The notes under the pieces: model-generated
What the model saw: the letters and a program-made list of their open reading frames with translations, nothing else
Databases searched by the model: none
Told to the model about the DNA's origin: nothing
From: Dacryopinax spathularia
Lineage: Eukaryota; Basidiomycota; Dacrymycetes; Dacrymycetales; Dacrymycetaceae
Length of the DNA stretch: 64,000 nucleotides
Assembly (NCBI GenBank): GCA_037974965.1
Contig: JBBPFI010000018.1
Coordinates: 62,001 to 126,000, forward strand
Direction of reading: 5' to 3'
Program-made: the position numbers and the translations under genes
In this document: positions 1 through 64,000 of the stretch, one piece after another
Layout of the letters: the number at the start of each line of letters is the position of its first letter
Numbering within the stretch: position 1 is the first letter of the stretch

Positions 1-54
1 GGGCAATGTGCGACGTCGGATCTTGCAGCCCGGAAGGGTGAAGGTCGGGAAAGG

Positions 55-2367
55 CTAGTCGTCGTCCATGTCGATCGTCTCCTCCTCTCTTGCACTATTC
101 TCCCCGGCGGCAGGGACCGCCGTTCCCATCACAGGAGGGGCAAAACTCGCAGGCGTAAACAGAGTCTTCCCACTCCCCTCCGTCCCGTTCGTAGTGTTCG
201 TGCTCCCCGACCCGTTCGAGCCGAACAGCGTCGCCGTAGGGGTTGTTGTGGCCGGCCCGCTTCCGCTCGGCGTAATGCTAGCAGGAGGAGGAGGACTGGT
301 GCTCAACCCTTCCGCATGGACAAGTCCGTTCCCGTTAGCGCTATGCGGCGGCGCAGGCTGGAAAGCAGACTGTGGTTGGTGCGCGGCCAAGTCGAGGAAA
401 GAGATCGTCCCCTCCGAACTGCGTGGTTTGTCGCTGAATGACGACGCTTGTGCGATCGCACTCCCACTCCCCGCGCTCCCGATGCTCCCGATGCTCGCGC
501 CCCAGGCCAAGCCGCTCCTCCGTCTCTTGTGCGGACTGCGCCCGTCCGCGTCCCGGCCTTCGTCCATCCATTCTTCCTCATTCTGCCGGGCTGTACTCAT
601 GCTCGATGAGACTCGTTCCTGGAATGGAGAGCCGAAGGAATTGAACGCCCCCGCCCCCACCGCCGCAGCCGAATTGACGTAGGGATGCGAATGTCTCCTC
701 CCGCCACTGGCCATATCGGGTTCCCCGCCTTGACGCTGCAGCTGGGAGTCTTCGTCCCCGCCATCCTGGTCCATCAGGAATTTCTCCACTTCTTGATCTT
801 CCATCTCCCCCAAGCCTGCTACGGCCCGTGCCCGGTTTGCAGCGCGGATAGCGCGGTCGACCTTCTCTTCCGAGAAGGAATGACGGCCTTGCTTGTTGTT
901 GCCGTGCTGGGCGCTATGCAGCCCCGAGGGCGTGTGCGAGTGAGAGTGGGAGTGAGAAGCAGGAGGCGGGGGCGATCGATACGGCGTCCCCGGCTCGACC
1001 TTCACTGACAATCGAGAGGAGCTCGGCGAGGGGGACGGAGGATCCGGATCGATCGCAGCGCTCAAATCGGCCATGTTGAACCCGTTTTCCTCGTGCTGCT
1101 CCTCGTCCATCACCTGTTCTTCGCCTTCCTCGTCGCGCGTATCCGTGTCCCGCGACAGGTCGTCCAGGTCTTCGCTCCTCCTTTCCCCATCTGCATCCCC
1201 GTCCCGGTCCGTATCAGACCCGTGCTCGGAGTCTTCGTCCAGCTTCTCGTTCTCCGAATCTCGCATCCCGAGCCTGGCAAGCTTCTTGACAAACACGGGC
1301 GTCGGGCTTCTCCTCCTCTTCCTCCCCTCTGCGCTCGTCGCTAGCGCCGCAGCTCTCATAGCTTCTGCCCGTCTTTCTGCCTCCCCTGCGTCATCCACCC
1401 CGTCCACCTCCGAGGCCTGTTCCTCCTTGGGGATTATGCCGTACATCTCGAGCCATTGACGGGGTCGGTGCTTGAATTTGAACACTACGAAGGGGTTCTC
1501 GTCTGCTGGCGTGAGGGGGTCAACGCGCGTGATGTTGCGTAGTTTGGCACGGTGCGAGTGTTCCGTTTTGCCCACTCTGTGGCGCATACACGTCGAGGTC
1601 GCAGGGAGCACGGGCAGGGCACGCGGAGCAGAGCAGAGGCAAAGCGGCAGAAAATAGACAGAGAAAGAAAGATCATGAGCCCAAGGAAGCGCATATAGAC
1701 AGGTGAGAGGAACGCACCGAATCGTATGCAACCCCTGACTAGCACTCGCATAATACTTGTGTTCCTCCGGCGGGGGCAGCGCGCCGTACTCCACTTTCAC
1801 GCGGTACAGCTCGACCGTAATTGTGCCCCGCTCGGACCACATCTCCTTGTCGCGCTCGGACTTGCGCCGAATGCGGGAGGACGAGTCGGAGGCTTCGTCT
1901 GAGTCGGAGGGGTCGAATTCTGCACATGCACATTAGTAAACTCTTCAACCTGGCCAACAACACGAGCAAGCAGAGGTGACAAAAGGACGGGTAGTGGAGT
2001 AGGACATATGGACGTGGTGGAGAGCAAGTAGACAGGCATGGATATGAGGTGACACACCCTCGATCGGCACCACGCCCTTCGCAAACTCAAACGGCCGCTT
2101 CTCCCTCGAGCTCAGCCGATTCCCCGAAAGACAACAATGATGCATCCGATCCGCGATCCTCTTATCGAGCAACACGCCATCCGCCAACAACCTAATCCTG
2201 AGCGTGTCCCTCCCCTGGGCTAGAGCGCAGTTGACGCCGAATCGCTGCCCCTCGTTGGAGGCGACCCAGCAGGTGGCCATTCGTCCTGAGTGGGTGATTT
2301 GGGTTTGGTATTCTGTGAGACGGGAGTCGTTGGATGTTATTACGGCGGAGTAGTCGCCCAGCTTCAT
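55..2367 (-). CDS. DUF7918 domain protein 1 with long acidic, serine-rich tail
   Basis: Three exons on the minus strand (2367-2058, 1919-1718, 1576-55) give 677 residues. The Met at 2367 was chosen because the DUF7918 fold starts there (MKLGDYSAVIT); an in-frame upstream Met at 2493 precedes only basic low-complexity residues. The N-terminal ~220 residues hold the domain: a TCWV strand, a LLADGVLLDK segment, a RGTITVELYRV strand and a VFKFKHRPRQWLEMYG motif shared with two paralogues at 27.1-28.2 and 39.8-41.0 kb. The rest is disordered, rich in Asp/Glu, Ser and Pro, with SHSHSHSH and a lysine/arginine patch (KRRRS) that could be a nuclear signal. Both introns are rather long (138 and 141 nt). 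DUF7918 is a fungal family without a known biochemical role; the basic-acidic tail suggests a nuclear protein, but that is inference. Confidence 0.85.
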
Positions 2368-2558
2368 CTTGGCTTCGATGAGGCGGGAGAGGAGAGGAGA
2401 GAGGTGTGTGCTGGAGGGTTGTTGGGGACTGTGGCGACCAAGACGACGGACAAGGCCCAAGCTGATGACAGGCGGTGCTGAGCTACTTCTCAAGCCAGAA
2501 GCCCACTAGTACTGTAGCTCTCTTGCAAGCTTAGCTGCTCCCTTAGAACACCGACTAG

Positions 2559-2582
2559 CTGATGCTGATGCTGATGCTGATG
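2559..2582. repeat. (CTGATG)4 microsatellite
   Basis: Four perfect tandem CTGATG hexamers lie in the 5' flank of DUF7918 protein 1, about 190 bases upstream of its start codon. This is an ordinary short simple repeat. Confidence 0.8.
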
Positions 2583-4201
2583 CAGAGTCCTACGATCAAG
2601 CGGCCCCATAAGCTCAGCTCAGGTCAATGAAAAGGACCCTTTGGGCGTAACGGACCCGAACCACCCACCGAACCTCTCTCGGCCAAACGGGAGTCACACG
2701 GACGACGCGCGTGAGCTTCGCGTGCGGGACTGCGGCTGAGGCCGAGGCCTTTAGAGGTAACTTGGTGGGGCGGCTACAATGGCGGTGAGACATGACAATG
2801 AGGTTACTGCATTATGAGCTGGGTATGCGGGACTAGGAGGTAGAGTAGAGATCCGGTTCATACGGGTAAGTAATGGAGGTGAGCATGTTCCCAGCTAGGC
2901 ACCGGGAAACGGATTAAGGGCTGATATTGGAGCGCACGCCTACCAGAGCTTACCCAATGCCTATATAAATAGCTTCGTCGGGGCGAATACCTGAGTGACA
3001 TTCAGCGCACCCGCTGGGAGCAGAAGAGCATCGTCCCCACTGAACGATAATATTGCATACTGAGGTCCTGTACTGTAATGCCGGGCTCGAAGACACAGGT
3101 TCTCGAAAGGAAAGCCATATCCCGAGCTGTTGCAGGAGTCCCGGCGCGCCTCCCCCTCACAGGAGAGATCAGAACATCCCTTCCTCCGGTTCAGAATCAG
3201 AACACCCCTCCCCCTCCGATCCCCACAGCCATCCCGGCGCTCAAACGTGCCGTACACCGCCCCCGCACTCCCGGGCGGATGCCGACACCCCCCTAACAAC
3301 GGCGCAGTATCGGCAGCACGGCCAGAGATGCGGGAGGTGAGGGAAATTGAGGGACGGCGACGCTCGCCCGAGGTCGATCGATCCCTTGTTGCTCTAGGGA
3401 GCGAAGACGGCGGTACGTTGCCGATCGTCCAACTCTCACGTTTGACGCGGTGCGCGCAGTCTGGAGGGGTTCATTTAAGGCAGACATGCAGGAGGGGTCG
3501 TGCGACCAGCTCAGACGGGCTTGAGAAGGAGGTTGAAGAAGGGAGGGGGGAGGGGGACAGCGCGAAAAGCGCCGCAAGCGCGCAAAGCTCCAGGGTAATC
3601 CAAGAATATCTCGCTCACCCTGCAGCCTTGATAACGACCAGCTGCGCAGCCGCTTACCAACCCCTCCTCCCCACCCAGCATTCAACAGCATTACGCGCTT
3701 ACCAAACCCTTCTGTATTGCTCTGAGGAGTCCCATGATCTCTTCACCTCCGAGAGCTCCCTCTCTCGGTGCACAGAGGAGGGCGAGAAGACGCGTCCAAC
3801 GTCCAGTCCATGAGTGCCTCCACCCACTCTCTGCTGACGCGAACTCGCTTACGCGTCCCGATGCCCTAAGCGCTCGCCCAAGCGCCGGTTCTCAGCCAAT
3901 CAACAGCGCTAAGACAGAAGCGGGAGCAGATGGGCTCAGCGTGTCAGCCCTTCATAAGCAATACGCTTCCTAATCCTGCGCGTCATCCCTCGTACGTCAG
4001 CACCCTCAGGACCCTGAGAAGCGCGTGAAATGAGGGAAGGGGATGATGAATTGATTTGAGGAGGGAACGCGTGTGGCGATTTGCTGATTGAGTGCAACAC
4101 TCTCTTTGGACCTGCCGTTTAACCTGCCGTTTGGAAGGTTCGGAGAAGAGTTGGCCGGCCGGTGGGCTGAGGCGGGAGGCGGGGGAGGGGGAGGGAAGGG
4201 G

Positions 4202-4209
4202 TATATAAG
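4202..4209 (+). promoter_or_regulatory. TATA box of the FSP1-like gene
   Basis: TATATAAG lies 90-97 bases upstream of the ATG at 4299, a usual distance for a fungal TATA box plus a short 5' UTR. A pyrimidine-rich stretch (4240-4265) follows, typical of a fungal transcription start region. Confidence 0.6.
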
Positions 4210-4298
4210 AGGGTGCTCCTCATGGTGTGATGAGCCTTAAACCCCGCTCCCCTTCTCCTCACTCACCCCGCAACTCGTAAGAAATCGCATTTGGAAAC

Positions 4299-5562
4299 AT
4301 GTCTAAACAAACCATCCTCGTCCTCGGCGCCGGAGGAGCAGGCGCCAAGACCGCCTCCCTCCTGTCCAAGTCCCTCCCGCCCAACGCCGAGCTCCTGCTC
4401 GTCGATAGCAGGGGGTATTACTTGCATTGGCCTGCTATGGTCCGGATGGTCGTCACCCCCGAAGGGAAGTTGGAGGACACGGCCCTGATACCGCTGGACA
4501 AGACATTGACACCTGGTAAGGGGAGTTTAGTAGTGGGGAGGGCGGTGCAGATCGTGCCTGGCAAAGATGGGAAAGCGGGTGGTGAGGTGGTGCTCGAGAG
4601 TGGAGAGAGGCTGGGGTATGATTATCTCGTGCTCGCGACGGGGAGCATATATGAAGGACCGCTGGCGATGCCGGATAAGAAGGAGGACGTGGTGCGGTGG
4701 GCGAATGAGTGGAGGGAGAGGTTTGACAGGGCGGGGAGTGTGCTGCTCGTGGGGGGCGGGGCGGTGGGGGTCGAGATCGCGGGGGAGATCAAGGATTGTT
4801 GGCCGGTACGCCTTCCTCCAACCTCTCTTTTCCTTCTTCTCCTCTTCCTTCCATGTTTTCTCCACCCGGCTCGGCCGGCTGTTCTCTACCTTCTCTCATT
4901 TCTGTTGAGCTCACTATCGCTCGCTCGTACTGACTCTGAGCTCGCAGGACAAGAAAGTCACCCTGGTGCAAGGCGACCGCGCCCTCCTGAACAGCGCCTA
5001 CCCCGACAAATTCCGCACCGCGCTCGCCGACCGTCTCAAAAAACGCGGCATCGAACTAATCTTCTCCGACTACGTCGACTCCATCCCCTCCCCCGGCACT
5101 TCCTCCACAGTCACCACACGAAACGGGAAGACGATCCAGGCCGACTTGGTCGTTGCTACCCGTGGCGGGAGGCCGAATACGGCGCTGATTAAGGCTGCTT
5201 TCCCGGACGCCGTGGACCAAGATGGACGAGTGAAAGTCCTTCCGACCCTGCAACTGCCCGGACATCCGAACGTCTTCGCCGCCGGTGATATCACCTCCCT
5301 CCCCGAACAAAAACAAGTGGCCAAGTACCCCGCGCACGCCTCGCTCATCTCTTCCAACATCCTCTCCCTCCTCTCGGGCCACGCGGCCGCGAAGGAGTAC
5401 AAGAAACAGCCGGAGATGATTTTAGTCACTGTAGGGAAAGAGGGCGGCGCGGCCTATTTGGGCATGGGGTGGGGGTTTGTCCTGGGTGACTGGTTTGCGA
5501 GGATGTTGAAGAGTCGGGATTTGTTGGTTGGGATGGCGAGGAAGGAGTTGAAGTATGCGTAA
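4299..5562 (+). CDS. FSP1/AIFM2-like NAD(P)H:quinone oxidoreductase
   Basis: Two exons (4299-4805, 4948-5562) encode 373 residues, the usual length for the AIFM2/FSP1 branch of the pyridine-nucleotide disulfide oxidoreductase family. The first Rossmann motif GAGGAGAKTA (residues ~9-18) binds FAD. A second motif, VGGGAVGVEIAGEI (~150-163), binds NAD(P)H and ends just before the intron. The C-terminal half has the typical ATRGGRPNT and VFAAGDIT motifs, the latter contacting FAD. No signal peptide or membrane anchor is evident. Family members are flavoproteins that reduce quinones and, in animals, limit lipid peroxidation; the fungal substrate is unknown. The intron is long for this window (142 nt) but has a clear GTACGC donor and GCAG acceptor, and its splicing joins GDQ-type motifs in phase 0. 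Confidence 0.9.
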
Positions 5563-6002
5563 AGGGCGGAGGATCGATATGATTTCTACTTCCTGTTGTT
5601 GTTTTTTTCCTTGCTTGTCCCACGTCTTTATCTCGATATGCGGCTTTTGGAGAGCGTGTGGTTAACTAATGGAGGGGGATTTAATGGAATAGATTGCGTT
5701 TTCCGCTGGCATGCAGGACTTCGATCGACGACGTTCGGCTTGGTCGTGATGCAAGGTATGTTAATGTAGATGAATAATGAGGGGGCCAATAACATGAAGC
5801 AAAACCAATCCACAACCTCAGCATCCCGGACCTCCTCCAGTACGACTTCCCCACACACAGAGTCAACAAGAGAGCACACAGAGCGCGCCAGACCACATCT
5901 CAGCCACATAAACCCCCAAAAGGCCTCGAGTCGGTCGCACACGCGTGACCCGAAAATTTTCTACGCGGCTATAGCCCTTGGTGGGAGCATGTCATGCCGC
6001 CC
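5563..6002. other. Intergenic, 3' region of the FSP1-like gene
   Basis: About 440 bases without a gene. It contains the T-rich 3' flank of the FSP1-like gene (5591-5610) and the A/T-richer 5' flank of the tRNA. No ORF here has recognisable features. Confidence 0.6.
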
Positions 6003-6090
6003 GCCCGGCTGGCGCAATCGGTTTAGCGCGTCAGACTCTTACTGCCAAAGTGGAATCTGAAGGTTGCGAGTTCGACCCTCGCGTTGGGCT
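6003..6090 (+). tRNA. tRNA-Lys(CTT) with a 13-nt intron
   Basis: A full cloverleaf can be drawn. The acceptor stem pairs 6003-6009 with 6083-6089 (two G-U pairs). The D arm lies around 6012-6029. The anticodon stem is TCAGA/TCTGA with loop CTCTTAA, and the T arm is GCGAG-TTCGACC-CTCGC (6066-6082). The anticodon CTT is at 6038-6040. A 13-nt intron (6042-6054) interrupts the loop one base 3' of the anticodon, the canonical position. The internal B box GTTCGACCC is intact. It decodes AAG lysine codons. The discriminator base would be T at 6090, which is unusual. Confidence 0.92.
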
Positions 6091-6116
6091 AGTAGGAAGC
6101 TTAACAGCAAAATCTC

Positions 6117-6121
6117 TTTTT
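6117..6121 (+). terminator. RNA polymerase III terminator of tRNA-Lys
   Basis: A run of five T residues begins 27 bases after the tRNA 3' end, matching a Pol III oligo-T terminator. Confidence 0.75.
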
Positions 6122-6520
6122 GCTTGCTGACACAGTTTCCGACGGATGGCCATTCTACTGCCGTTCCTTGCCTTATTTGGACTCATTGAGCCCATATAAG
6201 GCGCTGTCCCGACCGAGCGGTGGGATTATCAAAGAAGGACCGAGAGTGTGGAAGCCCCTGGTCCAAAAGCATCGTAACTTATTGTGCTTTTGAAGAGCAG
6301 TTATGCAGATGGCGTTGTCGGGCCGAAGATGCACCTCCATGGATATTGCGCCGAGATATCCGACCGGAGTGCGGAGTCAGGGATCACGAGTCGCCCACCA
6401 CACCACAGCGGGGGTGGACTGGTGCTCTAGGCCTCCCTCCTCCGGCTATCCTCCTCCTCCTCCTTGGCCCTCCTGATCCTGGTGACCACCTCTTGCTGAG
6501 GAGGTAGAAAGAGAACAAAG

Positions 6521-7818
6521 ATGTCAACTCTCCTGGATGTGCTCGACTCCCACCTCAATGTCGATGTTGACTCCTTCTCTCCTGCTGTCTCCCAGTCCGT
6601 GCCGTTCAAGCCGCATGACCAGACTTCGAATCAGCTCTGGACGCTGGATGAGATGAGCAAGCCTGAGAATCGGGGGTTGGTGGAGCAGGCTGTGAGGGAA
6701 TGTTGGGAGAAGGGGTGGGAGAAGACTTGTGATCGTGTTGTGCGTCCCTCGCGTCCTACCCCTCCTGCGCTCGCCGCCCGGCGGAAGTCATCGAGGGTGC
6801 GATGATGAAGACTGACAGTGTTGCAGGCGGCAATGCTCTGCGCCCGCAACATCCCCAACATAACCGGCCGCGTCCTGCTCCAAGTCTCCTGCCGCTACGC
6901 ATACGACAAAGACGAGATCGTCTCGCACGCCTGGTCATACGCGACCGAGCTCGAGCGGCTCGGGATCCCGCGGGACAGGTTCTGCGTCAAGATCCCTACC
7001 ACTGGGCCGGGGATGAACGCCGCCATACCGCTGAGGGAGAGCGGGATCGAGTGTCTGGGGACGGCGCTGTTTGGACTGCCGCAGGCTATTGCGGCTGCTC
7101 AGGCGGGGTGCTTGCATATCAGCCCGTATTTCAACGGTGCGTTTCCGCCTTTTCAACATAGTTTCAACAGCTAACGCTAAACTGTGCAGAGATCCGAGCG
7201 CACTTTGATAAATCCCTTTGGCCTGATGTCGAAGATCCCGCAAAGGAACATCCCATGAGCGCCCGGGTAGTGCATATCGTGCAGACGTATCGTAAGCTGG
7301 CGAAGGACACCGGCGAGCGAATGCCATTGGTTAAGCTGGCTAGGTGAGCCCGTCTTTGCCGATCATGCACCTTAGGCATAGGCTGATAATGCATCTGCAG
7401 CTTCCTCAGTGCTAAAGAAGCCATGGCCGCTATCGACCTCGGCTGCCAAGCCGTCACCCTCCCCGGCCCCGTGATCGATTCCCTCCGCACTACCCCAGCC
7501 GACTCCCCACCCTCCAGCAAACCCAAAGACTTCGAACCATACAAGAACCCGCCTCCTCTCCCTCCCCGCGTCCAGATGCTCGAGAATACCGACCCGCTCG
7601 CCAGTGCGGACTGGGACGGCAAGCTTGCCGATCCGACGCTCGACTACTTGGCGGGGAATGGGGAGCTGTTGGAGGCTGCTATTCAGGCTGATCCGGTTAC
7701 GAGGGAGAGGCTGGGCGATGCGCTGGAGGCGTTTATTGATGCTGAGCTGAAGATGAGGGATTTTGTGGAGGGGGTTGCGAGGGATTTGGGGTTGAAGGTC
7801 AAGCCGGCGGAGGATTGA
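6521..7818 (+). CDS. Transaldolase-family protein
   Basis: Four exons (6521-6739, 6827-7136, 7190-7343, 7401-7818) encode 366 residues and join in consistent phase. The fold is a transaldolase-type TIM barrel. The VKIPTTGPGMNA segment aligns with the KIASTWEG region that carries the Schiff-base lysine, and is followed by GTALFGLPQAIAAAQAG and ISPYFNEIR, the typical β6-β7 elements that line the sugar-phosphate pocket. Transaldolase moves dihydroxyacetone units between sugar phosphates in the non-oxidative pentose phosphate pathway in the cytosol. This member diverges from the housekeeping enzyme around the active site (KIPTTGPG rather than KIASTWEG), as in the secondary transaldolase-like proteins found in many fungi, so a different sugar phosphate is possible. 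The tRNA lies upstream on the same strand. Confidence 0.88.
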
Positions 7819-9612
7819 GACAGGTAGGCAAAACGACTTGCGCATTTTGGTGCTACGAGGTTTATCGGATCGACCAGTCCTGTCGTGAGTGCTTACCTGC
7901 GTCTGTTCGGCTAGGTTGAAATGCCGGAGAGCAGAACGATCGTGAGCTTTGTCGTGCCGTACTATGTCTGTCGCGAAGAGTTGGCTGCGGACATAAGTCT
8001 GGCTCTGCTAGGGAGCACTCAATGAACTCTTTTTGGGATTCGCTATTCCTGAGGTGTGCACTCGCGGACCACGGCCTCGTTGGAAAATGCAAGCCGCCCC
8101 TCCACATGGCGCTCAGCCAACGAGCTATACCGTTGTTCTGGCTCAACGAGTCCTGAATCTATTCTGTCCGGCAGCGTCAGCTTCGGAGAATACATGCCTA
8201 ATGAGGCTAATCGTAGCGCACCGTCGACGTGCCTGAAGGCCCGTTGGGACGTGTTGAGCGTCCTGCGGCGAAACCGCCAGGAGGAGGCCTGTCCGCCTCG
8301 TGCCCCTTGAGAATTCCATCAGACACGCCTAGACCTCCAGGGACGCAGCCTGGGTTCTGAGTTCTCATGCTGCCGGTCGAGCCCTGCCGAATGGACATTA
8401 CATCAGAACCGGCGTGGTGGGCTGCATACCGCTGTCCGTTACTTGGGTACTCTCATGCCTGCAAAGGATCGGAGCGATATGGGCCGGGGGCCGAGCAGGT
8501 TGTACGTTGCACGGCATCGAGGAGGACCGATGCACTTCGGAGGATGCCGAATGCAGGAGCTCTCGAGCCTCGCGTCAAAAAGGAGCCTGGTAGTGCGCGA
8601 ATACCGAGCGTTCGTTGGGAGAGTAGGGAGTTCTCAAGCGACGCGTTGAAGCACGTACGAGTGACGCAGCCTACTTGGGGTTAGTTTATTAGGTCAGCCG
8701 GCGCATCTGAAGCTCTCATGCGTAGGAAACGAGATCTTCCCATGGCAGGGTAACTTGAACATTGCGCAGCCAACATGAATTATCGCGATCGCTATATTTG
8801 GTACCCTCGGTTACGCCCGTCCCTGACTACACATAGTCCGTGCCGAAATCATGGTGAAATGCAGGCAAAAGATTTAACTCTTGACCCGTGAGGCCGTCAT
8901 GACCCGTGGAAACCCTGAAAGGCTAATGGAGTAAAAGCTTTCCAGCAGTTCCAATGTATGCTTGAAAGCTCAAAGAAGACGAAGATCAGCGAACAATGAC
9001 GGTTCGGGCAGCCGATCAGGGCGGGGCTATGCTTTGGCCACGCTGGCCAGGCTCTGCGCTGTGAATCTGCTGCCGAAGTTCTACCGGCTGTCGACGGTGG
9101 CTTACGCATTTTGAGTCTCGAGGCTCGGCGGAGTGGAGATGAAGGAAAGCTTCTTTTTGACGTAAGTCGATGAGAGTGGATGGTCGAATGAGGCAAAGCG
9201 CTTGTGATCGAGCTTCCAGCCGTTCCCACGAGTTCGCCGAGCGACAGCCTAATTATTGCAGCTACATTGGAATTACCTGAGGATCGAAAAAGGAAGAGTG
9301 GGGTCATTGCAAATACTCCAACCATGGCGATAATCGAATACTGTCATAGTACGCGCGCCCGCTACTAATCTCACACATACAGTACCAAAAACTTCTTTGA
9401 TTCACTCATACGGACTAACATAGCGTCTCATCAAGAAATAATACCCGAATAAAGAATTATTCAATCGTCTCGCGACTGTTTTTGAAATCTATGTCTAGCG
9501 ACCGGGGATGCGGTCTTGTATTAAACGAATGATGGTGCTATACCAAAAGATAGCGGCATAGAAAAGAGCCATGGGAGGTTGCCAAATACATCCGTCCTAA
9601 ATTGCATGTCGC
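7819..9612. other. Intergenic region, no supported gene
   Basis: About 1.8 kb between convergent genes. Short ORFs are present on both strands, but none has a conserved motif or a coherent splice pattern. The right part (9340-9600) is A/T-richer and is the 3' flank of the cyclopropane-synthase-like gene. I see no repeat or RNA gene. Confidence 0.5.
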
Positions 9613-11337
9613 CTAGAGCTCGTCGTCGCACCGAACGTCGCAGCCGAGTTCAACATTGCCTTCCCGGGTGAAGGAGATGATGTGCACGCCGAGGGTGCGG
9701 GTGGAGAAGCCCGCCTCGCAATAGGAGCTAGCGGGCTGTCAGCGACGGTATCGAACAGAGTTTGGGAGATACGTACAAGTAGTAGTTCCATTTCCTCTTG
9801 AACGTCTCACACTCCACTCTTGAGACACCGTACTGTTCGCGCAGCTCAGGTACGACCACGCTCTCGAAGCTCATGAGGAAGCGTCGTTGCCATTCTCGCA
9901 ATGTCCGCGAGTAGTGAGGGCCGATGTTGCCGACGGATTCTACGATGAGCCGCCCTTGACTGCCGGAGTTGAGAGTACTGAGCAGCATGCTGGCGGAGGG
10001 AAGGAAACCACCGGGGAAGATCCATTTCCGGATAAAGTCAACATCCTTCGCATATGCCTTCATCCCTGAGAGCTTCGTCAGAATCACGAGGGAAGACAAG
10101 CACTGGTCCAACTCACGAGCATCTGGCAGAGTGGAGACTTGGACCACGCCAACTCCGTTCTTGTTCAGCGCCCAATCAACCATGCCCCAATAGGTATCCA
10201 TGAATTCTGCACCGACGTGCTCCATCATTTCAATAGAGACGAATCGATCGAACTGTCCGGCCCACTCTGCCGGTAGATTGCGGTAGTCGACGACGTGCAC
10301 CCGGATACGATCTTGAAGACCAGCCTTCGCAATACGTTCGCGAGCCAGTGCTGCCTGCTGCTCTGATAGAGTGATCGTGTCGATTGTGCATTTGTAGAGG
10401 GAAGCGGCCAGGATAGAGAAAGAGCCCCAACCGGTTCCGACCTCCAGAACACGGTGACCGTCCCGGATGTCAGCCTTGTTGCAAATATGCCTGGCAACAA
10501 ATCAGATTACGGGAGTTAGACGTGAAAGGCAAGTACTAACCGAAGTTTGCGCAACTGTGCCGTTTCGAGGGGATCCAACCCGAGCAGCTTGCCACCCTTC
10601 ACGTTGTCCACCAAGTCCTCGTCAATCGATTCGAAGATACCGCAGGAATATGTCATATCACTGCTGAGGAATGCCTCAAACATGCGATTGGACATGTCGT
10701 AATGTGCTGTGACATTCGCCTTGGCGTTGTTGAGCGTGGCAAGGGAAGCAGTGAGGTCGAGCAGTTTCCGGGATCCGAACGATGGAACGTAGGCCAACGC
10801 GGACTTCATACCACCGACAGAGGATAGCGAGTCTCGGTTATAGATAAAAAGCTGCTCCATCCTCAGCGAGGGGGACGTCAAGCAGACTGCGGAAACTTAC
10901 CATGAATAAGGACGTCAGGTCGTCCACATCAATCTCTCCCATCATATATGCCTCTGCGAACCCGAGGTCGGATGTCGTTAAGACTCGTAACCAGAAGGCT
11001 TCGCTGCGGACGGTGATCGTAGCATGGAGGTCGGAGGCGTCGCCGGCAATGTCGGTCGCACCCAGGCGAGGTTTACCTTTTACGTCGTCGGTCGGAAAGT
11101 TGTACACAGCAGCCGGGGTGATAATTCGTAGTTGGCCCCGTGTAAAACCAGACAGGAACCTGCAAAGGGCATGAGAAGCGGAAAATTGGGTGTGCGGTGG
11201 ACGTACCCTATGACGAGAGACTCGGCGAGGGAGTCAAGCGGTCGCATGGCCACCCGAGCCGCACGGCGCCATAGCGAGTCTGACAGACCAGCTCTGTGGA
11301 GGGTAGGCGATGCGATGATATCAACAGTTGAGGACAT
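9613..11337 (-). CDS. Cyclopropane-fatty-acyl-phospholipid synthase-like methyltransferase
   Basis: Six exons (11337-11207, 11159-10901, 10851-10541, 10490-10117, 10065-9777, 9727-9613) encode 492 residues. The SAM-binding motif VLEVGTGWGSFSILAA is followed by the family signatures ITLSEQQAALARER, RFVSIEMMEHVG and DVDFIRKWIFPGGFLPS, ending in YYFSYCEAGFSTRTLG. CFA synthases add a methylene from SAM across the double bond of phospholipid acyl chains at the membrane surface; some fungal relatives methylate other lipids. The N-terminal ~150 residues (GEIDVDDLTSLF) form the usual lipid-associated N-domain. The intron at 10066-10116 is 51 nt, stop-free and in frame, so its retention would insert 17 residues before KAYAKDVDFIR; splicing gives the family-like PDAR-MKAYAKD. 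Product identity is secure, exact lipid substrate is not. Confidence 0.92.
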
Positions 11338-14300
11338 TAGGACGATACAGTAACCAAGAAATGGGTGGGGAGGGGACGAAGGGGAGGGGATCGTTCGGGA
11401 GCGGGTTCCACGAAGGGAAATCCTTTATAGACGGACCCAGGGACGCAAGAAGCCAAGAAACACATTCCGGGTCATGCCGCGAAGATCACCGTATTTCGGG
11501 AGCCAATGGAGCAGCAGCTGAATGGCACCCATCAGCACGCTTGTCATCGAGGGGTTTGCCTTCAGGTAACTGCAGGCGAAGCCAAAACGGGACGCGGACT
11601 GCGGGAGGAGCGACCAAGAATTCACGGGAGTCTGTTGAGAAGACGGCAGTACGGGTAGATGGATGATGAGAGAAAGAGTCAGATCTTCACCAAAGCGATT
11701 CTGATTGCATCCCTCTGAAATCTCGACCCAGAAGACACTCGTGTGATTCCAGCCCGAAGGCTCTTTCATAAGAACGGGGCCAACCTCCGCGGCCTCTTTC
11801 GGAGCCGGTGTAAACCAGACTGTCAATTTGACAGGTCGTGGATTGACACATCCTCTAGAATATCCGGCCTTGCAAGTGAACCGAAGAAGGCAAACTAGAC
11901 TGCATGCCGAGGAACAGGGAGAAGACTATCCCTCCTTCCACAGCAGCGAGCGAGCTCTGTCCAACATGCCTGCACCCTACCCACTTGTACCATAAGACGG
12001 GAACGAATGTGACTGATGGAACTTGCAACTCGCTCGTCCAGTGTGCGCCAAATACCCGTCGTCACACGTAGTGGAGGTTGCATTGTAGACCTCGTGGAGC
12101 CACGCAGGAGTCGTATGGCCTGTCGCCGGTCCAGAAGAAAATGTATATCGACGGTATTTCGCCACAGGGCAGCATGAAAGCACCCGATCTCCCAGAATGG
12201 CACGAATTCAAGCGAGGAGTAAAGCGGCAACCCGAGCATCATCGCGGAACAAGTGAGACGATTGAAATTTGCAACCCGTACGGCGACCCCAACACGGATT
12301 CAAATATTCCTTCTCAACGTGCTCGCCGACCACCAAAGGACCAGTCACAGTTATGTCTCTCATTGTTCCGCAAACCGCATTGGTCCACGATGTTCCACTT
12401 GAAAACAGGATGTACAATTGAAGCGAGCTTCTGTTGCGTCCATATCAAACGTCAACACGCCCGTGCAAGGCTCCGTGCGAATTCAGTCCCTGCTTCCGGC
12501 CGGCTTCCTTAGCAGCCGTGCTTCTCGTAATACTTCTCGTCGCCGGAAGCGTTCTTCCAGATAGGCCATCTTTGATAATCAGCAAGGTACGGACCGGCAT
12601 AACGCGCGAGGTGCATCGCATGTAAAGGCGGGATGACCATCATTTACGTGCTCCCATCACCTTGGCCGTTGCGACGCTTTCCATCATTCCTGCGGGAGGT
12701 CCGGATCAACAGCCTGCATGTGGAGGACGACGACGGGCACCCCGTATTCCGTCCTATCGGATTATAGTGGAACACGCGCAGTACGGTGCATGTGGTTCCT
12801 TGGGACCGTGAATCAGGCCGGGAATAGGACGCACTACAAACCTGGTGCCTCGTTTGTCCTGGGTGAAAAGAACATCGGCCGGCTCTCCACCCTGGGAATG
12901 GGAGTAGCGCTTTGATACCTGGTGGAGCGATCGTGTAGAATAATCCAGAATACCAGGTTACGCATGTTCATGTATGTCAAATTCAGCGCAAGCATATAGA
13001 AGCCACGTCAATGCTTAAGAGGCAGCGGGAGTCTATCCAACCTGCCGCACGTCGACAGTCTTTCCATGGCGGTTGTGTCTGGCTTGCGAAGCGACGTAGG
13101 GTCTGACCGGCCTGTTCTTGAAGGGGTAAGCCGGCTCTTCACTTCAAGCACAGATGCTGGGAGGAAGACGGGGTGAACGTCAACCGTGAGTTGCACCGAC
13201 ATCTTCCCGCAGATGGGCGAGGTCAGGGCCCGGCCTCCTCTGATGGAAGGACCGGGACAGTATTTTGGACGACTTGCACGAACACCACCCTGATGGCTGC
13301 CCAAACACCAGTCGGATAGGTTGCGTTGGCGTCCGTAATGGACGTAGAACGTGTGGTAGCAATGCTCGTGCAGAACGACAGTGTTGTACGAATCCCAGAG
13401 CAATGGCGCCGGCATAATTGCCGCAAGCCCGGTGTATGGGTCGTGCCCTGATGGATTTGGCTTTCATGCTGTGCAACCCATTCCGTCTAATCAGGAAGAA
13501 GCCCGCTGACGCCCGATTGGCTTGCTTCAGCCAGTGATTGACCAGCTTCGCCCGATCTTCGCCCATTCCGTCCTCCCGGGAGATGGCAGAGCTTTATGTC
13601 TCGGGTTTCCGTTTTGGCTGGTCAGGTCCGGCGACAAATGGCATAGCTCGTATTGCCACTTCGACTGCAACCGGCCGAAGGGGCCTGGGCAACCCCACCC
13701 CGGTGTCCGAGGGGCACAAAAGCCACACAAAGGCACGCTACCGAGGAGCCACTCTGCAGATAGCACAAAGCTGCAACTCAAAGGCACGGTGGGAGAAATC
13801 GTAGTGTGGGGACTTGGCCGCTTGTTCAGCAGCGTTGCCTTGTTGGATCAGCGGCAAGTATTTTCCTTCTCTGACGTCCGGCATCAGTGGAGAGAGTTGC
13901 ACTCACAACTTCGATGTTACTCCCACGCGAAGCTGCGCGACACCCGCGATGAGATCAGGATAAGGGACAAGTGTGGACAATCCAGCAGACCAAGCGACAG
14001 CAACGGCCGGAACACCACCTCGTGGCTCGTGAAAGGGTCGTTCCATCAGGTGATCGACCGAGGATGGCGGCAACTGCCGTTGATTTGCGGAGAGGGCTTT
14101 GATCGTAGCAACCGAAAGAGCATGGACGATAAGTTATAGCCAGAACAAATGAGGATGTTGACGAGATACGTTTATGATATTACTGTGCTCCGGACCATGG
14201 CCGGTATCATCCCCCTCCCTACAGAAGTTAACATAATGATATCCTGAATACCAGAGTTATACATCAAGTTGGCCATCCCCGGCTGTAACAAGCGAATGTT

Positions 14301-14408
14301 GATGTCATCTTCATTCTCGTAAGGCCCTTGAATGGCTTGCCTCGGCCTTCTCATCAACCCAAATCATGATGCGGACGGGCGAGATTGCGGAGATGGGGCT
14401 GGAGCTGA
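11338..14408. other. Unassigned 3-kb region with coding-like fragments
   Basis: No gene could be modelled here. Several stop-poor stretches on the minus strand read like protein. At 14130-13900 there is a segment ending in DLIAGVAQLRVGV. It could splice through a 36-nt GT-AG interval to PHYDFSHRAFELQL at about 13790. At 12605-12509 a segment PYLADYQRWPIW ends at a stop. These cannot be joined into one frame, match no family I recognise, and compete with equally open plus-strand frames. The stretch may contain a gene with many introns, a decayed gene, or only GC-rich random frames. Confidence 0.35.
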
Positions 14409-15209
14409 TTATAGGATAAATCTTCCAACGCCGTGGAAGAACAGGCTCCATTCCGGCTCGCCTTCCTTTCGCCAAATATGTTTATCTGACCACTTGACTT
14501 GGTTGACCCACGCCATCGTATCCTTATCGAGCCGGCATCCGTCGAACACCGTCGACCATAGCGGTGTCCAGAGTCGTTGGTAGAGACGGGAGGTCGGTAC
14601 CGGTGAGAGACAGTGCTCGTACATAAGCAGCGATCCTCCCTTCTTCAGGAGTCGTCGACACAATGCGGGGAGGACATCCTTCGCGTCCGGCACAGAGCAA
14701 AAGACGAGGATTGAGACGAGAGTATCGATCTTGTTTTCGCCACCAAGATGTTGGACAATCCTGTCAATCTCGCCCGCTCCGTAGGGCAGCAGTTCGGCCG
14801 TGCCGTCCTCTTCCGAGAAACCCGCTTCGACAATCGCCTTCCTCAACCCCGGCCACATATCCATGTTCGGTTCCAATGCATAATACTTGCTGATCTTCTC
14901 TCGCTGCATGTACTTGAGACTGTGCCCATGCCCGGCACCAATCTCAAGCACGACGCCCTCCGCGTATGGTAGGAGCTGACACTTGACGGGCGCCGCGCCT
15001 TTGTCGACTTCGGGACCGAACGTCTTCCAGAAGTGGTATTGCGCTATCTGCTGAATTCGCTTGAACTGGAAGAGGAGGCGTGGGTCTTGCCAGATGGCCC
15101 AGAGCGTGGGCGGCAGGCCGAGCGAGATAGCCCAGAGGAAGTCGGGAAGCGGCGTCAAGATGCGTGGAAGAGGAATGGACTGTAGAATTCGATCAAAGAG
15201 AGGAGGCAT
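14409..15209 (-). CDS. TMT1/METTL7-like SAM-dependent methyltransferase
   Basis: A single exon encodes 266 residues from the Met at 15209. An in-frame Met at 15350 would add 47 residues with little conservation, so the shorter form is preferred. Residues ~15-45 (LPDFLWAISLGLPPTLWAI) are hydrophobic, as in the membrane-anchored METTL7/TMT1 proteins. The class I SAM motif VVLEIGAGHGHSLKY is followed by the acidic post-motif YALEPNMDM, then VSILVFCSVPD and GGSLLMYEHCLSP, the diagnostic motifs of this family (compare LCSVKDQ and FxEHV in animals). Animal members are ER or lipid-droplet thiol S-methyltransferases; substrate here is unknown. It has no intron, unlike nearly every neighbour, and lies 277 bases downstream of the hydantoinase copy A stop on the same strand. 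Confidence 0.85.
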   Translation of the reverse strand: MPPLFDRILQSIPLPRILTPLPDFLWAISLGLPPTLWAIWQDPRLLFQFKRIQQIAQYHFWKTFGPEVDKGAAPVKCQLLPYAEGVVLEIGAGHGHSLKYMQREKISKYYALEPNMDMWPGLRKAIVEAGFSEEDGTAELLPYGAGEIDRIVQHLGGENKIDTLVSILVFCSVPDAKDVLPALCRRLLKKGGSLLMYEHCLSPVPTSRLYQRLWTPLWSTVFDGCRLDKDTMAWVNQVKWSDKHIWRKEGEPEWSLFFHGVGRFIL

Positions 15210-15486
15210 GTTGGGCAAGAGGTCGATGATTGTGGTCGTCGTCCGTCTGCAACGCGCGAAAGGCGTGGTCGACACCGACCGCCATTGATTGCGGAGGAAG
15301 AGCGGACTTAGACCACTTTCATCCCTGCCAGCTCCCAGTCGGGCAACCATCCGACCATTCTAGGGATTGTCGGTATCCGCATGAAAGTTACTGCATCATT
15401 TCGCATCTCATTTCTATCTTTATATGTAAAGCCCGAGGTGAACAACCGGATTATGACAATGTCTACCTAAATGTCTAATGGAACCT

Positions 15487-18400
15487 TTATGCCCCGAATT
15501 CCTCTATCACACTCCTGGGCTTGACATACTTGCCCAATGGCTTGTACGGAATCTCTGGGAATCTATAGGTATTTTCAATGAATAGACTCTCCACGCATGC
15601 AATCAATTCAACGCACCCAAATGCACGACAGTCACCGATCTCGAGACCGCGCGGCGTATCCGTCCATTGCGGAGCAGCAGTCACACCAATGATGATCACC
15701 CTCAAGCCGTACTTGTAATCAGGCGTGCCGAGTGCGGCGCCATTCTGGGCATCAACGACCATGATCAGGTCAGGCACGGTGGCAATAACCGTGGGCTTGC
15801 TCCCATCCTTCAGGTCATGCTCGCAGTACAGGTTTTCGTTCTTGAACGGGATCATGAGCGTGCCTTGGAACTGCTCTACCGGCCCGTCCGTGGGTTCCAC
15901 ATCGTCCTGGATGGCAGCGATGGTGACCTTGCCAACCGTGTGGCCCTTGTAGACGCTGCATGGTCTTCAGTACCGTGGTTGATCGTGACGAATGATGGCT
16001 CGCTTACGTTCGGCTCACGTCGATGATCTTACCGCTGAACAAGACCCGGCCGGTCTCCTTTCCACCCAAAGAGTCGATAATCACGTTGCCGACATTACCG
16101 AGTTGTGCAGATTTGCGGGCATAGGCGACGGCCCGACCAATCCTCCACGCGAGCGAGATCGTGTTGTGGATCATCGCGCGGCGGCAGTAGCCCGCGGTGA
16201 GGGGAGCAAGGGCGCAGCCGACAAAAGTCCCCATTTCGGTACAGGCGGCGCGCAGGGCAGCATCGTGATCGCGGTCAGTTTTGACCTTGGTCATGATCTG
16301 TGCCAGGATGAGAATGATGCTATATCTGTGCATGAGGAGAAACTCGCCATGATGTTCCCGTCTCCGCTAGAGATAACCGAAGGGAGCAGGTTCTTGGCTT
16401 TACCGGTATCGTCGTACACGTTAGGCGTAGTTTGCCAGCTCTGCTTATCTGTGAGCATCTTGCCACACCAGACTAGTTTTCGCGTACAGTTGGGTATGCG
16501 CGGCCCATAAAGTCGCCATCGATGATCGGCCAGCCGTAGACCGAGCTGCTGGCCAGCGTCATCTGCAACAACGTCAGGAGGTGTCGCCAACTCCAGTCAA
16601 GCGACATACGTTAATCATTCCGTTCGCACCGCCAATCTCGAGCGCAACAAGACCATCATACGGCTTCTTGATCTATCACCCACATCAGTACGAGCGATAA
16701 AGACAAGATCTAAAACACGCACGTTCATGAACTTGATCAACTCCTGCGTTGCCTCCGTATACTCCTCACCCAACAGCCTCTCATCCGCCACTTCCGGACT
16801 GCCCAGCCCCCCACCCCAGCCAAGCACCGCATCGTCCGGCAGACTCCCCAGGTCCTTGACGTTGATCACCTCCCCTCTGCGCACGGCCTCGCGTAGCTGG
16901 AGGAACATATGGTGCGGCGAGCCCCCGCCGCCACACCCGAGGATATAGCATCCTTCGGCGATCCATTCCAAGTCGAGTTCCGAGAGCTTCCACAGGCCTT
17001 TGCTGACGGAAGGGCGATAGTCCATGATCTCCTTGGCAGAGAGGACCTTTTCGGCTTCCTCAGGCTCGTAGTTGACGTCTTTCTCCCGTTCGTCCTCTGC
17101 CTCCTCATCCCCGTCGGTGAGCGAGTCAGCAGAAGAGTCAACGACGGCCTTCCACTCCCCAGCAGCCTTAACATAAAACCTGCATCTCCCCGCCGTATAA
17201 GCGATAGGAATCGCCTCACTCTCGATAATCGACACTTTCTCCGGATTGGCGCCAGCCTTGATAGCCAGGTCAACCGCGCGCTGCTCGATAAGCTTGCGCA
17301 CTTCTGCGATAGAGCGAGAGGAAATCTCTTCGACCGTGTCGACCGTTCCGGCGACTTGGGCGATGGCGGCTCCGCAGGCGTTGGCCACGCCGGAGTTCTT
17401 GAACCTGACCACGCGGGAGACGCCTTCGAGCTGGTCGGGGGCGAGGATCGCACCGCCGCCTACGAGATAGACAGGAATATCAGCGGCGGATGTTTTCCTA
17501 CAACATCGTCAGTCACTGTAACCACCTATCCTCAGAGGAGGAGGGAGATAAAGGGACGCACATCGAGTCCAACGTCGTCTCGAGCATAACCTTAATCCTC
17601 GCCTCGGCCTGCTCGACCACCTCCCTCCCCACCCCCTCGACCTTACTCTTATCCCCCACATCCTGCACCCGGCCAGAAGCGACCGCAATATCAGTCGCCG
17701 TCAGTGTTTTCCCCCCGAACACGAGCGCTTCCTGCAGGATCCTATAGCCCACGGAGTCGGGTCCCACTGTGGTCTTAGATCCGGGGACGTTGGGATTGGC
17801 GGGGCGGACTATGGACCCGCCCCCGAGGCCGACGGAGACTACGTCTGGCATGCTGAAGTTTAGACGGACGCCGCAGAGATGATGCCGAGCGGCTGCTTGG
17901 CGCGGGAAACCGGTGGGGAGGAGCATGCCTATGTCCGTCTGTGCACGCATGTCAGCATCCTGCCCTTAATGCCACCTCTACACCCCGCAGCGGTAACGCA
18001 GCGGTGGCAGGGTAGGAGGTGGAGTAGTAAAGGAGGAGGACGCACGGTAGTCCCCCCAATATCAACAACCAACGCCCCCTCCCCCCTCTCCTGCCCCATC
18101 TCCAGCTGCGCAAGAAACGCCGCCCCCCTCATACTATTCGTCGGCCCACTGCTGAAAGTCCTAATTGGATACATAGCCGCCTGCTCGCACGTCAACAGCG
18201 TCCCGTCGTTGCTCGTTATGAACACCGGACAGCGCAGGTTGAGCCTGCGCGCGGCGAGGCGGAAACCGCGGACGGTCTTGCGCGCGTAGGAGAGGAGGGC
18301 GGCGTTGAGTATGCTGGCGTTTTCGCGGTCTAGGAGGCCGATGTTGGAGATGTGTTTGCTCAGCGTTATTTGCGCGCCGGGGACGTGTTGTTTTACTAGG

Positions 18401-19429
18401 TCTGCTACGCGCTCTTCTTGCTTGAAGGTGTGGTCGATAGGCGCGTAGACGGATATTATGGCGATGGCGCGGATCCCGGCAGCGGCGATTTGTTTGCAGG
18501 CGTTGACGACTTCGGACTCTACGACGGGGGCGACTGCGCGCACCGTGTCAGCCGTGCGTCTGTGGATGAGAGGAGTGAGGACGGGGACGTACTCTCACGA
18601 CCATCAATCTGCAGCCCTCCAGAGAGCATAAACACCGGTCCGCCCAGAACTACCGCGACATCCCATCAGCGACCTGCCCACCACGGCACGGGAGAAGGGA
18701 GAAGAGGGTGGGGGGACGCACTGTGTCTCAGCTCCTTGGGGAAACCGGAGAATGGGGGTGTCTTGAGTGAGAATGGCCCGCAAAGACGGATAACGGCGAC
18801 TTTGTCGAGTCGGCGGGGGTCGCGGGTTATGAGTGCGTTGACGAAGTGCTATTACGTGTATGCGCATCAGCGACTTCTCAGCTCCAATACGTTCTGGCAA
18901 AAGCAAGCGAGAAGAGAGCAGGAGTGGAAGGGGAAGCAAGAGAAGGAGGGAAGGAAGGAGGGAAGACGTACGGTAGTACCGATCGACAAAGCCTGGATCT
19001 TCGACGTATCCTCCACATCCCTCACGACCATACTAACGGCATTCGTGATGCCCTCCATTACGTCCAGTGTCGTGGGCGACTTGTGGCCGGAGACGACCGC
19101 GTTCTTCTTATGGTCTGAGGAGAGGGCGAGGAGGACTGCATCCCTGTTCACCACCATATCAGTCTCTCTTGCTGGGCTGCGAGGAAGGGCAGGAGGGGGA
19201 GGAGGACGCACGTATTTGTACCGCCGACATCGACGCCGAGCCGGTAGACGACCTCATCCTCCTTTCTTTCCGCCTTCCGCCCGTTCGAGTGCGAGTGCGA
19301 GTGCGAGTGCGCATGAGGGATATGCAACGCATCCTCGACCTTATGCACAACATGCTCGACAGCCTTCTCAGCTTGCACCACGAGTTGTTCAGCGCCCTCG
19401 ATGACAGAGGGGGCAATGGGGACGCTCAT
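15487..19429 (-). CDS. Hydantoinase/oxoprolinase-DUF917 fusion protein, copy A
   Basis: Thirteen exons on the minus strand (19429-19212, 19143-18972, 18848-18722, 18649-18593, 18533-18046, 17938-17562, 17497-16723, 16672-16610, 16562-16488, 16440-16348, 16297-16008, 15955-15617, 15562-15487) encode 1,049 residues. After a ~70-residue leader with a His-Ser repeat comes the hydantoinase/oxoprolinase N domain with the ATP-binding DVGGTNTD motif, then the HyuA domain (SNIGLLDRENASILNAALL, FSSGPTNSMRGAAFLA, DIGGTT). The C-terminal third is DUF917 (GCGGGGSP, GWGGGLGSPEVADERL, KTDRDHDAALRA). HyuA enzymes use ATP to open hydantoin or oxoproline rings; DUF917 is the S-methyl-thiohydantoin desulfurase family. 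The fusion suggests successive attack on one heterocycle in the cytosol. Exon 10 uses a GC donor. The gene is divergent from copy B and probably shares its promoter. Confidence 0.93.
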
Positions 19430-20462
19430 CTTCTCTCACTCTTCTTCTCGCTCTTGGGCGGTCTAGTCTAGTCTAGTAAGAATGGAGGGGTAAGGGAAGG
19501 AGAAGCCAGCAAGGAGAGAAGCAGGAGGATGGGCGCACCTTCTTTCTGTCCATATCAGGTCTTGCCCCGCTATCTCCCAAGCCGCCGCAATACAGTACGG
19601 CCCAATCGGGCGGACCTTCCCCTCTCCTGCAGCCAACCACCTCGCATCCCGATAACTACTCGCCCAGACATCGTCCCTGGGCTTTTACGGCACCCCGGCC
19701 CAATTTAATGAACTGCTTGGACGAAAGTGGACGCTTATCGGTTTCTCCGGTGTGCCACCCGACGGTGGGAGAGAGTGGCAGTGTTTAATGGGCGCTTGTT
19801 TGGGACCTGCAGGGCCAGCGTCGAGATATGGCCAGCCAATCAGGGCCTTCAGAGGACCCCCTCTCTCTTCGAGGAGGAGAGAAGGAGAGAAGGGGAGGGA
19901 TCCGGTGCCTTCCCGAGTTTGTTGCGTACTGAATGTATGCACATGTTTGAAGGTGTGAGAGGGACGGGAATGGGAAGCGAGACTGTCCGTAAGCTGTATC
20001 GGCAGCAGTAAAATGCACTCAGAGGACAGACGAACGAACGAATCGGCACTCACCGCGCCTCCGAGCGCTCACACCGGAGTAGAACACCTTCGGGCTCAGT
20101 TCGGCAGTTCGGTCGACGCAGATCGGCAAGATCGGCAACACGTCCCCTCACTTTGTTGGTTGGGCCAAGCCCGACCCTGAGCTGTCTCACCCCCTTGTGC
20201 CCCTGCTCGCCCTCTCGAAAGAGAGTGGCCAATGAAGTGTAGGATGCTTATGCGTATATCCGAAGGGGAGTTGCAGATTAGGCGCTCGTCGTAAGGTCCG
20301 AGGGACGTATGGCCGACTGCACCGGGAGGAGGAGAGGCTCGATAAACACCTGCTTGGTACCTGGCCTCCTTCTGACAGCTACTTGCTAGACTCTAGACTC
20401 TGGATTCTCGAAGTCGATACCTATAGACTATAGACCTATAGACGACCCAGCGAAAGTGCAAG
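19430..20462. promoter_or_regulatory. Shared divergent promoter of the hydantoinase pair
   Basis: About 1.03 kb separates the two divergent start codons. No coding feature is convincing. A GATAA core is visible near 19651, the type of site bound by fungal nitrogen-regulatory GATA factors, but one such site in 1 kb is weak. The region may coordinate both copies; this is inferred from arrangement only. Confidence 0.45.
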
Positions 20463-23400
20463 ATGAGCATCCCTATCGCCTCCAGCGTAATAGAAGGCGC
20501 CGAGCACCTCCTTTCCCAAGCAGAGAAAGCGGTCGAGTCTCTCGTGCACAAGGTCGAGGATGCCCTTCATTTGGGAGGGCAGCATGACCCGGAGGTCGTC
20601 TACCGGCTTGGTGTAGACGTAGGCGGTACAAATACGTACGTCTCCCTTCCTTGCGATGGAGTAGCAGCTGATAAGGATGGGACAGGGACGCGGTATGTCT
20701 AGCGCTGTCGTCAGATGAGAGCAAGAACGCGGTCGTTTCGGGCCATAAGAGCCCCACTACGGTCGACGTGATGGACGGGATCATCAACTCCGTCCAAAAG
20801 GTATTGGACGACGTCCCCGACCGGTCCAAGATCCAAGCTCTCTCCATCGGGACTACCGTACGTCTCCCTCCCCTCCCCCGTCACTCCTCCTTGCCCGCAT
20901 CCTAGGCTAGACTGCTGATGCTGTAATGGGAAGCATTTCGTAAACGCCCTTATAACGAGAGATCCGAGGAAGTTGCACAAAGTCGCCGTCATCCGTCTTT
21001 GTGGGCCGTTCAGCCGCAAATGCCCGCCGTTTGCCAGTTTCCCAAGGGAACTGAGGAGCAGTGCGTCCCCTCTCTTTCTTTCTCCCTCCTGGGCTGTGGA
21101 AATTGATTGTCGTGCTTTTCAGTCCTTCAGGGGCCGGTGTTTATGCTCTCCGGAGGACTTCAAATCGACGGCCGAGAGAGTACGCCCTCCCCTCCATTCC
21201 ACAGTCGAAGTGCATGATGAGCTAACCCGCCGCGCCCCACCCCGCAGTCGCCCCCGTCATCCCCTCCGAAATCGAGTCCGCCTGCGCCCAAATCCTCGCC
21301 TCCAACATCCGCGCCATCGCCATCTCCTCCGTCTACGCCCCGATCGACCATACCTACCGTCAAGAAGAAGCCGTCGCTGCGATCGTGCGCAAGCTAATCC
21401 CAAACGCGGACATAACGATCTCAAAGGAGATCTCCAATATCGGTCTCTTGGACCGCGAAAACGCTAGTATACTCAACGCCGCCCTCCTGCCCTATGCGCG
21501 CAAGACCGTCCGGGGGTTCAAGCAGGCCGCTAGGAGGCTGAAGCTGGACTGCCCGGTGTTCATTACGGGGAACGATGGGACGTTGTTGACGTGTGAGCAG
21601 GCGGCCAGGTTCCCCATTAGGACTTTCTCGAGTGGGCCGACGAACAGTATGCGGGGGGCGGCGTTTTTGGCCAAGATGGAGAGGGGGGTTGGGAGGGGTG
21701 AGGGGGCGTTGGTGTGCGATATTGGGGGGACGACGGTATGTGCCTCGTCAGCTTCTCTCCTCTTTTCTTCTCTTTTCACTTTCTCTCTTTATTCTCTCCT
21801 CTTCTGTTCTCCTGCTCTCCTGACCTGGGGCATGGAACGAGGCGGAGAGAGGATAGGATAAGAGGCGAGAAGAGGGAGGATGTGCAGGAATGACGGACGG
21901 GCTGACGCATCGTGCAGAGCGACGTAGGCATGCTCCTCCCCACCGGCTTCCCCCGCCAATCCGGGGCAAAACATCACCTCTGCGGCGTCCGGCTCAACTT
22001 CTCGATGCCAGACGTAGTCTCCATCGGCCTCGGGGGCGGCTCGCTCGTCCGCCCTCCTTCCCACGCAGGCGAAAAACCCACCGTCGGGCCCGACTCGGTC
22101 GGGTACAGGATATTGGAGGAAGCAAAGGTCTTTGGGGGTGATAAGCTGACTGCTACGGATATTGCTGTTGCTGCTGGAAGGGTTGATGTGGGTGATCGGA
22201 CTAGGGTGCGGGATGTGGACCCGGAGTTGGTGAGGGGCGTGGAGGCGAGGATTAAGAGTATGTTGGAGGCTACGCTGGATTCGATGTGCGTCCCTTCCCT
22301 CCTTCCTGCCTTTCTCTCGCCCTCAGCTGGGGGCTGCAGGTTGTTACAGTGACTGATACGATGTGCCAGGAAAACATCCGCCGCGGATATCCCCGTTTAC
22401 CTTGTAGGCGGAGGCGCCATCCTAGCTCCGGACCAGTTGAACGGCGTTTCCCGCGTCGTAAAATTCAAGAATTCGGGCGTAGCAAACGCCTGCGGAGCCG
22501 CCATAGCCCAAGTCGCGGGGACGGTCGACACGGTCGAGGAGATCGCTTCCCGCTCCATCTCCGACGTCCGGAAGATCATCGAGCAGCGCGCGATTGACCG
22601 GGCGGTCGAGGCGGGCGCGAACCCGGATAAGGTGGCGATTATCGAGAGTGAGGCTATCCCCATTGCGTATACTGCGGGGAGGTGCAGGTTTTATGTCAAG
22701 GCTGCTGGGGAGTGGAAGGGCGTTACTGGCTCCTCTGCCCCCGAGGCAGACGAGGAGGAGGAAAAAGAGGAAGAAGACGCCTCCCTGGTGAATGGCACCT
22801 ATGAGCCGGAAGAGCCCGAGCACGTCCCCACCGCACAGGAGATCCTGGACTATCGCCCGAACGTCAAGAACGGCGAATGGACCCTCTCGGAACTCGACCT
22901 CGAGTTCATCGCCGACGGAGCGTACATCCTCGGCTGTGGTGGCGGCGGCTCCCCATACCAGCGTTACCTGCGCCTAAGAGAAGGGTTCAGGAACGATGGA
23001 GAGGTGGTGAAGGTTATTGACTTGAGCTCGTTGCCGGATGAGGCGCTTATTGGTTGGGGTGGGGGGCTCGGGAGCCCAGAGGTCGCGGATGAAAGGCTGT
23101 CGGGGGATGAGTATAGGGAGGCTACGCAGGAGTTGCTGGACTTCATGGGGGTTCGCACAATCTCTCTCTCTCTCCGAATCTGTGCTGCGTATACTGAATT
23201 TGGTGCAGATCAAGAAACTCGCTGCATTCGCTGCCCTTGAGATTGGCGGCGGGAATGGGATGATCAACGTACGTTTAGCCCGAACTTTTGCTGCACCGTA
23301 CGAGACTGATCATCCTCCCAGATGACGCTCTCCAGCAGCAAGGTCTTTGGCTGGCCGACAATCGATGGCGACTTCATGGGCCGTGCTTACCCAACTGTGC

Positions 23401-24341
23401 GTATAACGGGACAATGGGAGGCATCTGCTCATATCTTCTGTAGAGCTGGCAAACCACCCCGAACGTGTATGACGACACTCATAAGTGCGCTAACCTGCTG
23501 CCCTCGTCTATCGCCAGCGGTGATGGCAATGTTATGGTGAGCACCGCCCGCCGATCTTGCCAACCATTCAGTTGACGCCGTTCTAGTTCATGACCCGGGT
23601 CAAGACCGACCGTGACCACGATGCCGCCTTCCGCGCCTGCTGCACAGAGATGGGCACGAGCGTTGGCTGCGCTCTGCGGCCCCTCACTGCCGCCTACTGT
23701 CGTAAGGCAATGATCCACAACACGGTCTCCCTCGCGTGGCGTATCGGACGTGCCGTTGCCATCGCAAGGAAGAGCGCTCAGATCGGTAACGTCGGCAATA
23801 TCATTGTCGATGCTCTTGGCGGCAAGGAGACCGGTCGGGTCCTGTTCAGCGGCAAGATCATCGATGTTACCCGGAGCGTGTACAAGGGCCATACCGTTGG
23901 CCGTGTCACCATCCAGGCCCTGGCTGACGACGGCGAGCTGACCGATGGGCCAGTCGAGAAGTACAAGGGCACGCTCATGATTCCGTTCAAGAACGAGAAC
24001 CTGTACGCCGAGCACGACCCGAAAGACGGCAGCAAGCCGACCATCTTGGCGTCCGTGCCCGATCTCATCATGGTCGTCGACGCCCAGAACGGAGCTGCGC
24101 TCGGAACGCCCGACTACAAGTACGGTCTTCGGGTGATCGTGATCGGTGCAACTGCCGCGCCGCAATGGACGGACACGGAGAGGGGCCTGGAGATTGGAGA
24201 CTGCCGTGCATTCGGGTATGTTCACTACCAATTGCAAAAAAATGCTCATCGCTGAACCCTGCTAGGTTCCCTGAGGTCAAGTATGTGCCGCTGGGCAAGT
24301 ACATCAAGCCGAAGAGTGTGATAGAAGAATACGGGTCATAG
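20463..24341 (+). CDS. Hydantoinase/oxoprolinase-DUF917 fusion protein, copy B
   Basis: Twelve exons (20463-20635, 20686-20857, 20934-21060, 21123-21179, 21248-21735, 21918-22285, 22370-23150, 23209-23268, 23322-23396, 23444-23536, 23587-24215, 24266-24341) encode 1,032 residues. It has the same domain order as copy A: DVGGTNTD ATP-binding motif, HyuA domain and C-terminal DUF917 with GCGGGGSP and GWGGGLGSPEVADERL. Exons 3, 4 and 5 have exactly the lengths of their copy A counterparts (127, 57, 488 nt), as do exons 2, 9 and 10. The leader lacks the His-Ser repeat. The acceptor of exon 3 is AAG and the donor after exon 7 is GTTCGC, both weaker than consensus but supported by copy A. Expected role is ATP-dependent ring opening of hydantoin-like compounds plus thiohydantoin desulfuration; substrate unknown. 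Confidence 0.93.
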
Positions 24342-24913
24342 CTAGACTACCGGTTCGGGCGTCGTACGGCTCCTTAAACCTTAATACTATAGAAAGTACT
24401 TACCAATTCGGGATCCCTGCCCTGTCCCTTTCGGTGCACGCCCCTGCCGTTGCGGGGATAAGGAACGCTTTGGATCAGAGCCACGATTGTATGCCCTCCC
24501 CTCTTGACCCCGCGATAAAACCCATGTTCAGCTTCGTCCGACGCGGACGACTCACGGAGGAGCTCTTAAAGGTCGCGCTGCTTACGACCCCTTATATCAG
24601 CATATATTTCATAATCATGCATTGGTCAAACAGTCTTTTCTGCAGACATCCAACTACCTGTCGATTGCTGTCTAGTGTACCTTTGCTCGGCTTTGCGTAT
24701 CCGGACGAGCCAGCGGACCAAGGTACAGACGAAGATGGCACGATCTTCCCTCTTTAATGGTTAGCGGCCTCTGCAGTTGGGATCGGAAAACTGTACGCTT
24801 CTGCCTGAAAGGCGACGTGCATGCCGAGCAGCTCTCGATAAAAGGGTATGTATTTCTGGCGACGTGTATGTAGACGGTAAGACCGCCCATACACTCCCAC
24901 TCATCTCTTCGCC
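24342..24913. other. Intergenic, promoter region of SDR-A
   Basis: A 570-base gap between two genes on the same strand. I see no conserved ORF. It should carry the 3' end of hydantoinase copy B and the promoter of the dehydrogenase that follows. Confidence 0.5.
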
Positions 24914-25927
24914 ATGCCGTGCCGGACCACCTGTTCCAAAGTCTGGTTCAGTGCGTATTATTGCGTGCTCGGTTCTCTGCCCGGTTGCTGACATGAAGGC
25001 CCACTGCTGCGTAGTTACTGGCGCATCTTCCGGCTTCGGCCGCGCGATGACCGAGCTCCTGCTCATGAAGGGCCAGATCGTCATCGCGACCTTGCGCAAG
25101 CCCGAAGCGCTCAACGACCTCAAAGACGGGCGTGACCGGTTACTAGTCCTCAAGCTCGACGTGAGCAAGCCGGAAGAGGTCGACGCCGCGTTCAAGAAGG
25201 CGAAAGAGGTTTTTGGTCGGATCGATGTCGTGTACAACAATGCTGCTTTCGGTGTGCTTGGCGAGTTTGAGGAAGCAACCAGATCGACGGAGGCGCGCCA
25301 GATGTTCGACGTCGACTTTTGGGGAGCTAATGATGTTAGTCGGGCTGCTGTGCAGTTTTTCAGAGATGTGAATGGTCCTGAAGTGGGAGGCACTTTGCTG
25401 GTTATGTCGTCGATGGCGGCGCATTATGGTGCACCGGCATTGTCATATTACTGTGCGGCGAAACATGGTTAGCCAGCTGGTCACTCCAAAGCCGTATCAC
25501 TAACCAGGTCATGGTAGCATTGGAGGGGGCAACGGAAGGGCTATCCAAGGAGCTCCTCCCAGCTTGGAACATCCGCGTCAGCGTTTTCATATTCGCTTCG
25601 CAGAGAACTTCTTGCTCACGTGCCGTGCAGGTTTGCATTATAGTTTCGGGCTCTTTCCAAACCAGCGGAGTTGACAAGATCGTAACCCTTCCTCTTCATC
25701 CAGCGTACAAGGACAGTGCCAGTGCCATGGTCCGGCAGCACATCACCTCTCTCCATGGTGCAGACGTACAAAGGGCCGTAGAGGTTCTCTATAACCTTTC
25801 CCTACAGTCCGAGCTTCCCCTCCGCTTTCCTCTCGGTAATGACGCAGTCAAGGCCATGAAGGACAAAGCATCCGCGCTGGAGGCAGATGCAGAGAAGTAC
25901 GCGTCCTATTCCCGGGAGCTCCATTGA
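24914..25927 (+). CDS. Short-chain dehydrogenase/reductase SDR-A
   Basis: Four exons (24914-24950, 25015-25467, 25518-25576, 25631-25927) encode 281 residues. The first exon is only 37 nt and supplies SKVWF before the cofactor motif ITGASSGFG, the TGxxxGxG signature of classical SDRs. Later come NNAAFG (NNAG motif) and YCAAK, the catalytic YxxxK; VMSSMA carries the active-site serine. Members act as NAD(P)-dependent oxidoreductases on small alcohols or ketones in the cytosol. It is paralogous to SDR-B at 29.3 kb (same WF|ITG intron and same WNI|V intron), and a decayed copy follows at 26.5 kb. The third intron sits a few bases 3' of its counterpart in SDR-B. The substrate cannot be told from sequence. 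Confidence 0.9.
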
Positions 25928-26454
25928 GGCTTTCAAGGGAGGTCGCCCCAAGTCGCAGAAGTGTTGAGGTGCTTGAGTCGCTGTCTTGCAAGATTTTGGA
26001 CAGAAAGAAGCACGCAGTTGTTCTTCATAAATCGTCGCACGTTGTGGTCAATTCGATGAGAGGCCAGGCAACATCCGGTCCGGTCAGACGCAATATAAGT
26101 AATCTGTCCGCAACTTGATGGACAACAATGATCGGAGGACAGCGGAAAAATGCCCGATCACACCGGAAGGCGAGTTGGGCCTGCTTACCTAATATTTGAG
26201 GGACCACAACAAACGCGTATCGACGCGTCGACGCGTTCTCCCCTTTCTTCCTAGCGCGTCATCTCGGCGACGGTGAGAGATACGGCTCGAGCTATCCGCT
26301 GTAACAGTGAAGAACCACTGCGCCTTCAGAACTGCAAATAGCTGCTATGTGATGTGCAGAAATTGACTATAAGAGAGCAGTCGCTGGTTGAGATGCTTCA
26401 AAAACATTCGTTGGGCTTGGGCTTGAAACCGGCGCCTAACTGCGCTCACTCTGT

Positions 26455-26875
26455 AGCCCAAAGTGTGGTTCAGTACGTATGTCATCTGTATCTGCAGGAA
26501 GTTGTCTAACCCTTGAGTTGTAGTCACTTGTATCACAGCTGGATTTGGCCGCGCTATGACCGGGCTTCTGATAAGAAGAAGATAGTTATAGAGACACTCG
26601 CAAGCCCGAAGCATTCAGCGAGTTTTGCTGTGGTTCTGATTGCTTTCTTGCTTTGAATCTGGATGTCTGCAAGACTGATGAAGTCGATAAGGTCTTCGGG
26701 AAAGGGAAAATAGTCTTCGGCCGCATTGCTGTGATATGGCTTGGGCGTCTCTTGCGCAAGTTTGAATGTTCGACGCGCTCTCAATTTGAAGTCGACTCCT
26801 GAGGTGCATGCGATATTGATCAGGCTGCGATAGAATTCTTCCGGGAGGGCAATATTAATGGGCCTTATTCTGGTA
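26455..26875 (+). pseudogene. Decayed SDR copy
   Basis: This stretch is recognisably derived from the SDR family. It keeps KVWF followed by a GTACGT donor and a TTGTAG acceptor. Next come AGFGRAMTGLL, a CGCAAGCCCGAAGCATTCA match to the RKPEAL segment of SDR-A, and remnants of FGRI and of the FF-REG-ING segment. The frame is lost by several small deletions soon after GRAMTGLL, with multiple stops, and the C-terminal third is missing. It is most similar to SDR-A, so it probably arose by tandem duplication of that gene. No functional product is expected. Confidence 0.75.
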
Positions 26876-27139
26876 AACGTATTGTTGCAAACGAACCAAT
26901 CAAGCATTCTGATATCCCGTTCCTTCACCAGACCATACGGGCTCGGTGGCTGCGCAAGACCGGGAAGATGGAGGAAGATCATTTCCTAATCAGGTATCAC
27001 ACACGTGTTGGAAGCGTGGAGCTCGAGAACCGCAGTGATGACCCCTCTATCGACATGTTCAACCGCAGTGCCGCACTGGTAACATGCCGAGTTCTGACTC
27101 GTCTAGGACTTGATTTGTGCTTTCAGGCTGGGGTGGAAA

Positions 27140-28167
27140 ATGCAGTTTGGTCCGCAATATCGGGCAGACATCTTGGTCGGAACCGGATGGTTGCGCGAGT
27201 ACGACACGCATGTTTCCCGCGAACTCCAGACGGTCGAGTGTTACGTCTGTAGCGAAGCGAACGAAGTAGCTGTCGCTCTTTCGCGGGCAAGTTCTGGTTT
27301 TGAGCGGCTCTTAGGCCTTCTCTCTCTGGTTTCAAAATACTTCCTGTGAAGACCTGCACCTCCGGCTATACATGGACGGGATTCGACTGGGCGCTTGGAC
27401 TACTTCGTTTTCCCCGTGTGTCAAGCTCTCCGGGATCCGCATATCGCCGACAGAGAAGAAGCAATTCTTCTTCTCCTCAGGTTGGCAACCTTCAGAAGGT
27501 GAGCATGTCTATGCATTCTGGTACGCTTTTCTCTGTCCGACTCTGACCATCAGGAGTGTAGAGTACGACGTTGAGAAGCTCACTGAAGCTGAGCGGAAGA
27601 GGTGGAACGAACGAGGCAGTATCAAGCTCGAAGTGTACAAGATCAAAGCACAATATTCCGATATTACTCCCGTCGATGCGCGGTATCACCAAGGTCCGAA
27701 ACAGGAACTAGACACTGTGCGGTAGGTGAACCCGATCGCTTGGACCTGGGCGCGAAATGATGCTGAAGGACCGCACCAGGTTCGAGGTCAAGAAGGAGGG
27801 TCAGAGTAACACACGCGCCGTGCGGGATTTTCAGTGGGATGAAAATTACGGGAAGCGTCCGCTGGCGACTTTCGTTTTCAGGCACAGACCGCATGGCAGT
27901 TCATTGCGTTGCGCCCACCTTCAACCGTCGCTAACAATTGACCGTAGACTGGTTGGAACAGTATGGTTTCATCAGTATGTCGTCTATCCCAGTCCGGTGC
28001 CGGGGACGCTCACCCAGTTCGCAAAAGGTTCTTCCCAAACCACCTTCAACTTGGATCTATCTGCGTTATCAATCTCTGAAAGTGCTGCGACTTCGATTGT
28101 GACGGAGATGAAACGCTTGAATATGGCAGATCAAGACCGGAAAGAGGCCAACCGCCAGGAGACATAA
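27140..28167 (+). CDS. DUF7918 domain protein 2
   Basis: Six exons (27140-27265, 27315-27498, 27562-27721, 27780-27898, 27948-27974, 28028-28167) encode 251 residues, essentially only the DUF7918 domain. Motifs match the paralogues: VECYVCSEANE, LRLYMDGIRLGAW, RGSIKLEVYKI, TFVFRHRPH and NWLEQYGFI. The intron after PSE has the same position and phase as in copies 1 and 3, and the 27-nt exon encoding WLEQYGF is shared with copy 3. The acceptor of the last exon is AAG at 28027; it was chosen because it preserves exact spacing to the DLSALSI motif of copy 3. The donor GTTCAT at 27899 is weak. Function unknown. It lies between a decayed and an intact dehydrogenase. Confidence 0.82.
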
Positions 28168-29279
28168 CAACCGCAGAACATGTACCATGCATGCAAAAAT
28201 ATAGTCCCATCAGATATGGTATACAGAATGCCTGATAACTCAAGGCTGCTCTCTCTGTGGCCGGGAGGGACTCGCAGGTCCAGGATCGATTGGAGTTGAA
28301 TCATCGGGATCGGGAAACTGCGGGAACTGAGCACAAACAACAAGCAGAGCAGTTCAATCAGTCGCCTCTGAATGCGCAACGCTACGGGGTGCAGACTGCA
28401 GAGATTCAAACATCCACAACCGAACCTCGCTGTCGCCCTGATAATCCAGCAGTGTTAAGGATCTCGGCGGCATAGTGTTGCCCGAAGCATTCCTGTCTTT
28501 GGGCGCCTGGGACAGGTTGCGCGCGGGCCCACCTGCTGATGGGTCTTGTTCACTGCCTTCTAGGTGATCAAGGAGACACGAAAACTCGGACCAGCGTGCA
28601 CGGACGGGTACTGCTCTGCGAGTCTGCATAGCACCCATCAGCACGCGTCCGCCAGCGAATCGACGGCCTCTTGCGGCCGGCAGCAGTCTGATTCTCATCC
28701 GCCATTCTAAGCCTTGCGAACTGAGTCGTGTACTGTAGTTGCAATCAACCTCATGTGGCCTTGACGTAGTAGCGAGCCGTCGCTAGATTATTGCTGTTGT
28801 CGCTTTGACGGCTTTTACCCAGGCGATTGCATCCGAGGGATCAGGCAGAGGAGGATTGCGGATGGGCATCTTCTCTTCTATTGCGGCTTCTCAATCCGGC
28901 GCTGACATCCACCGGTCTGATTCAACAATGCCAGCAGGCTCGTCCTGGTCTACGGACGGCAATGGGATGGATGCGCTACCACCTCATCTCGCATCCGAAG
29001 TTCTTGAAGTGTCCGATCAACTCCCACACTACTTCCTTCTGCGGTCTGTCAAGGCACCCTGAATTACCCGAGCTACCGGCGTTTGTGGAGCATATCTCTC
29101 CCTGGTCAGGAGCTAGTCTAATCGAGTTGATTATCTGTGTGGTACGATGATCACTCTTGGCCTTCACACTGCTCCAGAAGCGAAGCAGTGCTTCAAGCTA
29201 GCTATTGCTGGCAATCCCCTGTTCGCCGGGATATAAAGACCATTCGCCTTCAGATGGACTACAGCAGGCACTCACCAAA
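28168..29279. other. Intergenic region, no supported gene
   Basis: About 1.1 kb. ORFs on both strands are low-complexity and show no motif. The last 50 bases carry the SDR-B TATA box. Confidence 0.5.
29232..29238 (+). promoter_or_regulatory. TATA box of SDR-B
   Basis: TATAAAG lies about 45 bases upstream of the SDR-B ATG at 29280, implying a very short 5' UTR. Confidence 0.5.
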
Positions 29280-30325
29280 ATGACTTCTCAAGTGTGGTTC
29301 AGTGAGCGCGAGGGCTTGCATACAAGGCGTTGGTGCTTACCATTGTTGCAACAGTTACTGGAACATCGACAGGTTTCGGTCGTTTCATGGCCGAATACGT
29401 CTTGGAGAACGGTGGAAACGTGGTCGCCACCTTACGCAGACCTGAGGCGATATCTGATCTGGCCGCTCGATACGGCAAAGAACGTCTCCTCGTTGTCAAG
29501 CTGGATGTTACGGTACCGAGCGAGATCCCGACCGCCTTCAAGCAGGGCATTGAGACGTTCGGACGCATCGATGTCGTTTTCAATAACGCAGGCGCTGCAC
29601 TCATCAGCGAAACAGAGATTACACCAGAAGAAGACGCACGCAAGCTGTTCGACACGAACTATTGGGGCGCCGTGAATGTCAGTCGCGAGGCAGTCCGTGT
29701 CTTTCGAGAAGTCAACCCGCCGGGTGCTGGAGGTCGCCTGATTCAGAACTCCTCCATGGCTGGCTTCGGCGCGCTTCCCCTTCTGGGCCAATATGTTGCA
29801 GCGTGCGCTCTAGCGCAACTCCTTCAGGGCTGGGTATTAATTTTGCTTAGGAAACACGCACTGGAGGGCTTCACGAAGACGCTTGCATTGGAACTTGATC
29901 CCAGGTGGAACATCAAGGTGCGTTGTCAACCGATCTTCCTGGTGCACAAAGGATGGTCCTTGATCAGCTATTCACAGATTACCTTGGTCGAGGCTGGATT
30001 CTTCCAGACAGAAATTGCCCGGCAATCCACCATAGTGCCAGTGCATGCAACCTACAATAATGACACCGCCGTGGTATTCCGTGCTGCCTTGGCTGGCGGA
30101 GAGCTTCCCGGTGACATCCACAAGGCAGTCGCTACGATTTGGAAGGTAGCCCAACTCGAAAACCCGCCGTTGAACTTCCCACTCGGGCTCGACAGTGTCC
30201 GCGTCATGAAGGCTGCGGGAGAGCTGTTAGTCTCAACTGCTGCGAAATACGAGAGCTGGTCACAGGATTTACTGAGGGAGGAGATGGGTGAGGGTGCTAA
30301 GATGATCAAGAATGCGTTCGCGTGA
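29280..30325 (+). CDS. Short-chain dehydrogenase/reductase SDR-B
   Basis: Four exons (29280-29301, 29355-29802, 29851-29917, 29978-30325) encode 294 residues. A 22-nt first exon gives MTSQVWF; splicing then yields ITGTSTGFG (TGxxxGxG cofactor motif). NNAGAA, NSSMAGFG (catalytic Ser) and YVAAK (YxxxK) complete the classical SDR set, followed by ALEGFTKTLALEL and VEAGFFQT. It is a cytosolic NAD(P)-dependent oxidoreductase of unknown substrate and a paralogue of SDR-A. The 48-nt intron at 29803-29850 has a TATTAAT branch region, is stop-free and in frame, so an unspliced message would still be translated with 16 extra residues inside the active-site loop. Confidence 0.92.
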
Positions 30326-30784
30326 TTTGCTGTGACATCTCAGGGCAGCGCAGTCACTAGTCCCTCTCAATCGTCTACTCCTTGCAGTACCGGGAGGGTA
30401 TGTGCTGATCGCGTCCAAGTTCTTCGAGCTAAGGTTATGTATTCGAATATGGCAGAGGAGGGCGGATAATTATAAACCTTTCCCAACGGGGAAAGGCTCG
30501 ATGCTGTCATCATCTATGGAGCGATGGACCAATCCGCCTTATCAGATAATGCAAATCGAATGGTCGGAAGTCTAAGGAAAACGGCTACGCTGCCATTTGC
30601 TCGAAGAATGGACGTCTTCACCCAGAGCGAATTTCAGCCTATAGCAGCCCTCGGATATCGCGCCCGCCGGCACTCTACGCGGAAAACCTCAAAACAGGGC
30701 AATCTGGCAGCATGTCTTCGTTTCAGTACAAGAGCCAATGACTTCCACTTCCTGTGATGGCCCTCGCAAGATCGGCATCAGCGA
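30326..30784. other. Intergenic, promoter region of the aquaglyceroporin
   Basis: A 460-base gap between two same-strand genes. No coding signal is evident; a short ORF at 30524-30757 has no recognisable feature. Confidence 0.5.
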
Positions 30785-32158
30785 ATGTCTCGCGATGACT
30801 TCCTCTCGCTGCCCGTCCTGGACGGTGGTCGTACTCATGTTGACAACCGTTGGAGCCGCTTTCGCGCTGTTGTTCGTCAACCGCTAGCCGAGTTTCTCGG
30901 CACTCTAGTCTTCGTTGTATTCGGCGTCGGAGGAGCATGTCGCGCAGCTTTCACTTCGACCTGCAATGTCGCTCAGACAGATGGAAACCAGGTAGGGTGT
31001 GCGGCAGAAGCTCAAGACATGTCTAATCCTCCTTAGACTAGTACCTATACCGGCTTTCTCGGCTGGGGCGTTGGGTTGTGCTTGGGAGTTTGGATTTCAG
31101 GTGGCATTTCAGGCGGCCATCTTAACCCGGTCAGCAAACAGACGGTGGTAGCGGAACTTTCTGATATTTTCTCCAGGCAGTGACTATCTCCTTCGCCCTC
31201 GTGAGACGGTTTTCCTGGGTGAAGGCAGGCATATACTGTGTGGCTCAGCTTCTGGGCGCACTTACGGGAGCCGCTCTCACATACGGAGTCTACAGGTGCG
31301 CTGCCACCACCTAGACTATGAGCCCTGCACTAACCGCTCCGTTTCATCGTATACTAGAGACATCTTCAGCATGATTGGATTTGGCTCGAGAGGTGATGCA
31401 GATTCATTCCTCGTCACCGCACCCGACCCTGGGATCTCCTTGGTTACAGCATTCCTTTCCGAGGTGGGCTCGGATCACTACTTGCCCTATCTCATGTTGT
31501 GTGACGACTTGGGCCGCAGTGTCTTTGCGCTGCTCTTTTCGTGTTGGCGATGTTCGCGCTGTCGGATGAGGACAACTGTCCTCCGCCGGCTGGTTTGATG
31601 CCTCTAGTACTGGGACTATTCTTCTCTAGCATCGGACTCTGCTTGAGTCTCAAAACGGGGTGGACCATCAACGTGAGCCTATCAGATCGGCATATGGAAC
31701 GTTCGCGGTGACCTATTGAACAGCCATTACGAGATTTGGCTCCTCGTCTGTTGCTGTATGCGCTAGGCAGCACGTCGCAGGTCTGGACTGCAAGCTCGTG
31801 GGTACATGATACTTGCGGTCGCACAGATGTACTGAGTTGTATGCCGAACAAGTCACTACTGGCTCTGGGGTCCGATTGTGAGAAATCTTGATGACACTGT
31901 GCGCGAAAGGGTGAACTGACTTCTCCAGGGCGGTACTCTTCTGGGAAGCATTACAGGTGCCTTTGTGTATGATATTCTCTGCTTTACAGGGTCGGACAGC
32001 ATCATAAACAACAGGTATGTGCTCGACGCTTACATGTATATATTGTCGCTAAAAATTGCAGAGTTGCGATCATGGAGGCGCGTCCAGCGGCTTCGCTCGC
32101 CGAGCAACCCCCTTCAAAAGTCCGTCGCAGCACACCTCCGGACAAGCTGGATCCGTGA
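30785..32158 (+). CDS. Aquaglyceroporin (MIP family channel)
   Basis: Nine exons (30785-30991, 31037-31129, 31177-31295, 31358-31463, 31520-31672, 31724-31797, 31853-31877, 31929-32014, 32062-32158) encode 319 residues in consistent phase. Six hydrophobic segments are visible, starting with PLAEFLGTLVFVVFGVG. The first pore loop is GGHLNPAVTI. The second is INPLRDLAPRL, where the usual NPA reads NPL, but the following Arg-Asp-Leu-Ala-Pro-Arg of glyceroporins is kept (D after NPxR marks a glycerol channel). WLWGPIGGTLLGSITGAFVYD forms helix six. It should conduct water, glycerol or similar small solutes across the plasma membrane. Exon 7 is only 25 nt. The short basic C-terminus is disordered. 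It converges on the large unknown gene, 154 bases away. Confidence 0.9.
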
Positions 32159-32312
32159 AATTGCAAGGAATGTAGATTGTGCTACACGAGCTCGTTCCGT
32201 ACAGGTATGCGGCCACCTGTACCACGTTTCTACCTAAAGTCGAAACATTACTTCAGCATAACACGGAGCATAGAATAAAACGTCATAAAATTGTTTCGAC
32301 AGACGGTCGCGT

Positions 32313-35300
32313 CTAGCGAATCTCCAGCCCATCAGTTCCAGAGATGTCCGTCGAACTCAGGCTTCGGCCTCCCTGCAAGCTACGCCACACTATATCCGCG
32401 CCGTCTCGGCCAAATAGTCCGCTTGCAGCATACTGATTTATTGCTCGCCGACGAAGCTCCTCGGTCGAGTCCGGCTGTCCTTGTACGTGCTGCTTTAGAC
32501 CACCATCGACTGATTGAAGCTTGCCGAGCTCAGCGGTTACAGCCACCCGAAAATCCTGCGCCGACATGCTCGTCGGATCGATAGCCTGAAGAGTCTTCAG
32601 GAGCTCTAAGCTTGTCTCGCTGCTTGTGGTACCGCGGCCTGTTACGCTTCCACTTGTAGTATCGCTCCCAGACGACGTGCTCCGGCGGTTGTCAACCGTC
32701 TTGTCTTGCATAGGCGCGACCGCCGTGCCCGAAGACAGAGGGAGTGTGCTGGACTTTCGCCGAACGGCAGGAGCTCTCTGCTGATGGTGAAGCATCCGTG
32801 CTCTGCTGGCTCTCTCGACTCGCCTGGAGTCGGCCACCTGAGAGAACGTCTGCCTCGCGCTCTGCGCAAATGCCACATAGTTCGGGTGGCGGCGGACGCT
32901 GCGACTCAAAAGAAAGTGCGTATGCCGTTGGTCGGGATTGCTCGCAATCAATAGCATGGTGGCATCGGTAGACCGATCGAGCTCGCGGAACTGCCGCACA
33001 AGGGCGCGCATCTTGGTTTCGAATCTTGTACGACGCGTGATCTTGTCCGCGATGTAATCATGATGAAATTCGGCGTCCAGCTCATCATCGCTAGCCTCGT
33101 CCAGCCAGACATCATCATCATCTTCCTCCCCTTCGCTCTCTGTGTCCTGGGGCTCCGCACTCTCGCCTGAGACGCTGCTAGGTGGGCGAGCGTGTGAATA
33201 CACTGGATGTATCTGCCCGGGTCGACTGCCCAGACCGGAAGCGGGGTATCTCGTTCGGATGGGGGTACTGTCCAGGGCCGCGAGATTGAGGCCGCGTACG
33301 CTCGGGGTGCTATGAGCACTGGCGATATGGTACGGGAGGAATGGATCGCCCTGATACGGGCTAGACAACGTGCTGTCGGTTACTGGGCCGGGCTCGTGCG
33401 GGAAGAGTGCGGGAGGGTACACGTTGGCATACTCAGGTAATGCTGGCATGTTGCCATAACGCTGCTGACGCAAGTGGGCGTCGTTCGCTGGCGTTGGTGC
33501 CGCCGTACCTGTAAACGGTGTTGGCGGAATAGGCGCAGCTGGCCGTCCAATGTAGGGCATGATAAGGTCCATATTTCCCTCAAAGCTTGTGCCTACGCTG
33601 CCTTCTCGGGTGGGCACTTCATCGTGATCGTTCGACGCCCAGGCCATCCACTGCTCATCGTCTGGGTGCATCGTTAGCCCCATCCGGCCTAACTGCATTT
33701 CCGTGACTTGGGCGCGAAGCTGGGTCTGCAGGTCCAGATCTCGAAATGGGAAAGGATGCTTGGGGAGAGGCTGTGCCATATGGCCGGACTCCGCATTCGG
33801 TGGCCCATGCTCACGTGGCCGACCAGTTGTGTCATGGGCCGCGCCGTTGTGACTGTTGTTGCTCCTGCCCTGCTGATATCCCATGATGATGCTATTCAAG
33901 CTGCTGATACCAGTCGTGGGGCTCAGATGATCATACATGGACGCTCCGTAGGCCTGCGCAGGCAAATACGCCGAGTACCGGTGTGTCGGATCATGCCCTA
34001 CGGCGACAGGGGCGTCGTTCCGCGTTGAGACCCCAAAGGCTTCGCCCATGCCGTGACGACCAGGTCCCATAGACCTGGACGCGGCGGTTGGCCAGCTGTA
34101 TACACCTCCACGAGAATAACGGACTCCAGCCAGAAAATCGTTCCCCTCTCCGGGCAGGGCGGAAGGGATACTTCGCGGAGTCTCCATCTCGAGGTAGTCA
34201 AGATCCGGGCCCGGGTTTGGATTTCCGTCGATGTCCGATGAGTGAGGAAGCGATTGTGAGTTTCCTGACGGCCGACCACGGTTTGCAGGTGGCGGGGTTT
34301 GATCTCCAGTATCTGGGCCCTCCCACCGCTCGTTGTTTGAGGGCGCATCAGAAAGTGCATATCGCTTGACCACGCTGTATTCCGTGCCCTCGCTGCTAGA
34401 TCCGTACATCTGCCGTGGATTCGACTCAATTGTTGGTGTTCCGGGCGCGTGTTCATCCCCCTCATCATCCCTATCATCCACGGGCTGGTCAGGCGTGCCT
34501 CTTGCGCTCGTTCGGGCTTGTGAATTCGCGCCTTGTCCCACAGAGCGGGTGCCACCTGCTATGCTGGACGGCGGTGACACGAGGCGAGCCTGAATTGAGA
34601 GATCCATTCGCTCCCTATTGAACGGGAACGGTTCGCTATGCTCGGTGGTGCTCTCCACCCGTCTGGCAATCTCAAACGCGGAGGATGGGAGAGAACTCAT
34701 GGCGGAGTGATAAGACGTTGGCGTTGTGCGCCCATCGCTGCTACTAGTGCCTTGGGAGGCGGAAAGGGCGTCTAGCAAAGACGTTGAATTCGTCCGAGCT
34801 CGGGGGCCATTAGGAGCCGTTGGCGGGAAGTGGCTGTCAGTGAAGGATGACAAGACGTTGCCGGAACTCTCCCGACGCAGAAGCGTGCTGGATGGGGGCC
34901 CACGCTGAGGCACAACCCTACGGAGACTCGGGGGCGTTTGCCCTCGGCCTTGCCCCTGTCGGGAGTCTGGAGAGTCGCCAGAGGGGAATACGTGCTCGCC
35001 CTGACTTTGCTTCAGCTGCCCTGCCTGATTCGCGTGCGAAAATGAATGAGTCGCAGAAGGAGGCGGTTGGCGAGCCGTTGTAGGGCTCGACCGGGTTTGG
35101 TGCAACTCTGACCTCCCCGGCGGCACGAGCGTTGTAGCCTGGCCGGAGATGCCAAGAGATTCATTGCTGGCTTCAGGCCGCACATCCTTGGCGTTCTCTC
35201 CTTGAGGGGAGTAGGTCGGCGCCGGTACGCGTGCGACCGTTCGACGCAGAGTTGGGCTTGTGCCCTGGCCGCTTCCATTTGTCGATATGTGCGGCTGCGT

Positions 35301-35996
35301 GTCGGGTTGAATTGGGGACCAGCCAGCCATACCAGTTACGGAATTTCCGGGCTGGACGCCTCGCCCTGCATCCGAAGTTGAAGGATAAGTGTTCATTTGC
35401 GGGTGAGCCGGTGGTTGTGGATGCGCAGAATAGGGAGGAGGCGGTTGTTTCTGACTGGGAGGTGTACCCCGATCGCTGCCCCCCACACCACTTTCTGCAC
35501 CCAACGTACGGATGCTCGCATGAAAAGGTATCCCGAGGGCAAGACCTGCGGGTGGTGTGACGGGGGGAAGACTGGTTTCTGGAGAATCATGCGGTTGCTG
35601 ACCCTCATGTTGCCGCGGATCGGACTGCCGTTGGTACTGTTGAGCTGCCTGCTCCTGCTGCCGGCGTTGCGACTGTTGTTGTTCTTGCTGCTCGGGTTTG
35701 GATAGCTGATGCGCCTGAATATGCGGGCGCTCGGCAGCGTAGGAGATAGCCTCCTGGTGGGATACTTGGCGGCTGCGTCCTTGGAAGTCCAGTGGCTTGG
35801 TAGATGGAAAGTGTTGCAGCTGCGGGATTGCAGCTATCGCATTGTATTAGTTTTGCTCGAGGAGAGGAATACAATGCTCCCGCTGAAGGAGTGAAGAGAT
35901 GGATGGCGAAGCTGCACAAGAAACATGAAACGCACCCGGCGCCGTCTTGCTCTCCTTCAAGGGAATGCGCGGTTGGGTTCGCGCGACTGCTGCCAT
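32313..35996 (-). CDS. Large low-complexity protein of unknown function
   Basis: Two exons (35996-35936 and 35833-32313) encode 1,193 residues. The first exon was placed by phase: a GTGCGT donor at 35935, an ACTAATAC branch site and a GATAG acceptor join it in frame to the long exon, whose own frame hits a stop just upstream. I do not recognise the protein. The N-terminus is Gln-rich (~60-110), followed by Pro/Ser/Gly-rich disordered sequence. A more ordered, charged patch near residues 960-1040 contains TRFETKMRALVRQFRELDR, RRHPNYVAFAQSARQTF and ERASRARMLHHQ, probably helical, after an acidic run (EEDDDDVWLDEASDDE). No signal peptide or membrane segment is present. A regulatory or scaffold role is possible but not shown. 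A decayed piece related to its middle lies near 38 kb. Confidence 0.78.
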
Positions 35997-37869
35997 TCCG
36001 GATTCGCCGAGTTCTGGATGCCTGGCGTACACTTCGGGTCGCTTGGGTCAGCGACGGAGGTACTCGTCTCGGTGAAGGTCGAGAACGCGTAGAAGCGCAA
36101 AAGACGTTCGTCCGATAGCCGAGGGGAGGAACGGTGAGACAGGGCTTCGCCGTTGGGGGGCCTGTGGAGAACGAGCGCGAGCGGGAGGTGCGTACGTCAA
36201 GATGTGCAGACGCGCAGAGAGGCGTGCATATCCAGCGGCCTCCTTGCTATCTTATACACGCCCACGCCCCTCTCCCAGCAGGCAAGAAGCGCTGCGTGCC
36301 CTGCTCCTGCAGGCGTCCATAGTGCGGTCGGTGTCATTGCCAGGAGGCTTGGAAGTCGGGTCGCGGCCAGCAAAGTCACACGCGCCTGAGCCTCGTGTTA
36401 TGCTTCCCGCCGCGTCGGGCTCCGGCCGGGTGCGCGCGAGTGATCATATATCGACAATGATCGCCTTCTGACCCTCGAAGCGGTGCGAGCCGTCCATCTT
36501 GGGCTCAATCCCGAGCAGTGGACAGCGTCGAGAAGGAACGACACGAGGCGTACACGTGCACTTCGCTGGCGAGTCACAGGCCAACCGGATAACTCATCGG
36601 GCCTCGATCCGGCGGCAGCGTGTCGGGCATGCTGATACCAAAACAACAGTCCTTGTCGGCCGGTCTACCTTGATGACTGGCTTGCGAATATTTGGAAGAA
36701 AATGGGGAAGAGAAGGACGAGGTTTCGACAACGTAAAGGTTGACAACAAAGGCGACGCGACCAACCAAACTCGGGTTGACCGCTGGAAAGGCTCCGTTCG
36801 GAGAAGCGCTTCCCGGAGAAACGGAAGCTGCAAGGCCCTCAGAGCGGGAGGCAGCTGGTTTCTGTCCTCTCACCCAGTAGTAGCCAGAGTATCGACGGTA
36901 TTCTGTGGCGAGCGAACGATCATGCTAGTACACCATATGGACCGCTGGATACCCTGGCATTCTCTCTCGTGTTGAAGACCTCCCGGAAACTCGTCGACAT
37001 TCGAATCCCTTTGGTATGCCGAGACAAGCTGATCAGTCAAGATCTACGGAAAGAATGCGTGTCCCACCTGATACCGCGGCCAGGATACGGTGCGACCTCG
37101 GACAGCAGAATTCAACTGTGACGCTTCCAGCGCACCCTAATACGTTCGAATTTGGTCGACCTTGCTGGCGTTCCTCGTCTTGGGCCCTGTGGGTTCATGC
37201 ATGGTGCAGCGCCAAATGCACGTTCATCGCTGAACTGCGCCAGTGGCCCCGTCCTTTCGAATGCAAATGTCCGAATAGTCACAAGCTAGCGGCTTTTTCG
37301 TATCTTACCGGGTGCTACAATCAAGCCCAATGCTAAGATATGCGAGGGAAAGATCATGTATCGTAGAAAATGAGGTCGAAATAGGAAGGGGCACAGAACA
37401 CGTTCTGACGGAGCCGCGGAAGATCAATCAGAAGCTAAGCAGAAAGTGGATGAGCGCGTAGACGGCCGCAGCGCAAATACGGCCCAACCACAGTATACAG
37501 AGGCGCCGGGACACGGGTTCTGCTGATTCCCGCTCAGTCTGTTGGATCGGATGCTCGATGGTTGTCCGAACATTTCGTGGCACTTTTCCCGACCACCTTG
37601 CTTTCGGGCGACTCACTTGAATTATGGCAACTGAACGCATCATCTCGGATGTGTATGGCTGGCTATAGGTCGTGCTTCTGCCTTGTAGATTTGCGCGTCT
37701 GGCGCAACGCAGGCAAGAGGCTGGATCGTCGGGTGATCAGACCATACAGTTGAGGGTTTCGGCTTGCAGAGATATATACCGGAGACTCCTCCACTGTATA
37801 ATTGATCCTTTCGCGTGTCACTGAGTGCCAGAGTCGGCCACTTCGATTGTTCTTGATGCGTCTAGAAAT

Positions 37870-38090
37870 ATATAAACAAAGACGGGGTGAGCTTGCCCTC
37901 GGTGGGCAGCGTGGGGGCGACGTTTCGAGGGATCTCCGTAGTGAGGTATTCCAGATCAGGACGGAGAGCCTGGTTCCCCTCGGGTCTCGCTGTCATTGCC
38001 CCATCAGTGACTGTGGGTTCCTGGGATTCCGACCAGTTTTTCGGTCGCTGACGCTTGCTCCCCAGGTTGGGGACCGTCGGAGCCACACGA
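37870..38090 (-). pseudogene. Decayed fragment related to the large unknown gene
   Basis: The minus strand reads RPDLEYLTTEIPRNVAPTLP, which aligns with GPDLDYLEMETPRSIPSALP of the 32.3-36.0 kb gene (coding bases ~34150-34220). The preceding residues (RP-GN-S-S-DG, Pro/Thr-rich) also resemble GRPSGNSQSLPHSSDIDG. It has no start codon context, no continuation of homology on either side and stops nearby, so it is best read as a broken local duplicate. The match is short, and chance similarity in low-complexity sequence remains possible. Confidence 0.5.
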
Positions 38091-38553
38091 GGTCTTCGAC
38101 GCTCAGCTCATTCGATCCTGATCAACTGATGTGTCGTGGAGTGAGCATGTCCGGCTGCCCGGAATAAACGATCGGGACCGCGCACGACACTGGAAATTGG
38201 GATATAGAGGTCGAAGTGGGAAGGAGGGACTCGGCAGCGAGGGCAACGCTTCAAGTATACCTGGACTGTATCTTTCGTTAAGCCCACCTTTCGTAATCGA
38301 GCGTTGCCATAGATACTCTTGACCTTCCGCAATACACTCCTCCTCGACACCAGTTCAGGGCGCCGAGCTCGAGCTCTTGAAAGCCCGCTGCCAACGTAGT
38401 ACGGTACGGTCGACCAAGGAACCGAGTTGCATGCAGTGTTACATTGGTGTGAGAATAGAGACAGCGCTTCCGAAGAAAGTCACTCGAGTTCATCGCAGAG
38501 CGCGGTGCCATGAGTAGGACAGTATCAAATTAAGATTGGTATAACACTTAGGA

Positions 38554-38576
38554 GGGGGGGGGGGGGGGGGGGGGGG
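38554..38576 (+). repeat. Poly(G) tract, 23 bases
   Basis: An uninterrupted run of 23 G residues follows GGA at 38551-38553. It lies 125 bases beyond the ATG8 stop codon, so on the ATG8 sense strand it is poly(C). Such a run can form G-quadruplexes and is prone to length change and sequencing error. Confidence 0.9.
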
Positions 38577-38701
38577 CATCTACATATCATAGTACATAGG
38601 CATTATGAGGGCGTGGACATGACGGGCATGATGGACATATGTACAGGCAGCAAGCGTACGTCCACCCAATTCTAGCGGCCGCGAAGAGGTGCGACAGGTG
38701 C

Positions 38702-39192
38702 TCAAAATGGCTTGTGGCCGAAGGTGTTCTCCCCCGCATAACTGATGTAGAGGAACCCATCTTCATCCTTATACTGCTCGTACATGGCACTCATTAGCGT
38801 TGACGTGGGTGGCATAGTTGCCTCCTGCACGAAAAGGAAGATCGCATCCTCCGGCCGTAGCTTGATGCGCTTGCGGATGATGTAATGAAACTGGCCGACG
38901 GAGAGATCCTGGATCAAGACTATAGGTGAGGTCTCTATTCAGTATTAGAAGAAGAGGAACGCACCGCAGGCACAAGGAAACGGGAACGGTCGAGAGGAGG
39001 CGCGTTGCTCCCCTCTGCACGCTCCACAATGATTGGGATTCGATCCGGATATTGGCTGCGAAGCTTTGCAGACTCGCGCTGACGGCTCCCTTATTGACGA
39101 TGAGTACCGCCAGTAGATGAGGGACGAAGAGAGAAACGTGGCATACCGAAAGAGTGCTCCTGTTTGAAACCTTGGTTGGCGGGGACGGGCAT
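38702..39192 (-). CDS. ATG8: Atg8-family ubiquitin-like protein
   Basis: Three exons (39192-39147, 39089-38965, 38908-38702) encode 125 residues. The start [15 protein letters not shown] leads into the Atg8 fold: [53 protein letters not shown], then [22 protein letters not shown]. Gly121 is exposed after removal of the final HKPF by an Atg4-type protease and would be joined to phosphatidylethanolamine on autophagic membranes. The protein is unusually divergent for fungal Atg8: [27 protein letters not shown] resembles the GATE-16/GABARAPL2 type more than the canonical [26 protein letters not shown]. It may be a second, specialised Atg8. The acceptor of exon 2 is AAG and yields G-SRQRE; the donor GTATGC is regular. 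Confidence 0.9.
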
Positions 39193-39843
39193 GATGGCAG
39201 ATTGAAGAGGAGATGCCGTGGGCGGATAAGTTCGCTGCTGAGCTGTTAGCTCTCCGAGAGTGCTTTGACACGATCTTGTTATAGCGGTGAACAGCCGCGC
39301 CGGCGAATGTGCTGGGAGATGACTTTGATGAAGGACAGTTGAATGTCTTTCGAACCGTTAGTCCGCCCGGTTCAAATACGGTTGTGACCGAGACGACGCG
39401 TAATCGCGGTTGAGCGCACGGTGTCCACGGGTGGTCTACTTGCGTGTTCCCGGCGCGGTGGGAACGAGGGAGGATTGCGGGGAAAGAGCGGTGAGAAGGT
39501 GGAGCAATGCGGCCTACACGCCCAACTGTACTACTCAGTTAGTACACCCAGTCAGGGGCGCGTTTACCCAAAGAAGGCGGGGCAACGGGCGTCATGAACC
39601 CACAGGAGACAGGGACCGATAAGGGTTCGCGCTGAGGCCGGGGCCCGATTCAAAGGCCGAAATCTGTGGCGGTACATACCGGCGGCTCATAAGCTGCCTT
39701 ATCTACTTACGGAGGCTTTCGGCCTTATGGCTTTGCCTTTATAATAACCCCGTTGTGGCCACCGTAACTATGGGTATGACTGTTACAAACGTACGCACCC
39801 CGACGACGACCACAGACATGTCTTACGCCCAGGTTCTGCGGTC
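39193..39843. other. Intergenic, ATG8 promoter region
   Basis: About 650 bases containing the ATG8 5' flank and the 3' flank of DUF7918 protein 3, both minus-strand genes. No further coding feature was seen. Confidence 0.5.
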
Positions 39844-40978
39844 TCAAGGCGCTTCGTACATCGATAACCCTTCAATCCCTTCAGCCAACTGCTCCTCCTC
39901 CTCCATCGCCAACAACGTGGGATCGATTTCCCACAAGGGGATCTGCTCTGCAGGTAGCGTGGCGGCTTCGGATGCCTTCTCCCCATTCTCTTCCATCTCT
40001 TGGTCTTGGAGCGTCAGTGCACGCAGGTCACCCTCCAGCGTATTCTCGTGCGTAATGGACATGGCAGAGAGATCTATGTCCAGCTCCGCTTTGTTGCGCT
40101 CTACGAGTAATTACGTCAGGACACTTCTCTACCAATGATATTCTGCGACATACCGACGAAACCGTATTGCTCCAACCACGCTGAATCGGACTCAGCATCA
40201 TCCTTGCTGCACAAACACCTGAGCTTACCTCTTGGTCGATGTTTCCAGATGAACGTCGCACAGGGCGTCATCCCCCATTCCGGATCCGCCTCCCACTCCG
40301 CGACTCTGATCTTCGGCGACTTATATGCTTGCTTCTCCCCAAGCCTGTCTCTCAGTCAGTCATATTCGCAAAACAGGCTCAGAAGACACTCACTGGACGG
40401 AATATAGCCCATCCATCAGTACGTCTGGCGCGGCAGGGGACGGCTCGTGGGAGTAAAAGAAAATGGCTTTATATACTCGAATCTGGATGGTTCCTCTCGA
40501 CTTCCAGTTCAGCGCGTTTGTCTCATCCTGTTCTTCCTCATCATACTCTGGGGAAGTGCCTGTCAGATGATATGCTGGATGCCACGAGGATGAGACGCCA
40601 AGTGTGGCCGTACCTTCAATCGGCTTGAAAGCATACGCGAATTGGAAGCATCGTGCATGCCTGGGCCCCGCTCGAACACGGCTTATGTACCTCTTCCCAT
40701 CCTGCGCCTCCAGGAAGCAATCGCCCACCTCGACACCATCCATGAGCAGGTTGATCCTGAGTTGCTCGGGAAACAGATCCTGCTCCACACAGATGGAGAA
40801 GGGCTGACAAGCTCTGGATGAGACTTCAGGTGAAGCAGCTTTGGCCTGTGCTCACCTGGCCCAACTGACTCTCAACCCAGCACGTTACTGTTCGTGTCTC
40901 TTCGTTCGTCAAGCACTGCAGCTCTGGAAGAGGATTGCCATCTGGCCCCAGCAGACGAGCATCCACTTCAAGATACAT
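39844..40978 (-). CDS. DUF7918 domain protein 3
   Basis: Six exons (40978-40856, 40803-40614, 40559-40394, 40344-40229, 40180-40154, 40100-39844) encode 292 residues. DUF7918 motifs are clear: RTVTCWVESQLGQ, LRINLLMDGVEVGD, RGTIQIRVYKAIF, ATFIWKHRPR and AWLEQYGFV. The second and third introns match protein 1 in position and phase, and the 27-nt WLEQYGF exon matches protein 2. The tail after DLSAMSI is acidic, with LQDQEMEE and MEEEEQLAEG, and would be disordered or coiled. It is the second-shortest of the three paralogues. No function is known for the family. A TATATAA box lies 73 bases upstream of the start. Confidence 0.88.
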
Positions 40979-41524
40979 TGTCGTCTTGCTGCGGACGAGT
41001 ATAAGAGAGAGAAGCTTAGGAAGACCTGCATGCTTGTTGCGTTGCGACGGTTATATACTTGGCTGAACTTGCCATTGGCCGCTTTCCGCAGATCATTGGC
41101 CTGATATGCCAGCAGTGGCCTAGGAGCCCAGCACTGGGTATTTTGACTTCTCGGAGTACGGATATGTATTTGAGTGTGCCACAAACCTGTAATCTGCCTG
41201 CCCCACTTTCTGGCGCTGGGCTTGTTATGACCACCTTGCGTTTCACGACCCAAGACTGTCCGGTTTACCGACTTGACAGGGTTAAGAGACAGCGTGCAAG
41301 TGTTCGCATTGGCCCATCATGTGATGTCGTGCAGGGATCATGGCGTGTTGTGTCTGTTTACTGTATAGAAGGCGAGCAGTTCTCCGAGAACCGTACAGGA
41401 ACATCTTATTCGAACACGTCACTCTGCTTGTGGAGGCGGTCTGACCTAATTGCACAACCATGCATATTTTGCGTCACGTCAAGTTCAAACCCGCCTCGCA
41501 TAAGGCGCCGACTCGAATGCCTTA
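40979..41524. other. Intergenic, promoter of DUF7918 protein 3
   Basis: About 545 bases without a coding signal, bounded by two minus-strand genes. It contains the TATA box described separately. Confidence 0.5.
41051..41057 (-). promoter_or_regulatory. TATA box of DUF7918 protein 3
   Basis: TATATAA on the minus strand begins about 79 bases upstream of the start codon at 40978, a normal distance in fungi. Confidence 0.5.
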
Positions 41525-43918
41525 TTAACCCTGTTTCAAATAGGCTATTATAGGCTCAGGGGAAGAAGCATATACGGATGGCGTAGGTGGCTCAGAAAGG
41601 GGCGACGGTGAGGGAGAGGGGTTTGCGATGGATAAGATGATGGAGGGCCTCGTATAACGTTCGGACTTCCTGTGATCCGGCTGTCGCTCCCGATCTGGGG
41701 TCGTCTTGGTTTCGCGATGCACAAAGACGGCTGCCGGTTGAGGATAAGTGAGACCAGAAACCTCTCTACGCCCCACCGCCGCTGGCCAGACGGGCGGTCC
41801 GCTCGCCAGTGGTGTAGAGACAGTGAGCCGTCTCGGTGCATGAGCTGGCCGTTCTGACATTCTCCTGGCCGCCGCTTCGGGGAATGTAGGCATACTCGTC
41901 AACGGCGCCGAGATCTGCGGTGTTGACACTGCGGCTTCGGGCGGGCCCTTGATGTTCAGGGACGCAGCGCCGCGAGGAGGCCGGCTTACGCGGAACGATG
42001 GATGCAAGGAGGTCGAGACGGTCATCGTCGCTCTGCGAGGCTTGTGTAGGGCGGCAGACGATGCAGAAGGCAGTAGAACTGGTCGCTCGTTCAGCAGCGA
42101 CGGAAAGCTGCGCATCGCCTCAGCTTCGTGGACTCCTTGGTAGGCTCTCCGCGCATGGGGTACGGGGGACGCATCGAAGTTATGGCGAGAGCCTGTCGCA
42201 GGTAGAGTTGGCGCGTCTGCTTTCGACAGCTGGGTAGGCGATGCATAGACTTCAGCAGCAGTGTGCGGTACACAGGATGCACCCAATCTTGAAATATTGC
42301 GACCGTCCAGCATACGATTTGGCTGCGGTTGGGATGGTTTCAGCCCCTCAGAAGGTGCGTCTTGAATCTCTCGTTGTTGGATAGAAGCAAGGTGTGGCAG
42401 CTGCACGAGGTTCATATTGACCTGGTGAGGTGCCAGCGGACACGGAGCAGATATTTGACGGTGTTTCGGACGCCCGGTCATTGAAGCACTTCGCAGGCCA
42501 GTTGGCAAAGGCGAGAGAGGCGGTGCCGCAGAGGCTGCTTTATAGCCCTGGTCAGCAGGTCTGAGGCTCCTTCGATTCCTCCTGTACGCGTTGTTCACAC
42601 CCAGGGCCTCCTCAGCGATGATTTCCCGCATACGTGGTCTTGAACTCTCCTCCGAGTATCCAGCATTGTTGCCCCATAAATGGGATCCAGCATCGCCATC
42701 GTTCAGAGTCAGATGTTCAGATACCCGCTTTCGGACGAGCTTCCTTGAAGGGCGACCGGAGAAGTTCGATGATTGACGACGTACTGGCGAATCGAGACTG
42801 TGGGTGACTTCAGAAGGTTGGAGGAGAGGATTGAGCGCGATTGCGGTGAACAAGGGATGGGTGGCGCTATCACAGGGGCGAGACGTTTGCAATACCAACA
42901 TCAAAATGGCTATGAAGTGGAAAAGCACTGGGAACACGTTCAGTCGAGGCGTCATCAGCCGTGCCAAGAGCAACGCACGTAAAAAATCCGCGGCGCAGGT
43001 CAGGCCCAGGAGGACTTTCGGCACGATACAGCCTTGCAGGGTGGCTTGCGGGGTCAGCACCGTCGGTTGGCAGACAAAATATTTCGAGTCTACAGCCAAC
43101 CGCACGCCCCCGGCTGGAAATTGGTCAGCATCGAACAGGCTGCTGGTGAAAAGGGTACGCACCCAAGTCAAGCACCCATACTATTACAGTCCATGTCAAC
43201 TCGAACCAGGCCCGAGTCGGGAGGCTATCGCGATGGGACAGGTCCGCAAGCATACTGCTCTTATGTCAGCGTTGGGCTCCCTTCGAACGCTGAGCACTGA
43301 CATGGGTGGAAGGAAAAAGGCTGTCGTAGCTCCCACAATGACAAGGAAAGGCTCCACGACTCCAAGGTCGGCCGAGCGCGAGGGGAGCGCCATGAAGGAC
43401 CACGCTGCGAAGACGACTATGCCGATGTGTAGGATAATAGTGGATACTGTGGAAGACACCATCAGCCTCGGTCCACCGTGCTGTGTGACGTAGCTCGCCG
43501 AAAGACAGATAACGTGCAATAAGGAAATAGTGCATCTTGTGTTTCTGTAGTCGCCGGGCGCAGCGATTCGAAACGTGTCCTGCACTTTGCAGCAGAGTTG
43601 GCGGTCGGAGAAGTAGCAGGGGGTATTGCAAGTCTTCGAGGTGGAAAGTAAGTCGATAGACTGGGATATCGCTCGTGGCTCGGCGCTCGGGGTTCGTGGT
43701 CAGGAAGCACTGATTACTTGAGCAGCGAGCCAATCGTCTCCGACACTGCTGGCTCTACCAGAGGCTGCAGGACGAGGGCGACTATCAAGGACCTGCCGAG
43801 ATAGAGCGAGAGATGAGCCAAAAAAGAGAGGGGAAAGGCCCGTGAAGCCACGCACCATGGCCATGTCTCCCGCTGTGAAATATAGGCCGCCGGGATAGGG
43901 ACATGGACAATCAAGCAT
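41525..43918 (-). CDS. Four-helix (MARVEL-like) membrane protein with long disordered tail
   Basis: The proposed exons 43918-43856, 43792-43718, 43579-43302, 43254-43163, 43113-42979 and 42927-41525 join in phase to give 681 residues. The last four exons are well supported; the first two are tentative. Four hydrophobic segments occur in the N-terminal half: TIILHIGIVVFAAWSFMAL, FLVIVGATTAFFLPPIM, WFELTWTVIVWVLDLAGGV and LGLTCAADFLLLFHFIAILM. The spacing resembles fungal MARVEL-type membrane proteins, in which the third helix carries ELxW and D. The remaining ~430 residues are Ser/Pro/Arg-rich and disordered, with many SP and RRXS sites that could be phosphorylated. It probably sits in the plasma membrane or eisosome-like domains with a cytosolic tail. 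The 51-nt intron at 42928-42978 is stop-free and in frame. Confidence 0.65.
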
Positions 43919-44313
43919 TGATGGTGGGTGTGTATGACTGGTGCCATTGATGTAATGTCTGCCATAGCTTCTTGTTCAGATGGAACAACAGCAACTGTTG
44001 TTCACCCCCCGAATTGTGTGAACTGTACGAACAGGAAGCGCCGTTCAAACGGCGTGGAGTGGGGACGAGTGTTCGTAGTACGCTAAAAGTGAAGAACAAA
44101 AGGACGATCGAATAACGTGCGGTAACTCAGGGTCCCATACAGTTGCGGTGGGCGACGTCATTAGTTGGGCCACGCTGCCCACGGGGGAGGGGACGGGACG
44201 GCGGGTTGCCATGGGAGACAAGCGACCCTTCTCGGTACAGTTGGCATGCCATGCATTAGTACAACGCATTGTTATTCAGAAAATACTATGGGACCGGTCA
44301 TTTGGGCCTGACT
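43919..44313. other. Intergenic, no supported gene
   Basis: About 395 bases between two minus-strand genes; it would hold the promoter of the four-helix membrane protein. No coding signal seen. Confidence 0.5.
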
Positions 44314-45817
44314 TTAGTTCCAATAGTTGAGCGAATGCTCCTGCGCCGCAAAACGAACCAGGTACAGCTTCGTCTCGTCCAGCACAATCATCCTTCCGTT
44401 CCCCACAAAGATCATTTCCGCGACAGTGGATGCAGTGAAAATCTTGCCGAGTAGCACGCCGTTTGGGTTCCAAATCTGACGCCATGTTTAGTTTGAAACG
44501 CGGAAGGCGGCAATGCAGCCAGCTCACTTGAACACCGTCACCCGTTCCGGTATAGATGTTTCCTTCGGCGTCCAGCTGAATACCGTCGGGAACGCCGGTA
44601 TCCATATAAGCGAAGACACGGCGGTTGAGAAAGCGCTGGGTTTGCGGGTCGACATCGAACTCGTAGCTGTCTATGGGTTAGCACGTGCACGGCCGCTCAA
44701 GGCGATGCGTGACAGCTTACAGAGTGGCAGGCTCCGTGGCATTGTTCCCTAGAAAACCGCCCGACGCTCCTGTGTCGGCCCTGTATTTTTGATTGGAGCC
44801 TAGGGTAGATCGGCAGAGTATGACGCTTACACGTAGACCAGTGAGCCGTCCAAAGAGAAGGCGATGCCATTGGGGCGGTCGAATCCGTCCGCCACTACCC
44901 GAACAGCTCCAGAGACAGGATCAAAGCGGTAAACCTGATTCGGAAGAAGAGGCATGGGCCTGAAGTGATTTAGCCAGCCATACCTACACAAACTCGATCA
45001 GCCTTTCCATTATAGGCATGTTTACTTGGATAGGCTTACGTGACATCCGTGAAGAAAATGGCCTTGCTGACCGGATGAATTTTGACGTCGTTCAAAGAAT
45101 TGAATTGACGTCCGTAGAAGTTGTCCAAGATGACAGTGGAGTTGTACGGAGGGTAGGGGTTGACGAGTGCAAGAGTTGGGGGCAGCTCTGCACGCCCAGA
45201 TTGAATGAACAGGGGTTGTCCGTTCGCGTATAGGGTACCCCCATTGGTCATTTCCAAAGGCGGGCTGATCGGTACCTGAGAGAACGTCATTCATCTTGAC
45301 GAAGTTCCTATGTGCATAGCGTACCTCATACAAAGGAGCATGTCCCGCCTCGGCTTCTGTCAGATTGATTTTCCAGATTTTGTTGTTGTTGTACCAATCG
45401 CTCATGCCTAAAGGACCACCGTCATTGCTGCTAAACCACAACTCGTTCTTCTCTGGCAAGTAGACGGGAGCCTCATGCGCAAACGCGTAGCTATCGTTTT
45501 CAGTAATGAGCGTGATGGAGGGAGAGTCGCCCAGAAGATGGAAGAAGCCTTCATTAAATATCTGGAAGAAGGGCGGCGTCAGGTTCTGGGGGTTGAAGTA
45601 ACCGGTCGGGGATCGGAACAGGGTGGAGTTGGAGCCGAGAACATTGTATTGGGTTTGGTCAATATACTGGAGTTTCTGTCAGATGGTGCCTTCCATTGTA
45701 GAAGGGGAGAAAGCCTACAACGGACTGCGAGGGGATATTCCATGCCGAACAAGTGGTGCTCAGCGCCAGAAACGCAAATGCCGACAGTGAGCGACAGGCG
45801 TTGTTGAATCGGCCCAT
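44314..45817 (-). CDS. Secreted SMP-30/gluconolactonase-like protein
   Basis: Seven exons (45817-45719, 45675-45325, 45275-45040, 44983-44831, 44780-44721, 44666-44528, 44475-44314) encode 399 residues. The N-terminus MGRFNNACRSLSAFAFLALS, with an Ala-Ser-Thr-rich end near CSA, is a signal peptide, so the protein is probably secreted or vacuolar. The six-bladed propeller of the SMP-30/gluconolactonase/LRE family is marked by LWFSSND, SLNDVKIHPVSKAIFFTDV, DGFDRPNGIAFSLDGSLVYV and GVPDGIQLDAEGNIY; the acidic and Asn residues in these motifs bind the catalytic divalent metal. Related enzymes hydrolyse sugar lactones or similar esters. Two NxS/T sites occur (NSTL, NATE). Substrate unknown; lactonase activity is inferred from family. 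Confidence 0.9.
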
Positions 45818-46863
45818 AGTGTTGTTAACTTCAGCTAGGTGAGTCGGTACGGTGGTGAAAGGGTGAAGGACACACTCATCTCGGTTGGCCATCCAGGCTG
45901 TATATAAGCCCATTCATGACCGAGTTCTGGAAGGTAAGGCTGGAGCATGCGCCAACGGTCTCGTGCACTGTCTTCCGTCGGTCTAAACCTACGCTAAGCT
46001 TTCTGTCAGCGTTACGGGAGGTGGTTATACCCCAGTAGGAAGGCGAAGAGAAGCGTGAGGTATTCGACATCTCTTGACGCGGGAGAATGATGCCACCAGT
46101 CGGGCCGGTGTGACTTCGTGCCGCCCGCATCCCTCCAGTGGACCCCATCATCGCAACGAGGCAGAACCGCACTTCCCCGGGCGGAAGCCGCAAACGTAAC
46201 AGTGGTACATGAACCATGACAAGTACACAGCGGTGGAGCGTGCGCGACAAGCATTGCGCTTGCCTAGTATGTTTCCGACCCGGCCGTTAGTGCTTCGTGC
46301 ACACCAAGGCCCCGCGGACGGCTCTGGCAACCAGCACAATGATAAAAACCACATTACTACAGAAAATTGACATTCCACGAGTTCCAAAGCCTCCAGCTCC
46401 TTGAGCCGGGAGAAACAGGGATCATGGGAGAAGTGCAAGAAGTTTAGGGTATAAAGCGCAAAGCATATGGCTGGACGGCAAGAATATGGGAGAGGGCATA
46501 GAGAGAAGGTAAGGGTGCAACTTGCCTTAGCGGCCGTTTTCGGTCTTGTCTTGATCTGACGCTAAAAGAGAGCATAGATCCGCAGTCTTGTACGCATTGC
46601 CTGGTGTATGGCGGGGGTGGGGGATTAGACGTGATGGATTGTTCGAAACTCAAGATGAGTTCCGGCACATGCAAAATGCAGGTCATTTCTCGTTTGGGTT
46701 CGTTTCTTCATCAAAGTCTGGCAGGATGGACGGTGGCAGGGTATCGATAGCAACAGCGAGTTCCTAGAAATCCGAATGTGACGGTGAAAATTGCTTGTTT
46801 TCTTGAGTGGGGCGAACAAGCGTACGGAGTCAGACGTACGCATGTAGCGCTGCAGGCGTTCCT
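45818..46863. other. Intergenic region, no supported gene
   Basis: About 1.05 kb between two minus-strand genes. It must hold the promoter of the lactonase-like gene and the 3' UTR of the RRM-R3H gene. Short ORFs on the minus strand (for example 46625-46843) have no recognisable feature. Confidence 0.5.
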
Positions 46864-48876
46864 TCAGATGTCAAGCGGTTGATGAGTGGTGGCTTCTAAG
46901 CCGCTATTTGTGGTTCCGTTGTTTGACTGTGACTGAGTGGTATCAACGGTGCTGCGGCTGCGCCCGAGAAAACCGCTGCCTCCCGCCGCAGATGGGCCGC
47001 GCGGCTGGCGAACAACGCTAGCAGCACTGCTACCACTCGACGCTGTGCTTGCCGTAGATCCGCTGGTCGGAAGGCCATCAGTGCCCATCGGTAATCCCGA
47101 GGGCAAAGCTGGCACCGGTGGCACAGGCACCGGTGGCAATATGGGATTTCCGAACAAAGCGCCAATATCGGCGCCCCTGGTGCGAGGCGGAGTCGACGTT
47201 GATATGGTTGCAAAATGACCGGTTTGGGCGCTGTTGTGTGCAGCATGAAGGTTGGAGTTACTCCGTCGCATAGCAAGCGTAGGCGTGGTCGAAGCAGAGA
47301 GGCCTGGCGCAGCAAGAAAACCATCCGAAAATGGCGAAGTGCTCAAGTGGGATGATCGTAAAGTCGGCATAGACTTCTTCAACCGCAGGGAGGCCATCGT
47401 TGGAGTAGTAGAGTCGCCGGGTGGCGAGAGGAGGTTCTGAGAAGTCGCCCGCGAGAGAGTCGATGGGTGCCGAGCGGGTGTCCGACCTTCCGGAGGCTCG
47501 CGGGTAACAACGGCGTACCGTTCATCTCCGTCACCAACGGAGTAATGATACACGCCAAGCTTTTGTGCAATCAAGTGAACTGTTCGTCGTTGTCTTGCTG
47601 TCAACGTGCGGGAGAAGGCTAGTTCATCCCGCATGCGATCGTCTTTGAAGAGCAAGATACGGGAGTAGATGTCCAGCGTCGTCGGATCGTTCATGTCAAT
47701 CTCTGCAAATGGAGGTAGTCAGAAGCGCAACAGGTCGATCAAGCTCCTTACTCACCGTTTTTATTGGACGTTGTTCCGGACACTGGAGAGGCGACAGACG
47801 AGACGACGTTGTTACCGAGGTTGGTGTTGGCCGGTAACTGGAGCTGTGGTAAGCTCAGTTGCGAAGTATATACACCATTTCCAAGTCCACCGATAAGGCT
47901 GGCCGGCGCTGGCGTGCCTGACATGTTGCCTAGAAGATCGACGCCGTCCGGGCTGCCCCAGGGCGATACAGGACTGATACCACTTGGCAGGGGTGGTGCA
48001 GACACTTGAGGCTGCGGGCTGGGTCGATCGAAGCCCATGCTTCGCATGCGACGCAAAGCTTTCTCGCGCTCTATGCGCTCTTTCTCACCTGCCTGCAATA
48101 CTTTCTTGTATTCTACACGCAACTTTCTTCCTTGCACATCGAAGCCGTTGAGGGCAGCGACAACGGCATCGGCATCGGCAGCCTGCCGAAAGTTGGCGAA
48201 CGCCAATCCGCGGAATGCACCCAGAGCATCCAAATGATAGTTGAATGCGTAGGGAGTGGGGATATTGAGGGATGCCTAACACCACGCGTGTTAGAAGATG
48301 ACATCAAAACGAGGTCCCAGTACGTACGATAATGTCCAGCAGGGTCTCTCGCTTGACATTGAATGGAATATTCTTTATAACGATAGCGGTCGGAATGATG
48401 TCTTCGTCTCCCCCCAACAGTGAGCTGCTCGCCTTCTGCGCAGTCGACACCGAAGCCATGACGTGTTGGGATCCACCATTCAAGCGAGGGGGCGATCCAC
48501 CACTGCTGGAGAGGTCGAAGTCGGCTGTACCCAACGCGGCCGTCGACGCGGAGGAAGGAAGAGAGTTGGGAGGCGAGAGAGATCGGCTTTCGACTCGATT
48601 ATCAGACTCAAGCCACTGCGCCGGAAGTCCGGCACGAGCGGCTTGCTTCTTGTGAGGTGAGTAAGCCGCATTGTAGGCGATGTTGGGCAAAGCAGAGAAA
48701 GGCGATGCGGAGGCGGACGGGTGATGATACCCATAGGGATTCAGCATTGGTTGCTGAGGCGGCGGCGTGGGTATGCCGAAGCCACCAAGCAAGTCTTCAC
48801 GGCGGTACTGAGCTGCCAGTGGTGGAGAGGGACTATCAGAGATGCTCAAGTTGGTGAGGGAAGGTGGGGAGGCCAT
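46864..48876 (-). CDS. RRM-R3H RNA-binding protein, Cip2/Pin4-like
   Basis: Three exons (48876-48328, 48275-47756, 47702-46864) encode 635 residues. After a disordered Ser/Pro-rich N-terminus, an RRM spans ~170-270: RNP2 is AIVIKNIPF, RNP1 is FRGLAFANF, ending in GRKLRVEYKK. A helical segment KERIEREKALRRMRSMGFDR follows. An R3H-type segment lies at ~360-420 (DRMRDELAFSRTLTARQRRTVHLIAQKLGVYH, split here only for description), and the tail is low-complexity. This layout, RRM followed by R3H, is that of S. pombe Cip1/Cip2 and S. cerevisiae Pin4, which bind mRNA in the cytoplasm and act in stress and cell-cycle control. The gene is divergent from striatin with 473 bases between start codons. Confidence 0.88.
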
Positions 48877-49349
48877 TTGCTAAGATGCTCCAGGAGGATA
48901 GGAGGATGATGTATGCGTCTCGGAATGACGGTTGTTGGGGAGTAGGGATAGGAAACGAGCACGAAAGGCGGTGAGCGCGAGAATGAGGTTGGTACGGATA
49001 AGTAAGTGGAGTGTAATAGAGGAAGAGTAGGCGGGGGGGTTGTCGAAGGTGTGAAGTGAGGACGTAGATTGCTGGTCGTCGTTGTACAAAACGTTGTGCA
49101 AAGTGATGAGGAGGTGACAACTGACAATGTCCGTCCCTCCTTTTGGCGGGTGCCCATACGGCATCAATGCCTCATTTGCCTCCGTTTGATCCAGCACGTG
49201 AGGATCGTGCGGTCCTGGAATTGTACGAACGGTCGACCTCATCGCTCGTGCACTCGACTACCTCTACCTTTCCGCTGCTGCTGCTTGTCCGACATTGTCT
49301 ACTTTCTTGTTACAACGGTGCTATAGACAGCGTGCATGGTTAATCTGCC
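48877..49349. promoter_or_regulatory. Divergent promoter between the RRM-R3H gene and striatin
   Basis: A 473-base intergenic stretch between two start codons on opposite strands. The left part, read on the minus strand, is pyrimidine-rich, typical of a fungal 5' UTR. No TATA box is clear. Confidence 0.5.
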
Positions 49350-52348
49350 ATGTTGACCGCCCGTTTTCTCGACCAGCACGCGCAGACCCAGGTCAATCAG
49401 GGCCCGTCCCCGTCATTACCGCCTAACAACGCCCAAAATGTCGCGAACTCCCAGCAACAGCTCCAGCCTGGAGGTGGACCACAAGGAGTCCCAGGTGGAG
49501 GAAACGCAGCACAAAACATTCAAATACCCCCGGCGCCTCCAAAACCGGATATCACACCACCGACAGACTTAACCTTGGCGGGCGTCCTCCACTTCCTCCA
49601 GTCAGAATGGCGCCGGTACGAGCGAGATCGGAACGAATGGGAGATCGAGCGCGCGGAGCTCAGAGCTCGTGTGGCCCTACTGGAAGGAGAAAGGAGGTCA
49701 TTCGACAATGTCAAACTAGACCTCGTGAGGCGCATCAAGATGTTGGAATACGCTCTCAAATCAGAGAGGTACGCATATACCCAAGCTGAATGTAGCAGGG
49801 CTTTATCTGCATATCATAGATCCAAACAGACCTCGTCAGCTGCTGCGATACCAGTCGGTAAATTGGCTTCTCTCCGAAATTCAGATCAGGCTACGGATTC
49901 GGCATCGTCGTCTTCAGAGGCGGCACCGGCGTCCGCGCCAGCCTCGCCGCGCTCCGAACCGGACGCCCTTCCTAATGGTCCCTTGGATCAGGGGGCTAAG
50001 TCTGTGACGTCCGAGCCGTCCCCACCAAAGAACCTGGGTGACCTCAAACCCTTCTCGACAACCCAGTTCAACAAGCAGGGCTTAACAAACCTCAATCTCG
50101 CTGGCCTTGGTGGACCCCCGCCAGGAAAAGACCCCAAATCTCGTGCGCGGTCCCGGGAATACCTCAAAGCATGCCTCCAAGAAGTGAACTATCTCACCTC
50201 TGCATCCGCACTTAACCCTCTTCCAAACCGCGCACTTGTGCCAGCTGCTATCCCTCCCCCTCTATCGCAGGCACCTCCTGTGGACCCGGCGCTGGGCAGG
50301 CCGAGGAGAAGTTTGATTGGTCCGCACGTACCGCCAACCATACCTCAAAGTGCCATGCTTGGAGCCATATCCCCTTACACCGCTGCACCGTCTGCGGGCT
50401 CTTCATCCGGAAGGTCGGAGCCACCTCGCCTCCCTGAGTTGCCTAATGGTCTGCTGGGCGCCCCTCCGCAAGGCACTTCGCCGGCTGAAGTCGTGCCCTT
50501 ATCTGATACCGCCGAGGCATCGAAAGGGCACTCGGTAGAGGCGCCCGTAAGTGAAGGGATAGAAGGCTCAGATTCGGAGATGTCTTCGTCTGTCGCACCT
50601 ACGGCCGGCGGTGTCGTCGCAGAGGCTGCGGTTCTGAGCCGTCCGGGACCTGCGGCTGCCGATACTACTCCGGCTGTCGCGATTTCTCCATCGGAACCAG
50701 CTCTAGCTGACCCACCAACGGAGTCGCCAATACCGGGCCAACAACTTCCTCCCGCTCTTGAGGGGAACGCGAGTAAACAATCTGGTACGCACGACTCGTA
50801 TGAATCAGGATCCCCATCGCGTGAGGGAATGCATCCGCTCGCTCCACAACCCCCGGCGACGTGGGTGCAGGGCGAGCACCATGAGAACAGTCTACCGGAA
50901 GAAGGGGAATGGGCAGAGCGATTGCGGCAGGCCAGAGAGCAGGTGGCGCGAGCTCAACAGGAGGAAGGCGAACTTGATATAGCCGCCGGGCCGGAGGAAG
51001 ACATAGACGGGGAGGAGGACGAAGAGGATGATACCCCGGCGCTCATGGATGGTGAGAGCGTGGGCGTAGAGAGTGGACCTACAGATGAGGACGGGAAGAA
51101 AGTGTGGCAAGCCAGAAGAACATTGAAAAGGTGAGGCTATTCTACCGCCATGTTGTCACTTCTGACACCGTGTAGTCACCTGGATGGTGTCCGTGCGATT
51201 TCCTGGCATTCTCGAGACTGTGCCCTGGCCACCGCGGGCGATGATTGCACTGTCAAATTCTGGAGGTTGGACCCATCCTCAGTGATAAGTCCTCAGTGAG
51301 TGATACTTGTTGCGCCCGTGCGGCATTTCCTATAACGAACATAACAGCTCCCGTCTGGCCTCTGAAGTCGAACCCATTATAACATATCGGGGCCACTCTG
51401 CACCTATTACGTCGCTTGTGCAAACGTCTGCTCCGGCGCAGAAAGTTCTCATTTCGGGGTCGCTTGATGCGACCATCCGCGTCTGGGGGATTCCGGATAA
51501 GGCACATTCGGTGCCGTATACGCCTTTCAACCCTGGATACACGCATCGTGCCACCTTAATAGGGCATGCTGAGGCTGTATGGGCCATTGGTCTGATTCCC
51601 ACCATCAACGCGCCTAGTCGATTGCTTGCCAGTGGGAGTACGGACGGAAGCGTGAAATTATGGGACATTGAAGGCCGTGGCGAGCTTCGCTCTACGTGGA
51701 AATACCATGGCGTCGGCGAAGAAGGTTCGAAGAAGGCTGTGACAGCACTCGAACCCATAAAAACGCAGCCCAGCCTGCTTGCTGTCGCATGGGACAATGC
51801 CGTAATCAAGGTATATGACGTGGAAAGCGGGAAGGAGGTCCTACAGCTGAAAAGTGACACGACTTATGGTAAGCATATGCACTCTCCGTAGTTGCGGAGT
51901 GCTTAATCATGGCCAGACGGTACTCCAAAGACCCAGATCAACAAGGTGGTTTCCCATCCCACTATGCCGTTATTGGTGACTGGGCATGAAGACAAGTACA
52001 TCCGAATCTTTGACCTCAAAACTGGTAAGACCGTACTTCCACATGCGGCCTTGGCTTCCAGCTAATATACTGTCAGGGCAATGCACTCATTCTCAGATGG
52101 CCCATCTGGACGGCGTGACTTCCTTGTCGTTTGACGCACAAGGCTTCCTTCTTGCCACTGGCTCACATGACTGTTCTGTGCGCCTCTGGGATCCCTTCAG
52201 AGATGGAGCTACCTGCATCCAAGAGATATCGAGCCGGCATCGTGTAAAGGCTCACGAAGGTGTCCTCGATGTACAGTTCCATCCTACCATGCAAGTTCTT
52301 GCCAGTGGAGGCGCCGACGGGGTAGTCAAGCTTTACTCGCACGTATAA
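49350..52348 (+). CDS. Striatin (STRIPAK scaffold, WD40)
   Basis: Six exons (49350-49768, 49820-51130, 51176-51295, 51348-51868, 51917-52024, 52077-52348) encode 916 residues. The N-terminal striatin domain is clear: LAGVLHFLQSEWRRYERDR (caveolin-binding-like), a coiled coil ELRARVALLEGERR, then LVRRIKMLEYALKSER. The 51-nt intron at 49769-49819 is in frame and stop-free, but its removal gives LKSER-SKQTSS, matching basidiomycete striatins. A Ser/Pro/Glu-rich linker follows, and from ~residue 577 six or seven WD40 repeats (SHLDGVRAISWH, YRGHSAPITSL, LIGHAEAVWAIGL, GHEDKYIRIFDL, AHLDGVTSLSFD, AHEGVLDVQFHP). Striatin is the regulatory B''' subunit of PP2A in STRIPAK (Neurospora HAM-3, Sordaria PRO11), required for hyphal fusion and fruiting in other fungi. 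Confidence 0.95.
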
Positions 52349-52661
52349 TCAACCTTTACCCTTTTTTACACATCGAGCCTAGATATGCCTAGTCCTTTCG
52401 GAGCTATATCGTACATGCAGTTTTTACCCCCAATCCCAGCAAAACAGTGGCAATGCCGGATCAGGATGGAGTAATTCACTTGATTACTCACCTCGTTTTC
52501 CGAGTCTTATGGCGAATGGACGGTGGATTCGCAACGCATGTAAGCATAGTGCGGGAGTGCGGAGAAGTCCGGTGGGGTAGGCTGGCTTTCCACGTGGCCT
52601 GCATATCGCGGAACACCGGGCGTCATCGCCACAGTTTCCCTGCTTGCCTTCCACCCTCAAC
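52349..52661. promoter_or_regulatory. Short intergenic spacer upstream of the Ede1-like gene
   Basis: 313 bases between the striatin stop and the Ede1-like start on the same strand. It holds the 3' UTR of the former and the promoter of the latter; no element stands out. Confidence 0.4.
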
Positions 52662-55600
52662 ATGGCTAGTACGTCGCAGACACCGGGGTTGACCCGTAGG
52701 CAGGCCTATCTGACCAGACTGTAGATCCAAACTTCACGCCGGATGAGCAAGCCTTCATCAACCAAGTTCTGGCAATAGCAGATCCCAACAAGCTCGGTAT
52801 CGTTCCTGGAGATGTCGCAGTTAACCTCTTTGCGGGGTCGGACATCCCTGCGGACACTCTGGGGGACATTTGGCAAATTGCGGACTCGGAGAACAATGGT
52901 TTTCTCACGAGAAAGGGCTTGGGGATTGCGCTTCGTCTTATGAGCCATGTCCAGTTCGGGGAAACAGTGGCTGAAAGTCTGGTCCATAAGCGTACGCTTG
53001 GCCCGTCTCGCGCATTTCACCGGTAATTGACAGGTCTGCAGCCGCGCCACCTCCGACTATTAAAGGCATCACACCGTTGCCAGTAAAACCCAGCACGCCT
53101 GTGTCGACCCAGCGATCTGTGCCTGCGACGCCGACACCGCGACCGGTCCCCCCGATACCTGCTCGTCCCTCCACCGTTTATGCCCCTTCGCTGCCTCCGC
53201 TCACCGCTGAAGACCGCGCGAAATTTACGCGTATCTTTGCCCAGAGTGGCCCTGTGGCCGGTCTGCTGTCGGGAGAGAAGGCGCGAGACGTCTTTCTCAA
53301 GTCAAGACTACCAGTCGATACCCTGGCGCAGATCTGGGCATTGGCCGACACACAATCACGCGGAGCGCTAGACTTGACCGACTTCATCCTAGGGATGTAC
53401 TTCATACAGTCGATCATGAACAAGTCATTACCCACTCTCCCAGCGACCGTGCCTGCCGAACTTTATGAACAAGCGTCGGGCGGTCGAACTCGAGTGGCTT
53501 CCCCTGCACCCATCTCGCCCATCTCGAGGCAAACTACGGGCTCGCAACCAGTCGTAGCGCACACAACGGGTGGCAGCTTCCAAGGTGCACCTTCACCTTC
53601 ACCGGTCCTTGCTTCCCATGTTCCTTCTGCAAATCCCACCGCCGGTCAGCGAATCGGGAGTATCACACGGATGGCCCCCTTGTCGACCGGTTCGACTATC
53701 GCCTCTCCATGGGTTACGCAGCCCCAGCCGTCGCCTGCATCGACCTGGGACATCACAAGCGCGGAAAAGGCCACGTATGATCAGTTCTTCGCCTCTCTTG
53801 ACAAAACCAACGCCGGCTTCATCACTGGTGACATTGCCGTGCCTTTTATGCTGGAATCCAAACTGCCCGAGAGCACACTGGCCCATATTTGGTGAGTGTG
53901 CAGACGCAATTGGTTAGCAAAGGCTTACCGGCCTTCTCAAGGGACCTTGCTGATATCGATAACACTGGCCAACTAGACAGGGATGGCTTCGCTGTTGCAA
54001 TGCATCTGATCAACGGCCAGCTGGCTGGCAAGGAGCTACCTTCAACATTGCCTCCTTCGCTCGTGCCCCCATCCAAGAGAGTTGCAGCCACTCAGCCAGC
54101 TCAGTCGCGACCAGCGGATGATCTTTTCTCTCTTTTCGATGATCAGCCTGCGGTTCAGCCGCCAGTCCCTGCGCAAGCTTCGTCACCAACCAATCGTCCC
54201 CCGCCAGTTGGTACTGCGTCCAGGGCGGGCGCCACATCAGCAACGATTGCGCCGCAGCATCTTCCTGATCTGTTAGGCGATGATGATATTGCCGAGTCCG
54301 CGCCTCAACTTCCGGATCGCTCTGTGGAGGTTGGCAATCTGCAGAACCAGCTTGCTTCGACTCAACGTTCTGTGGAGAAGTCCAAAGCTGAGCGGGAGCC
54401 TTTGGAAAAACAGGTAGCGGATTATGCTGCCCAAATAGCTCAACTTGAATCCCAACTCGCCGCGGCAAAAGCCGCTCACGATGCTGAAACACAGCTCTTA
54501 TCGAATGTTAGGACGCGGTCAGCGGAACAGGCAGAGCAGATTCGGAAGCTGAAAGAAGAGCTTATTCGCGCTGAAAGCGATCTCAGTGCTTTGCGTCTCG
54601 AGAAGACGGAAATCGAAACTGCACTCTTGCGGGACAAGGAGGATGTGCGGGACATGCAGAAGAAAATGAAAGCCATCGGCGACGACACAGAAAAGGTCAA
54701 AGCTGAGTTGGAGAAGGTGAAAACCGATGCGCGGTTGCAGAAAGGCCTCGTCGCCATTGCCAAGAAACAGTTAGCAACAGCCGAAGCAGAAAGGGCCAAA
54801 ATTCTGGAGGCTCTGGAAGCAGCTCACACAGAGGTAGAGGAAGCAAAGCGGCAGGCGAAGGAGGCAGAGGAGGCGGCGGCAGGCGTCCTGGCATCCATTC
54901 CCGAACCGAGCCCCCCAAGGCCAGTTGCGCCTGAAGCAAGGTCAGCCGACCGTGCTTTGTCACCTAGTCTGGAGAAGCCAATGGCCATACCTCTTCCGGA
55001 GACGCCTGAACCTGGTGCTGCACCCTCGATCACCTCATCCAAAAGCAACAATCCGTTCGATAGGCTCACCCGTGGCATGAGTTCTGGTGTCAGCACCCCT
55101 CGTTCCTTGACATCCGCCCTCCCGGCAAGTTCGACGGTACCGAGTGCGGCAGAAAATACTCGCCCCAGTAGCGCCGGCGGCGTAACACCCACAAGCGGGT
55201 TGCTCCTTGCGGATGCGAATCCTCTAACTACATCGAATCCTCCATCTGCTGAGGCAGCAGAGGATCCATTTCGGCCCGGCGATGCCGCACCCAAGAGCTC
55301 AACGACCGGATCTGCGAACACCTTTGATGACATCTTTGGACCCGACAAGGTGGGCGGGATGGAATCGACACCCAACGTAGCTGTCCAGCCAGCGGAGCAA
55401 ACACCTACATCCGAGGGCAATCAGGAGCGAGTTCAGGATCCCCTTCAGGATGTCAGTGACGACAACGATGACGCCCTACAGCACGCTGAGGTGCAATTTC
55501 CTCCCATAGAGGGGCGCTCGGGTGCACAGGAAGACCTGCCTCCGTTACATGAGCTCGAGGCAGCTGATGATGACTCGAGCGAGGATGACTTCAAGAGCGC

Positions 55601-56531
55601 TCCTCAAACGGCGCATTCTGCCATAGTGTCAACCTCGCCAGTGACAGATGCAGCGGGTGGCCCTGCGCCAGTCGGTGAAAACTCCGCACCGTCCAAAGAC
55701 TCCCTATCGGCAGGGGAAGACGGAACGCCACGTACGCCCATGCGGCCCGATATCCCGGAGGCAGGCATGACCCTGTCCAGTCCTAGTTTGGCGCCACCGT
55801 TGGACGATGACTTCTTCGAGACAGCGTCAGCGCCTACCTCGGATACTGTGGATGTTTCTGCCGGTCGTTCTGCTGCCTTGAATGACTTCGACGAAGCACT
55901 AGGTCAGATGCCAGCCAGCGCGACCACAGCTAACGTGTTTCAATTCGACTCTGCTTTCGGGGATCGACCCGCTGCCTCCCCGTCAAGACCCGTACACGCG
56001 CCGGTCAACGGGACCGCGGGATCCGGCAGTGGTCAGGTCAATGGTGGTGCTGCATCATTTGGGCCAGTCTCCATGGGCCCAGTCGACGACTTCGATGGCC
56101 TCTTGCCCGAAGGCGGCGGCATGAATGGGTCGGCGCTCACTCAATCATCAACTGCCCCCTCCCTGTCCTTCGATGACGCCTTTGTTGTTGCTCCCGTTCC
56201 CATATCCACTCCAACTCCAGTTCAGCCCCCTAGACCGGAAGGTACTCGCAACATCTTTGCCGCTAATATGCCTTCACCGAGGACGTCTCGAAAGATCTCA
56301 TCCAAGAACAAAGGACTGATCCTCAACCCGAACATGCCAGCTGTCTTTCACTCTGAGCTCGCCCCGCCCCCGACGCAGAGAACGGAAGGAGCGACGACTC
56401 CTGCACTTCCAGACGATGTCGATGCGGTAAAACAGTTGTGCAACATGGGATTCACTCGATCTCAAGCGGTGGAGGCGCTGGAGAAATACGGCTACGACGT
56501 CTCGAAGGCCCTCAATTCTCTGCTCCGATAG
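52662..56531 (+). CDS. EDE1: Ede1/Eps15-like endocytic scaffold (EH x3, coiled coil, UBA)
   Basis: Four exons (52662-52668, 52725-52991, 53042-53891, 53942-56531) encode 1,237 residues. The first coding exon is 7 nt and splices to give MANPNFTPDEQAF, the expected start of the first EH domain. EH1 spans ~1-95 (DTLGDIWQIADSENNGFLT), EH2 ~144-235 (DTLAQIWALAD), EH3 ~330-425 (TLAHIWDLADIDNTGQLDRD). A long coiled coil follows (~510-660, Glu/Lys/Gln/Leu heptads). The rest is acidic and disordered, with NPF and DPF-like peptides. The last 40 residues form a UBA domain (VKQLCNMGFTRSQAVEALEK). Ede1 arrives early at clathrin-mediated endocytic sites at the plasma membrane, binds NPF adaptors through EH domains and ubiquitin through UBA. 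Two acceptors are non-obvious (CTGCAG at 53041, TCAAG at 53941) but are required by frame. Confidence 0.94.
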
Positions 56532-56747
56532 AGCACAAGTATCTACTTATCGTACATTCAGCTTCCCCGTTGTTTCACACTCTCCGCTTTGACTAATGAG
56601 ACAGTGACCCTTTGAATGAGATCAAGTGACTTTCTGATGAGGTTACTTCGATAGAAAGTGGAGCTTGACGTGAACCAAGAAACGGTCGGTTTGACTCTCG
56701 TGATAGTTGTACTCAGGACCACTTGAGTGCTCAGTGGTTGTTGTGCT

Positions 56748-57396
56748 TCAACGGATAATACTCTGTTGGCCACGGATGGCAAGATATTCCTGCGCTGCAC
56801 CGGGAGGCTGCGAGATTCGTAAGGATGCTATCCGTTGAAAGGATCGATGGCGTCTTACCAGACTTTTGATAATCTCGTATACAGCCTTGTTGTGGTACCG
56901 TAGCTTCGAATGCGGGTCTGTATAAGGAGCCTAAGCGAGGTGAGCCGCTTCCGATGAAACATGTCGAGACAACTACTACCTCCAGACCGGTTACGTCGCA
57001 GTATCGTTTCTGTGGAAGTAAGGACAGAGGTGCTTCGATAGATATGTCTTTGCAGCTGTATATTGGTAGCTATACCAACCGGGTAGAGGCCTGCAACTCA
57101 CAGGTAGGAATGTCCGCAATGGTATTGCCGGCTTCCCGCTTCATCCGTTCCCGCTCTCGCTCGGCTGCTAGTATTTGCTTGGTTGTCCGGAGCTTCTTCG
57201 ATTGCGGTCGAATGTATCGTGCACTCTTGAACGGTCGAGGAATGTGAAGAAATGACAGTCTTTCTGCCTCTGTCTGTCAAAGGTTGGTTCGATCGGGGAG
57301 CTTTCATGCAAATCAGTTGAACATCACCTGTTCAGAGATGCCTTCGTTGTTCTCCGTCGCCCCTTGAGACTTACGAGTGGACTTTTTAGGCGCCAT
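56748..57396 (-). CDS. IES6: INO80 complex subunit Ies6 (YL1 C-terminal domain)
   Basis: Five short exons (57396-57328, 57273-57102, 57047-56980, 56930-56859, 56807-56748) encode 146 residues; none is long enough to stand out alone, but all phases agree. After a basic N-terminus (MAPKKSTRKS) come RPFKSARYIRPQSKKLRTTK and KQILAAERERERM, then the YL1_C domain: YISIEAPLSLLPQKRYCDV, TGLEAPYTDPHSKLRYHNK and VYEIIKSLPPGAAQEYLAI. This is the order seen in Ies6/INO80C, a subunit of the nuclear INO80 chromatin remodeller that works with Arp5 to move nucleosomes. Length is typical for fungal Ies6. The gene is divergent from cyclophilin H, with only 123 bases between start codons. The exon 3 acceptor is AAG. 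Confidence 0.92.
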
Positions 57397-57519
57397 GGCT
57401 CGTGAACGAGCGTGATGCGTGGAACTCGTACCAACCAGTTGTATGTCAGTGTGTCTGCGTGCGCGAGGGATCGGATGTGGCTGTGCTCTGGTAATCGTGT
57501 CTCTTTGTTAGTAACCACC
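57397..57519. promoter_or_regulatory. Compact bidirectional promoter of IES6 and cyclophilin H
   Basis: Only 123 bases separate the start codons of the divergent IES6 and cyclophilin H genes. Both promoters and both 5' UTRs must overlap here or extend into the neighbouring gene. No TATA box is visible. Confidence 0.55.
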
Positions 57520-58458
57520 ATGGCCCGTCCCATTGTTTTTTTCGATATACAGATCGGCGAGACGCCGGCCGGAAGGATTAAGATGGAGCTCTTCAGTGAT
57601 ATAGTCCCAAAGTGAGTGCCTTGCAACATTTGTGTACCGTGGCCTGATATGTGCCACGCAGAACTGCCGAGAACTTCAGGCAGTTGTGCACTGGCGAATA
57701 TCGGTAGGTCATACCCAACTCCTCCCCAATCTGATCGCCTATCCTGTGATGAAACAGGGTCAACAATCGTCCGCAGGGATATAAAGGAGCCTCTTTCCAC
57801 AGGTGTGCATGCGATAAGGATCGGTGACAGGGGACTGCTGACTGTTCACAGGGTGTAAGGACGCCTATCCCTGCGAGTTCGGTAGTACTGACTGCGGTCA
57901 GTGTTCGTGACTTCATGATACAGGGTAGGTTGGCGTTCGGATAGCTGACCCGTAGATCGGCTGAGGTCCCCTTTTCGAGCACAGGCGGGGACTTCCTGAA
58001 GGGAGACGGGACCGGGAGTTTCTCGATTTATGGGGACAAATTTGAGGTAGGTACACGTACCGCTCCACGGTTGCGGGCATGGAGCCGTGACTGAGTGGAG
58101 TTCAGGATGAGAACTTCACTGTTAAGCATACACAACCCGGTCTGCTATCTATGGCCAACTCTGGCCCCAATACCAACGGGTGCCAAGTAAGCAACTGCAA
58201 CTTCACTCCGACTCTCAGACGGCTCAAGGATTATATCTTTAGTTTTTCATCACTACGGGACCTTCAGATTTCCTGGACGGGAAACATGTTGTCTTCGGCA
58301 AGGTCATCGACGGCATGCTGACAGTGCGGAAGATCGAGAACGTGCCCACAGGCCCGAACAACCGACCAAAACTGGTGGTCAAGATTGTAGGTATGTGGCC
58401 TTCTTCCCCTTATAAGCAAGCCTGTAAATGTGTCCCTGCAGAGTGCGGAGAAATGTAA
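57520..58458 (+). CDS. PPIH: Cyclophilin H-like peptidyl-prolyl isomerase (tri-snRNP)
   Basis: Nine exons are proposed: 57520-57611, 57662-57703, 57758-57802, a 3-nt microexon 57852-57854, 57902-57924, 57985-58046, 58106-58186, 58243-58390 and 58442-58458, giving 170 residues. Motifs: [76 protein letters not shown] and [13 protein letters not shown], ending CGEM. These and the SIYG, PTGPNN and CGEM features match human PPIH, the cyclophilin of the U4/U6.U5 tri-snRNP, which assists pre-mRNA splicing in the nucleus. Without the microexon the joint would read FHS-VRD, one residue short and without the catalytic Arg; with it, FHRVVRDFM is exact. The gene is unusually dense in introns (eight in 0.94 kb). 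Confidence 0.93.
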
Positions 58459-58714
58459 ACGGATATACAGGTGCGACGGACTAGTAGCATATTTGTTCCC
58501 TTTTCAGTAGGCATCGATGCTGTCATCGAAGAATTTGACAATAATCCAGAGGAGCAGACTTGCGCCGGAATGGATTCATTGCCTTTCTTGACGCCGACTT
58601 TCTCGTCGTGCCGTACTTATATGCCTGCGGGCAAGCCGTTGGGCTAGCTTTGCTAACGTTGGTTCATCCCCGTAATCGCATCAAGTGCCTGTGCCGAAAC
58701 AGTTTCACTCCTCA

Positions 58715-61700
58715 CTACCTCGTTGGTCGCGACAACACCACGTTGCTCAAAGGCCAGGGAATCTTGCGTTCAGGTATAGAAGTACAGATGCACAAACAAT
58801 AGAAAGACTGTCTAATAACAAGTGAGATGGACGGAAGTCGAACAGAACCCACTAGATTGTCGAAAGAATCTACACACGCGTGAGCAGGTTAGTGACCATT
58901 GGTCCATTTCGGAACTGAGCAGGCTTACACCGCTGAGAAGGCCTTGAAGCTCGAGAGCTTCCTTCGATCGAAGAAAGTCTCGTCGCCAGAAATCATACCG
59001 AGGGGACCGCATCAGCTCGACCAGCGTAGCGATGGCTCCCCACGGATGTGGCTTGTGGACAAGGAACTTTTCTAGCAGGACCTTGGTCGCAATTTCCTGG
59101 AATGTCGCACTTTCCACTTCAGCGAATAGGTGGAGGACGACCGAGCTGAACCAATGAGTATGCGCATTGGGATAGCGCAAGTGCGTGGTGAGCGCAGTCA
59201 GCAGGTGATGTTGACCTGCAGTTTGAGATCAGTTCAGTCTGTCCCCGGTGTTCGCGAGGAACCTTACCTTCAGGGTCCAAGTCGGTGGCGAGCTTCTGGA
59301 TCAGTTGTACGCCAGGATCTGTGGGCACAAAGCCCAGCTGCCCACTTCTTGCCTTAGCCTGCGCCACCGAGGAGACTCCAACGTACATCACGAGAGCGTT
59401 CAAGACAGGCAGGTTGTAGCGCTCTCCCCCTGAGACGAGAACGGCTTCCGGCAACTGGATCCATGACTTGACCGTGCTTGGGAACGATGGAGATCCCCTG
59501 TTCAGCAAGAATTGATCCAAGGCACCTCGCAGATCTCCGTTCTTGAGCGAAGATGTGAAGTCCGAGAGAACCGGAGGAATTGGGCCAAGGTGTTCCATGG
59601 TCAGTGTGTGCGGTCCAACCGGGTCTGGCAGCGCAAGATTTGATGGGTAAGCGCTCAGCACGATGTTGCGCAACTGAACACAATTTGCGGGAATGTTGTC
59701 GCAGATTGTGAAATAATACTCGCTCAAGAATTCGGGGAAGTCATGAAGCAGAACCACCATGATGCGAAGAGTACCCCAATATAGCTCCCGAGAGCCCCTG
59801 TCCAGCTTGCTGCTTCGCAAGAATGGACCCAGGAAGCGGAGAAGGGATATAAGCAGGCGATGGAAAGGCGCCCACCCCTGCAGGGAAGTCTTCTTAGAAT
59901 AAAGCCAAATTTCGATGATGAGAAAGCTGTACCTCTCGATTCTCGGCATGCAACATCCGGGCCATGAACGCTCGATGCGAAACCAGAGCCATCCAACCAA
60001 ACGCGAAGCCGGGGAAATAAGCAGGTTGGAGCGTGTTGAACGTGTCACTAACAGCTGTCAGCGGCAGTCTGGGCAGATCGAATCCCTCGTACCTCATGGC
60101 CAGTAAGAGTTGCAGTTGGATATTAGATGCACTGGTATAAATGCTTTGGAGATCATTGAGCAGGCTGGAGAAGAGACGGAAAAAAGGCCGCGCTTCGAAG
60201 GTCTGACCATCACTTTCTTCGTGCGCGTGTGCGAGAACTAGGACGACGATAGACAGAGTCTTAGTTAAGTAATGTGCTTTCGCATGCTCGTTGTTCGCCT
60301 CGCCATGATATTTGACAATCATGGCCAACAGCTTCGAGAGGGCGTCCACGTGGAGATAAGGGTTGGCAGAAACCCCTGCACGTAGTGCAGCGGTGGTACG
60401 CTCTACACTGACCTCGGCGCAGACTCGGAAAAAGAGAGATGAAATATCTTCGCCGCGCAGGATGGCTTGCATCTCCGGGTGCGTAACGAAATCGATGAAG
60501 CTTTGCTCAAGGTTCGTTGACTGGTGGAATGACCGAACCCAACTCTTGAAGTAAGTGGCCAAGGTGTTGTAAGGTCCCTTCTCTTCTGGACCTTGGATTT
60601 GCTTGATCAAAGAGGCAGCCCTGCAAACGCTCAGCGGTGTTTCTGTGGACGGCACCTCGGGGTACTTACGCATCAGTCGCCTTTCCAGCCGTCATAGCTC
60701 GGAGTAGAGCTTCATAACAGATAGGAAAGAGATGTCTCCAACCGCCAGCAGCGTCGGCAGTGGATGTCTCGCGAACCAAAGCCGCTGCAAAGTCCACAAA
60801 CGCAGGTCGGAAATCGTGCATTACTGCCCGACCGATGGCAGCGTCCAGGTCATGAGGATCTATGAGCCTCACTCGCAGAAGAGCCAAAGTCACCTCCAAA
60901 TTGAGCTTTCTCTGTGGAACAGTATGAGAATCAAGGTGGACAGGCCCTAATGTTGCGCCTCACCTCGTCGTCGGACAACACGAGCCATTCCACCACTTCC
61001 TTCCGCACCGCGGGAAGTGCCAGGCAAAATTGCTGTAGGAGATAAACATAGACCTCCCTGGATAGGTGGTTTGAACCCTTGTACAACTCGGCTGCGATCC
61101 GCTGAGCGGCCATCATGCCGATCCGGTTCTCGTCTTCAGTCTTCGAAGGCAGCAGAAGCAGCTCCTTGATCAAAGAGGTGATGTTATGGCTCGGCCCAAG
61201 TTCCCGGATGTCACGCTCGGTCGACTGGTTCAAGACGAGTGCTAGATCCTCCGACAATATCTGTGAGACAAGCGCTAAGTCCATATTCCCGTTCGATGAG
61301 CACGTGCGTACATTCAATCTCTCTACAGCAGCTTCAAAGGACAGGACGGAATCCATGCCGGTGTCTGTAGGTTCGCCTTCATCCAGCAGACGGCGATTGC
61401 TATACTGCTCTTGGTACACAGGGGACGGACCAGACGGTACGACATGGCGATTGCCTGCAGCTGAGTCAGTCAGTAACTTCTTCCAAAAATATCGGACTTC
61501 GCGTACCGAAATCATCATACACCCGCATTTGAGGATGGCTCAAACCAGCTGGGTTTAATCTCAGGCTGTCCGGCCATTTGTTGCGTACAACGTAATCTGG
61601 GGGAGCAGACCCATCCGCGCCATACCAGAATGGTTGTCCAGGTCGTTGCTGTGGAGAATTAGCGAAAAGCATGTGCATTCGGGGTGAGCAGGCTCACTTC

Positions 61701-64000
61701 TCTGTGACGATATCTCGCGATGTAAGCAGGTTCCAAGGCTTTGTCAACGTCCGCCACCGCCCGTTCCATGGCGGCTCTCTCGATAACGTTACATGCAGCA
61801 TTCAGATTATCCTGAACGAGGAGCAAGATTGCTTGCTCGGAGAACATTTGCTGTCCCCACCATAATCAGCAAAAGGATGACCGGCAGGAGGAAGCAAGCA
61901 GACCTCTGTTATGCCGTGTTCCAATAAGATGGAACGGAGGTGAGTGACCATGTTGATGCGAAGGGGCTCCTTGCAAGTGACAAGAGCCAAGTTGCCCGCA
62001 AGGTTCCTGACTGTTAAGTGCGCAGCGTTTCGCATCCGATCTTCGTCAACTTCCATGGCAAAATCCTTCAGCACTAGTTGCTGTGTAGAGATGCTCGCGA
62101 TCGTTACCGATCGATCGACCACGGGGACGATGATCTCGCGAACGGCACCTTCGATCGCTACCTGCACGAGCCTCTTGAAGTTCTCATGCTCTGCATACGG
62201 GCCCAGCTGGGGATTAAGAGTGATCGCGCCTTCGAGAGATGTTACGATCCCATCGCCTTGTAATGCAGCCTGGCCTGCCGTGGACTCCAGGTGTGGTATT
62301 GTATGAGCCGAGGTCTCGACCCGGGGCAAAGTGCTATAACCGTCCATGGGGAGACTATCCACGTCGCCGACGTACTCGTCACTTGGTCCCGCGTCCAGGT
62401 CCAATACCGGGCGGTGCCGTAGGAGATCTGTAGGCTCGACCTTTTCCAGGTCAATATCCAGAGCGATGCAGAGCACTTCAATCTCGAACTTCAGGTTTAG
62501 CACGAGGTCGGCGCCGAAGTAGAACTCGGCCAGCAACCGAATGAGCCCAGAAAGCCACGGATTCGGCAAATGGAATATCGTAGACTTTGCGCATTGTTCC
62601 AATATCTTGCACACGAAAGGGATGGCAACTACGAGTCGGGACGAATCGTAGCCCTCCAACAGGATGTTCTTCAACGCAAGGTTCCTATGCTTGATTGGCT
62701 TATCTTTTGCCAAGGTCATAATGCCGATCCATGAGCCGAGGTTCTTGAGTACAGATCTCTCTGCTGCCACGTGCAATGCTGTTTCGGAGTTCAACAGTGT
62801 CCTGGCTTTGACGATAGCCTCGTTGAAGACGTGTTTGAGCAGCAGTGGCCGACCAAGAAGGTCGAGAAATTTGATGTAGAGCTCGTGATTGTTCAGCTCG
62901 GAGCTGATACGCTGATTCACCAGGTAATGTGCGAACCAGCGCGAATATTCGTCCTTGAAGATCTCGCGCATATCGTTTGATTTTGCCTCGCAATTGCTCA
63001 TGGCAAGGTTGTTGACGATGAAGAGCATCTGGTCGGCTTCCCCTTCGACCGGTATGGTGGGGCTGTCTCCAGTAATTACGTCGGGACTAATCGAATGAAA
63101 CGGTGGGTTTGCGATATCGGAACCTTCGAGCATGCCATCTACTTCGGAAGCTGGGAGATCTTGCAGGTTACTAGCTCTATCGGCTTGGAAAAGGGCTTGC
63201 CGAGCGATGTCGGCAATATCCGGTCGATTCTCTTGTAAGTGTGGCAAAGCTAGAAGTGCATGACACAACTCCCTCCATTCGCCTAGACGCGAACGAAATC
63301 GAAGCAGAGCCTGGACCCCAAACTTGAACATGTTTGAATCGGGTGATTGGCGTAGAGCATCCAGTACGTAGCGTATGGCGATACCGAGGGGAATATGATC
63401 GACCAGGTTCTGATCGATAATGGCTCCAAATAGTACGGCCGTAATCGCCAGTTCCCGGGGGGGATACACTGGGAAAAACTTGTACTCGTCGAACAGAGTG
63501 TGCAACATACAGGCGAACACGTCATGATCCCGCGGAGCAGTTGAGCTCTTGTACTGCTGTAGTAGATGCAGAACATGATCCACAGGAACTTCTTCTTCAT
63601 ACATGCGCTTGAAGATAGTTTCCGCTTCGGCTTCGATGTCTTGGGGGAAACTGACAACACTCATGCCCGGCTCTTGATCAGAACCCGGTGCAAGGTTCAT
63701 AAGGCGTGGATGAAGCTGCAAACACGCATTGCGAATTTCCCTGAAGAACTCGACATCGGCTCTGGTCCAGTTCGCACCGCTGACATCAGGCGTGAACAAA
63801 TGCGCTGGGATTTGAGCGAGCTCAATCATACCTTCTTCGCAAAAACGATATAAAGATCGCGATAGTCTGCGCGTTAAGCGATAAAGTGCGAAGCTCCGCA
63901 CCATCATCTCTCGACATATCGGTTTTTACCTTGTGATCCAGGAATTCCATGATTGCGTGCGTGAAAGTGTCTCCATGCAGAGCATAACTGTCGGCTAGCC
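58715..64000 (-). CDS. NOT1: Not1, scaffold of the CCR4-NOT complex (5' end beyond window)
   Basis: Ten exons (64000-63832 partial, 63779-61904, 61850-61698, 61648-61507, 61454-60964, 60911-60670, 60620-59933, 59877-59268, 59215-58931, 58869-58715) encode ~1,600 residues; the N-terminal part lies past the right edge. In order: an HEAT-type region with DVFACMLHTLFDEYKFFP, the MIF4G domain that binds Caf1 (LKNLGSWIGIMTLAKDKPI), a DUF3819 region (EIIVPVVDRSVTIASISTQQ) and the Not1 C-terminal superfamily homology domain (LLHDFPEFLSEYYFTICDNIP, YPNAHTHWFSSVVLHLFAE, LVHKPHPWGAIATLVELM). Not1 holds the deadenylases and Not2/Not5 together for mRNA decay and translational repression in the cytoplasm. 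The last exon is uncertain: a CACTAACC branch site supports an intron at 58870-58930, but reading through would stop at 58812. Confidence 0.94.

Follow-up and report, generated by a model that had tools for sequence, protein, structure and literature searches.

A Predicted Three-Nucleotide Exon in the Cyclophilin H Gene of Dacryopinax spathularia

The window, a 64,000-nt stretch of the Dacryopinax spathularia genome, carries a gene on its forward strand (57520-58458), for which spliced alignment gave nine exons and a product of 170 residues. Exon 1 (57520-57611), which begins with the ATG at 57520 and was placed by sequence and spliced alignment, is followed by exon 2 (57662-57703; spliced alignment) and by exon 3 (57758-57802), which ends in phase 2 with TTC CAC AG, as read both in the sequence and in the alignment. 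The fourth exon consists of the three nucleotides GGT (57852-57854). Directly after the second of its flanking introns comes exon 5 (57902-57924), itself only 23 nt long, followed by exon 6 (57985-58046), exon 7 (58106-58186), and exon 8 (58243-58390), all placed by spliced alignment, and by exon 9 (58442-58458), which includes the stop codon and was placed by spliced alignment and model enumeration. The introns measure, in order, 50, 54, 49, 47, 60, 59, 56, and 51 nt.

The original prediction had named the product cyclophilin H (PPIH), and this identity was borne out by comparison with the other cyclophilins of the genome. With the human PPIH template, the 57520-58458 locus had the highest score among 14 cyclophilin loci (549, with 117 of 167 aligned residues identical), while the other 13 loci scored from 109 to 468, headed by L020 (468, 98/167) and L018 (446). 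The predicted product matched human PPIH without gaps (E = 1.5e-81, residues 3-170), the next PDB sequence having an E-value of 1.3e-70, and it matched Pfam PF00160 over positions 2-158 of 159, leaving the domain intact. Based on the gap-free match and the top score among the 14 loci, the gene is very probably orthologous to PPIH. PPIH is a U4/U6 snRNP cyclophilin, and by orthology the predicted product would be expected to bind the U4/U6 snRNP.

Downstream of the PPIH gene and convergent with it, reading frames on the reverse strand (59122-63925) match domains of CCR4-NOT subunit 1 (NOT1). Elsewhere in the window, two frames with S-Me-THD-like N-terminal domains (PF06032) lie about 5 kb apart, at 16618-17508 on the reverse strand and 22353-23237 on the forward strand. 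A tRNA-Arg (TCT) is found at 6003-6090 on the forward strand; it perhaps contains an intron, since its 88 nt exceed the 71-position model. A search for 5.8S rRNA gave no match.

The GGT exon lies between intron 3 (57803-57851, forward strand, 49 nt), which reads GTGTGC...CTGAC...CAG, and intron 4 (57855-57901, forward strand, 47 nt), which reads GTAAGG...CTGAC...CAG. Both are GT-AG introns, each with its own uninterrupted GT, CTGAC, and CAG; the branch-like CTGAC motifs occupy 57838-57842 and 57888-57892, respectively, on the same strand, and the branch A is positioned 10 nt upstream of the intron end in both. These signals are like those carried by other introns of the genome. The AG directly before the exon is at 57850-57851, and the GT that follows it starts at 57855. 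An Arg codon (AG^G) takes its third base from the exon, and a Val codon (GT^T) takes its first two from it. Upon re-reading of the sequence, the positions originally given for the donor (57803), for GGT (57852-57854), and for the start of the next exon (57902) were found to be right, as were the lengths of the two introns and their GT, CTGAC, and CAG signals.

Removal of both introns yields FHRVVRDFM, which is equal in length to FHRVIKDFM of human PPIH and aligns with it without a gap, whereas joining 57802 straight to 57902 yields FHSVRDFM, a 169-residue product that keeps the frame but loses the Arg and one residue; both outcomes had been foreseen in the original prediction. The Arg at FHR corresponds to Arg55, the catalytic arginine of cyclophilin A. 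The HR pair, with its spacing to the next conserved residues, is kept in 13/13 other cyclophilin loci. Retention of intron 3, of intron 4, or of both, as well as mixed use of the tandem donors, would truncate the protein at 61-67 residues.

The splice structure was examined with a custom aligner of proteins to genomic DNA, which can place very short exons other than those of 1-2 nt lying within one codon. Three templates were each run at four intron penalties with no hint of the exon, and the 3-nt exon was picked in all 12 runs; it was picked again when trained splice scores were used. Splice models were also enumerated exhaustively over the span 57758-57924, permitting at most two introns, each of at least 25 nt, with GT-AG, GC-AG, or AT-AC borders. 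This gave 1847 models, 441 of them in frame without stops. Ranked by protein similarity summed over the three templates, the GGT model came first (1803), in agreement with the reading originally proposed, and it was the only enumerated model to give the length of human PPIH together with Arg-Val. Models with GC-AG and AT-AC introns were included, and none beat it.

Direct splicing scored 1740 in the same enumeration, and the Pfam PF00160 match, which reached 177.8 bits with the GGT exon, dropped to 165.3 bits with the direct join. The GGT exon is needed to restore the conserved protein.

Splice signals were compared using donor and acceptor scores trained on 172 introns of cyclophilin, actin, and Ras-family genes from the same genome, with the two test introns left out, and supplemented by a hand-set branch-site matrix and length preference. 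Fifty-seven of the 64 searched sources met the score cut-off of 200 (the seven that were dropped include cyclophilin loci L011, L015, and L021), and they represent 41 distinct gene models, near-identical copies among them. Against this sample, intron 3 lies at the 91st percentile and intron 4 at the 16th. The donor of intron 3 scored 7.49 bits. The donor of intron 4 is weak (2.84 bits, 10th-25th percentile) and the exonic bases GGT are a poor fit, both of which count against the GGT model.

The simplest reading of the region is that a single 99-nt intron (57803-57901) is removed and that the GGT exon is accidental. The donor and acceptor of such an intron are usable, the frame is kept, and the model scores at the 40th percentile, which likewise counts against the GGT model. 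The product, however, would be one residue short and would lack an Arg present in 13/13 other cyclophilin loci, and its Pfam score is 12.5 bits worse. The other six introns of the gene are 50-60 nt long, and 135 of the 172 sampled introns fall between 45 and 66 nt (the shortest GT-AG intron being 44 nt). A single intron of 99 nt would thus be unusual but still possible, as 13 of the 172 measure 90 nt or more. Taken together, removal of one 99-nt intron appears highly improbable.

Models with other borders also keep the frame and the Arg. The second-ranked model of the 441 on protein similarity (1791) has its 3-nt exon at 57860-57862, requires a GC-AG intron of 39 nt, and would read FHRTVRDFM, but its first acceptor scores 1.09 bits, compared with 6.97 bits, and its second intron, at 39 nt, is below the 44-nt minimum of the 172 GT-AG introns used for scoring. 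Shifted single introns at 57824-57901 and 57805-57885 insert extra residues directly after the Arg, have Pfam scores of 167.4 and 167.3 bits, and lie at the 10th and 2nd percentile, respectively. Such borders are scarcely credible.

A different alternative, overlooked in the original prediction, also keeps both the Arg and the length of the protein. If tandem donors at 57805 and 57853 were used, introns 57805-57851 and 57853-57901 would leave a single G (57852) as the exon, and the product would read FHRCVRDFM, with the Cys codon spread over three exons. This model lies beyond what the aligner can represent and was tested by enumeration rather than by alignment runs. It is in frame, ranked third of all models (1788), or second when the count is restricted to GT-AG models whose introns are 40 nt or longer, and its Pfam score (176.7 bits) is just 1.1 bits below that of the GGT model. 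Cyclophilin L010 has a Cys at the same place (FHRCI), and the AGGGT sequence is shared with the one-nucleotide exon described for Fusarium CYP621A (PMC12940212). Its donors, on the other hand, reach 2.32 and 1.53 bits, whereas those of the GGT model reach 7.49 and 2.84 bits, a combined difference of 6.5 bits when exonic bases are taken from the unspliced sequence. Six of the sampled introns have a competing GT 2 nt from the donor, and in all six the inferred donor had the higher score, although donors were partly picked by such scores. The one-nucleotide exon is the main structural rival and is disfavoured by the donor scores; it is considered very unlikely.

In this comparison the donors of the GGT model beat those of the closest GT-AG rival. 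GGT at 57852-57854 is very likely a real exon flanked by the two introns as described, and it is predicted to be present in the mature RNA.

The frequency with which a comparable exon might arise by chance was estimated from dinucleotide-shuffled versions of the 99-nt interval (n = 20000), with the first 6 nt and the final AG fixed and 3-nt exons alone being considered. In 166 of the 20000 shuffles, a 3-nt exon encoding R+[V/I/L] could be formed while neither intron fell below 44 nt, and in only 5 did both introns also score at least as high as the weaker observed intron. When the last 18 nt, containing the true branch and acceptor, were fixed as well, the counts were 151/20000 and 8/20000. 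Among 83 real 99-nt GT..AG stretches, one contained such an exon and none did so with adequate scores. The probability that an equally good 3-nt exon arises by chance is low.

Comparisons with related sequences provided a further view of the twin introns. None of the 10 other cyclophilins of the refined set has an intron where intron 3 or intron 4 is located, a result that counts against the GGT model; within this set, the twin introns are thus particular to the PPIH gene. A pattern search of the genome, allowing up to 3 mismatches, revealed no spliced retrocopy of PPIH. Five cyclophilin loci in a viral genome collection were distant and of no use as an orthologue comparison.

Template-based predictions for the sampled genes comprised 142 internal exons, 32 of which are 30 nt or shorter and seven of which are 6 nt or shorter. 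In addition to the 3-nt exon of PPIH, these seven are found in two Rab genes (5 nt each), three actin copies (6 nt each), and one Ras gene (6 nt). The actin copies L022, L023, and L026 are located on contigs C1 and C2. In L022 and L023, the 6-nt exon reads TCGCAG; it is flanked by introns of 59 nt and 53 nt, and its inclusion recovers the AGFAGDD present in the human template. The 6-nt exon of L026 is known by length alone. L023 is near-identical to L022 in its exon lengths and in most of the protein, and is gapped and divergent near the C-terminal end, as if decaying. The Rab genes L042 and L044, on contig C4, have human Rab1A as their best template and carry the 5-nt exons AAATT and GAACC at the same codon position, in the contexts GGGAAATC followed by AAATT and then TGC, and GGGAAATC followed by GAACC and then TGC. 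Because the two exons share this codon position, while their introns appear unrelated by eye, the comparison suggests that the tiny Rab exon may have been kept since the duplication that gave rise to L042 and L044. In the alignments that were inspected, which covered L022, L023, and the two Rab genes, the tiny exons restore a gap-free match to the human template.

Two further candidates were discounted, and the aligner's occasional output of such doubtful tiny exons counts against the GGT model. The 6-nt exon of the Ras gene L064 adjoins a 2-residue insertion and is a doubtful product of the aligner. Among the ubiquitin-conjugating loci, nine of 12 were counted (two scored below 200 and one was a duplicate), giving 21 internal exons with a single tiny one, the 2-nt exon of L086, which is located beside an insertion and is probably an artefact of the 130-nt intron limit. 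With all exons predicted from protein templates, that of PPIH would be the shortest credible one in the sampled genes, and the candidate exons of 5-6 nt in the actin and Rab genes suggest that exons of this size are tolerated in the genome.

The small size of the PPIH exon would follow from its position, as two phase-2 introns that sit one codon apart leave 3 nt between them. Intron definition is consistent with introns of about 50 nt whose signals are complete, and each of the two may be recognised in this manner. Since the splice sites flanking the exon are 3 nt apart, two spliceosomes could hardly be seated there together, and the removal of introns 3 and 4 would be sequential. Inclusion of the exon is probably constitutive, and the exon itself is probably a by-product of dense short-intron insertion. 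An origin of the twin introns by tandem duplication was considered and set aside. Introns 3 and 4, each with 10 nt of upstream sequence, gave an alignment score of 36. Of the 3828 pairs that can be formed from 88 introns 44-56 nt in length, 190 (5%) reached this score, so that the resemblance of introns 3 and 4 does not clearly stand out. The direct repeats between the twin introns coincide with the splice signals that they share.

Sequential removal has been argued on the same grounds in Arabidopsis APC11, whose single-nucleotide exon is constitutive and was tested in vivo; the authors of that study considered intron definition with successive intron removal to be most plausible (PMC4674806). 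APC11 is a plant gene with an exon of 1 nt, whereas the PPIH exon is fungal and has 3 nt. The stwintrons of ascomycetes are similar in that two close introns are removed consecutively, but in a stwintron a splice signal of one intron is split by the other, whereas both PPIH introns are complete and 3 exonic nucleotides remain (PMC9024468, PMC6616335). A stwintron at the PPIH locus was ruled out, as the GT, CTGAC, and CAG of neither intron are interrupted.

A regulated cassette would be compatible with this explanation, inclusion of the GGT exon leading to active PPIH and skipping leading to an in-frame protein without the catalytic Arg. Such a regulated skip is conceivable because skipping keeps the frame, while every tested retention or mixed-donor product is truncated; the second donor is also weak. 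In addition, a perfect 10-nt inverted repeat, formed by CGCAGGGATA in exon 3 (57772-57781) and TATCCCTGCG in intron 4 (57866-57875), encloses intron 3 and the exon and is predicted to pair strongly in the isolated 167-nt stretch (pairing probability 0.42-1.00). Inverted repeats of 10 nt or more were, however, present in 7 of 1000 shuffles, and in a 581-nt context the pairing probability was at most 0.02. The whole 167-nt fold has a z-score of -1.10. An RNA hairpin at the tiny exon was considered and set aside, and the repeat is left as a curiosity. Regulation of the exon as a cassette is very doubtful. A related and very improbable proposal is that the exon might act as a sensor of splicing quality within the gene of a splicing factor, such that two consecutive splicing steps would supply the catalytic Arg and give active PPIH, whereas faltering splicing would skip the exon in frame and give an enzymatically dead PPIH, with possible feedback on the tri-snRNP. 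The preferred reading is a GGT exon that is probably constitutive and spliced by intron definition.

The original prediction placed three bases near the lower limit for exons. This does not hold, as exons of one nucleotide, backed by RNA evidence, have been reported in Fusarium CYP621A and Arabidopsis APC11. The CYP621A exon was described for 24 genes, with sequence reads in two species, and was called the smallest in fungi (PMC12940212). Like the PPIH exon, it is a fungal, ultra-short exon between two GT-AG introns in a conserved motif and was inferred first from the protein; it differs in being 1 nt long and confirmed by reads, whereas the PPIH exon has 3 nt, occurs in a single gene, and is a prediction (PMC12940212). 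A one-nucleotide exon is also described for VPS55, across a wider range of plants (PMC8831610).

In basidiomycetes, the shortest exons given for bglA are 5 bp in Sirobasidium and 6 bp in Rhodotorula minuta (PMC9142197), and the shortest given for Phanerochaete P450 genes is 6 bp (PMC1184071). These are likewise intron-dense fungal genes with short introns, the PPIH exon differing in its length of 3 nt and in belonging to a cyclophilin. Exons of three base pairs have been mentioned in other settings. The 3-bp micro-exon of Drosophila homothorax, which is derived from within a 48-nt exon, is an internal exon of the same length, but it is animal and alternative (PMC7392893). The 3-bp exons mentioned for mitochondrial genes are fungal, as is the PPIH exon, but their introns are not spliceosomal (PMC12308204). 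A Ganoderma gpd construct is described with a "3-bp exon 2", a phrase that may refer to no more than the initial 3 bp of exon 2 (PMC8379801). Among the open-licence papers listed on 3-nt exons, basidiomycete microexons, and cyclophilin microexons, no title or abstract opening described such an exon in PPIH. The 3-nt exon of PPIH is an extreme example of already known ultra-short exons.

The principle being already known, what is gained is an example and a pattern across genes, rather than a new mechanism. For annotation, the locus serves as a warning, as a gene caller that misses GGT drops a codon and makes the enzyme look dead. If confirmed, the exon would be a nuclear fungal exon of 3 nt, probably constitutive, that contributes to a catalytic codon of a spliceosomal protein. 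Along with the 5-6-nt exons predicted for the actin and Rab genes, it would make this genome a good one in which to ask what is the smallest exon that intron-definition splicing can manage.
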